From: Streptomyces sp. CA-278952
GTDB taxonomy: Bacteria; Actinomycetota; Actinomycetes; Streptomycetales; Streptomycetaceae
Direction of reading: 5' to 3'
Assembly: GCF_028747205.1 (NCBI RefSeq)
Contig: NZ_CP112880.1
Coordinates: 2,356,001 to 2,420,000 of the forward strand
DNA length: 64,000 nucleotides
The notes below the pieces were generated by a model. That model was given only the letters and a program-made list of their open reading frames with translations, was not told where the DNA came from and searched no databases. Position numbers and translations under genes: made by a program. Below are positions 1 through 64,000 of this stretch, piece by piece; positions within the stretch are counted from its first letter, which is position 1, and the number at the start of each line of letters is the position of its first letter.

Positions 1-1
1 G

Positions 2-1363
2 TATCTGCTCGTGCTGGTGCTCGCCGCCGCCGACGGGGCGCGGATCGCCCGGCGTTCGGCGCTGGGCGGGGCGTGGCGGCCCGTTCTGGCGGTCGGGCTC
101 GGCGTGGTGTTGCTGGCCGTGCCGACGGGCGGGGCCGTGGTGTACGGCTCCGCGCGGGAGGAGGCGCGGGAGCAGATGCTGCTGGACCGGCTGGCGGCCG
201 GGGACGAGCGGGTCGCGGCGGCTTCGCGGCAGCCGTTCGGCTCGGCGAAGGGCGAGTACGAGCGGGCGCTCGACGCCTATCGCGCGCTCGGTGAGGACCA
301 TCCCGGCTCCCGGGCCGCGAAGCTCGTCCCGGACCGCCTGAAGACGTACTACGACGCCGTCTCCGCCCCGTACACCGAGAAGCGGCTCTGTGAGGCCGTC
401 GCGCCGTTGACCTATCTGCGGACGCTTCCCGACTCGGTGGACGAGAAGCTGCTGGGCGCGCTCGCCGCGTGGCCCGACGAACCGCTCGCCGTGTCGTTGT
501 ACGGGTGCGGTGTGTCGCGTCTGGGCGGGCCGGGCGGCGGCGGCACGGAGCTGGGAGAGCTGTTGCGCACGTTCCCCGATTCCGCCTCCGCGCGGCAGGT
601 GGGGCCGGCGATCGGGAAGCGGATCGAGGAGCAGGTCGCGGCGGTGAAGGGGGCCGAGCCGTGTGCGGCCACCGAGGTGCTGCGGGGCCTCGGCGCCACC
701 GCGTCCGGCCTCCCCGCCGAGGAGGTGAAGGCGCTGCGCGGTGACGCCGACAAGGGTGTCGTGGACGGGGTGTACGCCTGCGGGGTCGACCAGTTCGAGG
801 ACGGGAAGTTCGGCGACGCGCGCACGACGCTGACCGACTTCGCGCGGACGTACAAGAGCGACGGGCGGGTGCGGCAGGCGCGGAACATCGCCATAGCCGC
901 GGAGATCGCCGACGATCGGCCGGCGGCGGGCAAGCGGCTGCCGCCGTCGAAGCGGCCCGGCGGCTCCCGGATGGAACTGGTCATCAGCAATGACGCGCCG
1001 AACGCGGTCGAGGTGCTCTACACCGGTCCGGTCACCGGCACCGTCACGCTGAAGGCCTGCGCCGGCTGTGAGCGGTACCGCGCCTCCGAGGGCTCGCGGC
1101 GGGCTTGCGGGGCGAGCGGCAGGAACTACCCGAAGGCCCGGCTTCAACTTCCGGCCGGTGAATACCACTTCCTCTACAAGCACGGCACGGGCGCGACCGC
1201 CCGGGTGGACAGCTACTCCTCCGGGACGAAGGTCCAGCCGGGCTACACCTACACCAGTTGCACGTACGTCATCGAGCGGAACCCGTTCGACCTGGACCTG
1301 CCGCAGCTTCCGGATCCGATCCAGCCGGCGCTCAGCCCTTGGGGCGCGGGCTCCTCTCGATGA
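2..1363 (+). CDS. Membrane-anchored hypothetical protein, 5' end cut by the window
   Basis: The frame is open to the window edge. Its first in-frame start (GTG at 11) lies inside a hydrophobic stretch (YLLVLVLAAA), so the true N-terminus is probably upstream. A second membrane segment follows at about residues 24-46 (VLAVGLGVVLLAVPTGGAVV). The rest is a roughly 400-residue domain predicted to be outside the cytoplasm, with several cysteines. A C-terminal beta-rich part (about 310-430) starts at SRMELVISND and carries a C-A-G-C pair. No family was recognised. Its last 32 bases overlap the end of the convergent kinase gene, so both stop codons lie inside the neighbour's coding sequence. Function unknown. 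Confidence 0.75.
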   Translation, partial: YLLVLVLAAADGARIARRSALGGAWRPVLAVGLGVVLLAVPTGGAVVYGSAREEAREQMLLDRLAAGDERVAAASRQPFGSAKGEYERALDAYRALGEDHPGSRAAKLVPDRLKTYYDAVSAPYTEKRLCEAVAPLTYLRTLPDSVDEKLLGALAAWPDEPLAVSLYGCGVSRLGGPGGGGTELGELLRTFPDSASARQVGPAIGKRIEEQVAAVKGAEPCAATEVLRGLGATASGLPAEEVKALRGDADKGVVDGVYACGVDQFEDGKFGDARTTLTDFARTYKSDGRVRQARNIAIAAEIADDRPAAGKRLPPSKRPGGSRMELVISNDAPNAVEVLYTGPVTGTVTLKACAGCERYRASEGSRRACGASGRNYPKARLQLPAGEYHFLYKHGTGATARVDSYSSGTKVQPGYTYTSCTYVIERNPFDLDLPQLPDPIQPALSPWGAGSSR

Positions 1364-3362
1364 CCCGGCCGTCCAGCTCGGCGGTGAGGAAGGCGCCGCC
1401 GTGCGAGTCGGAGACGTAGACGCGCAGGACCGGGCGGTCGTCGTGGAAGGGCGAGGAGGGGTCCACGATCACGTAACGGCTCTCCGGCTCGTCGACGTTG
1501 AGCGTCTTCTCCGCCGTCTTCAGCAGGGCGGGGAGCGCGTCCCAGTCGACGGAGTTCAGGTCGATCGTCGTGGACCCGGACGGCAGGGTGCCGCCCATGT
1601 CGGCGTTCTTCGCCCGGCCGTCGCGGTAGCTGAAGCGGTCGTACAGCGCGGCGTTGGACTTCAGCGGCGCGTCGGCGGAGGCGTGCTCGGCGTAGAGGGT
1701 GAAGTCGGTGACCTTCGTCCCGCCCATGAGCGGCTTCATCGCCTTGATCGCCGCCCGTGCGCCGTCCGGGGTCAGCAGGTCCACGGTCTCCGGTGCCTTC
1801 TCCCCGGGGTCACCGGACCCGGCGGTGTCGTCGGACCCGGCGGTGTCACCGGACCCGGCGGTGTCGTCGGCCACCGCGTCCGGCGCCGGAGCGGAGACCT
1901 GTGGGGCGCTCGCCCGGTCGCGCGGGCGGTCGTCGTTGTCGGAGCCCTGGGAGGAGAACGGGTCGGCCGTCCACAGGATGGCGCCCGCGATCACCACGGC
2001 CGAGACGACGGACGACGCGGCGCTGATCCGCCAGGCCCGACGCTCGGTGCGGCGGCCGCGCTCGTGCGGCGCGCCGTAGGGATCGGTGGCGGGCCGCTGG
2101 TACGGGTCGCCGCCGGGTGTGGGGGTCGGCGCGGCGGCGGGGGTCGGCGCGGTGGCGGAAGTCGGGGAGCCGTAGCCCGTCGGGGCGCGATCCTCCGGGC
2201 CCGCGGGCGAGGAGGGCGGGGCGGAGGCACCGCCGGGCCGGGTGGCGGACCCGCCGGGCCGGGCGGACGACGGATCCTTCCGGTCGGACACGGGTGACGG
2301 GGGCGACACCGACCCGGACGCGGGTTCCGGCCGGGGCAGCGTCGTGGCGGCCGTCTGCGTGGGCGTGCTGTGCACGGACCCGGGGTGCGCGGACTCGGGG
2401 TGCGCGGGCCCGGGGTGCGCGGACGCGGGGTGCACGGACCCGGGGTGCACGGACCCGGGGTGCGCGGACGCGGGCCGCTCCCGTACGGGCTCCGTGGGTG
2501 TCGGGGCGGGGCTGCTCCCGCCCGTGCGCGCGGCCTCGGCCAGCAGGCGGTCGAGGGTCTCGGCGTCCGGGCGGGCCGGGATGTCCCTGGTGAGGAGCGC
2601 GTTGAGTACCGGGGTGAGGGATCCGGCCCGCGCCGGGGGCGGGATCTCCTCGTCGAGCACGGCGGCCAGCGTGGCCAGGGTGGTGGCCCGGCGCAGCGGA
2701 TGGTGGCCCTCGACGGCCACGTACAGCATCATGCCGAGCGACCAGAGGTCGGAGGACGGGTCGCCCTCGGTGCCCCGGATCCGCTCGGGGGCTATGTAGT
2801 CGGGCGAGCCGATGAGGGCGCCCGTCATGGTGAGGCTGGTCGACTCGCGGATGGCGGCGATGCCGAAGTCCGTGAGGACGGGGCGGCCGTCGGGGCGCAG
2901 CAGCACGTTGGCGGGCTTGACGTCGCGGTGCTGGATGCCGGCGGCGTGGGCGGCGCGGAGGGCGGAGAGGATGCCGCGTCCCAGCTCGGCGGCCTCCGCG
3001 GGTTCCATGGGCCCGTGGGCGAGCCGGTCGTGCAGGGAGGAGCCGGCCACCAGCTCCATCACGATCCACGGGTAGCCGTCCTCGCCGGGATCGACGATGT
3101 GGTGGACGGTGACCACGTTCGGATGGTCGACCCGGGCCAGGGCACGGGCCTCGCGCAACACCCGGGCGCGCAGGGTGCGGGCGCCCTCGGGGTCGTACTC
3201 CGCAAGCGCCGGGTCAGGGGGCCGTACCTCCTTGAGGGCGACATCGCGGTGGAGCGCCTCGTCGCGGGCCCGCCAGACCATGCCCATGCCACCGCTGCCG
3301 AGCCGCTCCGCCAGCGTGAAGCGGCCGTCGATCACCCGTCCCGAGGGGGCCTCTGCGCTCAT
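1332..3362 (-). CDS. Transmembrane Ser/Thr protein kinase, PknB type
   Basis: This is a Hanks-type kinase of 676 residues that phosphorylates Ser/Thr on target proteins. The catalytic domain (about 14-270) is complete: Gly-rich loop GSGGMG at 22-27, ATP-binding Lys44 in VALK, HRDVKPAN at 145-152 and DFG at 165-167. A long Pro/Ser/His-rich linker follows, containing seven pentapeptide repeats (about 296-330). One membrane helix lies at about 447-466 (SSVVSAVVIAGAILW) and a roughly 200-residue extracytoplasmic domain follows without PASTA repeats. Just after the helix are three DTAGS(G/D) hexapeptides. The start is ATG at 3362. The sensor domain was not recognised, so the ligand is unknown. Confidence 0.93.
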   Translation of the reverse strand: MSAEAPSGRVIDGRFTLAERLGSGGMGMVWRARDEALHRDVALKEVRPPDPALAEYDPEGARTLRARVLREARALARVDHPNVVTVHHIVDPGEDGYPWIVMELVAGSSLHDRLAHGPMEPAEAAELGRGILSALRAAHAAGIQHRDVKPANVLLRPDGRPVLTDFGIAAIRESTSLTMTGALIGSPDYIAPERIRGTEGDPSSDLWSLGMMLYVAVEGHHPLRRATTLATLAAVLDEEIPPPARAGSLTPVLNALLTRDIPARPDAETLDRLLAEAARTGGSSPAPTPTEPVRERPASAHPGSVHPGSVHPASAHPGPAHPESAHPGSVHSTPTQTAATTLPRPEPASGSVSPPSPVSDRKDPSSARPGGSATRPGGASAPPSSPAGPEDRAPTGYGSPTSATAPTPAAAPTPTPGGDPYQRPATDPYGAPHERGRRTERRAWRISAASSVVSAVVIAGAILWTADPFSSQGSDNDDRPRDRASAPQVSAPAPDAVADDTAGSGDTAGSDDTAGSGDPGEKAPETVDLLTPDGARAAIKAMKPLMGGTKVTDFTLYAEHASADAPLKSNAALYDRFSYRDGRAKNADMGGTLPSGSTTIDLNSVDWDALPALLKTAEKTLNVDEPESRYVIVDPSSPFHDDRPVLRVYVSDSHGGAFLTAELDGRVIERSPRPKG
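1811..1864. repeat. Three 18-bp tandem repeats inside the kinase gene
   Basis: Three units (1811-1828, 1829-1846, 1847-1864) differ only in their first bases and share the core CGGACCCGGCGGTGT. On the minus strand they encode DTAGSG, DTAGSD, DTAGSG just outside the membrane segment. The unit is a multiple of three, so copy-number change lengthens the spacer without a frameshift. Confidence 0.9.
2371..2475. repeat. Seven 15-bp tandem repeats encoding pentapeptides in the kinase linker
   Basis: Seven consecutive 15-bp units run from 2371 to 2475, close to TGCACGGACCCGGGG with one to three substitutions each. On the minus strand they encode HPGSV-like pentapeptides (variants with A, E or P) in the linker between kinase domain and membrane helix. 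Frame is kept whatever the copy number. Confidence 0.93.
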
Positions 3363-3481
3363 GGGCCGTAGCGTACGGGGGCCTTACGACAACGGGGCGG
3401 CGGGGCGGCGGGGCGGCAGGGCCGTACGGACTGCCGGGCGGCGACGGGCCATCGGCCGTGATCCGTTCGCGAGGCGACGTC

Positions 3482-3577
3482 GGGCCGCGTCGCTTCCGGA
3501 CCGCGTCGTTCTCGGACCGCGTCGTTCTCGGGTCGCGTCGTTCTCGGGCCGCGTCCCCGTCAGGTCGCGTCCCCGTC
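3482..3577. repeat. Six 16-bp tandem repeats abutting the ku stop codon
   Basis: Six exact-length 16-bp units fill 3482-3577. The first four are variants of GGACCGCGTCGTTCTC and the last two carry CCCCGTC at their ends. The array runs into the ku stop codon (3576-3578 on the minus strand). The rest of 3363-3575 holds a GGCGG run near 3400 and nothing else I recognise. Confidence 0.85.
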
Positions 3578-4754
3578 AGGCCGAGGTGCGTTTGCGGGAG
3601 GACGCCGTCTTCTTCCCCGCCGGGCCGCCGCTCGACGACGTCCGCTTCTTCGCAGCGGGCTTCTTGGCATCGGACTTCTTCGCCGTGGGCTTCCTCGGGG
3701 TGGACTCCTTCGCCGTGGACTTCCTCGCCGTGGACTTCTTCGCGCCGGTGGACTTGGGAGCGGACTTCTTCGTCGTGGAGCTTCCGGAGCGGGTGACCGT
3801 CTTGCCGGTCGGGGTGCGGTGGGTGGTCTTCTGCGCGGCTTCGGTGGTCTTCTCCGCGGCTTCGGTGGCCTTCTGCGCGGTCTTCCCGGACGCCTTCGAC
3901 GACGTCTTCTTGATGGGGTGGACGTCGGCCATGTCCCCACCGCTGCCGCCGTCGCCCGCGCCCTCACCCTCGTCGTGCTGGGATTTCCTGGCCGCCCGCA
4001 CGCTGTTCTCCAGGGCCGCGATCAGGTCGATGACCTTGCCGCCGCCGGTGTCCTCGGGTTCGGCCGGGAGCACGCTCTCGCCGGATGCCTTCGCGGCGAC
4101 GAGTTCCTCCACCGCCTCTCGGTAGTCGTCGTGGAGGCTGTCCATGTCGACCTCGCCGAGGGTGTTCATCAGGGTGTCCGCCAGGTCGAGTTCGGCGTCG
4201 CGGATCGTGACGTCGCCGTCCGGGGCCGCGTCCTGCGGGGGGCGGATCTCGTCGGGCCACAGGAGGCCGTGCATGGCGATCACGTCGTCCACGACGCGGA
4301 GCATGCCGAGCCGTTCGCGGCCGCGCAGGGCGTACTTGGCGACGGCGACCCTGTTGCTGTGCTTGAGGGCCTCGCGGAGCAGGGTGTACGGCTTGGCGGC
4401 CGGGACTCCGTTGGCGGAGAGGTAGTACGCCGCGTCCATCTGGAGGGGGTCGATCCGGTCGGCGGGCACGAAGGCGACGATCTCGATCGTCTTCGCCGTC
4501 GGCAGCGGGAGCTGGGCGAGATCCTCGTCGGTGATCGGGATCATCGTGCCGTCGGTGTCCTCGTACGCCTTGCCTATCTCGCCGCCGGAGACCTCCTCCT
4601 CGTCCAGTTCACAGACCTTGCGGTACCGGATCCGGCCACCGTCGGCGAGGTGGATCTGCCGGAAGCTGATCGAGTGGTTCTCGGTGGCGTTGATCAGTTT
4701 GATCGGGATGCTGACCAGCCCGAAGGAGATCGCACCGTTCCATATGGACCTCAC
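3576..4754 (-). CDS. ku: Ku DNA-end-binding protein with long Lys/Ser/Thr-rich tail
   Basis: Prokaryotic Ku forms a ring-shaped homodimer on double-strand ends and recruits LigD-type enzymes for non-homologous end joining. The 392-residue protein opens with the typical MRSIWNGAISFGLVSIPIKL and keeps the Ku core to about residue 255. Residues 275-392 form a low-complexity tail of repeated AKKS/ARKS/KPTAKK blocks, like a histone H1 tail and expected to bind DNA. This is longer than the roughly 270-290-residue minimal Ku. The start is ATG at 4754. The gene is divergent from a LigD polymerase gene with 78 bp between the chosen starts, which suggests a shared control region. Confidence 0.96.
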   Translation of the reverse strand: MRSIWNGAISFGLVSIPIKLINATENHSISFRQIHLADGGRIRYRKVCELDEEEVSGGEIGKAYEDTDGTMIPITDEDLAQLPLPTAKTIEIVAFVPADRIDPLQMDAAYYLSANGVPAAKPYTLLREALKHSNRVAVAKYALRGRERLGMLRVVDDVIAMHGLLWPDEIRPPQDAAPDGDVTIRDAELDLADTLMNTLGEVDMDSLHDDYREAVEELVAAKASGESVLPAEPEDTGGGKVIDLIAALENSVRAARKSQHDEGEGAGDGGSGGDMADVHPIKKTSSKASGKTAQKATEAAEKTTEAAQKTTHRTPTGKTVTRSGSSTTKKSAPKSTGAKKSTARKSTAKESTPRKPTAKKSDAKKPAAKKRTSSSGGPAGKKTASSRKRTSA

Positions 4755-4832
4755 CGTTCACCCCTTGCCGACCGTTGAGCACTCTTGAGGCTTTGGAGAC
4801 GCTTCGTTGCTATTTCGTGTGATTCTTATCGT

Positions 4833-5723
4833 ATGACGCCGATCACCGAGGTGGAGGGGCGACGGGTCTCGCTCAGCAATCTCGACAAGGTCCTGTATCC
4901 GGCCACCGGGACGACCAAGGGAGAGGTGCTGCACTACTACGCGGCCACCGCGGGCAGCGTGATCCTGCCCCATCTGCGCGATCGCCCCGTGTCCTTCCTG
5001 CGCTACCCGGACGGGCCGGACGGCCAGGTCTTCTTCACCAAGAATCCGCCGCCCGGTACGCCCGCCTGGGTGGGGACCACCGCCGTTCCCCGGAGCGAGG
5101 ACCCGGGTGCCCGGCAGGTGGTCGTGCGGGATCTGGCCTCCCTGATGTGGGCGGCCAACCTGGTGGTGGAGTTCCACACCCCGCAGTGGCGTGAGGACGC
5201 GCCGGAGATCGCCGACCGGATGGTCTTCGACCTGGACCCCGGCTCGCCCGCGACCGTCGTGGAGTGCTGCACGGTGGCGCTCTGGTTGCGGGAGCGCCTC
5301 GCGGCCGACGGGCTGACCGCGTACGGGAAGACGTCCGGGTCCAAGGGGATGCATCTGCTGGTCCCGCTGGAGCCGACCCCGTCCGGCGAGGTGTCCGCGT
5401 ACGCGAAGCGGCTCGCCGTGGAGGCGGAGGCGGCCCTGCCGGGGCTGGCCCTGCACCGGATGAAGCGCGCCCTGCGGCCGGGCAAGGTCTTCGTCGACTT
5501 CAGCCAGAACGCCGCGGCCAAGACGACGGCCACGCCCTACACCCTGCGCGCCCGGCCCGAACCCACCGTGTCGGCTCCGGTGACCTGGGACGAGATCGCC
5601 GAGTGCCGGGAGGCGGGCGCCCTGGTGTTCCGGGCCGGCGACCTGGCCGCCCGGCTGGACCGGCACGGCGATCTGCTCGCGCCCTTGAACGACCCGCGAC
5701 AAGCGCGTCCGCTGCCCGCGTGA
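4833..5723 (+). CDS. ligD: LigD-type polymerase/primase for end joining (stand-alone)
   Basis: This is an archaeo-eukaryotic primase-type polymerase of the LigD POL family (296 residues) that fills and adds nucleotides at broken ends with Ku. Recognisable blocks are LSNLDKVLYP near the N-terminus, the metal-binding FDLDPG, TSGSKGMHL and the C-terminal VFVDFSQN. There is no ligase or phosphoesterase domain: it is the polymerase module alone, so the ligase must be encoded elsewhere. A TTG in frame at 4785 would add 16 residues, but ATG at 4833 gives the usual MTPITEVEG start. It is divergent from ku. Confidence 0.93.
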   Translation: MTPITEVEGRRVSLSNLDKVLYPATGTTKGEVLHYYAATAGSVILPHLRDRPVSFLRYPDGPDGQVFFTKNPPPGTPAWVGTTAVPRSEDPGARQVVVRDLASLMWAANLVVEFHTPQWREDAPEIADRMVFDLDPGSPATVVECCTVALWLRERLAADGLTAYGKTSGSKGMHLLVPLEPTPSGEVSAYAKRLAVEAEAALPGLALHRMKRALRPGKVFVDFSQNAAAKTTATPYTLRARPEPTVSAPVTWDEIAECREAGALVFRAGDLAARLDRHGDLLAPLNDPRQARPLPA

Positions 5724-5861
5724 CACACCCCCGGTTCACAGGAACCCACAGCCGTATCGTCTTGACCGGGTCATGACCTGGTTACGGCGCGAGGAAAGGC
5801 CACATGTGGCGGGTGGATTGTCGGGCCCGTGGTGCACACTCTGCGCAGGCGCTTTCTCCAG

Positions 5862-5909
5862 GGCGCGCCGGGAGGGGTGTGACGGACAGGGCGCGCCACG
5901 GGGCGCGCC
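5862..5909. repeat. Three GGCGCGCC octamers in 48 bp
   Basis: The 8-bp palindrome GGCGCGCC occurs at 5862-5869, 5890-5897 and 5902-5909, just upstream of the HEAT-repeat gene. Another 10-bp palindrome, GGTCATGACC, lies at 5769-5778. They may be chance in GC-rich DNA or a regulator site; no function can be assigned. Confidence 0.5.
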
Positions 5910-5946
5910 GGTCCGGGCGCTGTCGTGATCGTGGGGAGGGGATGGC

Positions 5947-8133
5947 GTGTTCTCGGGGATCGACGAGGTCGACTGGGCCTCGATGGAGCATGCCTACGGG
6001 CCTGCCGACGACGTGCCGGAGCTCCTGCGGGGGCTCGCGTCCGAGGATCCGGCGGAGCGCGAGGCGGCGCTCGACGGCATGTACGGCGCGGTGCACCACC
6101 AGGGCGATGTGTACGCGTGCACGCTCGCTTGCATCCCGTTCCTGTTCGAGCTGGCCCTGGACCCGGGGGTGCAGGACCGCGGCAGCGTGGTCGAGCTGCT
6201 CACCAGCATCGGCGGCTTCGACCTCGACGAGGACGACGAGGCGGAGATCGACGAGGATGAGGTCGAGGGCGTAGCGAACTACGCGATGGCGGCGGCGGCG
6301 GTCACCGCGGGCGCCGGGGTGTTCTTCGAGCTGATCGCCGACGAGGACCCCGGGGTGCGGCTCGCGGCCCCTCTGGCGCTCGCCACGCTGCACCGGCACC
6401 CCGTGCAGGTGCTCGCGCTGCTGCGGGAACGGCTGCCGATGGAACCCGACGAGGAGGTGCGGCTCGCTCTCGTGGAGGCGGCCGGGCGGGTCGCGCTGCG
6501 GCACCGGCCGCTGGCGGGACGGGTCGCCCAGTGGCTGGGCCGGCTGGCGTCGCGGGCCCACTCCCCGGGGCTGCGGCTCGCGGCCCTGGCCCAGCTGGCG
6601 CGCTGTTCGCCCGAGGGGCTGCCCGGTGATGTGGTGCCGGTGGTCTCGGGGCTGCTGCGTGAGATGCGTTCCCCGATGGAGGGGGACGCGGCTCAGGGGG
6701 ACGGACCGGATCCCGACCGGGACCCGGACGCGGAGCCGGTGGACCCGGACGCCGAGCCGGTGGACGCGGAGCCGCTGGCCGCCGGGGAGACCTGCCGGGG
6801 CGAGCAGGTCGCGACGCCGACGCTCGTGGGGCAGTTGCGGTCGCTGTCCGCGCAGGAGAGCGCCGGGCGCGGCGCCCCCTGGGCCGCGGATCTGCTGCGC
6901 ACCCTGCACGTCGGCCTCGACGACCGGGTGGGCGACCGCACGGCGCTGCTCGCCGACCAGTTGCGCAGCCCCGACCGCCGGCAGCGCATCGACGCCGTGC
7001 GGATGAGCGGCGGGCTGATACGGGCCTGGCGCGGCCCCTACGAGGAGCTGGTGGCGCTCGTCGGTGATCAGCTGTCCGACCCCGAGCCCCGGCTGGCGGA
7101 GGCCGCGTCCCATGTGCTGGAGGAGTTGTTCGGCCTCGCCGCGCCCGCCGCGGACGCCCTGGCCGCCCGGCTGGCCGACCGTCCCGGGGACTGGGTGAAG
7201 TCCTGGGCCAGTGGTCCGCCCGGGCTCGGCTCCACCGTGAAGGCCCTGGCCCGCCTCGGCGACGCCCGGGCGGTGCCCGCGCTCGCGGCGGCGCTGGAGC
7301 TGCCGCAGGTGGCGCACGACGTGGGGTTCGCGGTGGGCCATCTGGGGGCGGCGGCCCAGCCGCTCGCCGGGGCGCTGCGGAGCAGGCTCGCGGAGGTCGA
7401 GCTGGACGAGGGGGCCTACGACCGGGCGAGTCCGCTGCTGGCCGGGCTGACCGGGCTGCGGGCGGGCGAGGCGACGCCCGAGGTGCTGCGGGTGCTGCGC
7501 GGGGCGCCGGAGTACCGGGGCGAGTGGCTGCGTACGGCGGCGCTGCGGGCGCTGGGTTCGTTCGGGCCGGCGGCGCGGGAGGCCGTCCCGGAGCTGCGGG
7601 CGCTGATCAGCCGGCCGGGGACGGCCTCCGCGACGGAGGCGGCCGAGGCGCTGTGGGCGATCTCCGGGGACGCCGAGGCGGTGCTGCCGGCGCTGATCGA
7701 GGGCCTCCAGTCGCACCAGGTGCACGAGCGGCGGGCGGCGGCGGTGGCGCTGGGGTCCCTCGGGCCGCGCGCCGCGGTGGTCGCGCCCCGGCTGCGCGGG
7801 CTGCTGGCGCACGAGGAGCTGTGGCTGCGGGTCGACGCGGCGATCGCGCTGTGGGAGGTGTCCGGCCGGTCGCAGGAGACCGTCGAGGCGTTGCTCGCCG
7901 GCTGGGAGCGGAGCCGTCATGTGCGGGTCCGGGTGGCAGAATGCGTAGCACGGATGGGGCCGGTCCCGGAGGGGTCGGCCGCAGCACACGTCCTGCGGAG
8001 CGAACTCGCCTCCGTACGCCGTCACAACGCGATGGACGGCGGGTACGGCAGTCATGACATCCACGAGGACGAGAAGCTCCTGGCACTGTGCCGACGGGCA
8101 CTCCGGGGGACGGGGAAAGGAACCACGGCATGA
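5947..8133 (+). CDS. Large HEAT-repeat protein
   Basis: A 728-residue alpha-solenoid protein. Repeated helical pairs with the HEAT pattern (for example LARLGDARAVPALAAAL, AVALGSLGPRAAVVAPRLR) run through most of the chain. An acidic stretch lies at about 95-110 and a DPDAEPVDPDAEPVD insertion near 260. HEAT solenoids are binding scaffolds and no catalytic motif is visible. The start is GTG at 5947 with a purine-rich GGGGAGGGG just upstream. The stop overlaps the start of the next gene (ATGA at 8130-8133), so the two are translationally coupled and probably act together. Location is probably cytoplasmic, as no signal peptide or membrane helix is seen. Confidence 0.85.
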   Translation: MFSGIDEVDWASMEHAYGPADDVPELLRGLASEDPAEREAALDGMYGAVHHQGDVYACTLACIPFLFELALDPGVQDRGSVVELLTSIGGFDLDEDDEAEIDEDEVEGVANYAMAAAAVTAGAGVFFELIADEDPGVRLAAPLALATLHRHPVQVLALLRERLPMEPDEEVRLALVEAAGRVALRHRPLAGRVAQWLGRLASRAHSPGLRLAALAQLARCSPEGLPGDVVPVVSGLLREMRSPMEGDAAQGDGPDPDRDPDAEPVDPDAEPVDAEPLAAGETCRGEQVATPTLVGQLRSLSAQESAGRGAPWAADLLRTLHVGLDDRVGDRTALLADQLRSPDRRQRIDAVRMSGGLIRAWRGPYEELVALVGDQLSDPEPRLAEAASHVLEELFGLAAPAADALAARLADRPGDWVKSWASGPPGLGSTVKALARLGDARAVPALAAALELPQVAHDVGFAVGHLGAAAQPLAGALRSRLAEVELDEGAYDRASPLLAGLTGLRAGEATPEVLRVLRGAPEYRGEWLRTAALRALGSFGPAAREAVPELRALISRPGTASATEAAEALWAISGDAEAVLPALIEGLQSHQVHERRAAAVALGSLGPRAAVVAPRLRGLLAHEELWLRVDAAIALWEVSGRSQETVEALLAGWERSRHVRVRVAECVARMGPVPEGSAAAHVLRSELASVRRHNAMDGGYGSHDIHEDEKLLALCRRALRGTGKGTTA

Positions 8134-8447
8134 TCATTTTCGGTACCAAGGGCTACCTCCAGCAGCTGGCCATCCTGACGATGGTGTGTGGCTGGTGCGG
8201 CAATCCGGCGGCGCACACCCTGCGCAAGCGGGTCACGAAGTTCACGCTGTTCTTCGTGCCCCTGTTCCCGTTCTCGACGAAGTACGCTACGCAGTGCACG
8301 TTCTGCGGCGGGGAGCGGCAGATACCCCAGGAGGAGGCGGACCAGCTGCTCGCCCAGGCCGCGGCCGGGCAGGACGGCAACGCCCACGGCCAGGCCCCGC
8401 AGCAGCCCGGATTCACGCCTCCCGGGCAGAACCCGTACCAGCGCTGA
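8130..8447 (+). CDS. Small zinc-ribbon protein with hydrophobic centre
   Basis: A 105-residue protein. Two Cys pairs (CGWC and CTFC, about 35 residues apart) form a likely zinc ribbon around a hydrophobic stretch (FTLFFVPLFPFSTKY). The last 30 residues are Gln/Pro/Gly-rich. The ATG at 8130 is preferred because it overlaps the upstream stop as ATGA and follows GGGGAAAGGAAC. A GTG-type start 42 bases earlier would lie inside the HEAT gene without a better ribosome site. Proteins of this zinc-ribbon (zinc-ribbon_15-like) kind are common in actinomycetes without known function. Confidence 0.85.
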   Translation: MIIFGTKGYLQQLAILTMVCGWCGNPAAHTLRKRVTKFTLFFVPLFPFSTKYATQCTFCGGERQIPQEEADQLLAQAAAGQDGNAHGQAPQQPGFTPPGQNPYQR

Positions 8448-8472
8448 GCCGCACCAGGAGAGAAACCGAACC

Positions 8473-8493
8473 GTACGGGCTTCGAGCCCGTAC
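8473..8493. terminator. GC-rich hairpin after the zinc-ribbon gene
   Basis: GTACGGGCT (8473-8481), a TCG loop, then AGCCCGTAC (8485-8493) form a perfect 9-bp stem 26 bases after the stop. There is no U tract, as is usual for Streptomyces terminators. Confidence 0.6.
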
Positions 8494-8525
8494 CGGCGAT
8501 GGACCCGCGGCCCTCCTGACCGCTC

Positions 8526-8555
8526 CGGCCCCGTGGTCCCATGACCGCGGGGCCG
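8526..8555. terminator. Second hairpin in the same gap
   Basis: CGGCCCCG at 8526-8533 pairs with CGGGGCCG at 8548-8555. The inner part (GTGGTC / GACCGC) extends the stem with one mismatch. It probably backs up the hairpin at 8473 and separates the HEAT/zinc-ribbon operon from the lipoprotein/kinase operon. Confidence 0.5.
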
Positions 8556-8673
8556 CGTTCGTTGCACAGGGGTACGAAGTCGGCATTGCGCACGGTCGTC
8601 CGATTAGGGTGTGAGACCGCTGTGTCGTCCGTCGTCTACCGTCCGTCGTCCGTCGTCGAAGAGGAGGCGAGCC

Positions 8674-9399
8674 TTGCCCCCGCACCGCGCCCCGGCGGCG
8701 ACCCGTACCTCCGCGTTCGCCCTCGCCGCGGTCACCCTGCTGTCCGGCTGCGGCGCGGCCGGCGGGCTGAAGAGCGCGGGGGACGCGCCGTCGGCCGTGG
8801 AGCCCAAGAGCCTCTGGCCGGAACTGCCGCCCGCCTCCGCCGCCCCGTACGACTACGGCGAGGGCGAGACCGCGCGCATCCCGGGGATCCGGGTGACCGG
8901 CGGCGATGTGCGGCGGCTGGACCCGGTGGCCGTGGCGCAGGCCGGGCTGAAGGCGAAGACGGACCGGGGCAGCGGTCTGGACGAGCTGCCGGACGGGACG
9001 GTCCGGCGGATCGAGGCGTGCCGGACCGCCCCGGACGACTGCCCGGTCCTCCCGCCGTACTACCGCGATCTGACCGGCGACGGCAGGGACGAACTGGTGC
9101 TCGGCATCCGGATGCCCGACCGGCAGCTCGCCGTGCGCGTCTACATGCCGGACGAGGGGCGGCTGACCCGGATCATGTCCACCTACGACGCCGTCATCAG
9201 CGTGGAGCTGGCGGGCCGGGACCTGATCATGCGGGCTCCCTCGGTGATCCCGGGGTACGAATACCGCACCGCGTGGTCCTGGGACGACCGGCAGCGCGCG
9301 ATGCTGCCCACCCGGGACGAGATCCTGCGGACGCCCGAGCACCGGAAGGCCCCGAAGCCCACCCCGGAATCCTCCGCGCCCTCCGCGGGGACCCGATGA
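8674..9399 (+). CDS. Lipoprotein coupled to a sensor kinase
   Basis: A 241-residue exported lipoprotein. The start is taken as TTG at 8674 because GAAGAGGAGG lies just upstream; this gives a signal peptide ending in the lipobox LLSGC. An upstream in-frame start at 8611 would put 21 Arg-rich residues before the signal. The mature part has few recognisable motifs and includes a DLTGDGRDELVLG segment like an FG-GAP/calcium-loop strand. The stop overlaps the ATG of the histidine kinase gene (ATGA, 9396-9399). Such a coupled lipoprotein probably modulates the kinase, in the manner of CseA for CseC, but this is inference. Confidence 0.82.
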   Translation: MPPHRAPAATRTSAFALAAVTLLSGCGAAGGLKSAGDAPSAVEPKSLWPELPPASAAPYDYGEGETARIPGIRVTGGDVRRLDPVAVAQAGLKAKTDRGSGLDELPDGTVRRIEACRTAPDDCPVLPPYYRDLTGDGRDELVLGIRMPDRQLAVRVYMPDEGRLTRIMSTYDAVISVELAGRDLIMRAPSVIPGYEYRTAWSWDDRQRAMLPTRDEILRTPEHRKAPKPTPESSAPSAGTR

Positions 9400-10799
9400 G
9401 GCGGCGCGGGGACGCGATGAGGCGGCGCGGGTTCCGCTCGCCGCCCTGGACCGCGAGCCTCACCTGGAAGTCCGCGGTCTTCCTGACCGTCATGTGCTGC
9501 ACCCTGGCGGCCCTCCTCGGCTTCCTGGTGCACACGGCGGTCACCCGGCAGACGGTCGAACAGGCCCGGGAGAAGACGCTGAGCCGGCTGGAGATGGTCA
9601 CCGACGCGTACGAGGCCGGGGAGCCGCTGCCCCCGAGGGCCGGCATCGACCCGCCGGGCCTGCCCGCCTCACTGCGCGCCCTGGCCGCGGCCGGCGAGCG
9701 GGGCACCGTCGTCGCGGACGCTCCGCCCGCCCGGCCGGGAGCCCCGGGCGGGTGGAGCGGCCCCGCCATGTGGGCGGCGGGCCCGGCGGACGGGCGGGCG
9801 CTCGCCACCTGGACGGACTACAGCCACAGCGCCCGCACCATCGGCGGCCTCGACCGGGCGATCATCGGCTCCTCGCTGCTGGCCATCGCCGCGACCCTGC
9901 TCGTCGGTCTGTTCGCCGTCGGCCGGGTGACCCGCAGGCTCCACCAGAGCGCCCGGGTGGCCCGCCGGATCAGCGCGGGCGATCTCGACGCCCGGGTGCA
10001 CGACCCCCGGACCGCGCGCCCGGTCCGCGCGCAGGACGAGGTGGCGATCGTGGCGGGCGCCCTCGACACCATGGCCTCGACCCTCCAGCGCAAGCTCCAG
10101 ACCGAGCAGCGGTTCACCGCCGACGTGGCGCACGAGCTGCGCACTCCCCTGACCGGCCTGTCGGCCGCCGCCGAACTGCTGCCGCCGGGCCGCCCGGCGG
10201 AGCTGGTGCGCGACCGGGTGCGGGCGATGCGGGCGCTGACGGAGGACCTGTTGGAGATCTCCCGCCTCGACGCCCGTACCGAGCAGGTCGACCTCGCCGT
10301 GCACGAACTCGCGCCCCTGGCGGAGCGGGTCGTCCGGGCGTCGGGCACCGACACCGAAGTGCGAGTGAAGGGCGCGGCCCGGGTGGAGACGGACCGGCGG
10401 CGCCTGGAGCGGGTGATCGGCAATCTGGTGGCCAACGCCCATCGGCACGGGCGGCCTCCGGTGGTGCTGAGCGTGGACGGTGCGGTGGTCTCCGTGACCG
10501 ACCACGGCCCGGGGTTCCCGGCGTATCTGCTGGACGGCGGGCCGCAGCGGTTCCGCACGGACGGCGCGGGCAAGGGGCACGGTCTCGGGCTGACCATCGC
10601 CCTCGGCCAGGCCCAGGTCATCGGCGCCCGGCTGGACTTCGGCAATCCGCCGGACGGCGGGGCGCTCGTCCGGGTGACCCTGCCGGAGTACGTGCGCCTC
10701 GACGACGGTGATGCCGACGGGAATCCCGGCGGTGGCGGGGGCCGGGGCCCCAAGGACGACCCGGACGGCTCAACACCTGAGGACCCTCACGCAACGTGA
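9396..10799 (+). CDS. Sensor histidine kinase without adjacent response regulator
   Basis: A 467-residue membrane histidine kinase. First helix about 25-50 (VFLTVMCCTLAALLGFLV), extracytoplasmic sensor to about 160, second helix (IIGSSLLAIAATLLVGLFAV), HAMP, H-box ADVAHELRTPL, N-box NLVANAHRHG, and ATP-lid blocks DHGPGFP and GKGHGLGLT. The start is ATG at 9396 overlapping the lipoprotein stop; a second ATG follows at 9417. A hydrophilic Gly-rich tail of about 40 residues ends the protein. No response-regulator gene lies on either side, so its partner must be elsewhere or the protein is an orphan. Confidence 0.9.
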   Translation: MRRRGDAMRRRGFRSPPWTASLTWKSAVFLTVMCCTLAALLGFLVHTAVTRQTVEQAREKTLSRLEMVTDAYEAGEPLPPRAGIDPPGLPASLRALAAAGERGTVVADAPPARPGAPGGWSGPAMWAAGPADGRALATWTDYSHSARTIGGLDRAIIGSSLLAIAATLLVGLFAVGRVTRRLHQSARVARRISAGDLDARVHDPRTARPVRAQDEVAIVAGALDTMASTLQRKLQTEQRFTADVAHELRTPLTGLSAAAELLPPGRPAELVRDRVRAMRALTEDLLEISRLDARTEQVDLAVHELAPLAERVVRASGTDTEVRVKGAARVETDRRRLERVIGNLVANAHRHGRPPVVLSVDGAVVSVTDHGPGFPAYLLDGGPQRFRTDGAGKGHGLGLTIALGQAQVIGARLDFGNPPDGGALVRVTLPEYVRLDDGDADGNPGGGGGRGPKDDPDGSTPEDPHAT

Positions 10800-10803
10800 C
10801 GCG

Positions 10804-10832
10804 TTGCGGGCCGTGTGTGGCGAATCTAGCGT
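10804..10832 (+). promoter_or_regulatory. Likely sigma-HrdB-type promoter for the SH3 gene
   Basis: TTGCGG at 10804-10809 and TAGCGT at 10827-10832 are separated by 17 bp, close to the Streptomyces TTGACR/TAGRRT pattern. They lie about 60 bp upstream of the ATG at 10892. Confidence 0.5.
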
Positions 10833-10891
10833 GACGAGCACGAGCCCAGCTCGTGTCCCCCACGGCCCCTTCCTCATCGCATGGAGGCAGC

Positions 10892-11392
10892 ATGTCCCCC
10901 CTGTCCCGCCCCTCGCGGCTCCGCCGGCTCGGCCTCTGCGTCGCCACCGGCACGCTCGCGGCGCTCACCGCCGCCGCTCCCGCCGCACTGGCGGCCGACC
11001 CCCAGCCCGTCGGACAGCGCGCGGAGGCCGCCGCTCCGGACCCGACGTCCGACGAGCTCTCCGCCTCGGCGCTGCAGCGCGAGCACGAGGCGCAGCAGAA
11101 GCAGGCCCGCGAGGAGGCGGGGAAGCAGGGGCAGGTCAAGCCCCAGGCGCCGAAGCGGACCTACAAGGGGCGCGTCATCGCCAAGCCGTACCTGCTGCTC
11201 CGTGACAAGCCGACCCGCAGCAGCCGCGTCGTCGGCTCGGTCGAGTACGGCAAGACCGTCAACATCTTCTGCAAGACCAAGGGCGACAACGTCGACAGCA
11301 ACAACCGCTGGTACCTGCTGACCGACGGCACCTGGGCCTGGGGTTCGGCCCGCTACATCGAGAACATCGGCGCCGCGCCGAAGTGGTGCTGA
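10892..11392 (+). CDS. Secreted SH3-like domain protein
   Basis: A 166-residue secreted protein. A Sec signal peptide (about 1-36, ending AALAADP) is followed by a charged, Gln-rich linker (QREHEAQQKQAREEAGKQ) and a bacterial SH3-like domain at about 85-160 (LLLRDKPTRSSRVVGSV, WAWGSARYIEN). It has two cysteines, one in NIFCKT and the last residue, which may form a disulfide. SH3b domains usually bind cell-wall peptides. The ATG at 10892 follows GGAGGCAGC, so an upstream start at 10853 is less likely. Confidence 0.82.
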   Translation: MSPLSRPSRLRRLGLCVATGTLAALTAAAPAALAADPQPVGQRAEAAAPDPTSDELSASALQREHEAQQKQAREEAGKQGQVKPQAPKRTYKGRVIAKPYLLLRDKPTRSSRVVGSVEYGKTVNIFCKTKGDNVDSNNRWYLLTDGTWAWGSARYIENIGAAPKWC

Positions 11393-11412
11393 CCTCGCGT
11401 CACCCGCACATC

Positions 11413-11462
11413 CGCCCGCCCGTGGAGCCCGGCCGTGGAGCCGTCGGCTCCCCGGGCGGGCG
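11413..11462. terminator. Hairpin after the SH3 gene
   Basis: CGCCCGCCCG at 11413-11422 pairs perfectly with CGGGCGGGCG at 11453-11462. The GAGCC/GGCTC arms inside lengthen the structure. It lies 20 bases after the stop. Confidence 0.6.
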
Positions 11463-11561
11463 CGTGTCCGACGGGCGCCGGCCGCATGTCCGGTGGGCGC
11501 TGACATAGGCAAAGGTGTGACATAAGGGAAATACCGCGCACCTCTTGCTACGTTGCGGGGC

Positions 11562-12941
11562 ATGACCGCAACGACGGCGGACGCTCCCCCGCCCGAGCTA
11601 CGCCTGCCCAAGCGGCGCGGGGTGGAGCTCACCCTCCTCGTCGGGGGCGTCCTGATCTCCGTCCTCGGCTATGCGGCGGTCGGCCTCGCCCACGATGGCA
11701 CCGTGCCTCCCGACGTCGCCGGGTACGGTGCCGGGCTCGGCACGCTCGCGCTGCTCGCCCATGTCGCGGTCCGCTTCCGGGCCCCGTACGCCGATCCGCT
11801 GCTGCTGCCGATCGCCGTCCTGCTCAACGGGCTCGGCCTGGTGCTGATCTACCGGCTCGACCTGGAGACCCCGAGGGACCAGGCCGCGCCCACCCAGCTC
11901 GTCTGGTCCACGCTCGGCGTCGCGCTGTTCGCGGCCGTGGTGGTGCTGCTGCGCGACCACCGCGTGCTCCAGAGGTACGCGTATCTCTCGGTGGCCTCGG
12001 CGCTCGTCCTCATGATCGTGCCGATCTTCTTCCCGGCGGTGAACGGGGCGAAGATCTGGATCAGGATCGGCGGACTCTCCTTCCAGCCCGGCGAGTTCGC
12101 CAAGATCCTGCTCGCGGTGTTTTTCGCCGCCTACCTGGCCGCCAACCGCAACGCGCTCGCGTACACCGGCCGCACCTTCTGGAAGCTGCAACTGCCCGCC
12201 GGCCGGGTGCTCGGGCCGATCGTGGCGATCTGGCTGCTGAGCGTCGGCGTGCTGGTGCTGGAGCGTGATCTGGGCACCTCGCTGCTGTTCTTCGGGCTCT
12301 TCGTCATCATGCTGTACGTGGCGACCGGCCGGACCGGCTGGATCGCGGTCGGTCTGCTCCTGGCCGGCGTCGGCGCCTTCGTCGTCGGCTCCTTCGAACC
12401 GCACGTCCACAGCCGGGTCCAGGACTGGCTGGACCCGTTCGCCTCGATCGACGCGGGGCAGGGGCCGGGCCAGCTCGCCCAGTCGCTGTTCGCCTTCGCC
12501 GCGGGCGGAATGCTCGGGACCGGGCTCGGCGCGGGCCACTCCATCCTGATCGGCTTCGCCGCCAAGTCCGACTTCATCCTGGCGACCGCGGGCGAGGAGC
12601 TGGGCCTGAGCGGGCTGACCGCGGTCTTCCTGCTCTACGCGCTGCTCGTGGCGCGCGGCTACCGGGCGGGGCTCGCCCTGCGCGACCCGTTCGGTCGGCT
12701 GCTCTCCATCGGCCTGGCGTCGATCCTGGCGCTCCAGGTGTTCGTGATCGCGGGCGGGGTGATGGGGCTGATCCCGCTCACCGGGATGGCGATGCCGTTC
12801 CTCGCGCAGGGCGGCTCGTCGGTCGTCACCAACTGGATCATCGTGGCGCTGCTGATCCGGGTCAGCGACGTCTCGCGCAGACCCCACCCGGAACAGGCCG
12901 AGACCGGGGTCATCGCCGCGACCGTGGAGGAGGACCGGTGA
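11562..12941 (+). CDS. FtsW/RodA/SpoVE-family peptidoglycan polymerase
   Basis: A SEDS-family glycosyltransferase (459 residues) that polymerises lipid II in the membrane together with a partner PBP. There are about ten membrane helices. Family signatures include the QPGEFAKI motif after [24 protein letters not shown] and the C-terminal GGSSVVTNW. The ATG at 11562 is used; a TTG three codons earlier is less likely. The stop overlaps the GTG of the PBP gene (GTGA, 12938-12941), so polymerase and transpeptidase are co-translated. It may be one of several paralogues, so I do not assign it to division or elongation. Confidence 0.93.
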
Positions 12942-14395
12942 TCCGCTACATCCGGCGGGCCGCCGCCTTCTGTCTGCTGCTGCTGGTGGCGCTGCTCGTC
13001 AACGCGGCCCGGATCCAGGTCTTCGAGGCCGACGAGCTGGACGACAACCCGGCCAACCGCCGCAACACCATCGCCCGTTACGACCAGCCGCGCGGCAACA
13101 TCCTGGTCGGCGACCGGCCCGTGACCGGCAGCAAGGAGACCGGCGAGCAGCTCAGCTTCGAGCGCACCTATCTGCACGGCCCGCTGTACGCCCCGGTGAC
13201 CGGATACGCCTCGCAGACGTACGGCACGACGCTCATCGAGAACGCCGAGGACTCCGTCCTGTCCGGTACGGACTCCCTGCTGGCGCCGCTGCCCTTCTGG
13301 AACGAGTTCACGCGGGGCCGGCAGCCGGGCGGCGATGTCGTCACCACGATCAGGGCGTCGATGCAGCAGGCCGCGTACGACGGGCTGGGCGGGCGGCGGG
13401 GGGCGGTCGCGGCGCTGGATCCGTCGACGGGCGCGATCCTGGCGCTGGTCTCGACCCCCTCGTACGACCCCGAGCGGCTGTCGGGGACCGGTTCCGCGGT
13501 GACCGACGCGTGGGCCCGGCTGAACGCGGCCAAGAGTCTGCCGATGCTCAACCGGGCCATCCGCCAGACCTATCCGCCGGGCTCCACCTTCAAGATCGTG
13601 ACGGCGGCGGCGGCCCTGGACGCCCGGGCGGCGACGGACGCCGACGCGCCCACGGACACCCCGTCGCCGTACGTCCTGCCCGGTACGACGACGACACTGC
13701 CGAACGAGGCGAGAGGCTGCGAACAGGCGTCCCTGGCGGACGCGATCCGGGTCTCCTGCAACACCGTGATGGCCCATCTCGGCGTGGAGGTCGGGCTGGA
13801 GGGGATGGTGGAGGCGGCGGAGAAGTTCGGCTTCAACGACACCGGGCTGCGCATCCCGTCCGGGGTGGCGAGGAGCAACTTCGACACGGACATGAGCGAC
13901 GACCAGCTCGCGCTCTCCTCGATCGGGCAGTTCAACACGACGGCGACCCCGCTCCAGATGGCGATGGTCGCGTCGGCGGTGGCCAACGGCGGGGATCTGC
14001 GCCGCCCCCATCTGGTGGACCGGGTGACCACCAACGACGGGGACACGGTCCGGCGGGACGGGGCCGACCCGTACGAGCGGCCGATGAGCCCGTCGACGGC
14101 CGTGCAGCTCCAGCGGATGATGGTCGACGTGGTGGAGAACGGCACCGGGGCGAACGCGGCGATCGACGGGGTGAAGGTCGGCGGCAAGACCGGTACCGCC
14201 CAGCACGGCGTCGACAACTCCGGGCTGCCGTACGCCTGGTTCATCTCCTGGGCCCAGGCCCCCGACTCCGGGCGCCCGGCCGTCGCGGTGGCAGTGGTCG
14301 TGGAGGACGCCGCCGCCGACCGGGACGACATCAGCGGCGGCGGCAGCGCGGCCCCGATCGCCCGGGCCGTGATGGAAGCGGCGTTGGAGGAATAA
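12938..14395 (+). CDS. Class B penicillin-binding protein (transpeptidase)
   Basis: A DD-transpeptidase that cross-links peptidoglycan outside the membrane (485 residues). N-terminal membrane anchor at about 5-23 ([19 protein letters not shown]), a dimerisation-type region, then the catalytic domain with the three active-site boxes: STFK in [12 protein letters not shown] in RVSCNTV and KTG in GGKTGTAQH. There are no PASTA repeats. The GTG start sits in the stop of the SEDS-family gene, the standard partner pair. At under 500 residues it resembles PbpA of the actinomycete elongation/sporulation group. Confidence 0.93.
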
Positions 14396-14433
14396 CCGGG
14401 GCGCGCGAAGGGCCCCACCGGCAGACTGGGCCC

Positions 14434-15537
14434 ATGACACCGACGATCTCCCCGGTGGCGCGGGCCCTGGAGCGGATCGGCCGGCTGGACCCGGCGCTGC
14501 ACGCGTTCACCGAGGTCTGGCCGGACGAGGCGCTCGCCCGGGAGCGGGAGGCCGTGGCGCGCCGGCTCCCCCTGGGCGGGCTGCCGTTCGCCGTGAAGGG
14601 GCCCTGGGGGATCCGGTCCTTCGCGGCCCGTCGGCTGATCGCGGCGGGCGGGTCCCCGGTCGGTGCGACCTCGGTGCCCGGGCCCGGCACGCACTGGCAG
14701 ACCTGGGGCCTGGGCACACACGGCCGTACGGTCAACCCGTGGCGGGCGGACCGTACCCCGGGCGGCTCATCGGCCGGGTCGGCGGTCGCGGTGGCGGCGG
14801 GGATGGCGGAGCTGGCGACGGGCAGCGACGGGGCCGGGTCGGTCCGCATCCCGGCCGCCTGGTGCGGGGTGTTCGGGCTGAAGACGACGAACGGGCTGCT
14901 CCCCTCCCCCGACCGGACGGGGCTGGCCTCGGCCGGGGTGCTGGCCCGGTCGGCGGCCGCGGCGGAGCCGTATCTGCGCCAGGTGCTGGACGGGTACGAA
15001 CCGGTCGCCGCCCCCGCCCTGCCGCTGCCCGCCGTGTACAGCGAGGACCTCGGCTACGCGGAGGTGGACCCGGAGGTGGCGGCCGTCGTCCGGGCGGCGG
15101 TGGACCGGCTCGTCGCGGCGGGGACCGTACGCCTGCTGGGGCGCGAGGCCGCGCTGCTCGACCCGGTGGGCGCCTGGACGGCGATACGGGGCGGCTCGCC
15201 CGACGACCCGGAGGCGGTGCGGGTGCGGCGGACGAACGACGAGCGGCTGGCGGGGCTGCTCACCGGCGGGGCCCTGCTGCTGACCCCGGCCACCCCGAAC
15301 CGGCCACATGGGCACGAGGGCCCGGGAGACCTCTACTCCACGGCGCTGACCTGGGCGTTCAACCTGAGCGGGCATCCTGCGGCGAGCCTGCCCGCCGGGT
15401 TCACCGGGGACGGCTGCCCGGTGGGGCTCCAACTGGCGGCGGCACGGGGCGCGGACGTCCGGCTGCTCGCCGCGGCCCGCGCGGTGGAGGAGGCCCTGCC
15501 CGCCCCACCGACGCCGCCCGCCGCCGGGCGGCGCTGA
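14434..15537 (+). CDS. Amidase-signature family protein, short form
   Basis: A 367-residue serine hydrolase-type amidase. The Ser-cisSer-Lys triad is visible: Lys in PFAVKGPWG, the cis-Ser in the signature [11 protein letters not shown] and the nucleophile Ser in [12 protein letters not shown] (usual form G-T/S-D-x-G-G-S). It is shorter than the usual 450-500 residues because the region between signature and C-terminus is reduced, so the substrate pocket is probably unusual. The ATG at 14434 lies 39 bases after the PBP gene, so it may be the last gene of that operon. Substrate unknown. Confidence 0.85.
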
Positions 15538-15593
15538 CGGCCGGGCGGCGCTGACGGGCGGGCGACCGGCCCCGGTTCCGGTCTCGGGTCCTT

Positions 15594-15628
15594 GGTCTCC
15601 GGCCACTGGCCACTGGCCACCGGAGACC
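15594..15628. terminator. Inverted repeat between convergent genes
   Basis: GGTCTCCGG (15594-15602) and CCGGAGACC (15620-15628) are perfect 9-bp arms around a 17-bp spacer of repeated CCACTGG units. It sits between the amidase and the convergent gene at 15645 and probably works in both directions. Confidence 0.65.
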
Positions 15629-15644
15629 AGAGACCGGCCACCGG

Positions 15645-16526
15645 TCAGCCGATCGGCTTGCGGGCCTCCTCGCGGACCTTGGCCGTCTCCGCCGCGACCG
15701 CGGCCAGGTCGATGGACTTGGCGTCCTTGAGCACGCTCTCCGGGCGGATCACCGCGATCATCGCGGCGGTGTTGTCGTCGCCCCAGGCGCACATGGGGAT
15801 GTTCGCGACGCCGCCGCCCTCGTTCGACTGCACGATCTGGCACTCGATCGTGATGTCGTACCCCTCGGGCGTGAACTTCTTGGCGGGCACGACGAGCTTC
15901 GCGCCGTCGGCCGTCGCCGCTCCCTCCATGATCTTGCCGCGCATGAAGCCGGGGCTGGCCAGCCGCCCGTACATCCCCGAGAGCACCAGGGCGCCGCCCT
16001 TGTCCGACGTGTAGTGCGCGACGACCGCCTCGCCGTCCCGGATGCTGGGGTCGGGAGTGTCCTCGATCTCCTTGCCCTCGGTCTCCGACAGGTCCTGGCC
16101 CAGGCTGAACTCGCCGTCCAGGAGCTTCTGCTGCACGAGGAGCCGGTACTCCGCCTTCGGGTACGCCAGGTCGGTCCCCTTGTCGGCGAGCTGGGTGACG
16201 CCGAAGACGATCGCCCCCGCCACCACCACCGCGCCGACCGCGATCCCGACGATGAGGCCGGTCCGCTTCCCGCGCGGCGGCTGCGGGCCCTGGGGCGGCC
16301 AGCCGCCGGCCGCGTCCGGGCCGCCGCCTCCGCCGGGTATGCCGGGCCGGCCCCACCCGCCCTGCTGGGGCGGTGCCGGGGGCTGCTGCGGGTAGCCGTA
16401 GGGCGGTTGCTGGGGCGGCACGGACCCGGGCGCGGCCGGCGGCGCGCCGTAGGGGTTCTGGCCGTAGGGGTTCTGCGGGGACGGCGGCCCGTACGGGCCC
16501 TGCGGCGGGTGCGGCGGGGTGGTCAT
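15645..16526 (-). CDS. Pro/Gly/Tyr-rich anchored protein with extracellular domain
   Basis: A 293-residue single-pass membrane protein. The first 85 residues are low complexity (PPHPPQGPYGPPSPQNPYG and similar), followed by basic residues, a helix (GLIVGIAVGAVVVAGAIVFGV) and a 180-residue extracytoplasmic domain with two Cys residues (IECQIV, MCAWGDD). No family was recognised. This design (disordered cytoplasmic tail, one helix, outer sensor-like domain) is common in Streptomyces. The ATG at 16526 follows GGTGAG on the minus strand; a start 6 codons upstream is also open. Confidence 0.78.
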   Translation of the reverse strand: MTTPPHPPQGPYGPPSPQNPYGQNPYGAPPAAPGSVPPQQPPYGYPQQPPAPPQQGGWGRPGIPGGGGGPDAAGGWPPQGPQPPRGKRTGLIVGIAVGAVVVAGAIVFGVTQLADKGTDLAYPKAEYRLLVQQKLLDGEFSLGQDLSETEGKEIEDTPDPSIRDGEAVVAHYTSDKGGALVLSGMYGRLASPGFMRGKIMEGAATADGAKLVVPAKKFTPEGYDITIECQIVQSNEGGGVANIPMCAWGDDNTAAMIAVIRPESVLKDAKSIDLAAVAAETAKVREEARKPIG

Positions 16527-16640
16527 GCGCTCACCGTACGACACGTTTGCGAACGGAATTTCGATGCGCCCGGTATCGGTATCAGGTCGAGAGCATCGGC
16601 CCCGAGCGGTTGGCCCCTCCCGGCGCTCAGGGCCGCCGCC

Positions 16641-17540
16641 TCAGCCCAACGGCTCGCGCCTGCGCAGCCAGTCCTCCGGCGCCCCGGCCGTCCCCGTCGA
16701 CGCCCCGACCACGCCCCCGGTGATCGCGCACGTGGTGTCGACGTCGCCGAGGCCCTCCGCGGTCGCCCAGAGCGCCGCCTCCAGGTCGCCCCCGTGGCGG
16801 GTGGCGGTCCACAGCGCGAAGGGCACGGTGTCGTCGGCCCGGATGCGCTGCCCGTTGCCGAGGAGGTCCGCGGCCTTCCACGGTTCCGTGGTGAACGGCG
16901 TCCGCGCGGCTCGCCGCACTCCGTCGCGCACCGGCCCTTCGGGCGTCCGGTCCGCCACCGCGTCCAGGGTCAGTTCGCCGCGCACCGAGAGCGCCGCCGC
17001 CACCGCGACGGCCACCGCGCCCGCGATGCCGTCCGGGTGGGCGTGGGTGACCTCCGCCGAGAGCGCCGCCTGTGCCGCGACCTGGCCCAGGTCCTCGTGG
17101 AACCGGGCCCCGAGCGGCGCGACCCGCATCGCCGCGCCGTTGCCGAGGCTGCCGCCGTCGAAGAGTCCGGGGGCCAGGGTGCGCCAGTCGGCGGGGGCCT
17201 GAAGCAGTTGGGGCAGCAGGAGGTGCATGCCGTGGCCGTAGCCGCGGGCCTGGTCGGCGTCGAAGGCCAGGGCGTAGCAGAGGGCCAGGTGGTCCTGGTC
17301 GACGTGGCCGTGCTCGTCGAGGGAGCGGTTCAGCGCGAGAGCCAGGGCCGTGTCGTCGGTCCAGTGCCAGCGGGGCTCCGGCGGGGTGCGGCGGGCCCGG
17401 ATCTCGTTCACGGCCTGCCGGGGCTCGCGGAAGAGCGGGAACCAGCGCTCCCCGAACGCGTCGCCGAGCGCGAGGGATTCGAGGCTGCGCCGGGCGGCGG
17501 CGCGACCGGCGGCGGTGGCTGCGGGCGGGTTCGTCGTCAT
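16641..17540 (-). CDS. ADP-ribosylglycohydrolase (DraG/ARH family)
   Basis: Members remove ADP-ribose from modified proteins or nucleic acids, or hydrolyse related glycosides. The 299-residue protein has the N-terminal GDAFGERWF block, the Mg-binding WTDDTALAL motif, GNGAAMRVAPLG in the middle and the C-terminal DVDTTCAITGGVVGA. These match the conserved metal ligands of the fold. The start is ATG at 17540. A longer open frame continues upstream, but that part is antisense/out of frame to the ferritin-like gene. The nearby diiron genes do not point to a substrate. Confidence 0.9.
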   Translation of the reverse strand: MTTNPPAATAAGRAAARRSLESLALGDAFGERWFPLFREPRQAVNEIRARRTPPEPRWHWTDDTALALALNRSLDEHGHVDQDHLALCYALAFDADQARGYGHGMHLLLPQLLQAPADWRTLAPGLFDGGSLGNGAAMRVAPLGARFHEDLGQVAAQAALSAEVTHAHPDGIAGAVAVAVAAALSVRGELTLDAVADRTPEGPVRDGVRRAARTPFTTEPWKAADLLGNGQRIRADDTVPFALWTATRHGGDLEAALWATAEGLGDVDTTCAITGGVVGASTGTAGAPEDWLRRREPLG

Positions 17541-17632
17541 ACCCGCATCGTGACCGCCGGGACCCGGTGGCGTACATCCCTTATCGGCCTCCGGGCCCCC
17601 GGGGCGCCGCACCGCCCCGCCGCGAGCCCCCC

Positions 17633-18745
17633 TCAGGCGGCGTCGGCCGCGCCCTCCTCGATCGCCTCCGCGACCTCCGCCACCCGGGCCCCCTCCTCGG
17701 CGGCGAAGCGTTCGCGGTCCAGTTCCTCGGCTATCGCCTCGTCCTGCGACATCAGCAGGTCGAGGTCGGAGTCGCCGAGTTCGAGGACGCCCATGTCGAC
17801 GTACGCCTTCTGAAGCCGCGGGCCCCAGAGGCCGATGTCCTTGACGCACGGGACGATCCGGCTGAACAGGAGCTTGCGGAAGAGCTGGAGAAACTCGGAG
17901 TGCTCCGAGAGGTCCTTCGCCTCCTGCTTGCCGATGCCGAAGTTCTCCAGGACCTCGACGCCGCTGAGCCGGTCGCGCATCAGGTAGCAGCCCTCGATGA
18001 CGAACTCCTCGCGCTCGCGGAGTTCGGCGTCGCTCAGCTGCTTGTAGTAGTCGCGCAGCGCCATCCGCCCGAAGGCGACGTGCCGGGCCTCGTCCTGCAT
18101 GACGTACGCCAGGATCTGCTTGGGCAGCGGCTTGGTCGTGGTGTCGCGGATCATCCCGAAGGCGGCCAGCGCCAGGCCTTCTATCAGGACCTGCATCCCG
18201 AGGTAGGGCATGTCCCAGCGGGAGTCGCGCAGGGTGTCGCCCAGCAGTCCCTGGAGGTTGTCGTTGACCGGGTAGAGCATGCCGACCTTCTCGTGCAGGA
18301 AGCGGCCGTATATCTCGGCGTGCCGGGCCTCGTCCATGGTCTGGGTGGCGGAGTAGAACTTGGCGTCCAGGTCGGGGACGGACTCCACGATGCGCGCCGC
18401 GCACACCATCGCGCCCTGCTCGCCGTGCAGGAACTGGCTGAACTGCCAGGAGGTGTAGTGCGTGCGCAGCTCGCCCCGGTCCTTCTCCGTCATCTTCGCC
18501 CAGTACGGGGTGCCGTACAGGGTGAGCGCCTCGTCGGGGGTGCCGAGCGGGTCGGCGGGGTCGACCTCCAGCGACCAGTCGATGCGCTTGTTGCCGTCCC
18601 ACTGCTTGTCCTTGCCCTTCTGGTAGAGGGCGAGGAGGCGTTCGCGGCCGTCGTCGTAGTCCCAGCTGAACCGGGCGGCTCCGGTGGCCGGGACCTGCCA
18701 GACCGGCTCGGCGGGTGGAGTGGTGTAGAGGTCATGGGTGGACAC
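17633..18745 (-). CDS. Ferritin-like diiron protein (R2-like)
   Basis: A 370-residue diiron four-helix-bundle protein. Metal ligands are visible as E in LHGEQ, E-x-x-H in DEARHAEIYGRF, E in LIEGLAL and a second E-x-x-H in QDEARHVAFGR, the pattern of ribonucleotide reductase R2, R2-like oxidases and diiron monooxygenases. Which reaction is unknown. The GTG at 18745 is preferred: AAGGAG lies six bases upstream on the minus strand. An ATG at 18811 would add 22 residues translated from a 9-bp tandem repeat. It is divergent from a second diiron protein. Confidence 0.87.
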   Translation of the reverse strand: MSTHDLYTTPPAEPVWQVPATGAARFSWDYDDGRERLLALYQKGKDKQWDGNKRIDWSLEVDPADPLGTPDEALTLYGTPYWAKMTEKDRGELRTHYTSWQFSQFLHGEQGAMVCAARIVESVPDLDAKFYSATQTMDEARHAEIYGRFLHEKVGMLYPVNDNLQGLLGDTLRDSRWDMPYLGMQVLIEGLALAAFGMIRDTTTKPLPKQILAYVMQDEARHVAFGRMALRDYYKQLSDAELREREEFVIEGCYLMRDRLSGVEVLENFGIGKQEAKDLSEHSEFLQLFRKLLFSRIVPCVKDIGLWGPRLQKAYVDMGVLELGDSDLDLLMSQDEAIAEELDRERFAAEEGARVAEVAEAIEEGAADAA

Positions 18746-18760
18746 GGACGGCTCCTTCGC

Positions 18761-18796
18761 CTCGACTGACTCGACTGGCTCGACTGGCTCGACCCG
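18761..18796. repeat. Four 9-bp tandem repeats in the leader of the diiron gene
   Basis: Units CTCGACTGA, CTCGACTGG, CTCGACTGG and CTCGACCCG follow each other directly upstream of the ribosome site of the minus-strand gene. If the ATG at 18811 were used they would encode Val-Glu-Pro repeats. Confidence 0.75.
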
Positions 18797-19010
18797 ATGG
18801 GCAAGTTCCATGACACCGAAGGCAGTTGAGTGCGCACGAGCAGATGCGCCGACCGCCTCCCCGGCAGGTTCACACGTTGGTAGACACCGGGTCAACAAGT
18901 CGTACGGAGTCGCGTCCAAGGGATTGACGGCCTTGCTGACAGACAGTCTCATAAGAGGTGACCGCCGGTAACACCCGTTCCCGGCAACCCCCGTGTGAGG
19001 TGCTCCCGCC

Positions 19011-19946
19011 ATGACACCCGTCACCGCTCGCGACGCCACCGTGCTCCGCGACGCACTCGGCCCGCTCCGCGACCGCGAGCAGGTAGCCGTGCGGCTGCTC
19101 GAATCCTCGGCCAAGCACTCCTTCGACCCCGACACCGAGCTCGACTGGGACGCGGCCGTCGAGGAGGGCAAGTGGTTCTGGCCGCCGGAGCTGCTCTCGC
19201 TGTACGGGACCCCCCTGTGGGACCGGATGTCCGAGGAGCAGCGCCTGGACCTCTCCCGGCACGAGGGCGCCGCGCTCGCCTCGCTCGGCATCTGGTTCGA
19301 GATCATCCTGATGCAGCTGCTGGTCCGGCACGTCTACGACAAGCCGGTGACCAGCAACCACGTCCGCTACGCCCTCACGGAGATAGCCGACGAGTGTCGG
19401 CACTCGATGATGTTCGGCCGCATGATCGACTGGGGCGGCGCCCCGACGTATCCCGTGCCGCGCGTCTACCACAACCTCGCGCGGGTCCTGAAGACCGTCT
19501 CCACCACCCCCGGTTCGTTCGCCGCGACCCTGCTCGGCGAGGAGATCCTCGACTGGATGCAGCGCCTGACCTTCCCGGACGAGCGCGTGCAGACCCTGGT
19601 GCGCGGTGTGACCCGGATCCATGTGATCGAGGAAGCCCGGCACGTCCGGTACGCCCGCGAGGAGCTGCGCCGCCAGATGGTGACCGCCCCGCGCTGGGAG
19701 CGGGAACTCACCAAGGTCAGCTGCGGCGAGGCGGCCCGGGTCTTCTCCACCTGCTTCGTGCACCCGCAGGTGTACGAGAACGTCGGCCTGGACCGCCGTG
19801 AGGCCGTCGCCCAGGTGAGGGCCAGTGGCCACCGGGCGGAGGTGATGCAGTCCGGCGCGAAACGGCTCACCGACTTCTTCGACGACATCGGCCTGCTGAA
19901 CGGCGTCGGCCGCCGGCTGTGGCGCAGCTCCGGGCTGCTGGCGTGA
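19011..19946 (+). CDS. AurF-like diiron oxygenase
   Basis: A 311-residue diiron protein resembling the AurF (p-aminobenzoate N-oxygenase) group. Both ligand pairs are present: E in RHEGAAL, E-x-x-H in DECRHSMMF, E in LLGEEIL and E-x-x-H in EEARHVRYA. AurF-type enzymes oxidise amines or alkyl chains using O2. The start is ATG at 19011. It faces the R2-like gene across a roughly 265-bp region and is followed by a TetR gene in the same direction. The substrate cannot be predicted. Confidence 0.82.
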   Translation: MTPVTARDATVLRDALGPLRDREQVAVRLLESSAKHSFDPDTELDWDAAVEEGKWFWPPELLSLYGTPLWDRMSEEQRLDLSRHEGAALASLGIWFEIILMQLLVRHVYDKPVTSNHVRYALTEIADECRHSMMFGRMIDWGGAPTYPVPRVYHNLARVLKTVSTTPGSFAATLLGEEILDWMQRLTFPDERVQTLVRGVTRIHVIEEARHVRYAREELRRQMVTAPRWERELTKVSCGEAARVFSTCFVHPQVYENVGLDRREAVAQVRASGHRAEVMQSGAKRLTDFFDDIGLLNGVGRRLWRSSGLLA

Positions 19947-19987
19947 AAGCCGTGCGGACGGAGACGAGAGCCGTGCACGCCGGGAGC

Positions 19988-20007
19988 GCCGGGCCCGCGG
20001 GCCCGGC
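19988..20007. terminator. Perfect 20-bp palindrome after the AurF-like gene
   Basis: GCCGGGCCCG (19988-19997) and CGGGCCCGGC (19998-20007) form a perfect palindrome without spacer. It lies 34 bp upstream of the TetR start, so it may be a terminator or a TetR operator. Confidence 0.5.
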
Positions 20008-20040
20008 ATCATCCGAACGAGAGGCCTTAGGCTCGGTGGC

Positions 20041-20817
20041 ATGACCTCCACCGCCGCAGTCCCGCCGCCCCGGGCGACGTACCGCAGGCTCAGCGTCGAG
20101 GAGCGCCGCGCCCAGCTGCTGCTCGCCGCGCTCGGCCTCTTCGCCCACCGGGCGCCCGACGAGGTCTCGCTCGACGAGGTGGCGGTGGCGGCCGGGGTGT
20201 CCCGGCCGCTCGTCTACCGCTACTTCCCGGGCGGGCGACAGCAGTTGTACGAGGCCGCGCTCGGCTCGGCGGCCGACGAGCTGACGCTGTGCTTCACCGA
20301 ACCGCCGGTGGGCCCGCCCACCGAGCGGGTCGCCCGGGTCCTCGACCGCTATCTGCGCTTCGTCGACGAGCACGACACCGGGTTCAGCGCCCTGCTGCGC
20401 GGCGGCAGCGTCGTGGAGACCTCCCGCACGACGACGATCGTGGACGGGGTGCGGCGGGCGGCGGCCGACGAGATCCTGCGCCACCTGGGGCGGATGGGCG
20501 GGGCCGGGGAGCAGCCCACCGGGCCGCGACTGCGGATGATGGTGCGCAGTTGGATCGCCGCCGTCGAGGCGGCCTCGCTGATCTGGCTGGACGACGGGAA
20601 GCGGCCGGCCGCGGCCGAGCTGCGCGGCTGGCTGGTCGACCACCTGATCGCCCTGCTCGCCGCGACCGCCGCCACCGACCCGGAGACCGCGGCGGTGGTG
20701 AACGAACTGCTGACCCTGGAGACCTCGGACGGACCGGCCGGACAGCTGGCGGAACGGGTGATTCCGGTCGTCGCGGAGGCGGCGCACCTGCTGCCCGCCG
20801 CCGCTGCGTCAGACTGA
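20041..20817 (+). CDS. TetR-family regulator
   Basis: A 258-residue TetR-type repressor. The N-terminal HTH is clear (VEERRAQLLLAALGLFAHR, then VAVAAGVSRPLVYRYF); the rest is a ligand-binding domain of no recognised specificity. The start is ATG at 20041. Its position after two diiron genes suggests it may control them. The GC palindrome just upstream could be its own site. Confidence 0.9.
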   Translation: MTSTAAVPPPRATYRRLSVEERRAQLLLAALGLFAHRAPDEVSLDEVAVAAGVSRPLVYRYFPGGRQQLYEAALGSAADELTLCFTEPPVGPPTERVARVLDRYLRFVDEHDTGFSALLRGGSVVETSRTTTIVDGVRRAAADEILRHLGRMGGAGEQPTGPRLRMMVRSWIAAVEAASLIWLDDGKRPAAAELRGWLVDHLIALLAATAATDPETAAVVNELLTLETSDGPAGQLAERVIPVVAEAAHLLPAAAASD

Positions 20818-20821
20818 CCGG

Positions 20822-21109
20822 GTGAAGAGCGAGAACACCCCTTTCCGAGGCGGCCCCCTGGACGGCCGGGTCCTGCCGATCCTGCTCGGCCCGACCGGCC
20901 ATCCGCCGAAGTGGTACGAGGTCCCGGTCCCCTCGCCCGACGGCGGCCCCGCCACCGTGTACGCCTACCAGCGGGTCCCGGCCGGCTACACCAAGCGGCT
21001 CGGGCTCCAGCGCGGCTGGGTGTACGAGTACGCCCCCGGGGGCCGCGAGCACCGCGCCCTCAAGTGGCCCTGGTCCAGGACTCCCCCGAGCCCCCGGGAC
21101 CGCGACTGA
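20822..21109 (+). CDS. Small hypothetical protein
   Basis: A 95-residue basic protein starting at a GTG four bases after the TetR stop, so probably in the same transcript. It contains FRGGPLDGRVLP and several aromatic/Pro segments (KWYEVPVP, YAYQRVPAGYTKR). Related short proteins beginning with a GGPLDG motif are common in bacteria without known function. No Cys, membrane helix or signal is seen. Confidence 0.7.
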   Translation: MKSENTPFRGGPLDGRVLPILLGPTGHPPKWYEVPVPSPDGGPATVYAYQRVPAGYTKRLGLQRGWVYEYAPGGREHRALKWPWSRTPPSPRDRD

Positions 21110-21212
21110 GCGGCGGGCGACCGCCCGTGGGGCACAGGCCCTAAGATCGACGGTCAGGCGCCGGAGGACGGGTCGCCCGGTCGCCGCAGGACGGTCACAA
21201 GGGGGGTGCGCC

Positions 21213-24008
21213 ATGGAGGCGCTGCGTCAGGACGATCCACGCCGCTTCGGCCGTTTCACCGCGCTGGCCCGCTTCCACGAAGGCGCGAGCGCGGTGCGGT
21301 ACGTGGCGCGGGACACCGCCTCCGGCGAGGTGGCCCTCATCACCGCCGCGCGCCCGGAGCTGGCCGGCGTACCGGCGTACCGCCGCCGCTTCCAGGCCGA
21401 GGCGCGCACCGCCGAACGCCTCGCGGGCGGCTGGGTGGCCGCCCCCCTGGAGACCGGCGAGGAGCCGGAGACCCTGGAGGAGGGGCCGGCGGAAGAACCG
21501 GAACCCCTGTGGACGGCGGCGGGTTACGTCCCCGCGCTGCCGCTGGCCGAGGCGATCGGGATCGCCGGCCCGCTGGACGAGCGGGCCCTGCGGATACTGG
21601 GCGCGGGCATCGCCGAGATCCTCTCCCGGGTGCATGCCGCCGGGGCCGTACTCCAGGGGCTGGCCCCCGGCACGGTGCTGCTGGCCGCCGACGGGCCCCG
21701 CCTCACCGCCTTCGGCCCGCTGGGCGCGGCCGCGTCGGCCGAGGCCCGGCCGGGCGGCCAGCTCGCGGTGCGGCTCGGCTATCTGACGCCCGAGCAGATC
21801 GAGGGCAAGGAGGTCTCCGCCGCCTCCGACCTGTTCGTGCTGGGGCTGCTGCTGGCGTACGCGGCCACCGGGACGACCCCGTTCACGGAGGGCCCGGCCG
21901 AGGAGGCCGCCCGCCGGATCGCCGGGGACGAGCCCGAACTCGCCGCCGTACCGGAGGCGTTGCGCGGGCTGATCACCGACTGCCTGGCGAAGGACCCGGC
22001 CGAGCGGCCCACCGCCGGCACGGTCGCCGCCGAGCTGGCCCTGGAGGGCGCGGCGGGCCTCGCCCGGGGCGGCTGGCTCCCCGAACGGCTCGCGGCGGCG
22101 GTCGCGGACCAGGAGGCGCGGGTCCTGGCCCTGGAGGTGCCGGAGGAGGGCCCGGAGCGGGCTGACGGGGCGGCCGCGCCGGAGAAGGGCGCTCAGCCGG
22201 AGGGCGGCCCGGAACCGGAGGACGCCCCTACGGCCCCGGAACCGGAGGACGCCCGGCCGCTGCCCTCACCGGCGGTTCAGGACGCCCGGCCGCTGCCCGC
22301 ACCGGCGGTGGACGCGCCCGCGTCGCAGGCGTCCGCCGCGCCGGTGTCCGCGGGCGGCGGGGGCGTCGGGGAGGACATCGGGGAGGACCGGGGTACCACC
22401 CGCTTCCTCAACACCGGGCCGAGGCCGCCGCAGAGCGACCGCCCGACGACCCAGCTCTCGCTCCCCCACGAACTCACCGCACCCCCGGGGGCCGCCCCCG
22501 CCCCGACGCCCCACCCGCTGCCGCCCGCCCTGCCCGCCGCCCCGCAGCAGCAGCCGGGCCACACGCACGGCGGACCCGCCCCGTACCCCGCGGCGGCGCT
22601 CCCCGCCGGGCCCGCCGGACTTGGTGGCGCGGGCAGGGGCCCGATGGTGTCGTTGCCGCTGCCTCCCGCGCCGGCCCCGGCGCCCGATCCCGCCGCGAGC
22701 CGCCGGACCCTGCTGACCATCGCGGCGGCGGCCGTCGGCGGGCTGATCGTGGGCGGCGGTTCGGTCGCCGCTCTCGGGTCCGGGGACACCGCGGTGGCGA
22801 CGGACGACAAGCCCGCGCCGAAGCCCCGCCGCACGCTCCCCGGGCAGCCCCCCGAGCCACGCTGGATCTACGCTCACCCGGCCTCCGAGGCGCCCCCGCT
22901 CACCACCGCCGTATGGCGGGACAAGCTCCTCGTGGTGACCAGCGAGAGCCGGGCGAGCGCCGTGGACCTGCGCACCGGCAAGCGGCTGTGGCAGCGCGCG
23001 GACGCGGCGAAGGGGCAGGCCGCGCTGGCGGCGGGCGCCGATCTGGTCTTCGTGGCGAGCCCGACGGAGTTCCTGTGGCTGTCCCCGGAGAACGGCAAGG
23101 TCGTGCACCGTGAGCGCTACACGGACGTCTTCGGCGACCTGCCGGGGCTCGCCGTCGGGCGGCTGGCCGGGAGTTCCGGGCCGGTCATCTGGTTCACCGG
23201 TTCGCACACGGTCACCGTGAAGGCCCCGAAGCCGAAGAAGGGCAAGAAGAAGGGCAAGGACAAAGAGGTCGTCCAGGCCTACTTCTTCGCGTACGACCTC
23301 GTGCAGCGCAAGGAGCTGTGGCGGACTCCCGTGCCCGCGGGCCGCGCCCCGGGCACCCCTGCCTACCGGGTGGTCGTGGAACGCTCCGCCGACGTCCTCG
23401 TACGGCAGGATGCGGTCAGCCTGACGGCGGCCGAGGTCGGCGCGGCCAAGGGGAAGGGCTCCGTCCGCTCGTTCGACCAGAAGACCGGCAAGCTGCTGTG
23501 GACCAAGCAGTACGGCGCGGCCTCTCCCGAGTCCGCCACGGCAGGCGACGAGGACGGGTCGCTGTACGCGGCGGTCGGCACGGATCTCCAGGCCTTCGAG
23601 ACGGACACGGCGAAGCCGCTGTGGCGCGTCGAGGGCAGCGACGGCTCGGTGTTCGGTACCCCGCTGGTCGCCGGGTCCCTGATCCACACCACCGAGCGCA
23701 GCCGACTGGTCGGCGCCGTCGAACGGGAGAGCGGCCGGCTCGTGTGGCGGCGCTCCACGGAGGTGCCGGGCGTCGGGAACGCCCCGTCGCTCACGCTCAG
23801 CGGCAGCGGGAAGACCCTGATCGCCGCCGACGCCGTCCAGGTCACGGCGTTCTCCGCGGCCGACGGCGAGCGGCTGTGGAAGTTCCAGGACATCGGGTCG
23901 GCCGATCCGAAGGGGGCGACGGTGAGCGCGTCGTACCGGTCGCTCGCCGCCGGGGGGACCGTCGTCGTCCAGCGGGACAGGGCCTTCTACGCCTTCCCGG
24001 TGGCCTGA
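21213..24008 (+). CDS. Pseudokinase fused to a PQQ-type beta-propeller
   Basis: A 931-residue membrane protein. Residues 10-280 have the fold of a Ser/Thr kinase but not its catalytic residues: the Gly loop is lost, VAxK reads VALIT, the HRDxKPxN loop reads QGLAPGT and DFG reads AFG. A disordered Pro/Ala/Glu linker follows (about 300-490). Then come one membrane helix (LLTIAAAAVGGLIVGGGSVAALG, about 505-528) and an outer domain with repeats like TGKRLWQRAD, TGKLLWTKQY and DGERLWKFQD, which form a PQQ-like propeller. A Lys-rich insert (KPKKGKKKGKDK) lies between blades. Start: ATG 21213 after AAGGGGGG. Probably a scaffold that links an outer signal to cytoplasmic partners. Confidence 0.87.
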   Translation: MEALRQDDPRRFGRFTALARFHEGASAVRYVARDTASGEVALITAARPELAGVPAYRRRFQAEARTAERLAGGWVAAPLETGEEPETLEEGPAEEPEPLWTAAGYVPALPLAEAIGIAGPLDERALRILGAGIAEILSRVHAAGAVLQGLAPGTVLLAADGPRLTAFGPLGAAASAEARPGGQLAVRLGYLTPEQIEGKEVSAASDLFVLGLLLAYAATGTTPFTEGPAEEAARRIAGDEPELAAVPEALRGLITDCLAKDPAERPTAGTVAAELALEGAAGLARGGWLPERLAAAVADQEARVLALEVPEEGPERADGAAAPEKGAQPEGGPEPEDAPTAPEPEDARPLPSPAVQDARPLPAPAVDAPASQASAAPVSAGGGGVGEDIGEDRGTTRFLNTGPRPPQSDRPTTQLSLPHELTAPPGAAPAPTPHPLPPALPAAPQQQPGHTHGGPAPYPAAALPAGPAGLGGAGRGPMVSLPLPPAPAPAPDPAASRRTLLTIAAAAVGGLIVGGGSVAALGSGDTAVATDDKPAPKPRRTLPGQPPEPRWIYAHPASEAPPLTTAVWRDKLLVVTSESRASAVDLRTGKRLWQRADAAKGQAALAAGADLVFVASPTEFLWLSPENGKVVHRERYTDVFGDLPGLAVGRLAGSSGPVIWFTGSHTVTVKAPKPKKGKKKGKDKEVVQAYFFAYDLVQRKELWRTPVPAGRAPGTPAYRVVVERSADVLVRQDAVSLTAAEVGAAKGKGSVRSFDQKTGKLLWTKQYGAASPESATAGDEDGSLYAAVGTDLQAFETDTAKPLWRVEGSDGSVFGTPLVAGSLIHTTERSRLVGAVERESGRLVWRRSTEVPGVGNAPSLTLSGSGKTLIAADAVQVTAFSAADGERLWKFQDIGSADPKGATVSASYRSLAAGGTVVVQRDRAFYAFPVA

Positions 24009-24043
24009 GGCCCGGCCCGTACGGCCTCTTTCCCTCTCACCAC

Positions 24044-24071
24044 CGCCGTCCGGGGGGTCCCCCGGACGGCG
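24044..24071. terminator. Strong GC hairpin after the pseudokinase gene
   Basis: Two perfect 13-bp arms, CGCCGTCCGGGGG (24044-24056) and CCCCCGGACGGCG (24059-24071), are separated by two bases. They lie 36 bases after the stop codon. Confidence 0.7.
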
Positions 24072-24185
24072 CGCCGCCCGGTGCTTGCGTCACCCGACAC
24101 CACGTGACCGGATGATCGGATTCGCCCACTTATGGACGAGCCCGTGCCCGTAGCCGGGCTACGTCTCCGTCACGGAGGTGTTGTC

Positions 24186-25529
24186 GTGTCAGGCAGGCTC
24201 CTGCGCGTGGTCTGCACGACCGCGCTGGCCGCGGCGCTCACGGTCTCCCCCGCCGCCCCGGCGGCAGCCGAGCCGGGCCCCGTACCGTCCGAGGAGGCCT
24301 CCGGAACGGCCGATCCGGACGCGCCGGAGGAATCCGCCGCGTCCGGCCCGGCGGAGGAATCGGACGACCCCGGCCCGGCCCGGGCATCCGACGGATCCGA
24401 CGCGGCCGAGGTCGACGCGGCGGACCCCGACGCCGAGACCGACGCCGAGGAGGTCGACGCCGAGTCCGCTCTCGGCGCGCCCGAGGCGCCCAGGAGCGTC
24501 GCCGCCCTGCTGCGCGAGCTACAGACCCGCTACCAGGTGGCGGAGGAGGCGAGCGAGACCTACAACGCCACCGCCGAGAAGCTGAAACAGCGGACCGCGC
24601 AGGTGAAGAAGGTGAACGCGGACCTGGCGAAGGCGCGGGCCGCGCTGGAGCGCAGCCGCGGGGACGCCGGGCGGCTGGCCCGGGAGCAGTACCAGGGGCG
24701 TACCGAGTTCTCCGCGTACCTCCGGCTGCTGCTGTCCCGCGATCCCCTGCGGGCCCTGGACCAGACCCACGTCGTGGGGCGGCTGGCCGCGAACCGCGCG
24801 GCGACGGTGGACCGGCTGACCGACGACGCCCGGCGGGCCGACAAGCTGGCCGCCGCCTCCCGCAAGGCGCTGGACCAGCAGAAGAAGCTGGCCGACCGGC
24901 AGAAGAAGCAGCGCGACACCGTGCGCGGGAAGCTCAAGGAGGTCGAAGGGCTGCTGGCCACGCTCTCCGAGGAGCAGATGACCCAGCTCGCCGCTCTCGA
25001 ACAGCGGGGCGTGGACAAGGCGCAGCGCGACCTGGTGGCCTCCGGGGCGCTCAGCTCCACCCGGCCGCCCACCCGGCAGGGCGGCGACGCCGTCGCGTAC
25101 GCGGTCCGGCAGATCGGCAAGCCGTACGTGTGGGGGGCCGAGGGCCCCGACTCCTTCGACTGCTCCGGGCTCACGTCCCGGGCCTGGTCGGCGGCGGGGC
25201 GGACGATCCCGCGCACCTCGCAGGAACAGTGGAAGCGGCTCCCGAAGGTGCCGGTCTCCGCGCTCCGCCCGGGCGACCTGGTGATCTACTTCCCGAAGGC
25301 GACCCACGTGGCGCTGTACATCGGCAACGGTCTGGTCGTGCAGGCGCCCCGCCCCGGCACCGAGGTCAAGGCCTCGCCGCTCGCGTCGAACCCGCTGCTG
25401 GGCGCCGTCCGGCCCGACCCCGGCGGCGCCCCGCTGTCCACGTACACGCCCCCGGAGCTACCCGAGGGCGCACGCGACGGCGCGGACACCGGGTACGGCA
25501 CGGACGCGGCGCCGGACGCCACCCCGTAG
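24186..25529 (+). CDS. Secreted NlpC/P60 peptidoglycan hydrolase
   Basis: A 447-residue cell-wall endopeptidase. A signal peptide (about 1-36, ending PAAAEPG) is followed by an acidic Ala/Asp/Glu segment, a long coiled coil (about 115-290; LKQRTAQVKKVNADLAKARAAL) and a C-terminal NlpC/P60 domain with catalytic Cys in SFDCSGLTSRAW and His in KATHVALYIGNG. The layout is that of RipA-type D,L-endopeptidases, with the coiled coil as autoinhibitor or divisome anchor. GTG at 24186 is chosen because ACGGAGG lies about seven bases upstream; ATG at 24132 would put 18 residues before the signal. Confidence 0.92.
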   Translation: MSGRLLRVVCTTALAAALTVSPAAPAAAEPGPVPSEEASGTADPDAPEESAASGPAEESDDPGPARASDGSDAAEVDAADPDAETDAEEVDAESALGAPEAPRSVAALLRELQTRYQVAEEASETYNATAEKLKQRTAQVKKVNADLAKARAALERSRGDAGRLAREQYQGRTEFSAYLRLLLSRDPLRALDQTHVVGRLAANRAATVDRLTDDARRADKLAAASRKALDQQKKLADRQKKQRDTVRGKLKEVEGLLATLSEEQMTQLAALEQRGVDKAQRDLVASGALSSTRPPTRQGGDAVAYAVRQIGKPYVWGAEGPDSFDCSGLTSRAWSAAGRTIPRTSQEQWKRLPKVPVSALRPGDLVIYFPKATHVALYIGNGLVVQAPRPGTEVKASPLASNPLLGAVRPDPGGAPLSTYTPPELPEGARDGADTGYGTDAAPDATP

Positions 25530-25547
25530 ACCTGTGCGGACGGGGCT

Positions 25548-25582
25548 CGGCGGCCGGACCGGCGGTGCTGGTCCGGCCGCCG
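25548..25582. terminator. Hairpin between convergent genes
   Basis: CGGCGGCCGGACC (25548-25560) and GGTCCGGCCGCCG (25570-25582) form a perfect 13-bp stem with a 9-base loop, 18 bases past each flanking stop. Confidence 0.75.
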
Positions 25583-25600
25583 AAGCGGTGGGCGGCTCGC

Positions 25601-26836
25601 TCAGGCGCCGGTGAGCGAGGCCAGGTAGGCGTTCGTCTTCTCCGGCTCGTAGAAGAAGTTCTCGAAGTCCGCCGGGTCGTTGAACCCGTTGGCGAAGCGG
25701 TCCGCGGCCGGCTGGAGCTCGCCGGCGGCCCCGATCAGGTTCAGCACGTGCTCCGGCGGGACGCCGAGCATGGCGTTGGTCCACTTCGTGACGTGCTGCG
25801 CGGTCTCCCAGTAACGGTCGAACGTGGACTGCATCCACGCCGCGTCGAACTCCTTCCCGCCGTGCTCGACGATCGAGTCCAGGTAGGCGTTCGCGCACTT
25901 GGAGGCCGAGTTGGAGCCCTGGCCGGTGATCGGGTCGTTGGCCACGACGACGTCCGCGACGCCGAGGACCAGGCCGCCGCCGGGCAGCCGCCCGATCGGC
26001 TTGCGGACCGTGGGGGCGTAGCGGCCGGCGAGGGTGCCGTTGGCGTCGGTCAGCTCGACCTTGGTGGCGCGGGCGTACTCCCAGGGCGTGAACTTCTCCA
26101 TGAGCTCCAGCGTCTTCGCCAGGTGCTCGGAGGGGTCCTTGATGCCCTGGAAGGCGTCGAGCGGTCCGCCCGGGACGCCCTCCCAGAAGAGGATGTCGGC
26201 GCGGCCGGAGGTGGTGAGCGTCGGCATGACGAACAGCTCGCCGACGCCCGGGACCAGATTGCAGCGGACCGCGTCGAACTCCGGGTGCTCGGGGCGCGGG
26301 CCCATGCCGTGGACGTAGGCGACGGACAGCGCGCGCTGCGGGGCGTCGAACGGTGAACGGGCCGCGTCCCGGCCGAACATGGAGACCAGCTCGCCCTTGC
26401 CTGCCGAGACCATCACCAGGTCGTAGGTGCGGGAGAAGTAGTCCAGGTCGGAGACGGCGGCCCCGTGGATGACGAGCTGGCCGCCGCGCTGGGCGAAGGT
26501 CTCCATCCAGCCGGCCATCTTCACGCGCTGGTCGACGGACTGGGCGAAGCCGTCCAGCTTGCCGACCCAGTCGACGGCGCGCGAGGAGTCGGGGGCGGCG
26601 ACGGAGACGCCGAGGCCCTCGATCTTCGGGGCCTGGGACTCCCAGAAGTTCAGCTGGTAGTCCCGCTCGTGCTGGAGCGCGGTGTGGAACATGCACTGCG
26701 TCGACATGACCCGGCCGGTGCGGATCTCGTCGGCGGTGCGGTTGGACATCAGGGTGACTTCGTAGCCTCTGGACTGAAGCCCCAGGGCCAGCTGGAGCCC
26801 GGACTGGCCGGCTCCGACTATGAGTATCTTCCGCAT
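25601..26836 (-). CDS. StyA-type styrene/indole flavin monooxygenase
   Basis: A 411-residue two-component FAD monooxygenase. The dinucleotide-binding motif GAGQSGLQLALGL is at residues 8-20 and the FAD-binding GQGSNSASKCANAYL lies near 300. The general shape (MRKILIVGAGQSG start, DYFSRTYDLVMVSAGKGE) is that of styrene monooxygenase StyA, which needs a separate flavin reductase (StyB); no reductase gene is nearby. The start is ATG at 26836. It lies 58 bases downstream of cvnD in the same direction, so it is probably the fifth gene of the conservon operon. Substrate unknown. Confidence 0.9.
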   Translation of the reverse strand: MRKILIVGAGQSGLQLALGLQSRGYEVTLMSNRTADEIRTGRVMSTQCMFHTALQHERDYQLNFWESQAPKIEGLGVSVAAPDSSRAVDWVGKLDGFAQSVDQRVKMAGWMETFAQRGGQLVIHGAAVSDLDYFSRTYDLVMVSAGKGELVSMFGRDAARSPFDAPQRALSVAYVHGMGPRPEHPEFDAVRCNLVPGVGELFVMPTLTTSGRADILFWEGVPGGPLDAFQGIKDPSEHLAKTLELMEKFTPWEYARATKVELTDANGTLAGRYAPTVRKPIGRLPGGGLVLGVADVVVANDPITGQGSNSASKCANAYLDSIVEHGGKEFDAAWMQSTFDRYWETAQHVTKWTNAMLGVPPEHVLNLIGAAGELQPAADRFANGFNDPADFENFFYEPEKTNAYLASLTGA

Positions 26837-26894
26837 CGCGGCTCTCCGTTGTCTCTGATTCGAGGAGGTCTGGAGGAGGTCCGGGGGACCGCCC

Positions 26895-27545
26895 TCAGAC
26901 GGGGGTGGCGTCGAGAGCGTGGCCCACCAGGGCGAGCAGCGACTCGACGACCGTGATCCTGTTACGAGCGTCCATGATCACTATCGGGACCTGCGGGGGT
27001 ACGGTCAGGGCCTCCCTGACGTCCTCCGCCTCGTAACCGGGCGTCCCCTCGAAGTGGTTGACGGCCACGATGTACGGCAGCCCGCAACTCTCGAAGTAGT
27101 CGAGCGCGGGGAAGCAGTCCTCCAGCCGCCGGGTGTCGGCGAGGACGACCGCGCCGATCGCCCCGCGGACCAGGTCGTCCCACATGAACCAGAAGCGCTG
27201 CTGGCCGGGGGTGCCGAAGACGTACAGGACGAGGTCGTCCTCCAGCGTGAGCCGGCCGAAGTCCATGGCCACGGTGGTGGTGGTCTTCTCGGGCGTCGCG
27301 GAGAGGTCGTCGGTCTCCTCGCTGGCCTGGGTCATCAGCGCTTCGGTCTGGAGCGGCGTGATCTCGGAGACCGAGCCGACGAACGTCGTCTTGCCGACGC
27401 CGAATCCGCCCGCCACCACGATCTTGGTGGCGGTGGGCGCGCGGGTGTGGTCGAGCTGCCAGGCCTGGAGGGACTCCTCGGCCTGTTCCCGGGGCCCCGG
27501 CTGGCGCGGGGCGAAGAGCGGCGCCTCAGAGACGGCGGAGTCCAT
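26895..27545 (-). CDS. cvnD: Conservon GTPase CvnD
   Basis: A small Ras/MglA-like GTPase of 216 residues. The P-loop GGFGVGKTTFVG lies at 46-57, a switch region (TTTTVAMDFGRL) is near 90 and VFGTPGQQRFWF is the G3 box; N-H-F-E replaces the usual N-K-x-D G4 box. In conservons CvnD works with CvnA-C in a membrane complex that resembles a GPCR/G-protein relay. The start is ATG at 27545, 20 bases inside cvnC, so the two are coupled. Confidence 0.94.
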   Translation of the reverse strand: MDSAVSEAPLFAPRQPGPREQAEESLQAWQLDHTRAPTATKIVVAGGFGVGKTTFVGSVSEITPLQTEALMTQASEETDDLSATPEKTTTTVAMDFGRLTLEDDLVLYVFGTPGQQRFWFMWDDLVRGAIGAVVLADTRRLEDCFPALDYFESCGLPYIVAVNHFEGTPGYEAEDVREALTVPPQVPIVIMDARNRITVVESLLALVGHALDATPV

Positions 27546-27942
27546 TGAGAACCCTTTCGAGCAGTGCGCGGTCGGGCTGACCGGCGCCGTGGCCGGTTCC
27601 GTACACGCGGATCTTTCCCTGGTCGGCCAAGTCGCTGAGCAGCACCCGGACGACTCCGAGCGGCATCTTCAACAGGGCCGAGATCTCCGCGACCGTACGC
27701 ATCCGGCGGCAGAGTTCGACGATGGCCCGGAGCTCGGGCATCACGCGCGAGGCGAGGTTCCCGTTGGTGAGCTCCCGGCGCTCGTCGGGTGCTTCGAGGG
27801 CCGCGACGAACGTCTCGACCAGCAGGACGTGCCCGAACCGGGTGCGACCGCCGGTGAGGGAGTACGGGCGGACCCGGGCGGGGCGTTTGTCCGCCCCCCG
27901 GACGGGGAGCCGGGGGGCGGGTTCTGCGGCGGCGGTGGTCAC
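27526..27942 (-). CDS. cvnC: Conservon DUF742 protein CvnC
   Basis: A 138-residue DUF742 protein. The typical RVRPYSLTGGRT motif lies near residue 23, followed by a winged-helix-like region (IVELCRRMRTVAEISALLKMP) and LVRVLLSDLA-type helices. It is the third component of the conservon and is thought to bind the other Cvn proteins. The ATG at 27942 overlaps the cvnB stop by four bases, and its own end overlaps cvnD. Confidence 0.93.
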   Translation of the reverse strand: MTTAAAEPAPRLPVRGADKRPARVRPYSLTGGRTRFGHVLLVETFVAALEAPDERRELTNGNLASRVMPELRAIVELCRRMRTVAEISALLKMPLGVVRVLLSDLADQGKIRVYGTGHGAGQPDRALLERVLNGLRRL

Positions 27943-28430
27943 AGGGCGCTCTCCATCGATGTGCGCAGCTCACTGCGGAGTTCGGGGGTGAGTACGTGTC
28001 CGGCCCGGCCGACGAAGAGGGCCATGTGGTAGGCGACGACGCTCATGTCGCAGTCCGGGGCGGCGTGGACGCCGAGGAGGGAGCCGTCGCTGATCGACAT
28101 GACGAAGACGCTGCCCTCGTCCATGGCGACCATCGTCTGTTTGACGCCGCCGCCGTCCATCAGCTTCGCGGCTCCGACGGTCAGCGAACCGATGCCGGAG
28201 ACGATCGTGGCCAGGTCGGCGCTGGAACCCCTGGGCCCGTCCGACGTCCCGGCGGCCGGTCCGGCCGCCTTCGCGGTCAGATGGCCGGGGTCGGAGGAGA
28301 GCAGCATCAGACCGTCGGACGAGACGACGGTGACCGAGTGGACCCCTGGCACCTCCTCCACGAGATTGCTCAGCAACCAGTGAAGGTTCCGGGCTTCGGT
28401 ACTCAGCCCGAATGTGCTGGGCGCAGTCAA
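27939..28430 (-). CDS. cvnB: Conservon roadblock/LC7 protein CvnB
   Basis: A 163-residue roadblock/LC7-domain protein (LLSNLVEEVPGVHSVTVVSSDG, MVAMDEGSVFVMSISDGSLLGV). Roadblock proteins serve as GTPase regulators or scaffolds; in conservons CvnB pairs with CvnD. An Ala/Gly-rich loop at about 50-70 interrupts the domain. The start at 28430 overlaps the cvnA stop by four bases and the end overlaps cvnC by four, so the operon is tightly coupled. Confidence 0.93.
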   Translation of the reverse strand: MTAPSTFGLSTEARNLHWLLSNLVEEVPGVHSVTVVSSDGLMLLSSDPGHLTAKAAGPAAGTSDGPRGSSADLATIVSGIGSLTVGAAKLMDGGGVKQTMVAMDEGSVFVMSISDGSLLGVHAAPDCDMSVVAYHMALFVGRAGHVLTPELRSELRTSMESAL

Positions 28431-31400
28431 CTGCGTGCCTCCTCGACTGTGTCCCCCGTCTCTTCGTTCCGGCCGTCCGCCCGGCCGCCGGTCTCGGCGG
28501 CCCGTGCGGTCCTTGCGTCACGTGGATCCTGTGCGGCGCCTGTGGCGTGTGCGGTGGTGGTCTCGTGCCCCGTACGCCCGGTGGGTACGCCCCCGGGGCC
28601 GGCGACGGTGATCCCGCCGGTCTCGGCGATCTCCGCCTCGACGTCGCGCCGGCCTTCGTTGGCCGCCTGGTGGAAGCTGCCGAGCCGGCGGCGCAGGGCG
28701 TCCCGGTCGAGGCTGCCGGTGCGCCCGGGGGCGGGGGTCGCGTCGGGCCGGACCACCTTGGGGGTGCGCTTCGGCAGCCCCTTGTCGGTGATCCGCGCCG
28801 CCTCGGGGCGGCGGGGGCCGGGGACGGTGTCGGCGGGGGCGGGGGCGGGGGCCGCTTCGGCGTGGGGCGCGGGGCGGACCGCGGGGCCCTCCGGGTTCTG
28901 GTCCCCCGGGCCGGTCTCGGCGGGGCGCTCGTGGCGGTCCGGGCCGATCGCGTACGGGCCGGCGGCGCCCGGCACGGCGGGGGTGTCCACTCCGGCCGGG
29001 ATGTCCGGAGCCGTGGGGGCCACCGGGTCGGCGGGGGCGGGGGGAGGCTTCGGGAGCCGGACCTGCAAGGTGATCTCGGAGTCCGGGTCGGCTCCGGACC
29101 CGTCTTCGGTACCGGTACCGGTACCGGTACCGGTACCGGTACCGGTACCGGCTTCGGCCCCGGCCCCGGCCTCCGCGACCGGCTGCCGCGCGTCCTGCTG
29201 CTGCTCCTGCTCCTGCGGCGGTACGGCGGTGGCTTCCGCGTCCTCGTCGGGCGCCGTGTCCTCGGCAGCCGCGTTCTCGGCAGCCGCGTTCTCGCGGATC
29301 GTCCGCTCGGCGGCGACGATCAGCGGGTCGACGGCGGGCAGGCGCTCGGCGTCCGCCTCGGGGGCGCTCTCCGCTTCCGGGTCCGACGCCGCCCCGGGCT
29401 CCGGAGTCGGTGCCGTGGCCGGCGTCGGCTCGGCTTCGGCGGGCGTACCGGGCGTGGACGCCGAGGGAGGCAGCGGTGAACGGCTGGGCAGGGCGTTGGA
29501 GTTCGCCTCCGCCACCGAGCCCGGGAGGTTGAGCGTGGGCGCGTCACCGGGAAGCTGCACGGCGGGCGGCGAGGAGGCGGGCAAGGAGTTGGGCAGCAGG
29601 GCGCCCGGCAGAACGACGACGGCCGTCACACCACTCCCCTTCTGCTCGCGCAGCTGGACCCGCACTCCGTGCCGGGCGGCCAGCAACGACGTGACCTGGA
29701 GGCCGAGTCCGGCCCCGGTCATGTCGATGTGCCGCTCGCCCGGCTCGAACGAGGCCGGGTCGGCCAGCCTGGCATTGAGTTCGCCCATCCGGACCGTCGA
29801 CATGCCGATGCCCGCGTCCGACACGGAGAGCATCACCTCGCCGCTCTCCAGCAGCCAGCCGGACAGCTCGACCTGTGAGTCGGGCGGCGAGAAGGAGGTC
29901 GCGTTCTCCAGGAGTTCGGCGAGGAGGTGGCTGAGATCGTCGGCGGCGAACCCGGCGATCTGGGCGTGCGGCGGCAGGGACTGGATGGTGACCCGCTCGT
30001 ACCGCTCGATCTCGCTGACGGCCGCGCGCGCCACGTCGACCAGCGGGATCGGCCCGGCGTGGCCGTGGCCGTGCTCGGCGCCGGCGAGGACGAGCATGTT
30101 CTCGCTGTGGCGGCGCATGACCGTGGCCATGTGATCCAGCTTGAACAGGGTGGCCAGGCGCTCCGGGTCCTGCTCGCGCTCCTCCAGGCCCTCGATGACG
30201 CCGAGCTGCCGCTCGACCAGTCCGAGGGTGCGCAGGGAGAGGTTGACGAAGGTGTGGTTGACCGTGTTCCGCAGCTGCTCCAGCTGGGTGGCCAGCTCGG
30301 TGGCCTGCGTCTGGAGTCCGGCCCGCTGGGCGACGAGCGTCTCGCGGCCCTCGATCAGCTTGGAGCGTTCGCCGGACAGGCTCTCGACGCGTCCCCCGAG
30401 GTCCTGGTGGAGGGTGGTGAGCCTGCCGTGCAGGGAGTTCATCGACCGGACGACCTGGGCGAACTCGTCGTTGCGGCCGGTGTAGCGGACCGGTTCGGCG
30501 CCCTCGGGGTCCTCGGCGAGGCGCGCGGCGCCGATGCGCAGGACGGCGAGCGGCTGGGTGAGGGTGCGGGCGACGGCGGTGGAGACTCCGACGGCGAGCA
30601 GGAAGCAGCCGCCGAGCAGGGCGATGCTCAGTTCCAGGGCGGTGACGTCGTCGTCGCGGAGGCCCTCCAGGTGCTGGACCTGGCCGGTGGTCAGGGCCGA
30701 CTCGACGCTGCGCATCCGGTCGACGCGGGCGGAGAGCGCGGCCTCCAGCTTCTTGGGGCTGATCCCGCGCTCCGCCTCCGACAGCTCGGGGCGGTCGGTG
30801 AGGCGGGTGAGGTACTTCTCCGCGTTGTTGACCTCGGATCCGGTGACGGTGGCGGAGAGCTTGTCGCGGGCCTCCGGGTCCGCCGCCTGGTCGAAGTCGG
30901 CCAGCGCGGCCAGCTCCCGGACGCGGGCCTGCTGGGCGGCGGCGCTCAGCTCGTCGCGTTCGCGGCCGGCCCGGGTGTCGCCCTCGTCCTCGGTCGCCAC
31001 GGGGAGCCCGGTGAAGGGGTCCGGCTGAGTGGTCGGCTCGGGGCTCGGCACGGCGAGCGCGGCGAGGAGGAGCCCGCGGGTGGCGGAGGCCTGTTCGGAC
31101 GCGCCGCCGAGGGTCACCGGGGCCCGGGTGGCGTCGGCGGCGCGCGGCGGGGTCTTCTCCGCCAGTTCGGCGGCGATGCCGTGCAGCTTGGCGATGACGT
31201 CGGAGTACGCCTGGTGCGCCTGAAGGGCCGAGCCCTTGCCGGTCAGCGCTTCACGGCGCAGCGAGGGAACCGCCGAGAGGTCGCGGCGCAGGGCCGCGGA
31301 GGCCGCCTCGTGGATCTCGTCGATCTGCTGGTCGACGCGGGTGGTGCGGGCGGTGCGGTTCTTCGCGCCGTCGTCATCCTTCTCGTCGCGGCCGTCGGCG

Positions 31401-31714
31401 ATGTACGCGGTGACGGCGTCGCGCTCGTCGGCGAGGGAGTGCCCGAGGACGACCGCCTGCTGGTTCAGCTCGGCGAGGGTGACCAGCCGCTGGGACTCGG
31501 TCAGATCGGCGGAGGCCCCGAGCACGGCGGGGGCGCCCGCCGCTATGACGATGACGCCGACGACCGCGACTCCGGCGACCAGTCGGCTGCGCACCCGCAC
31601 GGTCCGCTTGTCCGCGCCCGGAGCCGGAGGCGTCGCCCCGGAACCGTCGCGCGTCGTGCCCTTGCTCCGCGGCCGCTTCTTCTGCACCGGTGCTCGCAAT
31701 CTTGACTCGTCCAC
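28427..31714 (-). CDS. cvnA: Conservon sensor histidine-kinase-like protein CvnA
   Basis: A 1095-residue membrane protein, first gene of the conservon. One helix at about 44-66 (VVGVIVIAAGAPAVLGA), a large extracytoplasmic region (nitrate-sensor-like) to about 360, a second helix (SIALLGGCFLLAVGVSTAVA), HAMP, a coiled region and a GHKL ATPase domain (about 560-700; ENATSF, GAGLGLQV). There is no clear phospho-acceptor H-box. The last 380 residues are low-complexity Pro/Ala/Glu and hold a (Gly-Thr)7 run. The start is GTG at 31714, where the ribosome site is weak (CAAGG touching the start), so an internal start is possible. Confidence 0.9.
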   Translation of the reverse strand: MDESRLRAPVQKKRPRSKGTTRDGSGATPPAPGADKRTVRVRSRLVAGVAVVGVIVIAAGAPAVLGASADLTESQRLVTLAELNQQAVVLGHSLADERDAVTAYIADGRDEKDDDGAKNRTARTTRVDQQIDEIHEAASAALRRDLSAVPSLRREALTGKGSALQAHQAYSDVIAKLHGIAAELAEKTPPRAADATRAPVTLGGASEQASATRGLLLAALAVPSPEPTTQPDPFTGLPVATEDEGDTRAGRERDELSAAAQQARVRELAALADFDQAADPEARDKLSATVTGSEVNNAEKYLTRLTDRPELSEAERGISPKKLEAALSARVDRMRSVESALTTGQVQHLEGLRDDDVTALELSIALLGGCFLLAVGVSTAVARTLTQPLAVLRIGAARLAEDPEGAEPVRYTGRNDEFAQVVRSMNSLHGRLTTLHQDLGGRVESLSGERSKLIEGRETLVAQRAGLQTQATELATQLEQLRNTVNHTFVNLSLRTLGLVERQLGVIEGLEEREQDPERLATLFKLDHMATVMRRHSENMLVLAGAEHGHGHAGPIPLVDVARAAVSEIERYERVTIQSLPPHAQIAGFAADDLSHLLAELLENATSFSPPDSQVELSGWLLESGEVMLSVSDAGIGMSTVRMGELNARLADPASFEPGERHIDMTGAGLGLQVTSLLAARHGVRVQLREQKGSGVTAVVVLPGALLPNSLPASSPPAVQLPGDAPTLNLPGSVAEANSNALPSRSPLPPSASTPGTPAEAEPTPATAPTPEPGAASDPEAESAPEADAERLPAVDPLIVAAERTIRENAAAENAAAEDTAPDEDAEATAVPPQEQEQQQDARQPVAEAGAGAEAGTGTGTGTGTGTGTEDGSGADPDSEITLQVRLPKPPPAPADPVAPTAPDIPAGVDTPAVPGAAGPYAIGPDRHERPAETGPGDQNPEGPAVRPAPHAEAAPAPAPADTVPGPRRPEAARITDKGLPKRTPKVVRPDATPAPGRTGSLDRDALRRRLGSFHQAANEGRRDVEAEIAETGGITVAGPGGVPTGRTGHETTTAHATGAAQDPRDARTARAAETGGRADGRNEETGDTVEEARS
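29108..29149. repeat. Seven tandem copies of the palindrome GGTACC
   Basis: Seven uninterrupted 6-bp units GGTACC fill 29108-29149 and encode (Gly-Thr)7 in the CvnA tail. Each unit is itself a palindrome, so the block can fold on either strand and is a likely slippage site; frame is kept whatever the number. Confidence 0.95.
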
Positions 31715-32050
31715 CCTTGAAGCAGAGGTGACGCACGGTCACATGGAAGGGCGCCCCGCTCCTGGTACGGCTTCTGACCATTCCAGCGCTTTTGCGAGGG
31801 GGGCGCGCATCAACCGCTCCGCCACTCGAAGGAGTGAACATCACTCTGGAGTTGGCGAACAAGTCTCCCCTGGTGCGCCCCTGACCATGCGTGGACCGTG
31901 GGGTGGAACTTCCGCTCCGCCTTTGGCAGGATGCCCGCCCGCATCGGTCCGGAGCCGCCCCTTCCGCCCCGCGCGCCCGCGTTGACCTGCTGGTACAGGC
32001 CATTTCCGGTCGCATGGGGAGAAGGTGAAGGGCTCGTGCAGACTGGCGGT
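31715..32050. other. Divergent gap between cvnA and the PP2C-like gene
   Basis: This 336-bp non-coding stretch must hold the conservon promoter. An inverted repeat GTGAC-N5-GTCAC lies at 31728-31742, 14 bp upstream of the cvnA start, and could be an operator. No convincing -10/-35 pair was found, and I see no other gene. Confidence 0.5.
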
Positions 32051-32845
32051 ATGCGCATCGAACTCGCCACCGCGCCCGGAAGCCCCGAACGCCCCAACGA
32101 GGACTGGGTCTCCGGAGCCCTTCCCGCGTCCGGCCAGGGCGGTGTGCTGGTCCTGCTCGACGGCGTCACCCCGCCGCCGGGGGACGACGGCTGTGTGCAC
32201 TCGGTCCCGTGGTTCACCGCACGGCTCGGCGGCGCGCTGGTGGAACTGTCCGGTTCCCGCCCCGACCTGACCCTGACAGAGGTCCTGGCCGAGGCCATCT
32301 CCCGTACAGCCGACACGCATCGAGTCACCTGTGACCTTTCTCACGTACGTACGCCTCAGGCGACCGTGATTCTGGCACGTTGGGACGAACACGCGGTCGA
32401 GCACCTGGTGCTCTCCGACTCGGCCCTGCTGCTGGAGTCCCCCGACGGCACGGTCCGGGCGGTCCTCGACGACCGGCTGGACCGGCTGCCGCCGGGCTCG
32501 CTCGCCTCGAACGAGATCGCCGATGCCACGGTGCGCAACAAGGAGGGCGGCTTCTTCACCGCCGCCGCCGATCCGTCGGTGGCGGCGCGCGCGGTGACGG
32601 GCAGGACCCCGGCGGCCGGCGTCCGGGCCCTCGCCGCGCTCACGGACGGCGCGACCCGGTGGACGGAGGTGTTCGGCGAGGGCGACTGGACGGACGCGCT
32701 GGGGCTGCTGCGGAAGGCCGGGCCGCAGGGCCTGATCGACCGGGTGCGGGAGCTGGAGGACGCCGACGCGGCGGCCGGGCGCGTACGGCTGCGGCACGGC
32801 AAGACGCACGACGACGCCACCGCGCTCCTGGTGGAGCTGGGCTGA
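32051..32845 (+). CDS. PP2C-like protein phosphatase domain protein
   Basis: A 264-residue protein with diverged PP2C (PPM) blocks: RPNEDW near the N-terminus, LVLLDGVTPP (metal-binding Asp), LVLSDSALLL and LAALTDGATRW. The metal-binding Asp residues of the family are partly kept, so activity is plausible but unproven. The ATG at 32051 gives the start MRIELATAPGS; a GTG at 32036 with GAAGG upstream would add five residues. It may dephosphorylate targets of the Ser/Thr kinases nearby, which is inference. Confidence 0.75.
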   Translation: MRIELATAPGSPERPNEDWVSGALPASGQGGVLVLLDGVTPPPGDDGCVHSVPWFTARLGGALVELSGSRPDLTLTEVLAEAISRTADTHRVTCDLSHVRTPQATVILARWDEHAVEHLVLSDSALLLESPDGTVRAVLDDRLDRLPPGSLASNEIADATVRNKEGGFFTAAADPSVAARAVTGRTPAAGVRALAALTDGATRWTEVFGEGDWTDALGLLRKAGPQGLIDRVRELEDADAAAGRVRLRHGKTHDDATALLVELG

Positions 32846-32873
32846 GCGCGACGGCGGCGGGCGGCGGGCGGGC

Positions 32874-33356
32874 TCAGCTCTCGGCGCGGGCGTTCAGCTG
32901 GTGCAGGAGCCGGGCCAGCTCGGCGACCTCGGCCCGGTCCCAGTCGGCCAGTTTGCGCACGTAGCGCCCCCGGCGGGCGTCCCGGACGCTGCGGAAGCGG
33001 GCCAGGCCGTCGTCGGTGAGGTGGACGAGCCAGGCCCGCCCGTCGGCCGGGTCGGGTTCGCGGGTCACCAGCCCGAGGTTCTCCAGGGAGTGCAACTGGC
33101 GGCTCATGGTGGCCTTGCCGACGCCGAAGTAGGCGGCCAGCTCGGTGGCCCGCTGACGGCCCGCCGCCTCCAGACGGACGAGCAGGCCGTAGGCGGCGGG
33201 CTCCAGTTCGGGGTGGACCTCCCGGGCCATGTCGCCCGAGGTGGCGCGCGCCCGGCGCAGGAACACGGCCAACTCGCGCTCCAGTGCCAGAAATTCGTGG
33301 TCCACACCACTTCCGTCCGTCGCGCCCGGCTCCGGCCCGCTGTCGTTCCCGCGCAC
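32874..33356 (-). CDS. MarR-family regulator
   Basis: A 160-residue winged-helix repressor. The MarR pattern is clear: RATELAAYFGVGKATMSRQLHSLENLGLVTREPDP with the wing DPADGRAWLVHLTDDG. GTG at 33356 is chosen because GAGGGG lies about seven bases upstream on the minus strand; the open frame runs further up but without MarR-like sequence. It converges with the PP2C-like gene and is divergent from the deacetylase gene. An AT-rich palindrome in that gap (33626-33642) is a candidate operator. Confidence 0.88.
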   Translation of the reverse strand: MRGNDSGPEPGATDGSGVDHEFLALERELAVFLRRARATSGDMAREVHPELEPAAYGLLVRLEAAGRQRATELAAYFGVGKATMSRQLHSLENLGLVTREPDPADGRAWLVHLTDDGLARFRSVRDARRGRYVRKLADWDRAEVAELARLLHQLNARAES

Positions 33357-33711
33357 GTCAGTACCCCTCGTACGGTTTCCTGCCGATGAAAGTCTCTTCC
33401 GCGACCGGTCAACGCCGCAGTTCGGCCAGTATTTCGCAGGAGTAGACCAACGGCGGCGGCCTGGCCCTCTTCCGCACCCCGGGTCCCGGCCTCGGCCAGG
33501 CGACGGGCGGAAGGGGTGCACCGGCAACAACGCGGGCTTCGGCAGCCCCGAACCGCTGCGGGTGGCCCGGTACAACACGACCGTCGGTCGGTGAGCCGCC
33601 GGCCGAGTAGGGGCCACTCCCCCTCTATACACTCCATGTATACACGTTAGGTATAGTCCTCTTCGTGCCGCACACCTGTGCGGGACTTCCCGCACAGAGG
33701 AGTGATGCGTC
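33357..33711. other. Divergent gap between the MarR and deacetylase genes
   Basis: This 355-bp gap holds the palindrome at 33626-33642 and an AT-rich run just upstream of the deacetylase start. The left 200 bp are GC-rich with no gene-like frame and no clear signal. Confidence 0.5.
33626..33642. promoter_or_regulatory. AT-rich inverted repeat upstream of the deacetylase gene
   Basis: TATACA (33626-33631), five bases, TGTATA (33637-33642), followed by GTTAGGTATAG: an AT island in GC-rich DNA, about 70 bp before the deacetylase start. TATAC also occurs as a direct repeat. It is compatible with a MarR-type operator and/or a -10 region. Confidence 0.6.
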
Positions 33712-34476
33712 GTGCCCAGAGAGATGCCGTTGTCCAAGATCGGGTTGACCGCCGCGCTGGTGACGGCGCTCACACTGACGTTGGGCGGCTGCTCCATGGA
33801 CACCACGGCGCCGGGCTCGGCACGCGGCGAGGCGGCCTCCGACGCCAAGGGCTCGTTCGGGCCGGTGGACTGCCGCAAGGCCAAGTGCATCGCCCTGACC
33901 TTCGACGCGGGTCCGGGCAAGGACACGCCGAGGCTGCTGGACATCCTCGAGGAGAAGAAGGTGCACGCCACCTTCTTCCTGCTGGGCAAGCACCACGTCA
34001 TCAAGCACCCCGACGTGGTGCAGCGCATCGAGGACGAGGGCCACGAGGTCGCCAACCACACCTGGACGCACAAGGTGCTGACCGACCAGAAGCCGGACGA
34101 GATACGCGCCGAGCTGGAGAAGACGCAGCTGGCCATCGAGAAGATCACCGGCAAGAAGCCCCGGCTGATGCGCCCGCCGCAGGGCCGCACCGACGACACG
34201 GTCTCGGACATCAGCAAGAACCTGGGGCTCTCCCAGGTGCTGTGGAGCGCCACCGCCAAGGACTACTCCACGAACGACTCCGCGCTGATCAAGAAGCGGA
34301 TCCTGGACCAGGCGAGCAAGGACGGCATCATCCTGCTGCACGACATCTACAAGGGCACCGTCCCCGCCGTGCCCGGGATCATCGACGCGCTCCAGAAGGA
34401 CGGCTACACCTTCGTGACCGTCCCCGAGCTGATGGCCCCGGCCGTGCCGGAGCCGGGCACGATCTACCGCCCCTGA
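33712..34476 (+). CDS. Lipoprotein polysaccharide deacetylase (NodB/CE4)
   Basis: A 254-residue CE4 family enzyme anchored outside the membrane. A lipobox (LGGC) at about 24-27 follows a signal peptide. NodB motifs: LTFDAGPG, HTWTH (metal-binding His pair), RPPQG and LLHD near the end. The first motif normally reads TFDDGP; the second Asp (a metal ligand) is Ala here, which should weaken or change metal binding. GTG at 33712 follows AGAGGAG at good spacing. Likely substrate is cell-wall peptidoglycan or another GlcNAc polymer. Confidence 0.9.
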   Translation: MPREMPLSKIGLTAALVTALTLTLGGCSMDTTAPGSARGEAASDAKGSFGPVDCRKAKCIALTFDAGPGKDTPRLLDILEEKKVHATFFLLGKHHVIKHPDVVQRIEDEGHEVANHTWTHKVLTDQKPDEIRAELEKTQLAIEKITGKKPRLMRPPQGRTDDTVSDISKNLGLSQVLWSATAKDYSTNDSALIKKRILDQASKDGIILLHDIYKGTVPAVPGIIDALQKDGYTFVTVPELMAPAVPEPGTIYRP

Positions 34477-34497
34477 CCGGCCCGCGCGGCACGCGGA

Positions 34498-34531
34498 ACG
34501 GCCCGCCCCCGTTGACTCGGGAGCGGGCCGT
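34498..34531. terminator. Hairpin between deacetylase and lon
   Basis: ACGGCCCGC (34498-34506) and GCGGGCCGT (34523-34531) form a perfect 9-bp stem between these convergent genes, 22 bases after the deacetylase stop. Confidence 0.65.
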
Positions 34532-34577
34532 CCGTACCGGTCGCGTGCCTGCCACCGCGCCCGTCACAGCGTGACGG

Positions 34578-36998
34578 TCAGGCCGCGGCCGGGATCCTGT
34601 CCTCCACCCGGGCCGACGCCGGGGCGAGGGCGATCTCCAGCACCTGGCGGACGTCGGTGACCGGGTGGACGTCCAGCTTCTCCAGCACCTCGGCCGGGAC
34701 GTCGTCCAGGTCGGCCTCGTTGCGCTGGGGGATCACCACGGTGGTGATCCCCGCCCGGTGGGCGGCCAGCAGCTTCTGCTTGAGGCCGCCGATCGGCAGC
34801 ACCCGCCCGGTCAGCGACACCTCACCGGTCATCGCCACATCCGTACGGACGAGGCGTCCGGAGAGCAGCGAGGCCAGGGCGGTCGTCAGGGTGATGCCGG
34901 CGCTCGGGCCGTCCTTGGGGATGCCGCCCGCCGGGAAGTGGATGTGCACGCCCCGGTCCTTGAGGTCCGCGACCGGCAGCTCCAGCTCCGCTCCGTGCGA
35001 CCGCAGGAAGCTCAGCGCGATCTGCGCCGACTCCTTCATGACGTCCCCAAGCTGACCGGTCAGGGTCAGTCCGGAGGCCCCGGTCTCCGGGTCGGCGAGC
35101 GACGCCTCGACGAAGAGGACGTCGCCGCCCGCCCCGGTCACGGCGAGCCCGGTGGCCACGCCGGGCACGGCGGTGCGGCGCCCGGCCGGGTCCTGGGCGG
35201 ACTCGGGCACGTGGTGCGGCCGGCCGATGAGGCCGCGCAGATCCGCGTCGGTCACCGCGAACGGCAGCTCGCGGTCGCCCAGTTCGTGCTGGGCCGCGAC
35301 CTTGCGGAGCAGCCGGGCCACGGCCCGCTCCAGATTTCGTACGCCCGCCTCGCGGGTGTACTCGCCGGCCAGCTTGCGCAGCGCCGACTCCTCCAGGGCG
35401 ACCTCGTCCTTCTCCAGGCCGGCCCGCTCCAGCTGGCGCGGGAGCAGGTGGTCCCGGGCGATGACGACCTTCTCGTCCTCGGTGTAGCCGTCGAGGCGGA
35501 CCAGCTCCATGCGGTCGAGCAGGGCCTCGGGGATGGCGTCGAGCACGTTGGCGGTGGCGAGGAAGACCACGTCGCTGAGGTCCAGCTCGACCTCCAGGTA
35601 GTGGTCGCGGAAGGTGTGGTTCTGGGCCGGGTCGAGGACTTCGAGGAGGGCGGCGGCCGGGTCGCCCCGGAAGTCGGAGCCGACCTTGTCGATCTCGTCG
35701 AGCAGGACGACCGGGTTCATCGAACCGGCCTCCTTGATGGCCCGCACGATACGGCCGGGGAGCGCGCCCACGTACGTACGCCGGTGGCCTCGGATCTCCG
35801 CCTCGTCCCGGACACCGCCGAGCGCGACGCGGACGAACTTGCGGCCCATGGCGTGCGCGACGGACTCGCCGAGGGAGGTCTTGCCGACGCCGGGCGGGCC
35901 GACGAGGGCCAGGACCGCGCCGCCGCGGCGGCCGCCCACCACGCCCAGCCCCCGGTCGGCACGGCGCTTGCGCACCGCGAGGTACTCGGTGATGCGTTCC
36001 TTCACGTCGGCGAGGCCGGCGTGCTCGGCGTCCAGGATCGCCCGGGCGCCGCGGATGTCGTAGGCGTCCTCGGTCCGCTCGGTCCAGGGCAGTTCGAGGA
36101 CGGTGTCCAGCCAGGTGCGGATCCAGGAGCCTTCGGGCGACTGGTCGCTGGACCGCTCCAGCTTCTCGACCTCCTTGAGCGCGGCCTCGCGGACGTGCTC
36201 GGGGAGGTCGGCGGCCTCGACCCGGGCCCGGTAGTCGTCGGACTCGTCCTCCGGGTCGCCGTTGAGCTCGGAGAGCTCCTTGCGCACGGCGTCCAGCTGG
36301 CGGCGCAGCAGGAATTCGCGCTGCTGCTTGTCGACGCCGTCCTGCACGTCCTTGGCGATGGATTCGGCCACGTCCTGCTCGGCGAGGTGCTCGCTCAGCC
36401 ACTGGATGGCGAGCTTCAGCCGGGCGATCGGGTCCACGGTCTCCAGGAGCTGGACCTTCTGGGCGGTGGTGAGGAACGGCGAGTATCCGGAGTTGTCGGC
36501 GAGCGCGGAGAGGTCGTCGATCTGCTGGACCCGATCCACGACCTGCCAGGCGCCGCGCTTCTTCAGCCAGCTGGTGGCGAGCGCCTTGTACTCCTTGACC
36601 AGCTCGGCGGCGGATCCGGGCAGGGGGTCGGGGGCGGCGGTTTCGAGCACGGCCCCCTCGACCCAGAGCGCCCGGCCGGGCCCACTGGTCCCGGCGCCGA
36701 TGCGGACCCGGTCGCGGGCCCGGATGAGTGCGCCCGGGTCGCCGTCCGACAGGCGCCCGACCTGCTCGACGGTACCGAGGACACCGGTCCCCGTGTACGT
36801 CCCGTCGATCCGCGGGACCAGCAGCACCTGGGGCTTGCCCCCACCGGGACGGGCGGCGGCCTGCGCGGCCTCGACGGCGGCGCGCACCTCGGTGTCGGAC
36901 AGGTCGAGCGGTACCACCATGCCGGGCAGGACGACCTCGTCGTCGAGCGGCAGCACGGGCAGGTCGATCGGTGTGAACGCCTCGGACTCGTTAGTCAT
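34578..36998 (-). CDS. lon: ATP-dependent protease Lon
   Basis: A cytoplasmic AAA+ serine protease of 806 residues that degrades damaged and regulatory proteins. The N-domain starts with FTPIDLPVLPLDDEVVLPGM. Walker A GPPGVGKTS is near residue 370 and the Walker B LLDEIDKVG follows. The protease domain has the catalytic Ser in PKDGPSAGIT (near 700) and the partner Lys in IGGLKQKLLAAHR (near 744). The ATG at 36998 follows GGGGAG; an ATG-less extension of seven codons upstream is unlikely. An HspR-type operator sits 22 bp upstream, so it belongs to the heat-shock regulon. Confidence 0.97.
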   Translation of the reverse strand: MTNESEAFTPIDLPVLPLDDEVVLPGMVVPLDLSDTEVRAAVEAAQAAARPGGGKPQVLLVPRIDGTYTGTGVLGTVEQVGRLSDGDPGALIRARDRVRIGAGTSGPGRALWVEGAVLETAAPDPLPGSAAELVKEYKALATSWLKKRGAWQVVDRVQQIDDLSALADNSGYSPFLTTAQKVQLLETVDPIARLKLAIQWLSEHLAEQDVAESIAKDVQDGVDKQQREFLLRRQLDAVRKELSELNGDPEDESDDYRARVEAADLPEHVREAALKEVEKLERSSDQSPEGSWIRTWLDTVLELPWTERTEDAYDIRGARAILDAEHAGLADVKERITEYLAVRKRRADRGLGVVGGRRGGAVLALVGPPGVGKTSLGESVAHAMGRKFVRVALGGVRDEAEIRGHRRTYVGALPGRIVRAIKEAGSMNPVVLLDEIDKVGSDFRGDPAAALLEVLDPAQNHTFRDHYLEVELDLSDVVFLATANVLDAIPEALLDRMELVRLDGYTEDEKVVIARDHLLPRQLERAGLEKDEVALEESALRKLAGEYTREAGVRNLERAVARLLRKVAAQHELGDRELPFAVTDADLRGLIGRPHHVPESAQDPAGRRTAVPGVATGLAVTGAGGDVLFVEASLADPETGASGLTLTGQLGDVMKESAQIALSFLRSHGAELELPVADLKDRGVHIHFPAGGIPKDGPSAGITLTTALASLLSGRLVRTDVAMTGEVSLTGRVLPIGGLKQKLLAAHRAGITTVVIPQRNEADLDDVPAEVLEKLDVHPVTDVRQVLEIALAPASARVEDRIPAAA

Positions 36999-37019
36999 GA
37001 TCTCCCCTTCGGCAGGCAA

Positions 37020-37040
37020 GTTGAGCTATGTGGACTCAAT
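37020..37040. promoter_or_regulatory. HAIR operator (HspR site) upstream of lon
   Basis: GTTGAGC (37020-37026), seven bases, ACTCAAT (37034-37040) match the HAIR consensus CTTGAGT-N7-ACTCAAG in 11 of 14 arm positions. HspR binds such sites and represses heat-shock genes, and lon is a known target in Streptomyces. The site ends just upstream of the ribosome site of lon. Confidence 0.85.
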
Positions 37041-37324
37041 GCTCCTGAGCCGCCGAATGTTCCCCACCGTTTGTTCGCTCTGAGCGATCACACCGATCAG
37101 CCGCTCCCGAGTCGGCTCCGGACCGTCCTTCACGCCCTACCGGCAGGCGGTCCCGGGGCGGTCCTCCGTATACGGGAGCGCCACCGGGCGGACCGTTGTT
37201 CCCCATCCCCCGGGAGCACCCCCCGGGAGCATCCCCGCAAGGGGGAACTCGCTGGCCCTCGGGCGGGGGGCGGGACAGGATGACGGACACCGACCGCTAC
37301 GACCGGAGACCGGAGAGACACACG

Positions 37325-38053
37325 ATGCCCGCGATGCCCCCGATGCGTGCGATGCCCGCCCCCGACCCGATGCCGACGCGTTCCGCCGGCACCCCCGTCG
37401 TCCTCGACCGCCGCGAGGGGCCCTTCGGCGAAGTCGTGCTGCGGGAGCGCGGGGAGCACTTCGAGATCATCGCCAACGGCTGCTTCCTGATGGACACCTC
37501 CGACGGGCGCTCCGAGCGGCTGCTGATCGACGCCGCGCTGGCCGCCCTGCCCGCCGCGCGGACCGGCCCCTCGGTGCTGATCGGCGGCCTGGGCGTCGGG
37601 TTCTCGCTGGTGCGGGCCGTCGAGGAGGAGCGCTGGGGCCGGATCGTGGTCGTGGAGCGGGAGCAGGCGATCGTGGACTGGCACCTGGCCGGGCCGCTGG
37701 ACCGGATCTCCGGACCGGCGCTGGCCGACCCCCGGACCGGAATCCTCCCCACGGATCTCGTCGCCCACCTCCGTACCACCACGGAGCGTTACGACGCCCT
37801 GTGCCTGGACATCGACAACGGGCCGGACTGGACCGTCACGGAGGGCAACGGAAGCCTCTACTCCCCCGCCGGACTGGCGCACTGCCACGACCGGCTGACC
37901 CCGGGCGGAGTGCTCGCCGTCTGGTCCGCGCGGCCGTCACCGGCCTTCGAACAGGCCTTGCGGAATGCCGGGTTCAGCGGGGTTCGGACGGAAGAGGTGG
38001 CTGTTGCCCGAGGTGTGCCCGACGTGGTCCATCTCGCACTGCGGGCGATCTGA
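37325..38053 (+). CDS. Spermidine-synthase-like methyltransferase-fold protein
   Basis: A 242-residue Rossmann-fold protein of the spermidine synthase family. The SAM-type loop is VLIGGLGVGFSLV, followed by the acidic strand RIVVVEREQA, the LDIDNGPDW loop and LTPGGVLAVWSARP. The proton-donor residues of true spermidine synthases are not obvious, so the substrate is unknown. ATG at 37325 has GGAGAG seven bases upstream; an ATG at 37280 is also in frame but its ribosome site is too close. It is divergent from lon. Confidence 0.8.
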   Translation: MPAMPPMRAMPAPDPMPTRSAGTPVVLDRREGPFGEVVLRERGEHFEIIANGCFLMDTSDGRSERLLIDAALAALPAARTGPSVLIGGLGVGFSLVRAVEEERWGRIVVVEREQAIVDWHLAGPLDRISGPALADPRTGILPTDLVAHLRTTTERYDALCLDIDNGPDWTVTEGNGSLYSPAGLAHCHDRLTPGGVLAVWSARPSPAFEQALRNAGFSGVRTEEVAVARGVPDVVHLALRAI

Positions 38054-38286
38054 ACCCCCCTCCCGGTATACGCGGACCGGCCGTGGCACGGGTCAACCGG
38101 CACAAGGCCGACGATCCGACCGCCCGGCCGGCGTGGACGCGCACGTCCGGGGCAACACCCTGCGTAGCCGAGAGCCCTCCGCTGCCTCTACGCTGCTGAC
38201 CGGCACACGGGATCACCCACCGAAATCCACAAGCGAAAACCGTGCCTCCGGGAATGGCTCCCGCGAGAACGGGCAGGGGCGGGGCG

Positions 38287-39024
38287 ATGGAACAGACACA
38301 CACCACCCACAACGGCGTCGCGGCCACCCCGGGGGCTCAGCGCCGGGTGCTGGTGGTCGAGGACGACCCCACGATCGTCGACGCCATCTCCGCCCGGCTG
38401 CGGGCGGAGGGCTTCCTGGTGCAGACCGCGCTGGACGGCCCCGCGGCCGTGGACGCGGCCGAGGCCTGGCAGCCCGACCTGATGGTGCTCGACATCATGC
38501 TTCCCGGCTTCGACGGCCTGGAGGTCTGCCGCCGCGTACAGGCGCAGCGCCCGGTACCGGTGATGATGCTCACCGCGCGCGACGACGAGACCGACATGCT
38601 GGTCGGGCTCGGGGTCGGCGCCGACGACTACATGACCAAGCCGTTCTCCATGCGGGAGCTGGCCGCCCGGGTGCACGTGCTGCTGCGCCGGGTGGAGCGG
38701 GCCGCGCTGGCCGCCGTCACCCCGCGGAGCGGAATCCTGCGTCTGGGTGAGCTGGAGATCGACCACGCGCAGCGCCGGGTCCGGGTGCGCGCCGAGGACG
38801 TCCACCTCACGCCGACCGAGTTCGACCTGCTGGTCTGTCTCGCCAACACCCCGCGCGCGGTGCTCTCCCGGGAGCAGTTGCTGGCCGAGGTGTGGGACTG
38901 GGCGGACGCCTCGGGCACCCGCACGGTCGACAGTCACATCAAGGCGCTGCGCCGGAAGATCGGCGCGGAGCGGATCCGTACCGTGCACGGCGTGGGCTAC
39001 GCCCTGGAGACTCCCGCCCCATGA
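38287..39024 (+). CDS. OmpR-type response regulator
   Basis: A 245-residue regulator. Receiver domain (about 18-130) has VVEDD, phospho-acceptor Asp in LDIMLPGFDG, TAR and the KPFSM Lys. A winged-helix DNA-binding domain follows (about 150-240; LTPTEFDLLVCLA, VDSHIKALRRKIG, HGVGYAL). The ATG at 38287 gives MEQTHTT; an earlier ATG-type start at 38242 is in frame but less well spaced. The stop overlaps the kinase ATG (39021-39024), so the two form one two-component system. Confidence 0.94.
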   Translation: MEQTHTTHNGVAATPGAQRRVLVVEDDPTIVDAISARLRAEGFLVQTALDGPAAVDAAEAWQPDLMVLDIMLPGFDGLEVCRRVQAQRPVPVMMLTARDDETDMLVGLGVGADDYMTKPFSMRELAARVHVLLRRVERAALAAVTPRSGILRLGELEIDHAQRRVRVRAEDVHLTPTEFDLLVCLANTPRAVLSREQLLAEVWDWADASGTRTVDSHIKALRRKIGAERIRTVHGVGYALETPAP

Positions 39025-40097
39025 CGGGGCCAGGGTCCGGACTGCGTCCCTTCTCGATCAAGGCCAAGCTCGGCACGCTCGTCGTGGTGTCGGTGTTCAT
39101 CACCACGGGGCTGCTGATCGTCGCGTTGCGGACCCGTACGGAATTCCGCTTCATCACGGTGTTCTCGGTGATCGCCACGCTGCTGATCACCCAGTTCGTG
39201 GCGCACGGTCTGACCGCGCCGCTGGATGAGATGAGAGCGGTGGCCCGGTCCATCTCGCACGGCGACTACACCCGCCGGGTGAGCGGCGCCGGGCGGCGGG
39301 ACGAGCTGGGGGACCTGGCGCAGACGATCAACCGCATGGCGGACGATCTGGAGGCGGAGGACCGGCATCGAAAAGAGCTGGTCGCCAATGTCAGCCATGA
39401 GCTGCGCACCCCCATCGCGGCGCTGAGAGCCGTGCTGGAGAACGTGGTGGACGGGGTGTCCGCCGCCGATCCGGAGACGATGCGCACGGCGCTGCAGCAG
39501 ACGGAGCGGCTCGGCCGGCTGGTCGAGACGCTGCTGGACCTGTCGCGGCTGGACAACGGGGTGGTGACGCTCAAGGCCCGCCGTTTCGAGGTCTGGCCCT
39601 ATCTGTCGGGCGTACTGAAAGAGGCCAATCTCGCCGCCTCCCACCGACGCCTGTCGTCGGGTTCGGGCAATCACTCCCGTACGGACGTCCACCTGCATCT
39701 GGACGTCTCGCCGCCGGAGCTCACCGCGCACGCGGACGCGGAGCGGCTGCACCAGGTGGTCGCCAACCTCATCGACAACGCGGTCAAGCACAGCCCGCCG
39801 CACGGCCGGGTGACGGTGCTCGCGCGGCGCGGGGACCGTCCCGAGTCGCTGGAGCTGGAGGTCGTCGACGAGGGGCCCGGCATCCCGGAGGCGGAGCGCC
39901 ACCGGGTGTTCGAGCGCTTCAACCGGGGCCAGGCGCCCTCCCCGCACGGCCCGGGAAGCGACGGCGGTACGGGGCTGGGGCTGGCCATCGCCCGCTGGGC
40001 GGTCGAACTGCACGGCGGTCGGATCGGGGTGGCCGAATCCGCGAAGGGCTGCCGCATCCAGGTCACGCTCCCGGGAAGCCCCGAGCCGCGCGGTTGA
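39021..40097 (+). CDS. Sensor histidine kinase, partner of the upstream regulator
   Basis: A 358-residue kinase. Two membrane helices (about 17-34 and 43-63) enclose only a very short outer loop, so it senses membrane or internal signals. HAMP (LTAPLDEMRAVARSISHGDYTRRV), H-box VANVSHELRTPIAAL, N-box NLIDNAVKHS, VVDEGPGIP and GGTGLGLAI are all present. The ATG overlaps the regulator stop (ATGA). Its signal cannot be inferred from the neighbours. Confidence 0.94.
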   Translation: MTGPGSGLRPFSIKAKLGTLVVVSVFITTGLLIVALRTRTEFRFITVFSVIATLLITQFVAHGLTAPLDEMRAVARSISHGDYTRRVSGAGRRDELGDLAQTINRMADDLEAEDRHRKELVANVSHELRTPIAALRAVLENVVDGVSAADPETMRTALQQTERLGRLVETLLDLSRLDNGVVTLKARRFEVWPYLSGVLKEANLAASHRRLSSGSGNHSRTDVHLHLDVSPPELTAHADAERLHQVVANLIDNAVKHSPPHGRVTVLARRGDRPESLELEVVDEGPGIPEAERHRVFERFNRGQAPSPHGPGSDGGTGLGLAIARWAVELHGGRIGVAESAKGCRIQVTLPGSPEPRG

Positions 40098-40378
40098 CGG
40101 CGCGGTTGACATAGGGTCGAACCGGAAGGGCATGTTCACCCGTGTCCTGCCAGCAGGGGCCTCAAAGGGATGCGGCCGGATGGCCGTATCCTCGGTCCTG
40201 CGTACCCGAAGTGCAGTGGAACCTCGCTTGTTTCCCGCCATTTCCTGCGCCGAAACCCGCCTTCCGATGTGATGTGCACGACGAAGCACCGGCCCGGCCT
40301 GCAAGGAACGGTTCGGGGGGCGTAGCCTTGATTTCCGCTGTCCATCACCTTGTGAAGCGGAAGAGGGCGGTTGCCGCC

Positions 40379-43300
40379 GTGTCGTCTCAGTCCCCCAGTA
40401 ACTCGAGCATCTCGACCGATCAAGCCGGCCCGGGTACGAACCCGGCCGCCGCGTTCGGCGCCAATGAATGGCTCGTCGACGAGATCTACCAGCAGTACCT
40501 CCAGGATCCCAGTTCGGTCGATCGCGCCTGGTGGGACTTCTTCGCCGACTACAAGCCGGGAGCCTCCGGCACGGCGGACAAGCCCGCTCCCGGTGCCGCA
40601 CCGGTGACCGAGGCGCCCGCCGCCCCGGCCGCGCCCGCCCCGGCGGCCGCTCCGGCTCCGGCGAAGGCCGCGCCCGCAGCCGCTCCGGCGGCTCCCGCGC
40701 AGCCGGCCCCGGCCAAGGCCGCCCCGGCGCCTGCTCCGGCGAAGCCCGCGGCGGCGAAGCCCGCCGCCGCCCCCGCCAAGGCCAAGGCGGACGAGTCCAC
40801 CGAGGCCCCGGCCGGCCCGGAGTACGTGACGCTGCGCGGCCCCTCGGCCGCCGTCGCGAAGAACATGAACGCCTCGCTGGAGCTGCCGACGGCCACATCC
40901 GTCCGCGCGGTCCCGGTGAAGCTGCTCTTCGACAACCGCATCGTCATCAACAACCACCTCAAGCGCGCCCGCGGCGGGAAGATCTCCTTCACGCACCTCA
41001 TCGGGTACGCGATGGTGCAGGCCCTCAAGGCCATGCCGTCGATGAACTACTCCTTCGCCACGAAGGACGGCAAGCCGACCCTGGTCAAGCCGGAGCACAT
41101 CAACCTGGGTCTGGCCATCGACCTGGTGAAGCCGAACGGCGACCGCCAGCTGGTCGTCGCGGCCATCAAGAAGGCCGAGACGCTCAACTTCTTCGAGTTC
41201 TGGCAGGCGTACGAGGACATCGTCCGGCGCGCCCGCATCGGCAAGCTCGGCATGGACGACTTCGCCGGCGTCACCGCCTCGCTGACCAACCCCGGCGGCA
41301 TCGGCACCGTCCACTCGGTGCCCCGCCTGATGCCCGGTCAGGGCCTCATCATGGGCGTCGGCGCGATGGACTACCCGGCGGAGTTCCAGGGCACCTCGCA
41401 GGACACCCTGAACAAGCTCGGCATCTCGAAGGTCATGACGCTCACGTCGACCTACGACCACCGGGTCATCCAGGGCGCCGCCTCCGGCGAGTTCCTGCGG
41501 GTCCTGTCCCAGCTGCTGCTCGGCGAGAACGAGTTCTACGACGAGATCTTCAAGGCGCTGCGCATCCCCTACGAGCCGGTCCGCTGGCTCAAGGACATCG
41601 ACGCCTCGCACGACGACGACGTCACCAAGGCCGCGCGGGTCTTCGAGCTGATCCACTCCTACCGGGTCCGCGGCCACGTCATGGCCGACACCGACCCGCT
41701 GGAGTACCACCAGCGCAAGCACCCCGACCTGGACATCACCGAGCACGGCCTCACCCTGTGGGACCTGGAGCGGGACTTCGCGGTCGGCGGGTTCGCCGGC
41801 AAGACGATGATGAAGCTCCGCGACATCCTCGGTGTGCTGCGTGAGTCGTACTGCCGCACCACCGGCATCGAGTTCATGCACATCCAGGACCCGAAGCAGC
41901 GCAAGTGGCTCCAGGACCGGGTCGAGCGTCCGCGCCCGAAGCCCGAGCGCGAGGAGCAGCTGCGCATCCTGCGCCGGCTGAACGCCGCGGAGGCGTTCGA
42001 GACGTTCCTGCAGACGAAGTACGTCGGCCAGAAGCGGTTCTCGCTGGAGGGCGGCGAGTCCGTCATCCCGCTGCTGGACGCCGTTCTCGACTCCGCCGCC
42101 GAGGCCCGCCTCGACGAGGTCGTCGTCGGCATGGCCCACCGCGGCCGGCTGAACGTGCTGGCGAACATCGTCGGCAAGTCGTACGCGCAGATCTTCCGCG
42201 AGTTCGAGGGCAACCTCGACCCGCGCTCGATGCACGGTTCCGGCGACGTCAAGTACCACCTGGGCGCCGAGGGCACCTTCACCGGTCTGGACGGCGAGCA
42301 GATCAAGGTCTCGCTGGCCGCCAACCCCTCGCACCTGGAGGCGGTCGACCCGGTTCTGGAGGGCATCGCCCGCGCCAAGCAGGACATCATCAACAAGGGC
42401 GGCACGGACTTCACGGTCCTGCCGGTCGCGCTCCACGGCGACGCGGCCTTCGCGGGCCAGGGCGTCGTCGCCGAGACGCTCAACATGTCGCAGCTGCGCG
42501 GCTACCGCACCGGCGGCACCGTGCACGTGGTGATCAACAACCAGGTCGGTTTCACCGCCGCCCCGGAGTCCTCGCGCTCCTCGATGTACGCCACCGACGT
42601 GGCCCGCATGATCGAGGCGCCGATCATCCACGTCAACGGCGACGACCCGGAGGCCGTGGTCCGCGTCGCGCGGCTCGCCTTCGAGTTCCGGCAGGCGTTC
42701 AACAAGGACGTCGTGATCGACCTCATCTGCTACCGCCGCCGCGGTCACAACGAGGGCGACAACCCGGAGTTCACCAACCCGCAGATGTACACCCTGATCG
42801 ACAAGAAGCGCTCGGTGCGCAAGCTGTACACCGAGTCCCTCATCGGTCGTGGCGACATCACGCTGGAAGAGGCGGAGCAGGCGCTCCAGGACTTCCAGGG
42901 TCAGCTGGAGAAGGTGTTCGCGGAGGTCCGCGAGGCCACCTCGCAGCCGGCCGCCCCGCACGTCCCGGAGCCGCAGGCCGCGTTCCCGGTGACCGTGGAG
43001 ACGGCCGTCTCCGCCGAGGTCGTCAAGCGGATCGCCGAGTCGCAGGTCAACATCCCCGACTCGATCACCGTCCACCCCCGCCTGATGCCGCAGATGCAGC
43101 GCCGCGCGGCCTCGGTGGACAACGCCACGATCGACTGGGGCATGGGCGAGACGCTGGCCATCGGTTCGCTGCTGATGGAGGGCACCCCGGTCCGGCTCGC
43201 CGGCCAGGACACCCGCCGCGGCACGTTCGGCCAGCGCCACGCGGTCCTGGTCGACCAGGTCACCGGCGAGGACTACACCCCGCTGCTGTACCTGGCCGAC

Positions 43301-44179
43301 GACCAGGCCCGGTACAACGTCTACGACTCGCTGCTCTCGGAGTACGCGGCGATGGGCTTCGAGTACGGCTACTCGCTGGCCCGTCCGGAGTCGCTGGTCA
43401 TCTGGGAGGCCCAGTTCGGTGACTTCGTCAACGGCGCGCAGACCGTCGTGGACGAGTTCATCTCCTCGGCCGAGCAGAAGTGGGGCCAGACCTCCGGCGT
43501 CACGCTGCTGCTGCCGCACGGCTACGAGGGCCAGGGCCCGGACCACAGCTCCGCCCGCCCGGAGCGCTTCCTCCAGATGTGCGCGCAGGACAACATGACG
43601 GTCGCGATGCCGACCCTGCCGTCGAACTACTTCCACCTGCTGCGCTGGCAGGTGCACAACCCGCACCACAAGCCGCTGATCGTCTTCACCCCGAAGTCGA
43701 TGCTGCGTCTGAAGGCCGCGGCCTCGTCCATCGAGGAGTTCACCACCGGCGGCTTCCGCCCGGTGATCGGCGACGCGTCGGTCAAGCCCGAGAACGTCCG
43801 CAAGGTCGTCTTCTGCGCGGGCAAGCTGTACTACGACCTGGACGCCGAGCGGGAGAAGCGCGGCGACACGGAGACGGCGATCATCCGGCTGGAGCGCCTG
43901 TACCCGCTGCCGGGTGCGGAGATCCAGGCCGAGATCGCGAAGTACCCGAACGCCGCGAAGTACCTGTGGGCCCAGGAGGAGCCGGCGAACCAGGGCGCGT
44001 GGCCGTTCATCGCGCTCAACCTGATCGACCACCTGGACCTCGCGGTCGGCTCGGACGTGCCGCACGGCGAGCGCCTGCGCCGCATCTCGCGGCGGCACGG
44101 CTCGTCCCCGGCGGTCGGCTCGGCCAAGCGTCACCAGGCGGAGCAGGCGCAGCTGGTCGAAGAGGTCTTCGAGGCCTAG
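40379..44179 (+). CDS. kgd: 2-oxoglutarate decarboxylase/dehydrogenase fusion (Kgd/OdhA type)
   Basis: A 1266-residue enzyme of the TCA cycle. An N-terminal segment ([14 protein letters not shown]) is followed by an Ala/Pro/Lys linker (about 70-140), then an E2-like acyltransferase domain without lipoyl domain (about 160-365, with [11 protein letters not shown]), and a thiamine-diphosphate E1 part ([35 protein letters not shown]). This E2/E1 fusion is typical of actinobacteria, where it needs a partner E2 for lipoyl groups and is controlled by a FHA protein. GTG 40379 (MSSQSPSN) is the usual start; a TTG at 40328 with GGGGGG upstream is an alternative. Gap 40098-40378 (281 bp) holds no other gene. 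Confidence 0.96.
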
Positions 44180-44217
44180 GACCACGCGGCAGCCGTACGA
44201 GCTGCCCGTACGCCACA

Positions 44218-44254
44218 GGGACCCGGTTCCGCGCTCGTCGCGGGGCCGGGTCCC
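44218..44254. terminator. Hairpin after kgd
   Basis: GGGACCCGG (44218-44226) and CCGGGTCCC (44246-44254) are perfect 9-bp arms, 38 bases after the kgd stop. Confidence 0.65.
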
Positions 44255-44295
44255 CGGCGTTCCGGGGGTCCTCACGCCCTCGATATCCTGGGCGC

Positions 44296-44481
44296 ATGTA
44301 CTTCACGGACCGTGGCATCGAGGAACTGGAGAAGCGGCGCGGCGAGGAGGAGGTCACCTTCGAGTGGCTCGCCGAGCAGCTGCGGACGTTCGTCGATCTC
44401 AACCCCGACTTCGAGGTGCCGGTCGAGCGCCTCGCGACCTGGCTGGCCCGGCTGGACGACGAGGACGACGAGGACGCGTGA
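44296..44481 (+). CDS. Small acidic DUF6104-type protein
   Basis: A 61-residue acidic protein (MYFTDRGIEELEKRRGEEEV..., ending in a DDEDDEDA tail). I recognise it as the DUF6104 type widespread in Streptomyces next to kgd; the name is from memory. No function is known. The ATG at 44296 lies downstream of the kgd hairpin, so it probably has its own promoter. It is too short for most gene callers. Confidence 0.75.
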   Translation: MYFTDRGIEELEKRRGEEEVTFEWLAEQLRTFVDLNPDFEVPVERLATWLARLDDEDDEDA

Positions 44482-44509
44482 CCCGCCCGTTCCAGGGAGG
44501 GAGAGGCGC

Positions 44510-45337
44510 CTAGGAGGCTTCCGCGCCCGCCCTGGCCCGCTCGTACGCGAGTCCCAGCGCGCCCTGCGCCAGCAGCACCGCCCCGGCCGCCGCCCAGCCG
44601 CCACTGCGGCGACGGGCGCCCCACAGCAGGAGCGGGAGCCCGGCCGCGAGCTGGACGGCGGCGACGGCACGGGCGCGGGGGCCGCGTACCCACGGGCCGA
44701 TCCTGCTGCTCTCGACCGCGTCCAGTTCGACGCGTACGGCATCGCGCCAGCCTGCCCACTCGACGCGGTCCACCCCGCGCTGCACCGCCGCGACGCTGCG
44801 CAGCCGGTCCGCGCTCTCGCCCGGTGAGAGCCCGGCGGGCAGGGTCAGCCCGGTGCGGGTGAGAACGGCGAGCAGCGCCCGCAGCCGGGCGTCCGCGTCG
44901 ACGTCCGGATCGGGGCGGGTCAGCTCCTCCAGCGCCTGTACGTCCAGCACCGGGTCGAGGCCGAGCCGGACCGCGAAGGTGCGCATCGCCTCGTCCTCGC
45001 CCACCGGGGTGCCGTCGGTCAGCCAGATATAGCCCACGGGCCGGCGGAATCCGGCGGCGAGCGTGAACCCGGCCCGGTCGGCGTCCCACCACAGGGCGAG
45101 CACCGGCCAGGTGGAGCCGACCGCGAGCGCGGTGGCCCAGCCGCCGAGGACCCGGTCCACCGGCTCGGGGTCCTGTCCGGCGCCCCCGTTCCAGGGTTTG
45201 CCCTCCGGGACGAGCACGCTCCACTCCTCACCCGCGCGCGCCAGCAGCATCTGCTCGCGCAGCAGGTGGGCGAGCGGCCGTACGGTCTCGGGGTCGGCCC
45301 GGCACAGCAGGAGGGCCCCGGTGGGTGTCGCGTTCAT
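44510..45337 (-). CDS. Hypothetical protein with C-terminal membrane helices
   Basis: A 275-residue protein. The N-terminal part has no recognised family; it contains WSVLVPEGKPW, a Gly/Ala-rich WATALAVGSTWPVLALWWD segment and acidic helices. Two hydrophobic stretches close the chain (AVAAVQLAAGLPLLLWG and GGWAAAGAVLLAQGALGLAY), so it is anchored by its C-terminus. The start is ATG at 45337. Function unknown; the gene converges with the DUF6104 gene and is divergent from the DUF4097/PadR operon. Confidence 0.75.
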   Translation of the reverse strand: MNATPTGALLLCRADPETVRPLAHLLREQMLLARAGEEWSVLVPEGKPWNGGAGQDPEPVDRVLGGWATALAVGSTWPVLALWWDADRAGFTLAAGFRRPVGYIWLTDGTPVGEDEAMRTFAVRLGLDPVLDVQALEELTRPDPDVDADARLRALLAVLTRTGLTLPAGLSPGESADRLRSVAAVQRGVDRVEWAGWRDAVRVELDAVESSRIGPWVRGPRARAVAAVQLAAGLPLLLWGARRRSGGWAAAGAVLLAQGALGLAYERARAGAEAS

Positions 45338-45433
45338 GGCTCACACGCTAGGCCAATTTGCCCGTGTCTGGCTTCTTTGTGCGCATTTACCCCCTCGCTG
45401 CCTCCTCCCGCCCTCTTTGACTTCCTCCATCCG

Positions 45434-45471
45434 CGATATATCGTGTTCCGAACGAGACGCGATATATTGCG
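45434..45471. promoter_or_regulatory. Twin CGATATAT operator upstream of the DUF4097/PadR operon
   Basis: CGATATATCG (45434-45443) is a perfect 10-bp palindrome. CGCGATATATTGCG (45458-45471) is a near-perfect one (one mismatched pair). Their centres are 26 bp apart and lie 29-66 bp upstream of the ATG at 45500. Such AT-rich boxes are expected for the PadR regulator encoded two genes on, so autoregulation is likely. Confidence 0.75.
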
Positions 45472-45499
45472 TTGCCACGCTTCCCGGGAGGTCACATCC

Positions 45500-46357
45500 A
45501 TGCCTGTGTCGACATGGACCATCGCCGAGCCGCGGAAGCTCGCCTTCGAGGATCCGGTGACGGCCCTCCACGTGCGCATCGTCGACGGCACGGTCAACGT
45601 GGTCGGGACCGACGAGCCGGAAGCCCGGCTGGAGATCTCCGCGATCGAGGGCCCGCCGCTGATCGTGACCCAGGAGGACGGCCGGCTGACCGTGGCCTAC
45701 GAGGACCTGCCCTGGCAGGACCTCCTGCGCTGGTTCGACCCGAAGAACCGCCGCCGCAGCGCCGTGGTCACGCTCGTCGTGCCGGCCGCTTCCTCGGTCG
45801 AGGTCGGCGTGATCGGTGCCGGGGCCGTCGTCTCCGGCATCAGCGGCCGCACGGAGGTCCGCGGCATCACCGGCGACTCCACGCTCGTCGGGCTGACCGG
45901 CGCGGTGCGCGGGGAGTCCGTGTCGGGCAGCCTGGAGGCCCAGAGCGTCACGGGGGACCTGCGCTTCCACTCCGTCTCCGGCGATCTGACGGTGGTCGAC
46001 GGGGCCGGGACCTCGGTCCGGGCCGAGTCGGTCAGCGGTGCCATGGTGCTGGACGTCGACCCGTCCGGGCAGCCCACGGACATCCGGCTGGCCACGGTGA
46101 CGGGCGAGATCGCGATCCGGCTGCCGCACCCGGCCGACGCCAGGGTCGAGGCGAACACCGCGAGCGGGACCGTCTCCAACGCCTTCGAGGACCTGCGGGT
46201 CGGCGGGCAGTGGGGCGCGAAGAAGATCACCGGCACGCTGGGCGCCGGGACGGGGACCCTGCGGGCGACGACCGTGTCCGGTTCGATCGCCCTGCTGCGC
46301 AGGCCACCCGCCGAGGACGACGCGTACGCCGCCGAGCCGACCGGAAAGGTTCTCTGA
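45500..46357 (+). CDS. DUF4097 (adhesin-like beta-helix) protein
   Basis: A 285-residue beta-rich protein of the DUF4097 family, with repeated short Val/Ser/Gly strands (ESVSGSLEAQSVTGDLRFHS, then similar) forming a right-handed beta-solenoid. No signal peptide or membrane helix is seen, so it is cytoplasmic. ATG at 45500 follows GGGAGG. The stop is one base before the PadR start, so both genes are co-transcribed; the pair is common in Streptomyces and the beta-helix protein may be a partner of the regulator. Confidence 0.88.
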   Translation: MPVSTWTIAEPRKLAFEDPVTALHVRIVDGTVNVVGTDEPEARLEISAIEGPPLIVTQEDGRLTVAYEDLPWQDLLRWFDPKNRRRSAVVTLVVPAASSVEVGVIGAGAVVSGISGRTEVRGITGDSTLVGLTGAVRGESVSGSLEAQSVTGDLRFHSVSGDLTVVDGAGTSVRAESVSGAMVLDVDPSGQPTDIRLATVTGEIAIRLPHPADARVEANTASGTVSNAFEDLRVGGQWGAKKITGTLGAGTGTLRATTVSGSIALLRRPPAEDDAYAAEPTGKVL

Positions 46358-46358
46358 C

Positions 46359-47423
46359 ATGCCCCCCGTATTCGCCCACGGCCGTCTGCGGCTGTACCTC
46401 CTCAAGCTCCTGGACGAGGCTCCTCGCCACGGCTATGAGGTCATCCGCCTGCTGGAGGAGCGCTTCCAGGGCCTGTACGCCCCGTCCGCCGGCACGGTCT
46501 ACCCACGGCTGGCCAAGCTGGAGGCCGAGGGCCTGGTCACCCACGCCACCGAGGGCGGCCGCAAGGTCTACTCGATCACCGACGCGGGGCGCGAGGAGCT
46601 GGCGGGCCGGGGCGGCGAACTGGCCGACCTGGAGCTGGAGATCCGCGACTCGGTCTCCGAGCTGGCCGCCGAGATACGCGACGACGTACGGGGCGCGGCG
46701 GGCCGGCTCCGCAGCGACATGCGGGCGGCGGCGTCGGAGTCCCGGCAGGGCACGAAGGCCGGGGCCGGGAGCGGGGCCGGGAGCGGCAAGGGCCGGGCGA
46801 AGGGCGAACCGGCCTCCCCCTTCGACGACTTCGGGGACTTCGGCGACTTCGGCCGTCTGGGCGACCTCGGCGAGAGCGAGACGTGGCGCACGGCGAAGGA
46901 GGAGCTGAACCGGGCCAAGCAGCTGTGGAAGGAGCAGGCGCGCCGGGCGAAGGACGAGTCCCGGCGCGCCCGCGAGGACGCCCAGCAGGCCCGCCGCCAG
47001 GCCAGGGAGGCCCAGGAGAAGGCGCACGAGCAGATGCAGACCGCCGCCCGCCAGGTCCAGGAGCACTTCGCGCGGGGCGACTGGCCCTCCGGGGTGCGGG
47101 AGGGCCTCGCGGAGATCACCGGCCAGCTCGGCGGTTTCGCGCGCTCCGGAGCCTGGCCGCCGTTCGGCAAGCCCGAGGCGGACTCCGCCCCGGCGGCCCC
47201 GGTCCCCGACGACGGCTCCGACTGGGCCGAGGACGCGCCGGCCACGGGCGATCCGGTGCGCGACCTGGACCGCCTGCTGGACCGTTTCCGCGACGGCATC
47301 CGGGACACGGCCCGCGATCACGGGGTGACGGAGGCCCAGCTCGCGGAGGCCCGCCGCCACCTGGGGGCGGCGACGGCGCGGATCGAGGCGCTGCTGACGA
47401 CGGAGGGCGAGCGGAAGGCCTGA
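46359..47423 (+). CDS. PadR-family regulator with long charged C-terminal region
   Basis: A 354-residue PadR regulator. The winged-helix domain is residues 8-85 (LRLYLLKLLDEAPRHGYEVI, APSAGTVYPRLAKLEAEGLV). The rest is unusually long: a helical segment (about 90-130), a Gly/Phe/Asp-rich linker, and a coiled-coil rich in Lys/Arg/Glu/Gln (about 165-240). A C-terminal acidic part follows. Typical PadR proteins are 100-180 residues. It probably binds the twin CGATATAT boxes upstream of the operon and represses it. Followed by a strong terminator. Confidence 0.9.
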   Translation: MPPVFAHGRLRLYLLKLLDEAPRHGYEVIRLLEERFQGLYAPSAGTVYPRLAKLEAEGLVTHATEGGRKVYSITDAGREELAGRGGELADLELEIRDSVSELAAEIRDDVRGAAGRLRSDMRAAASESRQGTKAGAGSGAGSGKGRAKGEPASPFDDFGDFGDFGRLGDLGESETWRTAKEELNRAKQLWKEQARRAKDESRRAREDAQQARRQAREAQEKAHEQMQTAARQVQEHFARGDWPSGVREGLAEITGQLGGFARSGAWPPFGKPEADSAPAAPVPDDGSDWAEDAPATGDPVRDLDRLLDRFRDGIRDTARDHGVTEAQLAEARRHLGAATARIEALLTTEGERKA

Positions 47424-47450
47424 GCCGACACGGCTCGGGTGGAAACGGGA

Positions 47451-47482
47451 GGGGCGGGCGTCCGGTGCCGGACGCCCGCCCC
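47451..47482 (+). terminator. Strong intrinsic terminator after the PadR gene
   Basis: Two perfect 15-bp arms (47451-47465 and 47468-47482, GGGGCGGGCGTCCGG and its complement) with a two-base loop are followed by TGTTTT. It is the clearest rho-independent terminator in the window. The gap to 47648 holds only repetitive GC-rich sequence. Confidence 0.93.
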
Positions 47483-47514
47483 TGTTTTCCGTTCGGGGGC
47501 CGCCCCGTCCTGTT

Positions 47515-47539
47515 GGACACTGTGGCCCCAGCAGTGTCC
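47515..47539. repeat. Inverted repeat in the gap after the PadR gene
   Basis: GGACACTG (47515-47522) and CAGTGTCC (47532-47539) are perfect arms around a 9-bp spacer. Purpose unknown; it could be a further terminator or an operator. Confidence 0.5.
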
Positions 47540-47648
47540 GCCCTGTTCGGGCCGCCCCTGTTTTCCGGGCGGCCCGTGCTGTTCGGGGCCGGCCCGCCCG
47601 TTCCCTGTCGCCCTCCCCGCCCCGTTCCGTAGGCCCGTCTCGCCCGCC

Positions 47649-48233
47649 TCACCCAGCCTCGGCGTGCCCCTGGCTCCCGTCGGCGTCGGGGCCGTACAGC
47701 GCGCGCTGCACGGTCGCGTGGGTCGCGCCGTGCTCGGCGAGGACGTCGGCGACGACTCCGGGCTTCGCCGTGAGGGCCAGGAGCAGGTGTTCCTCGCCGA
47801 TGAAGCGGTCACCGCGCCCCAGGGCGACCCGCAGCGAGTTCTCCAGGACGGTCTTGGCTCCCGAGGTGAAGGGGCGGTGCCCCGACCACCACCACCGGCG
47901 GCCGGCCCGGCCGGTCGCCAGGGCCCCTTCGCCATGGGCCCCTTCGACCCGGGAGACGATCGCGCCGATGTCGATCCCGATACCGGCGAGCGCGTCGGTG
48001 TCGGCCTTGGTCAGGCCGCCGCGGCGGCGGGCCTCGGCGAAGGCGGCGTCCAGGGAGGCGCGGCGGTCGTGGAGGCCGAGCGCGGTGACGGCGAACGCGG
48101 CCCGGCCGCCCTCCTGCTCCAGCAGCGCGAGCAGCAGGTGTTCCTCGGTGACCGAGTCGGCCCCGACGCGCTCGGCCTGCACCACCGCGCCCTTCACGGT
48201 GGCGCGGGCCCCTGGGGTGAATCGCTCGAACAT
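47649..48233 (-). CDS. Stand-alone double Clp-N domain protein
   Basis: A 194-residue protein of two ClpC/ClpA-type N-terminal repeats (FERFTPGARATVKGAVVQAE with EEHLLLALLEQE; then FTSGAKTVLENSLRVAL with GEEHLLLALTAK). There is no AAA+ domain. Such proteins act as decoys or adaptors of ClpC and, in mycobacteria (ClpC2), bind antibiotics that target ClpC1. ATG 48233 has GGAGG five bases upstream and shares a base with the stop of the HTH gene before it (TGATG), so they are coupled. A Lys/Arg/Trp-rich spacer (RRWWWSGHR) separates the repeats. Confidence 0.88.
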   Translation of the reverse strand: MFERFTPGARATVKGAVVQAERVGADSVTEEHLLLALLEQEGGRAAFAVTALGLHDRRASLDAAFAEARRRGGLTKADTDALAGIGIDIGAIVSRVEGAHGEGALATGRAGRRWWWSGHRPFTSGAKTVLENSLRVALGRGDRFIGEEHLLLALTAKPGVVADVLAEHGATHATVQRALYGPDADGSQGHAEAG

Positions 48234-48442
48234 CAACGCCTCCCGTACTTCTTGTGCACGGCCTGCCGGCTGACGCCCAGCTCGGCGGCGATCTCCTGCC
48301 ACGACCAGCCCTGGACGCGGGCACTTCTGACTTGGACGGCTTCGAGCTGCTCCAGCAGCCGCCGCAGCGCGGCCACCGCCCGCAGCCCGACGCGCGGGTC
48401 GCGGTCACCGGCGCGTGCGGCCAGATCCGTTGCTTCGGTCAT
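48233..48442 (-). CDS. Small HTH DNA-binding protein coupled to the Clp-N protein
   Basis: A 69-residue protein. The C-terminal half is a helix-turn-helix (WSWQEIAAELGVSRQAVHKKYGRR); the N-terminal half is a helix likely to dimerise. It is small enough to be only a DNA-binding module. The ATG at 48442 lies six bases after a near-consensus -10 box, so the transcript is probably leaderless. Its stop overlaps the Clp-N start (TGATG). The palindromic operator over the promoter implies autoregulation. Confidence 0.85.
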   Translation of the reverse strand: MTEATDLAARAGDRDPRVGLRAVAALRRLLEQLEAVQVRSARVQGWSWQEIAAELGVSRQAVHKKYGRR

Positions 48443-48445
48443 GAC

Positions 48446-48488
48446 GTCAACCTACATTGACAAGCACCCTCCGTCAATCAAAGTTGAC
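48446..48488. promoter_or_regulatory. Double palindromic operator at the HTH promoter
   Basis: The arms GTCAAC (48446-48451), TTGAC (48457-48461), GTCAA (48473-48477) and GTTGAC (48483-48488) form a symmetrical site GTCAAC-N5-TTGAC-N11-GTCAA-N5-GTTGAC. It covers the -35 and -10 boxes of the HTH/Clp-N operon and part of the 3' end of the acetyltransferase gene. Confidence 0.85.
48449..48477 (-). promoter_or_regulatory. Promoter giving a leaderless transcript of the HTH gene
   Basis: On the minus strand TTGACG (48477-48472) and TAGGTT (48454-48449) are 17 bp apart, a near-perfect sigma-HrdB promoter. The ATG of the HTH gene (48442-48440) follows six bases later, where transcription should begin, so the mRNA has no leader. 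Confidence 0.8.
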
Positions 48489-49013
48489 ATCATCGTCGGC
48501 CAGGCGAGCGTGCCGCTCGACGTCGTACCGGACGCCGCCGTAGCGCAGTTTGGCCCGCTCGATGCCCTCGGTCGCGAATCCGGACCGGGTCGCGACCCGG
48601 CAGGAGGCCGGGTTGTCGGTGCGGTGGCCCAGCTCCAGCCGGTACAGCCCGAGCTCGTCGAAGGCCCAGCGCGCCAACGCCCGCACCCCGGCCGGGGCGA
48701 CACCCCGGCCGCGCGCCTCCGGTGTGGTCCAGTAGGAGACCCAGCCGGTGTCGTGGGTCAGGTTGACGGCGTCGACGGAGACGCAGCCGAGGGCCTCGCC
48801 CGCCTCCCCCACGACGGCCCAGGAGTAGCCGGTGCGCGCTCCCCGTTCGCGCGTGCGGTCCGCGATCCAGGCCAGCGCCCCGGGCCGGTCGGACACCGGC
48901 CGGTCCGTCTGGCGGTCCATCTCGGCCGGGGCGAAGGCGCGGAGCACCGCCGAGGCGTCGGCGGGCTCCCAGGGGCGCAGCAGAAACCCTTCAGGGGTGG
49001 TCAGTTCGTCCAT
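48474..49013 (-). CDS. GNAT-family N-acetyltransferase
   Basis: A 179-residue acetyltransferase of the RimJ/RimL-like type. Motif A is clear (TTPEARGRGVAPAGVRALARWAF) with the acetyl-CoA loop RGRGVA, and the C-terminal segment (ELGHRTDNPASCRVATRSGF) matches RimJ/L-type proteins that acetylate protein N-termini or small amines. ATG at 49013 follows GGGAAGG; GTG at 49022 is an alternative. Its start overlaps the end of the glycosidase gene by 23 bases, and its stop lies inside the operator of the HTH operon. Confidence 0.9.
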   Translation of the reverse strand: MDELTTPEGFLLRPWEPADASAVLRAFAPAEMDRQTDRPVSDRPGALAWIADRTRERGARTGYSWAVVGEAGEALGCVSVDAVNLTHDTGWVSYWTTPEARGRGVAPAGVRALARWAFDELGLYRLELGHRTDNPASCRVATRSGFATEGIERAKLRYGGVRYDVERHARLADDDVNFD

Positions 49014-50454
49014 ACGGACCACCTTCCCGCACGGTCACCACCACTTCGCCCCCGGGCCACGCCCGTACGACCGGCCAACTCCCGCGCGACGACGTGCCGG
49101 GGCCGCCGGCGACCACCCCCGGGCCGGTGACGGAGACACGCCAGCCCCGGGGCGAGGGCGGGAGGGACAGCTCCGTCGCCCCGGGGCGGGCGGCGGCCCG
49201 GTAGGCGAGGCGGTAGGAGCGGGTGTCGGCGTCGTAGGCCTCGGAGCGGACGGTCCCCGCGACGGCCGGGGCGTACGGGGTGGCCGTCCGCTCCTTGTTC
49301 GTACGGAAGCGGCCCCGCTCGTCGACCGCGCAGTAGCCGCCGCCGTAACACCAGACGTACCCGGCCCAGCCGGAGCTGTAGCGGTTCAGGGAGTCGACGG
49401 CCTCGCGGTAGAAGCGGCCCATGGCGGGGAGGGAGTTGTTCAGGGGCCCCCACTCGCCGACGACCACGGGCATCCGGTGGCGGGCCGGATAGGCGATGAC
49501 CGCGGCCTCGTACGCCTCGATCCAGCCGGCCGACGGGTCGTAGTCCGCGCCCGCCTCCATGGCGGTGTTGTAGAAGTGCGGGGCGTACACGGTCCGGCGG
49601 TCCTCGATCCGGCCGAGCCCGGTGGGGACGCCCTCGCCGACGATGGGCGTCGGCTCGACGAAGAGCCAGGTGTCACGGTCCTTCGCCCGGACGGCTCGGG
49701 CCAGCCGGTTGTACATCGGGGTGAGGTGCTGGGCCTCGATCCGGCGGGCGGCGGTCGGCAGGTCCTCGCCCGGGCGCAGCTCCCCCATCGGCTCGTTGAT
49801 CAGGTCGTAGCCGATCACGGCCGGGTGGTCGCGGAAGCGTTCCGCGATGACCTGCCACATGGCGGCCTGGGCGCGCTGGAGGTCGGGGTCCTCGTAGAGG
49901 TGGGTGAAGGCCCGCTGGACGGCCGGTTCGAAGTACTCGGAGAACCAGTCGTCGGGGTTCGGGGTGAACGGCAGCCCGTCGGTCCTGGTGGCCCAGGCGG
50001 GGATGCCCCGATGCCCGAACGCGGGTCCGAAGACGTCCTGGTGGGCGTCGATGAGGACGTGGACGCGGTGCTTGGCCGCCCAGTCCAGGACGCGTTCGAC
50101 GCGCCGGAGGTAGCGCTCGCTGTACTGGCCGCGCGTGGGCTCCAGGTCGTCCCAGAAGACCAGCAGCCGGGCGAAGTTGAAGCCGTTGGCGCGCAGGTCG
50201 CGGAAGTGCCGTTCGGTGATGGCGGTGAGGGCGGCCTCGCCGCGGTTCGCCTTGTCCTCGACGTTCCAGCCGCGCAGGGTGAGGGTGCGCCCCCGGTCGT
50301 CGGTCAGTGGCGGGATGGCACGTTCACGGGATTCGGATGCCGGTACGGCTACGGGGGCGGGGCGCGCCGAGGCGGCGGGGGCGAGGGCCCCCGCCGCGAG
50401 CACGGACGCGACGACGACTGCCATGAGTGCTCTGCCCATTCGCATGGGCGGCAT
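48991..50454 (-). CDS. Secreted GH5 glycoside hydrolase (endoglycoceramidase-like)
   Basis: A 487-residue secreted glycosidase. Signal peptide (about 1-31, ending PAASARP), then a GH5 barrel: FARLLVFWDDLEP, HQDVFGPAFG, the acid/base Glu in LINEPMGE and the nucleophile Glu in VVVGEWGPLNN. The LRGWNVEDKAN start and NEPMGE resemble endoglycoceramidase-type GH5 enzymes more than cellulases. A beta-rich C-terminal domain (about 400-487) may bind carbohydrate. Start: ATG at 50454. Likely substrate is a glycolipid or beta-glucoside, inferred from family only. Confidence 0.9.
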   Translation of the reverse strand: MPPMRMGRALMAVVVASVLAAGALAPAASARPAPVAVPASESRERAIPPLTDDRGRTLTLRGWNVEDKANRGEAALTAITERHFRDLRANGFNFARLLVFWDDLEPTRGQYSERYLRRVERVLDWAAKHRVHVLIDAHQDVFGPAFGHRGIPAWATRTDGLPFTPNPDDWFSEYFEPAVQRAFTHLYEDPDLQRAQAAMWQVIAERFRDHPAVIGYDLINEPMGELRPGEDLPTAARRIEAQHLTPMYNRLARAVRAKDRDTWLFVEPTPIVGEGVPTGLGRIEDRRTVYAPHFYNTAMEAGADYDPSAGWIEAYEAAVIAYPARHRMPVVVGEWGPLNNSLPAMGRFYREAVDSLNRYSSGWAGYVWCYGGGYCAVDERGRFRTNKERTATPYAPAVAGTVRSEAYDADTRSYRLAYRAAARPGATELSLPPSPRGWRVSVTGPGVVAGGPGTSSRGSWPVVRAWPGGEVVVTVREGGPYGRTDHP

Positions 50455-50512
50455 CCCATCAGCAAAGTTGACACTTGTTCAAGTACGCCTTGTCGACGCG
50501 TTGGTGGGGGAG

Positions 50513-51481
50513 CTAGGAGCCCGGGGTGAGCACGATCTTCCCGAACAGGTCGCCCGACTCCAGCCGCCGGAAGCCCTCCCTGGCCCGGTCCAGCGGCAGC
50601 ACCTCGTCGATGACCGGGCGCACCCCGGTGGTCGCGCAGAACGCGAGCAGGTCCTCCAGCTCGTCCTTGGAACCCATGGTGGAGCCGACGACCTTCAGTT
50701 CCAGGAAGAAGATCCGGGTCAGCTCGGCGTGGGCGGGCCGGTCTCCGCTGGTGGCCCCGGAGATGACGAGGGTGCCGCCCGGGCGCAGCGACTTCACGGA
50801 GTGGGACCAGGTGGCGGCCCCCACGGTCTCGATGACGGCGTCCACCCGCTGCGGCAGCCGGACGCCGGGCTCGTACGCCTCCAGCGCCCCGAGTTCGACC
50901 GCCCGCTCACGTTTGGCCTTGTCCCGGCTGGTGGCGAAGACCCGCAGCCCGGCGGCCTTGCCGAGCACGATCGCGGCGGTGGCGACCCCGCCGCCGGCGC
51001 CCTGGACGAGCACGGAATCGCCGGGCCGTACCCCGGCGTTGGTGAACAGCATCCGGTACGCGGTGAGCCAGGCGGTCGGCAGGCAGGCGGCCTCCGCGAA
51101 GCTGAGCTCCTTCGGCTTGGGCAGGACGTTCCAGGTGGGGACGGTGACCTGCTCGGCGAAGGTGCCCTGGTAGCGCTCGGTGAGGATGGAGCGCGGCTCC
51201 TTCGGCCCGACGCCGTGCCCCGACTGCCCGATGACGGAGTGCAGGACGACCTCGTTGCCGTCCGGGTCGACGCCGGCCGCGTCGCAGCCGAGGATCATCG
51301 GCAGCCGGTCCTGCGAGAGGCCCACGCCCCGCAGGGACCAGAGGTCGTGGTGGTTGAGGGAGGCGGCCCGGACGGTGACGGTGGTCCACCCGGGACGCGC
51401 CTCGGGGGCCGGGCGGTCCCCCAGCTCCAGGCCGTCGAGGGGCTGGTCGGGATCGATGCGGGCTGCGTAGGCGGCGAACAT
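50513..51481 (-). CDS. Zinc-type MDR/quinone-oxidoreductase-like dehydrogenase
   Basis: A 322-residue medium-chain dehydrogenase/reductase. The N-terminal GroES-like domain (LNHHDLWSLRGVG, LGCDAAGVDPDG) is followed by the NADP-binding fold with GAGGGVATAAIVLG and KSLRPGGTLVISGAT. The Cys residues of the structural zinc site are absent, so it belongs to the zinc-free quinone reductase-like branch. Start: ATG at 51481. It lies upstream of the glycosidase gene in the same direction but 58 bp away. Substrate unknown. Confidence 0.88.
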   Translation of the reverse strand: MFAAYAARIDPDQPLDGLELGDRPAPEARPGWTTVTVRAASLNHHDLWSLRGVGLSQDRLPMILGCDAAGVDPDGNEVVLHSVIGQSGHGVGPKEPRSILTERYQGTFAEQVTVPTWNVLPKPKELSFAEAACLPTAWLTAYRMLFTNAGVRPGDSVLVQGAGGGVATAAIVLGKAAGLRVFATSRDKAKRERAVELGALEAYEPGVRLPQRVDAVIETVGAATWSHSVKSLRPGGTLVISGATSGDRPAHAELTRIFFLELKVVGSTMGSKDELEDLLAFCATTGVRPVIDEVLPLDRAREGFRRLESGDLFGKIVLTPGS

Positions 51482-51540
51482 GGCTCGACGATAGGCGCGG
51501 TGGGGCGGCCACGGAACCGCCTACATGTGTGACGCGCGCA

Positions 51541-51634
51541 TCAAGCCTCTCCGGCGATTGAGGAGCGGGGTTCGGGGCAGCGCCCCGGGGCTCCGCCCCC
51601 AGACCCCCGCTGCTCAATCGCCGCAGGGGCTTGA
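51541..51634. repeat. Long imperfect inverted repeat (Streptomyces intergenic palindrome)
   Basis: Arms of about 30 bp (51541-51570 and about 51604-51634) surround a GC-rich loop, with the shared cores TCAAGCC...CGGCGATTGAGGAGCGGGG and the complementary CCCCGCTGCTCAATCGCCG...GGCTTGA. This is the common Streptomyces intergenic palindrome as I remember it. It lies between the oxidoreductase and malic-enzyme genes, 60 bp from the former's start. Confidence 0.8.
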
Positions 51635-51651
51635 AATGCAGGCAGAAAGCG

Positions 51652-51681
51652 GGCGGGGCCCGTACGCGTACAGGCCCCGCC
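51652..51681 (-). terminator. Hairpin after the malic enzyme gene
   Basis: GGCGGGGCC (51652-51660) and GGCCCCGCC (51673-51681) are perfect 9-bp arms with a 12-bp loop, 24 bases beyond the malic enzyme stop. Confidence 0.7.
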
Positions 51682-51704
51682 ACCCACAACCGCTCAACGC
51701 GGCA

Positions 51705-52958
51705 TCAGCGCCGAGCCACACCCTCCGCACGGGCCGCCGCGGCCACCGCAGCGGTGACCGCCGGGGCGACCCGCTCGTCGAACGGCGACGGGATCACGTA
51801 CTCCGCCGCCAGCTCGTCGCCGACCACGTCGGCCAACGCGTTCGCCGCGGCGATCTTCATGCCCTCGGTGATCCGGGAGGCCCGGACCTGGAGCGCGCCC
51901 GCGAAGATGCCCGGGAACGCCAGCACGTTGTTGATCTGGTTCGGGAAGTCCGACCGCCCGGTCGCCACGACCGCCGCGTACTTGTGCGCGACGTCCGGGT
52001 GGACCTCCGGGTTCGGGTTGGCCATCGCGAAGACGTACGCGCCGGGGGCCATCGAGGCCACCGCCGCCTCCGGGACCGTACCGCCCGAGACGCCGATGAA
52101 GACGTCCGCACCGGCGAGCGCCCGCTCCAGCGAGCCGGAGAGGCCCGCCCGGTTGGTCAGCTCGGCCAGCTCGCGCTTGACCTCGGTGAGGTCGTCGCGG
52201 TCGCGGCTGACGATGCCCTTGCGGTCGGCCACCGCGATGTCGCCGATCCCCGCCTCCAGCAGGAACTTGGCGATGGCCACGCCCGCCGCGCCCGCGCCGG
52301 AGATGACCCCGCGCAGATCGCCGAGCGTCCGCCCGGAGAGCTTCGCGGCGTTGCGCAGGGCGGCGAGGGTGACGACGGCCGTGCCGTGCTGGTCGTCGTG
52401 GAAGACCGGGATGTCCAGCCGCTCCTGGAGCTTGCGCTCGATCTCGAAGCACCGGGGCGCCGAGATGTCCTCCAGGTTCACCCCGCCGAACGAGGGGGCG
52501 AGCCGGACGACGGTCTCGACGATCTCGTCGGCGTCGGTGGTCGCGAGCGCGATCGGCACCGCGTCGACGCCGCCGAACTGCTTGAAGAGGATGGCCTTGC
52601 CCTCCATGACGGGGAGGGACGCCTCGGGCCCGATGTCGCCGAGGCCGAGCACGGCGGTGCCGTCCGTCACGACGGCCACGACCTGGGACTTCCAGGTGTA
52701 GTCGTGGACGAGCTCGGGGTTGTCGGCGATGGCGCTGCACACCTTCGCCACACCGGGCGTGTACGCCAGGGAAAGGTCGTCCTTGTCCCGGATCGGGACG
52801 GTGGCCTGCACGGCCATCTTCCCGCCCCGGTGGAGGGCGAAGGCCGGATCGAAGGGCTCGTCGGCCCCGGTGTCCACGGCGCTCGTGCGCTGGATGCCGC
52901 TGTCCGCGGTGCTGTCGATGGTGCTGTCGCTGCGAGGATTGACGATCTCCGCTGCCAT
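51705..52958 (-). CDS. NAD(P)-dependent malic enzyme
   Basis: A 417-residue malate oxidoreductase (decarboxylating) of the short bacterial type, giving pyruvate and CO2. Malic enzyme motifs: LAYTPGVAKVC, TDGTAVLGLGDIGP, GVNLEDISAPRCFEIE, DDQHGTAVV and FAMANPNPEVHPD, and the NAD(P) loop GAGAAGVAIAKFL. There is no phosphotransacetylase tail. Start: ATG at 52958. Gives NADPH and links the TCA cycle to pyruvate. It is divergent from the amino-acid transporter. Confidence 0.95.
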   Translation of the reverse strand: MAAEIVNPRSDSTIDSTADSGIQRTSAVDTGADEPFDPAFALHRGGKMAVQATVPIRDKDDLSLAYTPGVAKVCSAIADNPELVHDYTWKSQVVAVVTDGTAVLGLGDIGPEASLPVMEGKAILFKQFGGVDAVPIALATTDADEIVETVVRLAPSFGGVNLEDISAPRCFEIERKLQERLDIPVFHDDQHGTAVVTLAALRNAAKLSGRTLGDLRGVISGAGAAGVAIAKFLLEAGIGDIAVADRKGIVSRDRDDLTEVKRELAELTNRAGLSGSLERALAGADVFIGVSGGTVPEAAVASMAPGAYVFAMANPNPEVHPDVAHKYAAVVATGRSDFPNQINNVLAFPGIFAGALQVRASRITEGMKIAAANALADVVGDELAAEYVIPSPFDERVAPAVTAAVAAAARAEGVARR

Positions 52959-53484
52959 GGTGTTGACCCCTTAAGTCTTCATCGTTTGAGGGTGGCCACT
53001 CCTGGTTGAGGAGGGGTGGGCGGGCACCGCGTACGTGCCCCGCACCGGGCGGTCGGCCCGCCCCGGCAGGGAATGAGGTACATACGCGCGGGCGCGCCGC
53101 ACACGCGCCCTGAGCCCCGGATGAGGGGTGTAAACGTCTTTCTTACCGGACGAACGGTGTTACGGACGAGTCCATATCGACGCGGTGACGTGACTCATAG
53201 TCGAATATCTGGACAAGTCGGCAAACCGGCATAAATGCCGCCCACTAGTCGAGACAAGCCGAAGATTCTCCGGCAGAGGGAATGAATCCCCACAGATGGT
53301 CCGGTCCTCGCGCACCGGCCGTTGATGTTCGGGGGTCGCCCGTTATCCGATTTTGACATGGCCGGACCCCTGAATGAGCCAGTCCAAATGGCAGGATGCC
53401 GTCATCACACAAGGTGGCGACACTCGAAGGTGCGTGCCAAGCCGCCCACCAGCACCTCACCCTCACCTGCCGGAGGATCCCGAC
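52959..53484. other. Divergent gap between malic enzyme and transporter genes
   Basis: 526 bp without a gene. A TTGACA box lies at 53353-53358, about 130 bp upstream of the transporter start, with no clear -10. A short CGGCA-TAAA-TGCCG hairpin lies near 53230. AT-rich stretches at about 53130-53260 probably hold the divergent promoters, but none can be assigned with certainty. Confidence 0.4.
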
Positions 53485-54447
53485 ATGACCGCAAGCATCA
53501 CGCGTCGTACGACCGCGAAGTCCCGGATTGCGGCGATCGGCGCCATCGCGGTCGCCGGCTCCCTGCTGCTCACCGCCTGTGGCGACCAGACAGACAGCTC
53601 CTCCCAGGAGGGAGGCAGCGGCAAGGAGACCAAGAGCGGCGCGCCGCTCTTCTCGAAGCTGCCCGAGAAGTACCAGAAGTCCGGTGTGATCAAGGTCGGC
53701 ACGAATGCCGAATACGCCCCGATGGAGTCCGTCGAGAACGGAAAGATCGTGGGTGTCGACCCCGATCTCGCCGAGGCCCTCGGCAAGCAGCTCGGGGTGA
53801 AGTTCGAGTTCACCTCCGGTTCCTTCGACGGCCTGATCACCGCCCTGAACAGTGGGCGTCACGACATCGCGATGTCGTCGATCACGGACAACAAGCAGCG
53901 CCAGGAGGGCCTGGACGAATCGGGCAAGAAGCTGGGTGAGGGCGTCGACTTCGTCGATTACTTCCTCGCCGGCACCGCCGTGTACACGAAGAAGGGCAAC
54001 CCGCAGAACATCAAGTCCATCGAGGACCTCTGCGGGAAGGCCGCGGCCGTGCAGCGCGGCACCACGTACGAGAAGGCCCTCAAGACGCAGTCGAAGGCCT
54101 GTACGGACGGTGGCAAGGCGGCCGTCAAGATCGAGTCGTTCGAGAACGACACCGAGGCGCAGACCCGCGTCAAGTCCGGCGGTGCGGTCGCCGGCGTCAA
54201 CGACTACCCGGTCGCGGTCGACCTGGCCCGCAAGGCCGACGGCGGCAAGGCGTTCGAGGTCGTGGGCGAGCAGGTCGACGCCGGCCCGTTCGGCATCGCC
54301 GTCAAGAAGGACAACACCGGGCTGCGCGACGCCCTGAAGGAGGCCGTCGACGCGATCATCGCCGACGGTTCGTACCAGAAGGTGCTCGACAAGTGGGGCG
54401 CCGGTACGGGAGCGATCGACAAGGCCGCCATCAACGGCGGCAAGTGA
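53485..54447 (+). CDS. Polar amino-acid ABC transporter, substrate-binding lipoprotein
   Basis: A 320-residue lipoprotein that binds an amino acid outside the membrane. Signal and lipobox LLLTAC at about 26-31, then the family 3 extracellular solute-binding pattern (IKVGTNAEYAPMESV, GFDPDLAEAL type, GLITALNSGRHDIA). ATG at 53485 follows GGAGGA at ideal spacing. Three genes (binding protein, permease, ATPase) with 28-bp and four-base junctions make a complete importer. Specificity is unknown, though the glutamate/glutamine-type family is likely. Confidence 0.94.
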   Translation: MTASITRRTTAKSRIAAIGAIAVAGSLLLTACGDQTDSSSQEGGSGKETKSGAPLFSKLPEKYQKSGVIKVGTNAEYAPMESVENGKIVGVDPDLAEALGKQLGVKFEFTSGSFDGLITALNSGRHDIAMSSITDNKQRQEGLDESGKKLGEGVDFVDYFLAGTAVYTKKGNPQNIKSIEDLCGKAAAVQRGTTYEKALKTQSKACTDGGKAAVKIESFENDTEAQTRVKSGGAVAGVNDYPVAVDLARKADGGKAFEVVGEQVDAGPFGIAVKKDNTGLRDALKEAVDAIIADGSYQKVLDKWGAGTGAIDKAAINGGK

Positions 54448-54475
54448 CCGGACGCTCCACTGAAGGGCAGTCACC

Positions 54476-55444
54476 ATGACTGACAAGTTCGACAAGACAC
54501 CCGCCGGTTCACCGGCCGGCCCGGTGTCCGTCTCCAAGGGCGCCACCCCGGCCCCGGAGAGCATCAAGGCCATTCCGGTCCGCCATGTCGGCCGCTGGAT
54601 CAGCGGCGTCGTGGTCATCGGCCTCCTCGTCGCCCTCGGGTACGCCTTCTCGCAGGGCAACATCCAGTGGCACGCCGTGGGCGACAAGCTGTTCGACAGC
54701 ACGGTCGTCGCCGGTGCGGGCCGCACCCTGCTGATCAGCGTCCTCGCGATGGTGCTCGGCGTGATCCTCGGCGTCGTGCTGGCCGTGATGCGGCTGTCGA
54801 AGAACCCCGTCACCAGCTGGGTGGCCTGGCTGTACATCTGGTTCTTCCGGGGCACCCCGGTCTACGTACAGCTGCTGCTCTGGTTCAACCTGGCACTGAT
54901 CTTCCCGGTCCTGAACATCCCGTTCATCTACAAGGACGAGATGACGGACGTCATGACCCCGTTCATGTGCGCCCTGCTGGGGCTCGCGCTGAACGAGGCC
55001 GCCTACATGGCGGAGATCTGCCGGGCCGGCATCCAGTCGGTCGACGAGGGCCAGACCGAGGCCTCGCACGCGCTGGGCATGACCCAGGGCAAGACCATGC
55101 GCCGTGTCGTCCTCCCGCAGGCGCTGCGCGTGATCATCCCGCCGACCGGCAACGAGTTCATCAACATGCTGAAGACCTCGTCGCTCGTCTACGCCGTCAC
55201 GTACAACGAACTGCTCCGCTCCACCTCGCAGATCGGCTCCACGTCGTACGCGGTGATGGAGATGCTGTTCGTCGCGTCCATCTGGTACATCGTGATGACC
55301 AGCGTGTTCAGCGTCGGCCAGTACTACCTGGAGCGCCGCTTCGCCCGCGGCGCGCTCCGCTCGCTGCCGCTCACGCCGCTCCAGCGCGTCAAGGTCAACC
55401 TCGCCGCGTTCAGTAACCGGCCCTCCGGAGGTGTCTCCGCATGA
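54476..55444 (+). CDS. Polar amino-acid ABC transporter permease
   Basis: A 322-residue inner-membrane permease of the HisM/GlnP type. Several helices, the coupling loop [29 protein letters not shown] (EAA motif with G at fixed distance) and a His/Gln-type [18 protein letters not shown] segment. A charged cytoplasmic N-terminus (about 40 residues) precedes the first helix. Only one permease gene is present, so it acts as a homodimer. The stop overlaps the ATPase ATG (ATGA). Confidence 0.95.
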
Positions 55445-56205
55445 CCACCCCCATGGTGAAGGCCGAGGGCGTCCACAAGTCCTTCGGCGCGGCCCACATC
55501 CTCAAGGGCATCGACCTGGAGGTCGCCCCGCGAGAGGTGTTCTGCCTGATCGGCCCGTCCGGCTCCGGCAAGTCGACCTTCCTGCGGTGCATCAACCACC
55601 TGGAGAAGATCAACGCCGGCCGGCTCTCGGTCGACGGCGAGCTGGTCGGCTACCGGCAGAAGGGCGACAAGCTCTACGAGCTGAAGGACAGCGAGGTCGC
55701 CCTCCAGCGGCGCGACATCGGCATGGTCTTCCAGCGCTTCAACCTGTTCCCGCACATGACGGCCATCGAGAACGTCATGGAGGCCCCGGTCCAGGTCAAG
55801 GGCGAGTCCAGGGCCGTGGCCCGGGCCCGCGCCGAGAAGCTGCTGGACCGGGTGGGCCTCTCCGACAAGGCGGGGAGCTACCCCACCCAGCTCTCCGGCG
55901 GGCAGCAGCAGCGTGTGGCCATCGCCCGCGCGCTGGCGATGGAGCCGAAGCTGATGCTCTTCGACGAGCCGACGTCCGCGCTCGACCCGGAGCTGGTCGG
56001 CGACGTCCTGGACGTCATGCGCGGTCTGGCCGAGGACGGTATGACGATGATCGTCGTCACCCACGAGATGGGCTTCGCCCGCGAGGTGGGAGACGCGCTG
56101 GTCTTCATGGACGACGGCGTGGTGGTCGAGTCGGGCCACCCGCGTGACGTGCTGACCAACCCGCAGCACGACCGGACGAAGTCGTTCCTGTCCAAGGTGC
56201 TGTAG
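55441..56205 (+). CDS. Polar amino-acid ABC transporter ATPase
   Basis: A 254-residue ATP-binding subunit. Walker [11 protein letters not shown]-loop VFQRFNLFP, signature [15 protein letters not shown], Walker [15 protein letters not shown] and the His-switch [10 protein letters not shown] are intact. Start: ATG at 55441 in the permease stop. A long loop ([17 protein letters not shown]) extends the core before the Q-loop. Last gene of the importer operon; a strong hairpin follows. Confidence 0.96.
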
Positions 56206-56215
56206 GCCCGCGTAC

Positions 56216-56254
56216 GGGAGGGCGGTGCGGACCGTGGTCCCGCACCGCCCTCCC
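56216..56254. terminator. Strong hairpin between convergent genes
   Basis: Perfect 15-bp arms (56216-56230 and 56240-56254, GGGAGGGCGGTGCGG and its complement) with a 9-base loop lie 10 bases after the ATPase stop and 42 bases from the opposing gene. Confidence 0.85.
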
Positions 56255-56295
56255 GCGCGTCCGGCCGCCCGCCGCGCTCCCGCGCGTGCGCACCC

Positions 56296-57102
56296 TCAGC
56301 CCGTCGGCAGCACCTCCGGGCCGGTGAGCAGCTGCTTCAGCTGCTGCCGGGAGAGCGGAGGCTCCGACAGCAGCGGCCCTTGGGTGCCGTCGCCCTCGAA
56401 GCCGGTGCTGGAGCGTACGAGGAACTGCGAGCCGTCCCGCTGGATGAGCCGGCCGACCAGCTCGGGCCCCCAGTCGACGCTGTCCTCACCCTCGACGTCC
56501 ATCGTGTCGTGCCACGTCGTCAGGGTCCGGCCGTCGGGGAGCACCTCCCGCTCGCAGTCGGAACGGGACGGTTCCTGGCCCACCCGGACGCAGAGATCCT
56601 CGTCCGGATCGGCCGGGCGGCCCATCTTCTTCTCCACTGCCTCCCGGTCCTCCAGGGCGAGCACCAGATAGCCGACGCCGCCGTCCCGGCGGAACGCGTA
56701 GTGCCCGTCCAGCGGACCGAGGTAGGTGGTGTGCGCCTGCTCGGGTGTCGCCTTCTTGATGAGCACGGCGAGCGAGACCTCCTCGATCTCCCCCACGTCC
56801 GGCGGCAGCAGCGCGGCCAGCCGTTCGGCCTTGTCCGACGCGGGAGCCGATGCCGATGCCGACGGCGTCGGGGAGGCGGACGGCCCGGCCGACGCCACCG
56901 AGGTGTGCGCGGCGTCCTCGTCGCCGCCCGTCCGGGGCAGGGCGAACGCCCCGGCGGCGACCACCGCGAGGACGGCGGTGGAGGCGGCGACGCGGCGGCG
57001 CCTGCGGATCCGGGCGGCCTTCGCGTACACGGCCCCGGCGGAGAGCGTGGGCTTCCCCGCTCCCTCGGCGGCTCGGTCGAGCAGTTCTCGGACGTCGTTC
57101 AT
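56296..57102 (-). CDS. Membrane protein coupled to a SigE-family sigma factor
   Basis: A 268-residue single-pass protein. Cytoplasmic N-terminus with basic residues ([11 protein letters not shown]), one helix ([15 protein letters not shown]), a Ser/Pro/Ala linker (about 70-95) and an outer domain of about 160 residues containing two Cys. It is not a recognised anti-sigma factor. Start: ATG at 57102, overlapping the sigma stop by four bases, so the two are co-expressed; it is a candidate regulator of that sigma factor. Confidence 0.82.
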
Positions 57103-57587
57103 ACCAATTCCTCCGCCATCCCGGCGCGCAGCGCCGCCAGGCCCCGAGCCGTGTGGCTCTTGACCGTGTTCGTCCGCATCCCGAGCGCCTCGGCCGTGGC
57201 CTCCACGCTCAGGTCCTCCCAGTAACGGAGCACCAGCACCGCCCGCTGTCTGGCCGTGAGCCGGGCGAGCGCCTCCCTGACGACCAGACCGGTGTCCGTG
57301 TCGGCCGTGTTCCCCGGGCGGTCGGGCAGTTCGCCGTACGCCCGCTCCCGCCGCCAGAACCTGCGCCGGCTCGCGATGAACGTGTTGACCAGCGTCTTAC
57401 GGGCGTACGCCTCGATGTTGTCGAGCCGCCCGTGCCTCCGGCCGCCGAGGACGACCTTGACCAGGGCGCTCTGGACGAGGTCCTCGGCCTCGTGCCGGTC
57501 GCCGCAGAGCAGGTAGGCGCTGCGGAACAGCGCGGTGCGCCGGCCCTCGACGAAGTCGTGCAGCGCCGCGTCGTCATCGGCCCGCAT
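57099..57587 (-). CDS. SigE-family ECF sigma factor
   Basis: A 162-residue ECF sigma factor of the actinobacterial SigE subfamily. Region 2 (LFRSAYLLCGDRHEAEDLVQSALVKV) and region 4 (LTARQRAVLVLRYWEDLSVEATAEALGMRTNTVKSHTARGL) are complete. The start is ATG at 57587. The downstream membrane protein overlaps by four bases and may act as its sensor. Binding sites of this sigma factor were not looked for. Confidence 0.95.
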   Translation of the reverse strand: MRADDDAALHDFVEGRRTALFRSAYLLCGDRHEAEDLVQSALVKVVLGGRRHGRLDNIEAYARKTLVNTFIASRRRFWRRERAYGELPDRPGNTADTDTGLVVREALARLTARQRAVLVLRYWEDLSVEATAEALGMRTNTVKSHTARGLAALRAGMAEELV

Positions 57588-57712
57588 ACGGACCCCTCCC
57601 CGGAACTGACAATTCCCTGCCCCCTTCGCTCCGCACTCCCCGGCCCGCGGAGGCGGACCGTCTCACCCTTCCAGTGCGCCGGGCCCCGGCGGAGGTTGCG
57701 GGCATCGACGAA

Positions 57713-57752
57713 GAAAAAGGGGGCGGTACGGGCCCGAAGCCCGTACCGCCCC
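57713..57752 (-). terminator. Intrinsic terminator for the methyltransferase gene
   Basis: 14-bp perfect arms (57720-57733 and 57739-57752) with a five-base loop, followed on the minus strand by TTTTT (57717-57713). It lies 50 bases after the methyltransferase stop: a clear rho-independent terminator, otherwise uncommon here. Confidence 0.93.
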
Positions 57753-57801
57753 TCTCACCGCCGTGCGGCTGCCGCTGTTCGCGAGCGGCTGCTTCGGGCG
57801 G

Positions 57802-58563
57802 CTACTTCACGGCGAGGACCAGGGTGTCCGAGGGGGACGCCCAGACCGCGCGGGCCTCACCGAAGCCCGAGGCCAGCAGGGTGCGGGCGTGCCAGTCGGC
57901 GGAGGGCATGTCGCCGTCCGCGTGCTCGCCGTAGATCGCGAACCGCTCGGCGGTGGGCGCGGCCAGGACGGGGTCCTTCGCGGCGACGGCCCACCACTCG
58001 GCCCAGTCCAGCGCCCCGGCGGCCTTGGCGCGGTCCATCGCGGCGTGCCGGTGGACGCGTTCGGCGGCGTTGATCCGGGGGGTGGCCGGGTCGATCGTAC
58101 GGTCGGCGTTCATGAACACCCCGCCGTCCCGGACGAGGCCGCCGAGCTGCCCGTAGAGCGTGGCGAGCGGGTCCCTGTGCAGCCAGTGCAGGGCGGTGGC
58201 GGTGAGGACGGCGTCGTACGAGGTGTGGGGCAGCCCGGCCGTCCAGTCGGGGTCCTTGAGATCGGCGGTGACGAAGGCGACCCGGTCGTCGCCGTCGAAG
58301 GTGCCGCGGGCGATGGCCAGGAGCGCGGGGTCGAGATCGACTCCGGTACTCGTGGCGTTCGGGAACCGCTTGAGGAGCCGGTCCGTGATACTTCCCGTAC
58401 CGCACGCGAGGTCGAGGACCCGCGGTTCCGGTCCGACGACCGCCTCGACCATGTCCAGCATCACCCGGAACCGCTCCTCGCGGTCGGGCATGTACCACTC
58501 CTGCTGCCGGTCCCAGCTCTCCTGCCAGGACTGCCAGTCGGTGCCCGTAGCCGTCTCCGTCAC
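57802..58563 (-). CDS. Class I SAM-dependent methyltransferase
   Basis: A 253-residue Rossmann-fold methyltransferase of the trans-aconitate/ubiquinone type. SAM loop VLDLACGTGSITDRLL, acidic strand GVDLDPALLAIAR, and the LTATALHWLHRD post-loop are present. GTG at 58563 has GGAGG five bases upstream; an ATG-type start at 58575 would overlap that site. Divergent from the CGNR gene. Substrate unknown. Confidence 0.9.
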   Translation of the reverse strand: MTETATGTDWQSWQESWDRQQEWYMPDREERFRVMLDMVEAVVGPEPRVLDLACGTGSITDRLLKRFPNATSTGVDLDPALLAIARGTFDGDDRVAFVTADLKDPDWTAGLPHTSYDAVLTATALHWLHRDPLATLYGQLGGLVRDGGVFMNADRTIDPATPRINAAERVHRHAAMDRAKAAGALDWAEWWAVAAKDPVLAAPTAERFAIYGEHADGDMPSADWHARTLLASGFGEARAVWASPSDTLVLAVK

Positions 58564-58651
58564 GCCAACCTCCACGTAATGCCCGTTTACGTCAATCGAC
58601 CATTACACTGGCCGACACCCCGACTCTAGACCGACCCCGTAAGGACTACAA

Positions 58652-59272
58652 GTGGAACTGGCCTATTACTCGGACTACGCCGTGCGCCTGGTCAACACCG
58701 AGGAGCCGGCCCGCAACAAGGACGCCCTCACCTCCGTCGAGGCGGTCCGGGAGCTGTTCGGAGCCAATCAGCAGGCGGCGCGGCGGACGACGGACGCGGA
58801 CGTGACCCGGTTCCGTTCCGTACGGGCACGGCTGCGCGCGGTCTTCGAGGCGGCGGACGGCGACGACGAGACGCTCGCGGTCGACCTGCTGAACTCGCTG
58901 CTGCTGGAGTTCCCGGTGAGCCCGCAGATCTCGGGGCACGACGCACGCGACCAGGACGGCAGGCCGGACTGGCACATGCATCTGGCCGACCACCCGTCGA
59001 ACGCGACCGCCGGCTACGCGGCCATCGCGGCGATGGGCCTGGCCTTCCACCTCACCGAGCACGGCGTGGACCGCCTCGGCCTGTGCGAGGCGGCGCCGTG
59101 CCGCAACGCCTACCTGGACACCTCCACCAACCGCTCCAGGCGCTACTGCTCGGACCGCTGCGCGACCCGCGCGAACGTGGCCGCCTACCGGGCCCGCAAG
59201 CGCGAGGAGGCCGAGCGCACCGGCCGCAGCGCGGAGACCGCCCAGCCCAGCACCGCCGTCACCGACCGCTGA
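58652..59272 (+). CDS. CGNR zinc-finger (ABATE-domain) protein
   Basis: A 206-residue DNA/RNA-binding-type regulator. N-terminal helical ABATE domain, then a CGNR zinc finger with Cys at CEAAPC and CSDRC (spacing C-x4-C-x16-C-x3-C), plus conserved RSRRYC and ATRANVAAYRARKR. CGNR proteins are stress-associated putative transcription factors. Start: GTG at 58652. Its last 88 bases overlap the end of sodX on the opposite strand, an unusually long convergent overlap. Confidence 0.88.
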   Translation: MELAYYSDYAVRLVNTEEPARNKDALTSVEAVRELFGANQQAARRTTDADVTRFRSVRARLRAVFEAADGDDETLAVDLLNSLLLEFPVSPQISGHDARDQDGRPDWHMHLADHPSNATAGYAAIAAMGLAFHLTEHGVDRLGLCEAAPCRNAYLDTSTNRSRRYCSDRCATRANVAAYRARKREEAERTGRSAETAQPSTAVTDR

Positions 59273-59613
59273 CCCTTCGCCAGGGGCCGGTAGCGCGCCC
59301 GCACCCGGGCCAGCACCAGCTCCTCCGGCACGGTCCCGTAGTCGGTGCTGTCCCCGCCCGCGAAGGTGTTGTCGCCCCGCACCCACCAGCCGCCGGGCCG
59401 CCGCTCGGTGGCCCGTTTGACCACCAGCAGGTCCTGCTGGAAGGGGTGTCGCAGGATCACCACGTCACCGGGGCTCACGGGCGCCCCGTACTGCACGAGC
59501 AGCAGGTCGCCGTGGTAGAGCGTGGGCACCATGGAGGGGCCCGTCACCTCCACCACCCGCAACGGACGCCGCGTCACCCGCGCGCCTCCGGACACCTGTC
59601 GCCGCTCCGGCAT
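59185..59613 (-). CDS. sodX: Nickel superoxide dismutase maturation protease SodX
   Basis: A 142-residue S26-type serine peptidase that cleaves the leader of SodN. The nucleophile Ser is in TGPSMVPTLY, the general-base Lys in LLVVKRATER, and the WVRGDN...GDSTDYG block is conserved. ATG at 59613 has GGGAGG eight bases upstream; an ATG at 59655 gives 14 extra residues. It is divergent from sodN across 188 bp and its last 88 bases overlap the CGNR gene. Confidence 0.92.
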   Translation of the reverse strand: MPERRQVSGGARVTRRPLRVVEVTGPSMVPTLYHGDLLLVQYGAPVSPGDVVILRHPFQQDLLVVKRATERRPGGWWVRGDNTFAGGDSTDYGTVPEELVLARVRARYRPLAKGQRSVTAVLGWAVSALRPVRSASSRLRAR

Positions 59614-59801
59614 CTCCGGCACCTCCCGGTTCCTCCTCCACCACATCGTCAGCACATCGCCCGAGCGTCACTCCGTACGTTCGGCCGACGGCCCGATTCT
59701 CACACCGGACTTTTGACCTAAGCCCCTGGGGCAGCCACGGAAAGCGGCGCTCCACGGAGTAATGTCCCACCTGAGAAGACGATCACGAGGAGGACAGCTC
59801 C

Positions 59802-60197
59802 ATGCTTTCCCGCCTGTTTGCCCCCAAGGTGAAGGTCAGCGCCCACTGCGACCTGCCCTGCGGCGTGTACGACCCGGCCCAGGCCCGCATCGAGGCCGAG
59901 TCGGTCAAGGCCGTCCAGGAGAAGTACCAGGCCAACGAGGACGCGGACTTCCGCACCCGCGCCGTCCTGATCAAGGAACAGCGCGCCGAGCTCGCGAAGC
60001 ACCACGTCTCGGTGCTCTGGAGCGACTACTTCAAGCCCCCGCACTTCGAGAAGTACCCGGAGCTGCACCAGCTGATCAACGACACCCTGAAGGCGCTCTC
60101 CGCGGCCAAGGGCTCGAACGACCCGAAGACGGGTCAGAAGGCTCTGGACCTCATCGCCGAGGTCGACCGGATCTTCTGGGAGACCAAGAAGGCCTGA
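59802..60197 (+). CDS. sodN: Nickel superoxide dismutase SodN
   Basis: A 131-residue precursor of the Ni-containing SOD that removes superoxide in the cytoplasm. After a 14-residue leader (MLSRLFAPKVKVSA) comes the nickel hook HCDLPCGVYD; after cleavage His1, Cys2 and Cys6 bind Ni. The rest forms the four-helix bundle. ATG at 59802 follows GAGGAGGA. Next to sodX, as expected. Ni-dependent control by Nur is known in S. coelicolor, where the sodN 3'UTR also yields an sRNA against sodF. No Nur box was identified here. Confidence 0.97.
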   Translation: MLSRLFAPKVKVSAHCDLPCGVYDPAQARIEAESVKAVQEKYQANEDADFRTRAVLIKEQRAELAKHHVSVLWSDYFKPPHFEKYPELHQLINDTLKALSAAKGSNDPKTGQKALDLIAEVDRIFWETKKA

Positions 60198-60208
60198 TCT
60201 ACAGCTAG

Positions 60209-60242
60209 GCGGCCTGACCTGTGTTTTCGCGGGTCATGCCGC
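60209..60242 (+). terminator. Stem-loop in the sodN 3' region
   Basis: GCGGCCTGACC (60209-60219) pairs with GGTCATGCCGC (60232-60242) with one mismatch, around a 12-base loop (TGTGTTTTCGCG). It starts 12 bases after the sodN stop. It may end the sodN transcript or be the processed 3'UTR sRNA known from S. coelicolor (s-SodF). Confidence 0.65.
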
Positions 60243-60416
60243 TTAACTGTCCGCACCCGGTCCGCAGGCCGCCGAGCATGGCGTCCACGGTGGGCCGGGT
60301 GCGGTCTTCTTCGCCCGGGCAGCGGCTTGGCGCTCACCCCGCCGGAGATGAGCGCGGAGGTAGTCGAGGGCTTGCCTTCCTCCGAGCGGCAGGCACAGCA
60401 ACAGGCATGGTTCCCG

Positions 60417-60447
60417 GTGATCATTGAGTGTCGAAATCCATGATCAC
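60417..60447. repeat. Inverted repeat upstream of the transposase remnant
   Basis: GTGATCA (60417-60423) and TGATCAC (60441-60447) are perfect arms with a 17-bp spacer. They lie just in front of the ISAs1-type remnant, so they may be part of its left end. The rest of 60243-60416 holds no recognisable gene. Confidence 0.55.
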
Positions 60448-60461
60448 TGCAACGGAAGGCC

Positions 60462-61014
60462 GTGCCTACCGCACCATCGTCGCCCATCCCCGCCGTGCTG
60501 GACCGACTCGCCAGCTCCCTGCCGACGCCCCCGAGCACCTTCCCGGCCTGCTGGACACTCTCGCCCTGCTGCCCGACCCGCGACGCGGCCGGGCCCGCCC
60601 TTCGGCAGCCCTCCCGCCGCGGGCGGCCATCGCCGTGCCCGGCCTGCCCTTCCCGCACGCCGACCAGGCCTTGCAGATCGTGCGGCGGCACGCACCGTGC
60701 GCACCGGGAAGGTCACGCTGGAACGCGTCTACGCCGTCCCCCGTCTGACGGTTCACCAGGCAACAGCTGCTGACCCGGCCGAACGCGCGCGCGGGCGCTG
60801 GGCCATGGAGAATCGAGAGCACCATGTGCGGGATGTGACGTTCGGAGAGGACGCCTCACGGGTACGGACCGGCAGCGCGCCGCGGGCGATGGCCTCCCTG
60901 CGCAACCTCGAGATCGGCGCTCTTCGGATGACGGGCTGCGGAAACATCGCCGAAGGCCTGCGCCGCCACGGCCGGGACATGGCCCGGCCGCCGACGCCCC
61001 CCGGACTCACGTGA
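60462..61014 (+). pseudogene. Decayed ISAs1-type transposase, internal deletion and frameshifts
   Basis: Three frames carry pieces of one transposase in order: an N-terminal piece ([15 protein letters not shown]) in frame 3, [18 protein letters not shown] and [13 protein letters not shown] in frame 2, then [19 protein letters not shown] through [20 protein letters not shown] and [20 protein letters not shown] in frame 1, ending at a TGA. A full transposase is about 380-400 codons; this spans about 185, so the catalytic middle is deleted and at least two frameshifts occur. I recognise the C-terminal block ([22 protein letters not shown]) as ISAs1 type from memory. Non-functional. Confidence 0.85.
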
Positions 61015-61178
61015 CCACTCCGCGCCGGTCGCGAGGGAACGACGGAGCCCTGCCCCTGTGCTGAAGCTGATGTTGCACGACGCGATCAACTTTTCCGGGC
61101 GCAGGCCGAATCCTTTCGGCGGGCCCGCGCCTCCTATACATGGGCCGACAAACGTCGGGACGGGATCAGGAGGTCGTC

Positions 61179-61271
61179 ATGATCATAGGTATCGCCATCG
61201 CCGCCGGAGCCGTGCTGCTCTGCACGTGCAGCTACTTCGTCATGCGCAAGCGAAAGCAAGCCCGTGGCTGA
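61179..61271 (+). CDS. 30-residue membrane peptide upstream of the ECF sigma factor
   Basis: A short frame starting at ATG 61179 with AGGAGG six bases upstream. It encodes one hydrophobic helix (about 2-24, rich in Ile/Ala/Val, with C-T-C and SYF) and a basic end (MRKRKQARG). The stop overlaps the GTG of the sigma gene by eight bases, so translation of the sigma factor is probably coupled to it. Many automatic callers would miss it. It could be a membrane sensor or anti-sigma-like peptide, which is inference. Confidence 0.75.
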   Translation: MIIGIAIAAGAVLLCTCSYFVMRKRKQARG

Positions 61272-61842
61272 CTCGTCCTGGCCCGGTGAGCAGCTGATTG
61301 TCGCCGCCCAGCGCGGCGACGCCGATTCGATCACCGCGTTGGTGTCGGATGCGCACCCGAACGTGCGGCGATTCGCCCGCTCGCTCTGCGCCACTCCTGA
61401 GGATGCCGAGGACGCGACGCAAGAAGCCTTGATCATCCTCTATCGGAAGATCGGGATGCTACGGGCGTCCGGCGCACTGGCGTCGTGGATGTTCCGCATC
61501 GTCCGCAACGAGTGCCTGCGCCGTGCGCGGACGATGCGGGCCCACGCACCCCTGCCGGATGCCGCCGTGCGCTCGGCCGAGGAAGTGGTTCTGCAACGCA
61601 TCGAGGCGGGCAAGGTGGCGGCGGCCATCGCCGCTCTGCCGGCCGAGCAGCGCCGCGTGTTGATCATGCGGGACATTCAGGGCTACAGCGGACGAACGGT
61701 CGCCGAGGCGCTCGGCCTCAGTACCGCCGCGATGAAATCCCGTCTGCACCGCGCCCGCACTGCGGTTCAGCAGTCCCTCCGTGTCCCACCCGAACCCGCG
61801 CCTGGAGACACCCATGACGACAACCAAAGCCGACGGCCCTGA
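61264..61842 (+). CDS. ECF RNA polymerase sigma factor
   Basis: A 192-residue ECF sigma factor. Region 2 (VSDAHPNVRRFARSLCATPEDAEDATQEALIILYRK) and region 4 (LPAEQRRVLIMRDIQGYSGRTVAEALGLSTAAMKSRLHRARTAV) are intact. GTG at 61264 overlaps the 30-residue gene by eight bases. No typical anti-sigma gene follows; instead there is a small Cys-containing membrane protein overlapping by 29 bases. It is distinct from the SigE-family factor at 57099. It lies between two transposase remnants, which suggests acquisition by transfer. Confidence 0.94.
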   Translation: MADSSWPGEQLIVAAQRGDADSITALVSDAHPNVRRFARSLCATPEDAEDATQEALIILYRKIGMLRASGALASWMFRIVRNECLRRARTMRAHAPLPDAAVRSAEEVVLQRIEAGKVAAAIAALPAEQRRVLIMRDIQGYSGRTVAEALGLSTAAMKSRLHRARTAVQQSLRVPPEPAPGDTHDDNQSRRP

Positions 61843-62125
61843 CTTCGCGAGTTCGTCCCTGCCCCGCCACCTGGTCCGGGGCGTGATCGGATTCGGCAGC
61901 CTGATCGGCTCGGTCGCGTGCATCCCGACCGTCGGCCCGGCCGGCCTGCTGCTCCTGCCGGTCGGCGTACTGGCACTGCGCGGCTGCCCGATGTGCTGGA
62001 CCATCGGCCTGATCCAGACCATCTCGCGGGGCCGCCTGCAGCGCGCTTGCGAGGACGGCCAGTGCAAGCTGACCGTCGCGGATCGGGACCACGAGGAGCG
62101 CCCGACCGCATCGGTCTCGCTATAG
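61814..62125 (+). CDS. Small Cys-rich membrane protein of the ECF operon
   Basis: A 103-residue protein with two hydrophobic segments (about 22-45 and 46-60) and the motif RGCPMCWTIGLI (C-x2-C), followed by CEDGQC. The layout resembles DUF2892/YgaP-type small membrane proteins. ATG at 61814 has GGAGA just upstream and lies 29 bases inside the sigma gene. Two Cys pairs near the membrane face suggest a redox or metal sensor acting with the sigma factor; this is inference. Confidence 0.78.
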   Translation: MTTTKADGPDFASSSLPRHLVRGVIGFGSLIGSVACIPTVGPAGLLLLPVGVLALRGCPMCWTIGLIQTISRGRLQRACEDGQCKLTVADRDHEERPTASVSL

Positions 62126-62208
62126 CAGAGCCGTGGATTCGGTGCCTGCGTCCGGGACACCGCGTCCGCCGAGGACACTGCACCGGCCACCGGCCGGCAG
62201 GGACCCCC

Positions 62209-62370
62209 ACGAAGGCGGGCACCGGCAACATGCCGGGTCTTTCGACCCTTGCGGAACCTGGCGACCGGGATGCTGCGGCGGTGACGAATCGACAACATCG
62301 CCGCCGCCCTGCGGCACCGCGCCCGCGATCTCGCCGCCCACCGGCTCTCCTCGGGGTCAGGTGATCAAAC
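62209..62370 (+). pseudogene. Second ISAs1-type transposase fragment (C-terminal end)
   Basis: Frame 1 encodes GTGNMPGLSTL, then after one extra T (near 62250) frame 2 gives RNLATGMLRR-stop-RIDNIAAALRHRARDLAAH. Removing that T restores the family sequence T-L-R-N-L-A. With an in-frame TGA inside, this is a dead C-terminal piece of an ISAs1-type transposase, not continuous with the fragment at 60462-61014. The rest of 62126-62588 is GC-rich sequence with no gene. Confidence 0.8.
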
Positions 62371-62588
62371 CGCGCGCAACCGCGAGACCGACGAGGCCCT
62401 GACGCACCCCCCACGCTGCGTTCCCAGCCGGCTCGGTCCCGGCGGAAAGCCGCCTTTCCTGCGCCCCGCTGACGTTGTCGATCACCTCTCGTCAGGCTTA
62501 TTTTCGGGCCTGGTTGGGTAGGTAGCGCGCTAACACCGATCGTTCTGAGGCCGATCGCGTCTCCGCACTCGCAGGGGAGGTGAAGGGT

Positions 62589-63002
62589 ATGGATCCCCTT
62601 ACGCTGGCGGCAGGCAGCGCACTTGTCGCAGCAATGGCCACTGACAGCTGGCAGCACTGTCGTGACACCGTGGCCGACTGGTGGAGGCAACGTCACGCGA
62701 ATCGAACAGACGGCCTGGATGCCGCCCTTGATCACCTTCGCACCCAGGTCCTGGCCACAGGTCAGGAGGGAGATCAGCCGGGTGAGGACGCCTTGACCGT
62801 GGCATGGGGAGAACGTTTTCAGCGGCTGCTCGACTCAGACCCTCACATGGCGTCCGAAATACGAGAGTTGATTGACCGGCTCACTCCGGCAGCCTCCTCC
62901 GCCAACGACCGGGATACTCCAGTGGTCACCATGAAGGCGGACGCACGGGACAACGCGCGGATTTTCATGGCCGGACGGGACCAGCACATCACTGGCTCAT
63001 GA
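62589..63002 (+). CDS. Small helical protein paired with an NB-ARC ATPase (candidate effector)
   Basis: A 137-residue protein. N-terminal helix, partly hydrophobic (MDPLTLAAGSALVAAMATDSW), charged helical middle, and a C-terminal tail with ARIFMAGRDQHI. The tail resembles the N-terminal motif of the next gene product (AQIFVAGNDMHA). Such matching short motifs at the end of one protein and the start of an NLR-like ATPase are known as bacterial amyloid signalling motifs. ATG at 62589 follows GGGGAGG; GTG at 62580 is in frame but lies inside the ribosome site. The stop overlaps the next ATG (ATGA). Confidence 0.8.
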   Translation: MDPLTLAAGSALVAAMATDSWQHCRDTVADWWRQRHANRTDGLDAALDHLRTQVLATGQEGDQPGEDALTVAWGERFQRLLDSDPHMASEIRELIDRLTPAASSANDRDTPVVTMKADARDNARIFMAGRDQHITGS

Positions 63003-64000
63003 GCGAGCTGAGCGGCGATGCCGGGGTTCGGCAGGAGATCCACGGCGAGGGACATGCTCAGATCTTTGTCGCGGGCAACGACATGCACGCGACATTCGCT
63101 GCCCCACCGCCGCCCGACGCCGTCGTCGCACTGCGCACGCTCCCCCGTGACATCGCGGCCTTCACCGGCCGCGACAGTGAACTCCTGCGCATCATGCGCG
63201 CGGACACCGTGTCCTCCGGGGCGTTGACCATGCACGCAATCGACGGCATGCCCGGAGTCGGCAAGACGGCTCTGGTCACCCGTATCGCCCATATCCTTGC
63301 CGACCGGTATCCGGACGGGCAGCTCTTCGTCGACCTGCACGCACACACTCCCGGGCGCCAGCCGGCGGACCCACAAGGGGTTCTGACCACCCTTCTCGTC
63401 GGCCTCGGTATTGCCCCCAAGGACGTACCGGGCAGCCTGGAGGCCTGCACATCACTGTGGCGCGACCGGCTCGCCGGTCGCCGCGTACTGCTCGTCCTGG
63501 ACAACGCCGCCGACGTGGCCCAGGTCGAACCGCTCCTGCCGTCCCACCGTGCCAACCTGGTCCTGATCACCAGCCGCCGACGCCTCCTGGGCCTGGACGG
63601 GGCGGCATTGACGTCCCTGGGGACGCTGCCCCCCGACCAGGCGAGCGACCTCTTCGTCCGCCTCACACGGCGCGAGCGGACGGACTCGAACAGCGACACC
63701 ATCAGCGACGCAGTCGCCGCGTGCGGTCACCTGCCCCTCGCGATCAACCTGCTCGCATCTCGTCTGGCGCATCACCCGGACCGTGAGCTCACGGCCTTCG
63801 TCGGCGAGTTCACCACAGCGCTGGACCGCCTGGACGAGCTCCAGGCCGGCAACCGTGCGGTGGCCGCCGCGTTCGACCTGTCCTACCGTGCGCTTCCCGC
63901 CGACAGGCAGCGCTTCTTCCGCTGCCTGGGCATGCATGCCGGAGTACATATCGACCCCTTCGCCGCGGCGGCATTGGGCAACATCTCAGTGGCTCAGGCA
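62999..64000 (+). CDS. NB-ARC/STAND ATPase, 3' end cut by the window
   Basis: The first 334 residues of a STAND-type NTPase. N-terminal motif GHAQIFVAGNDMHATF, then the NB-ARC domain: GRDSELLRIM, Walker A DGMPGVGKTALV, Walker B VLLVLDNAADV, the sensor LVLITSRRRLLGL and GHLPLAINLL, then a winged-helix segment (AVAAAFDLSYRALP). Such ATPases usually end in repeats (TPR or others) beyond the window. ATG at 62999 lies in the stop of the previous gene, so both are coupled. It is probably a conflict/defence or signalling switch. Confidence 0.9.
   Translation, partial: MSELSGDAGVRQEIHGEGHAQIFVAGNDMHATFAAPPPPDAVVALRTLPRDIAAFTGRDSELLRIMRADTVSSGALTMHAIDGMPGVGKTALVTRIAHILADRYPDGQLFVDLHAHTPGRQPADPQGVLTTLLVGLGIAPKDVPGSLEACTSLWRDRLAGRRVLLVLDNAADVAQVEPLLPSHRANLVLITSRRRLLGLDGAALTSLGTLPPDQASDLFVRLTRRERTDSNSDTISDAVAACGHLPLAINLLASRLAHHPDRELTAFVGEFTTALDRLDELQAGNRAVAAAFDLSYRALPADRQRFFRCLGMHAGVHIDPFAAAALGNISVAQA

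What the first reader, a model, noticed from the sequence alone, without database searches (positions are those of the whole stretch)
62589..64000. Candidate effector/NLR pair sharing a short amyloid-like motif
Two coupled genes (ATGA): a 137-residue helical protein and an NB-ARC STAND ATPase. The tail of the first (ARIFMAGRDQHI) and the start of the second (AQIFVAGNDMHA) share A-x-I-F-x-A-G-x-D-x-H. Matching motifs at an effector C-terminus and an NLR N-terminus are the mark of bacterial amyloid signalling (BASS-type) pairs, where the NLR templates the effector's aggregation to kill or signal. The module sits at the edge of a region with transposon remains, as conflict systems often do. Paired motif and coupling are seen; the function is inference.
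Basis: partly seen in the sequence, partly recalled or inferred. Interest (0 to 1): 0.85.

Follow-up and report, generated by a model that had tools for sequence, protein, structure and literature searches.

The report
Amyloid-motif effector and NLR pair
Two overlapping bacterial genes encode a probable cell-killing protein and its immune-type sensor, which seem to talk through a short shared amyloid-like tag; this fits a known kind of system, with an unusual version of the tag.

Summary
A 137-residue helical protein (62589-63002) overlaps by ATGA an 873-residue NB-ARC/TPR protein that runs past the window; the two share A-x-I-F-x-A-G-x-D-x-H at C- and N-terminus. No shuffle of 2000 matches the likeness. 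The motif lies outside the folded parts and was not found in other NLR relatives of the genome. Of 88 intact effector homologues from the genus, 78 have the motif at the N-terminus of the next gene. Cognate motifs resemble each other more than permuted pairs. Where the consensus Gln (VYQAGRDQ) is replaced in the effector (here Met), it is usually replaced in the partner (here Val): of 81 pairs 10 are non-Q in both, 68 Q in both, 3 mixed. The same effector domain is fused to NB-ARC in other genomes. Best reading: a Bell/NLR amyloid-signalling (BASS-type) pair. Amyloid formation and killing are inferred, not shown. BASS1-10 profiles were not available, so the motif family is unassigned; it does not match the one published BASS3 peptide tested. 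The transposon context was not confirmed. A known kind with a divergent motif.

The parts
62589..63002 (+). Effector gene, 137 aa (alternative start GTG at 62580)
   Evidence: homologue in 161 of 295 genus genomes at E<=1e-3; no Pfam, NCBIfam or PADLOC family at E<=1
62589..62888 (+). Bell-like helical domain, residues 1-100: hydrophobic first helix, five predicted helices
   Evidence: mean pLDDT 60, modest; W21 and W73 invariant in the 58 aligned sequences
62955..62990 (+). Effector-side motif ARIFMAGRDQHI in a tail modelled as disordered (residues 101-137)
62999..63002 (+). ATGA overlap: NLR start within effector stop
62999..64000 (+). NLR gene, cut by the window end; whole gene G000:C1:2418999-2421620, 873 aa, NB-ARC plus TPR
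63056..63091 (+). NLR-side motif AQIFVAGNDMHA
63227..63775 (+). NB-ARC domain (residues 77-259); P-loop GMPGVGKT at 63245-63268
   Evidence: PF00931, 32.4 bits, cut-off 23.5

Best explanation
An NLR-controlled amyloid signalosome of the BASS kind. The TPR/NB-ARC protein is a sensor: on binding its (unknown) trigger and ATP it oligomerises and brings several copies of its N-terminal motif together. These nucleate a cross-beta stack that recruits and templates the same motif in the C-terminal tail of the effector. The clustered Bell-like helical domains then act at the membrane through the hydrophobic N-terminal helix and kill or arrest the cell, limiting phage or another invader. Shown here: gene coupling, shared motif, its conservation in adjacent genes across the genus, no comparable motif in other NLR relatives of the genome, co-variation within cognate pairs, and direct Bell-NB-ARC fusions elsewhere. 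Inferred: nucleation, amyloid, membrane action, death, trigger.
For: Motif similarity beyond chance. 78 of 88 intact effector homologues have the motif in the next gene's N-terminus; 53 of those 78 partners carry an NLR-type P-loop and 9 are nSTAND1-like (by pattern; Pfam run only on some: NB-ARC for the window NLR, nSTAND1 for the L036 partner). Cognate likeness exceeds permuted pairs at four redundancy cuts, n=66, 48, 25, 10, each p<=5e-5 (the 78 downstream pairs). Central residue: 10 non-Q in both, 68 Q in both, 3 mixed among 81 pairs; columns 4, 5, 10 and 11 covary most. Bell domain and NB-ARC in one ORF: five ORFs, Pfam NB-ARC in 4 of the 4 tested. Tail disordered in the model. Published BASS architecture is the same (PMC7889193, passages).
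Against: No amyloid or toxicity test was possible. The fold model is weak (mean pLDDT 60) and no solved HeLo/MLKL-like fold was matched (best E 1.5). The motif does not match the published BASS3 peptide (E 69), and BASS1-10 profiles were not available. 7 of 88 effectors have no convincing partner within the range examined. In the window's own clade, 2 of 7 effectors (G214, G390, sister loci) lie downstream of an NLR that has the Q-type motif, against the co-substitution rule. On the Bell tree only 2 independent contrasts lie on supported branches (they mostly go the same way), too few for a test. In G209 the window-type effector scores slightly higher with the other NLR of the genome than with its own (35 against 33).
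Confidence: 0.74

Rival explanations
1. The shared motif is a non-amyloid docking element: NLR and effector tails pair as a small defined beta-zipper or both bind a third protein, and the NLR activates the effector by ordinary oligomer scaffolding.
For: Everything seen (coupling, conservation, covariation) is also expected for a docking interface; the motif core is short (about 12 residues) and the M/V form lacks the central Gln.
Against: Docking surfaces are usually complementary, not alike; here cognate partners tend to carry like residues at like positions, as in-register stacking would need. A BASS3 effector-side peptide and an archaeal NLR-side peptide of the same gene layout gave amyloid-like aggregates in published tests (PMC8086366, section 13 read).
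Confidence: 0.18
2. A regulatory or peptide-biosynthesis module: the NB-ARC/TPR protein is related to HaaT (RiPP) and AfsR (regulator) and the small protein is an adaptor, with no killing.
For: NCBIfam HaaT 703.9 bits and AfsR 371 bits.
Against: Both below cut-off (1125 and 1430); no radical SAM or precursor gene was recognised by eye among the adjacent ORFs listed (most not searched by HMM); the partner family includes an nSTAND1-WD40 protein and membrane proteins, and Bell is fused to NB-ARC elsewhere.
Confidence: 0.06
3. Chance likeness of two unrelated tails.
For: The NLR motif alone is not found genome-wide at E<=10.
Against: 0 of 2000 shuffles; the four sister pairs with a downstream NLR keep the motif, three of them 65-68 residues before the P-loop like the window pair, the fourth (L010) 190 before it with a membrane helix between.
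Confidence: 0.01

Closest known systems
BASS (bacterial amyloid signalling sequence) Bell/NLR pairs (Dyrka 2020, not held; known here through PMC7889193, PMC8086366, PMC9815663)
   Same: Adjacent or overlapping genes; small helical effector with C-terminal motif; NLR with the matching N-terminal motif; a Streptomyces relative carries the effector (L036), so filamentous actinobacteria.
   Different: Motif family (ASGxxRVYQAGRDQHI consensus) could not be assigned to BASS1-10; no match to the published BASS3 peptide. In this clade the central Gln is Met/Val in the effector and, in 5 of 7 loci, Val/Ala in the NLR.
Fungal HET-S/NWD2, HELLP and sigma amyloid signalosomes
   Same: Motif at effector C-terminus and NLR N-terminus, neighbouring genes, membrane-acting helical effector (from PMC7889193 and PMC8280340 passages and recall).
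   Different: No sequence or fold match to HeLo/HELL found (one of 58 members gave SesA at E 0.079).
HaaT (NF041717), cyclophane-RiPP NB-ARC/TPR protein
   Same: NB-ARC plus TPR core aligns over residues 34-819.
   Different: 703.9 bits against a cut-off of 1125; the alignment starts at model position 83, so the N-terminal part differs and holds the amyloid-like motif here.

Membership tests
BASS Bell/NLR pair | NLR gene and small effector gene adjacent or overlapping | tested here: met
   ATGA overlap; NB-ARC + TPR
BASS Bell/NLR pair | Same short motif at effector C-terminus and NLR N-terminus | tested here: met
   family-wide 78 of 88
BASS Bell/NLR pair | Effector domain is Bell: alpha-helical bundle with hydrophobic helix | tested here: inconclusive
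   Five helices predicted, mean pLDDT 60; same domain fused to NB-ARC elsewhere; published Bell profile not available
BASS Bell/NLR pair | Motif belongs to one of families BASS1-10 | not testable with these tools
   Dyrka 2020 not held. The single published BASS3 peptide tested does not match, so BASS3 in particular is not supported
BASS Bell/NLR pair | Motif outside the globular domains | tested here: met
   effector residues 101-137 pLDDT below 50; NLR motif before NB-ARC; no 12-mer above 8.4 in 15 other NLR matches of the genome against 21.8
BASS Bell/NLR pair | Motif forms amyloid, propagates as prion, cross-seeds | not testable with these tools
   needs peptides or a fungal model
HeLo/HELL/MLKL effector | Detectable fold or sequence homology | tested here: not met
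   best E 1.5; no such chain among 4 matches at E<=1; one of 58 members SesA E 0.079; the query model is weak
HaaT RiPP system | NF041717 above cut-off | tested here: not met
   703.9 of 1125 bits

The most novel reading that the evidence does not exclude
One effector family is wired by one amyloid motif to several kinds of receptor: NB-ARC NLRs, nSTAND1-WD40 proteins, charged membrane proteins, and short proteins with the motif inside, one membrane helix and an outside domain, that is, outside-in amyloid receptors in bacteria. Within it, paired replacement of the stacking glutamine by Met/Val makes an insulated second channel, of which the window pair is an example: 3 of the 5 genomes with a complete hydrophobic pair of this clade (G000, G180, G209) hold a second, glutamine-type pair as well, while the two genomes whose effector sits beside a glutamine-type NLR (G214, G390) showed no second full-length effector.
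Probability: 0.3. Interest if true: 0.75.

Novelty: new member of a known kind. Interest (0 to 1): 0.42.

Why it matters
The pair adds a natural variant set in which both partners changed the same motif position. That makes a general question testable: what keeps amyloid signalling channels in one cell from cross-firing. The own genome holds a second, glutamine-type pair (L050), so specificity can be tested with native parts. The membrane-bound partners seen in relatives would widen amyloid signalling in bacteria beyond NLRs.

Tried and rejected
Considered and rejected: chance; motif as part of the NB-ARC/TPR fold (15 other matches in the genome score at most 8.4 against 21.8); HaaT/AfsR membership (below cut-offs); BASS3 membership by the one published peptide.

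Mended on checking: the first run of the NLR-relatives control read seven minus-strand loci in the wrong frame; one search repeats it on the right strand, with the frame equal to the reported one in 11 of 16 loci (the other five are cut by a locus end). The N-terminus is in view for 12 of the 15 other loci; two of the 15 (L106, L109) are one protein. An earlier idea that only hydrophobic-pair genomes hold further effector-domain matches did not hold: at E<=1e-3 all 7 clade genomes have at least two matches, some partial; only the narrower statement on full-length glutamine-type pairs stands. I lowered the probability of the novel case from 0.35 to 0.30 for this.

Led nowhere: PADLOC gave only a generic TPR model for the NLR; Rfam was not searched; solved structures gave no relative; Foldseek none with E<=1. 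A text search for three fragments of the motif in papers found none, which says nothing about figures or supplements.

Limits: the first partner scan looked only within short loci and counted only downstream partners; the wider look covered eight of the ten effectors without a downstream partner (L007 was seen through, L028 was not refetched), plus the L074 locus and G390. It turned up the exceptions to the glutamine rule. In the L074 locus the counted partner is a short ORF with Arg, while an upstream NLR there has Gln, so one of the two partner-only changes may be a decayed copy. Permutation p-values treat clusters as exchangeable; the tree test has no power. Genome searches score a limited number of candidates per genome, so their counts are lower bounds.

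Full report
WHAT IS THERE. The window is G000:C1:2356001-2420000 of an 8.2 Mb one-contig genome. At its right end an effector gene (62589-63002, 137 aa) overlaps by ATGA an NLR gene (62999 onwards) that ends at G000:C1:2421620 with 873 residues. The NLR has NB-ARC (PF00931, 28.8 bits, cut-off 23.5) and TPR repeats (TPR_12, six stretches). A 67-residue DUF397 protein starts five bases after the NLR stop. The effector has no hit at E<=1 in Pfam, NCBIfam or PADLOC.

THE MOTIF IS REAL. ARIFMAGRDQHI (effector residues 123-134) and AQIFVAGNDMHA (NLR residues 20-31) score 41 by BLOSUM62, the best of their tails; 0 of 2000 shuffles and 2 of 723 other ORF N-termini reach that. In the same genome a profile of the effector motif finds, at E below 1e-6, only the two effectors and the NLR of the second pair; the next matches are at E 0.28 or worse, and the window's NLR is not among the matches (150 of 261 candidates scored). 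The evidence for the NLR side therefore rests on the pair, its position and its relatives, not on a genome-wide scan. Fifteen other matches to the NLR in the genome (16, one being itself; 14 distinct proteins) hold no 12-mer above 8.4 on the effector matrix, against 21.8 for this one; the N-terminus is in view in 12 of the 15 loci (which replaces a partly wrong-strand run).

THE FAMILY. A protein search finds the effector in 161 of 295 genomes of the genus at E<=1e-3; a profile of the close clade finds 201 of 392 at E<=1e-10; the profile of 58 homologues finds 128 of 197 in the order at E<=1e-6. I took 91 loci into the first analysis: 90 matched, two were dropped as broken or short, leaving 88. 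The C-terminal consensus is ASGxxRVYQAGRDQHI-ER. Of the 88, 78 have the motif core in the N-terminus of the next gene. Of the ten others, L007 has an upstream NLR (seen in L184), L082 a divergent NLR, and L028 a strongly diverged adjacent one (score 7.3), giving 81 pairs; seven have none that convinces (L058 has a doubtful upstream ORF).

PARTNERS. Of the 78, 53 have an NLR-type P-loop (one with a membrane helix before it), 9 are nSTAND1-like, 8 are short proteins with a hydrophobic helix after the motif, 4 are short ORFs without P-loop, and 4 are other (by pattern and hydropathy). Pfam confirms nSTAND1 plus WD40 for L036 and gives DUF3558, below its cut-off, for the outside part of L086; five other short membrane partners tested gave no family. 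The effector domain is also found in one ORF with NB-ARC: five such ORFs, four tested by Pfam, four NB-ARC. The sixth locus fetched as a possible fusion (L182) was not one. In 20 further loci chosen because the match stopped before the motif, the same domain has other tails, many of a VIQAG or VVQAR type, some next to an NLR and many without a recognised one in the stretch read.

CO-VARIATION. Cognate effector and partner cores are more alike than permuted ones at n=66, 48, 25 and 10 (p<=5e-5 each). Column by column (51 pairs at 70% cut), positions 4, 5, 10 and 11 give p<=0.0014; positions 2, 3 and 12 are weaker and 1, 6, 7, 8 and 9 are above 0.05. At position 5 the 81 pairs are: both non-Q 10, effector only 1, partner only 2 (both Arg), both Q 68. 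The effector-only case is L007; its sister in G390 is the same arrangement and was not counted. On the Bell tree (81 rows, 106 columns, poorly resolved) the effector state changes 5 times and the partner state 8 times; only 2 independent contrasts lie on supported branches, which mostly go the same way, so the tree neither proves nor denies independence. The natural reading is that like residues stack on each other, as in an in-register amyloid; gene conversion between the copies is not excluded.

THE WINDOW CLADE. Seven of 392 genomes hold it (221 bits or more; next 186.5). Five have an NLR directly downstream with Val/Ala at the central place; two (G214, G390) have instead an upstream Q-type NLR. 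At E<=1e-3 all seven have at least two matches to the effector profile, but a second match that reaches the end of the motif is seen only in G000, G180 and G209, and those three are glutamine-type pairs with their own NLR (L050, L037, L054). In these three genomes the cognate pairings score better in sum than the crossed ones (13, 18 and 8 BLOSUM units); in G209 the window-type effector alone scores slightly higher with the other NLR. This is suggestive of insulation, no more.

STRUCTURE. AlphaFold2 with two sequences gives helices 3-18, 21-35, 43-59, 66-83 and 85-98 (blocks of pLDDT 53-78) and nothing ordered from 101 on. No solved structure matches. So the Bell assignment rests on architecture and fusions, not on fold.

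LITERATURE. Seen: PMC7889193 (passages), PMC8086366 (passages and section 13), PMC9815663 (passages), PMC12261475 (abstract and three sections), PMC7885112 (passages), PMC12881547 and PMC8280340 (passages). Dyrka 2020 was not held. These describe ten BASS families at the C-terminus of Bell and N-terminus of NLR proteins in neighbouring genes of multicellular bacteria, amyloid-like aggregation of a BASS3 peptide, and cell death as a hypothesis. PMC9815663 notes an ARD triplet near the end of BASS2; the family here has mostly GRD, so this is only a hint. A search for transmembrane receptors with bacterial amyloid signalling motifs listed one paper, on a fruit fly, not read; it shows only that this library gave nothing on the point. 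The likeness of the membrane partners to the fly receptor PGRP-LC is recalled.

VERDICT. It is a known kind, widespread in the genus, with a divergent motif version whose paired change of the central residue is the most useful new point.

Noticed in passing
L069:2618-3490, L042:2603-3487, L032:1896-2594, L090:2644-3492, L095:1590-2402, L025:935-1486, L086:2230-3498, L089:1590-2144: Partners that are not NLRs: motif at the N-terminus, then a hydrophobic helix (at least two in L089) and, in the others, a probably extracytoplasmic part (hydropathy only). They look like outside-in receptors that use the same motif.
   Followed up: partly
L177:764-5632, L178:1499-5920, L179:929-5467, L180:731-3181, L181:948-3482: The effector domain in one ORF with an NB-ARC protein (L179 not scanned by Pfam); L180 and L181 keep a motif-like linker between the two.
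   Followed up: partly
L157-L176 and L182: Same effector domain with other C-terminal tails (VIQAG, VVQAR and VFAVQGGNVIVHQ types), some next to an NLR, many without one in the stretch read.
   Followed up: partly
G000:C1:3481403-3481798 and following gene (L050): Second effector/NLR pair in the same genome with the glutamine-type motif (SRVYQAGRDQHI / GRVFQSAGDQHI).
   Followed up: yes
L005:5626-5829 (G000:C1:2421626-2421829): DUF397 gene five bases behind the NLR stop; possibly part of the same operon.
   Followed up: no
L080:1602-2714, L088:1605-2636, L092:1605-2696: Partners with N-terminal motif, a middle rich in charged residues (coiled-coil by eye) and hydrophobic helices near the C-terminus; no Pfam family for L080, the others not tested.
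   Followed up: no
L189:1080-3983: NACHT partner with a membrane-type helix between motif and P-loop.
   Followed up: no
listing, many glutamine-type NLR N-termini: A His-rich run (EHHHH) follows the NLR-side motif directly; it is absent in the five Val/Ala-type NLRs of the window clade.
   Followed up: no
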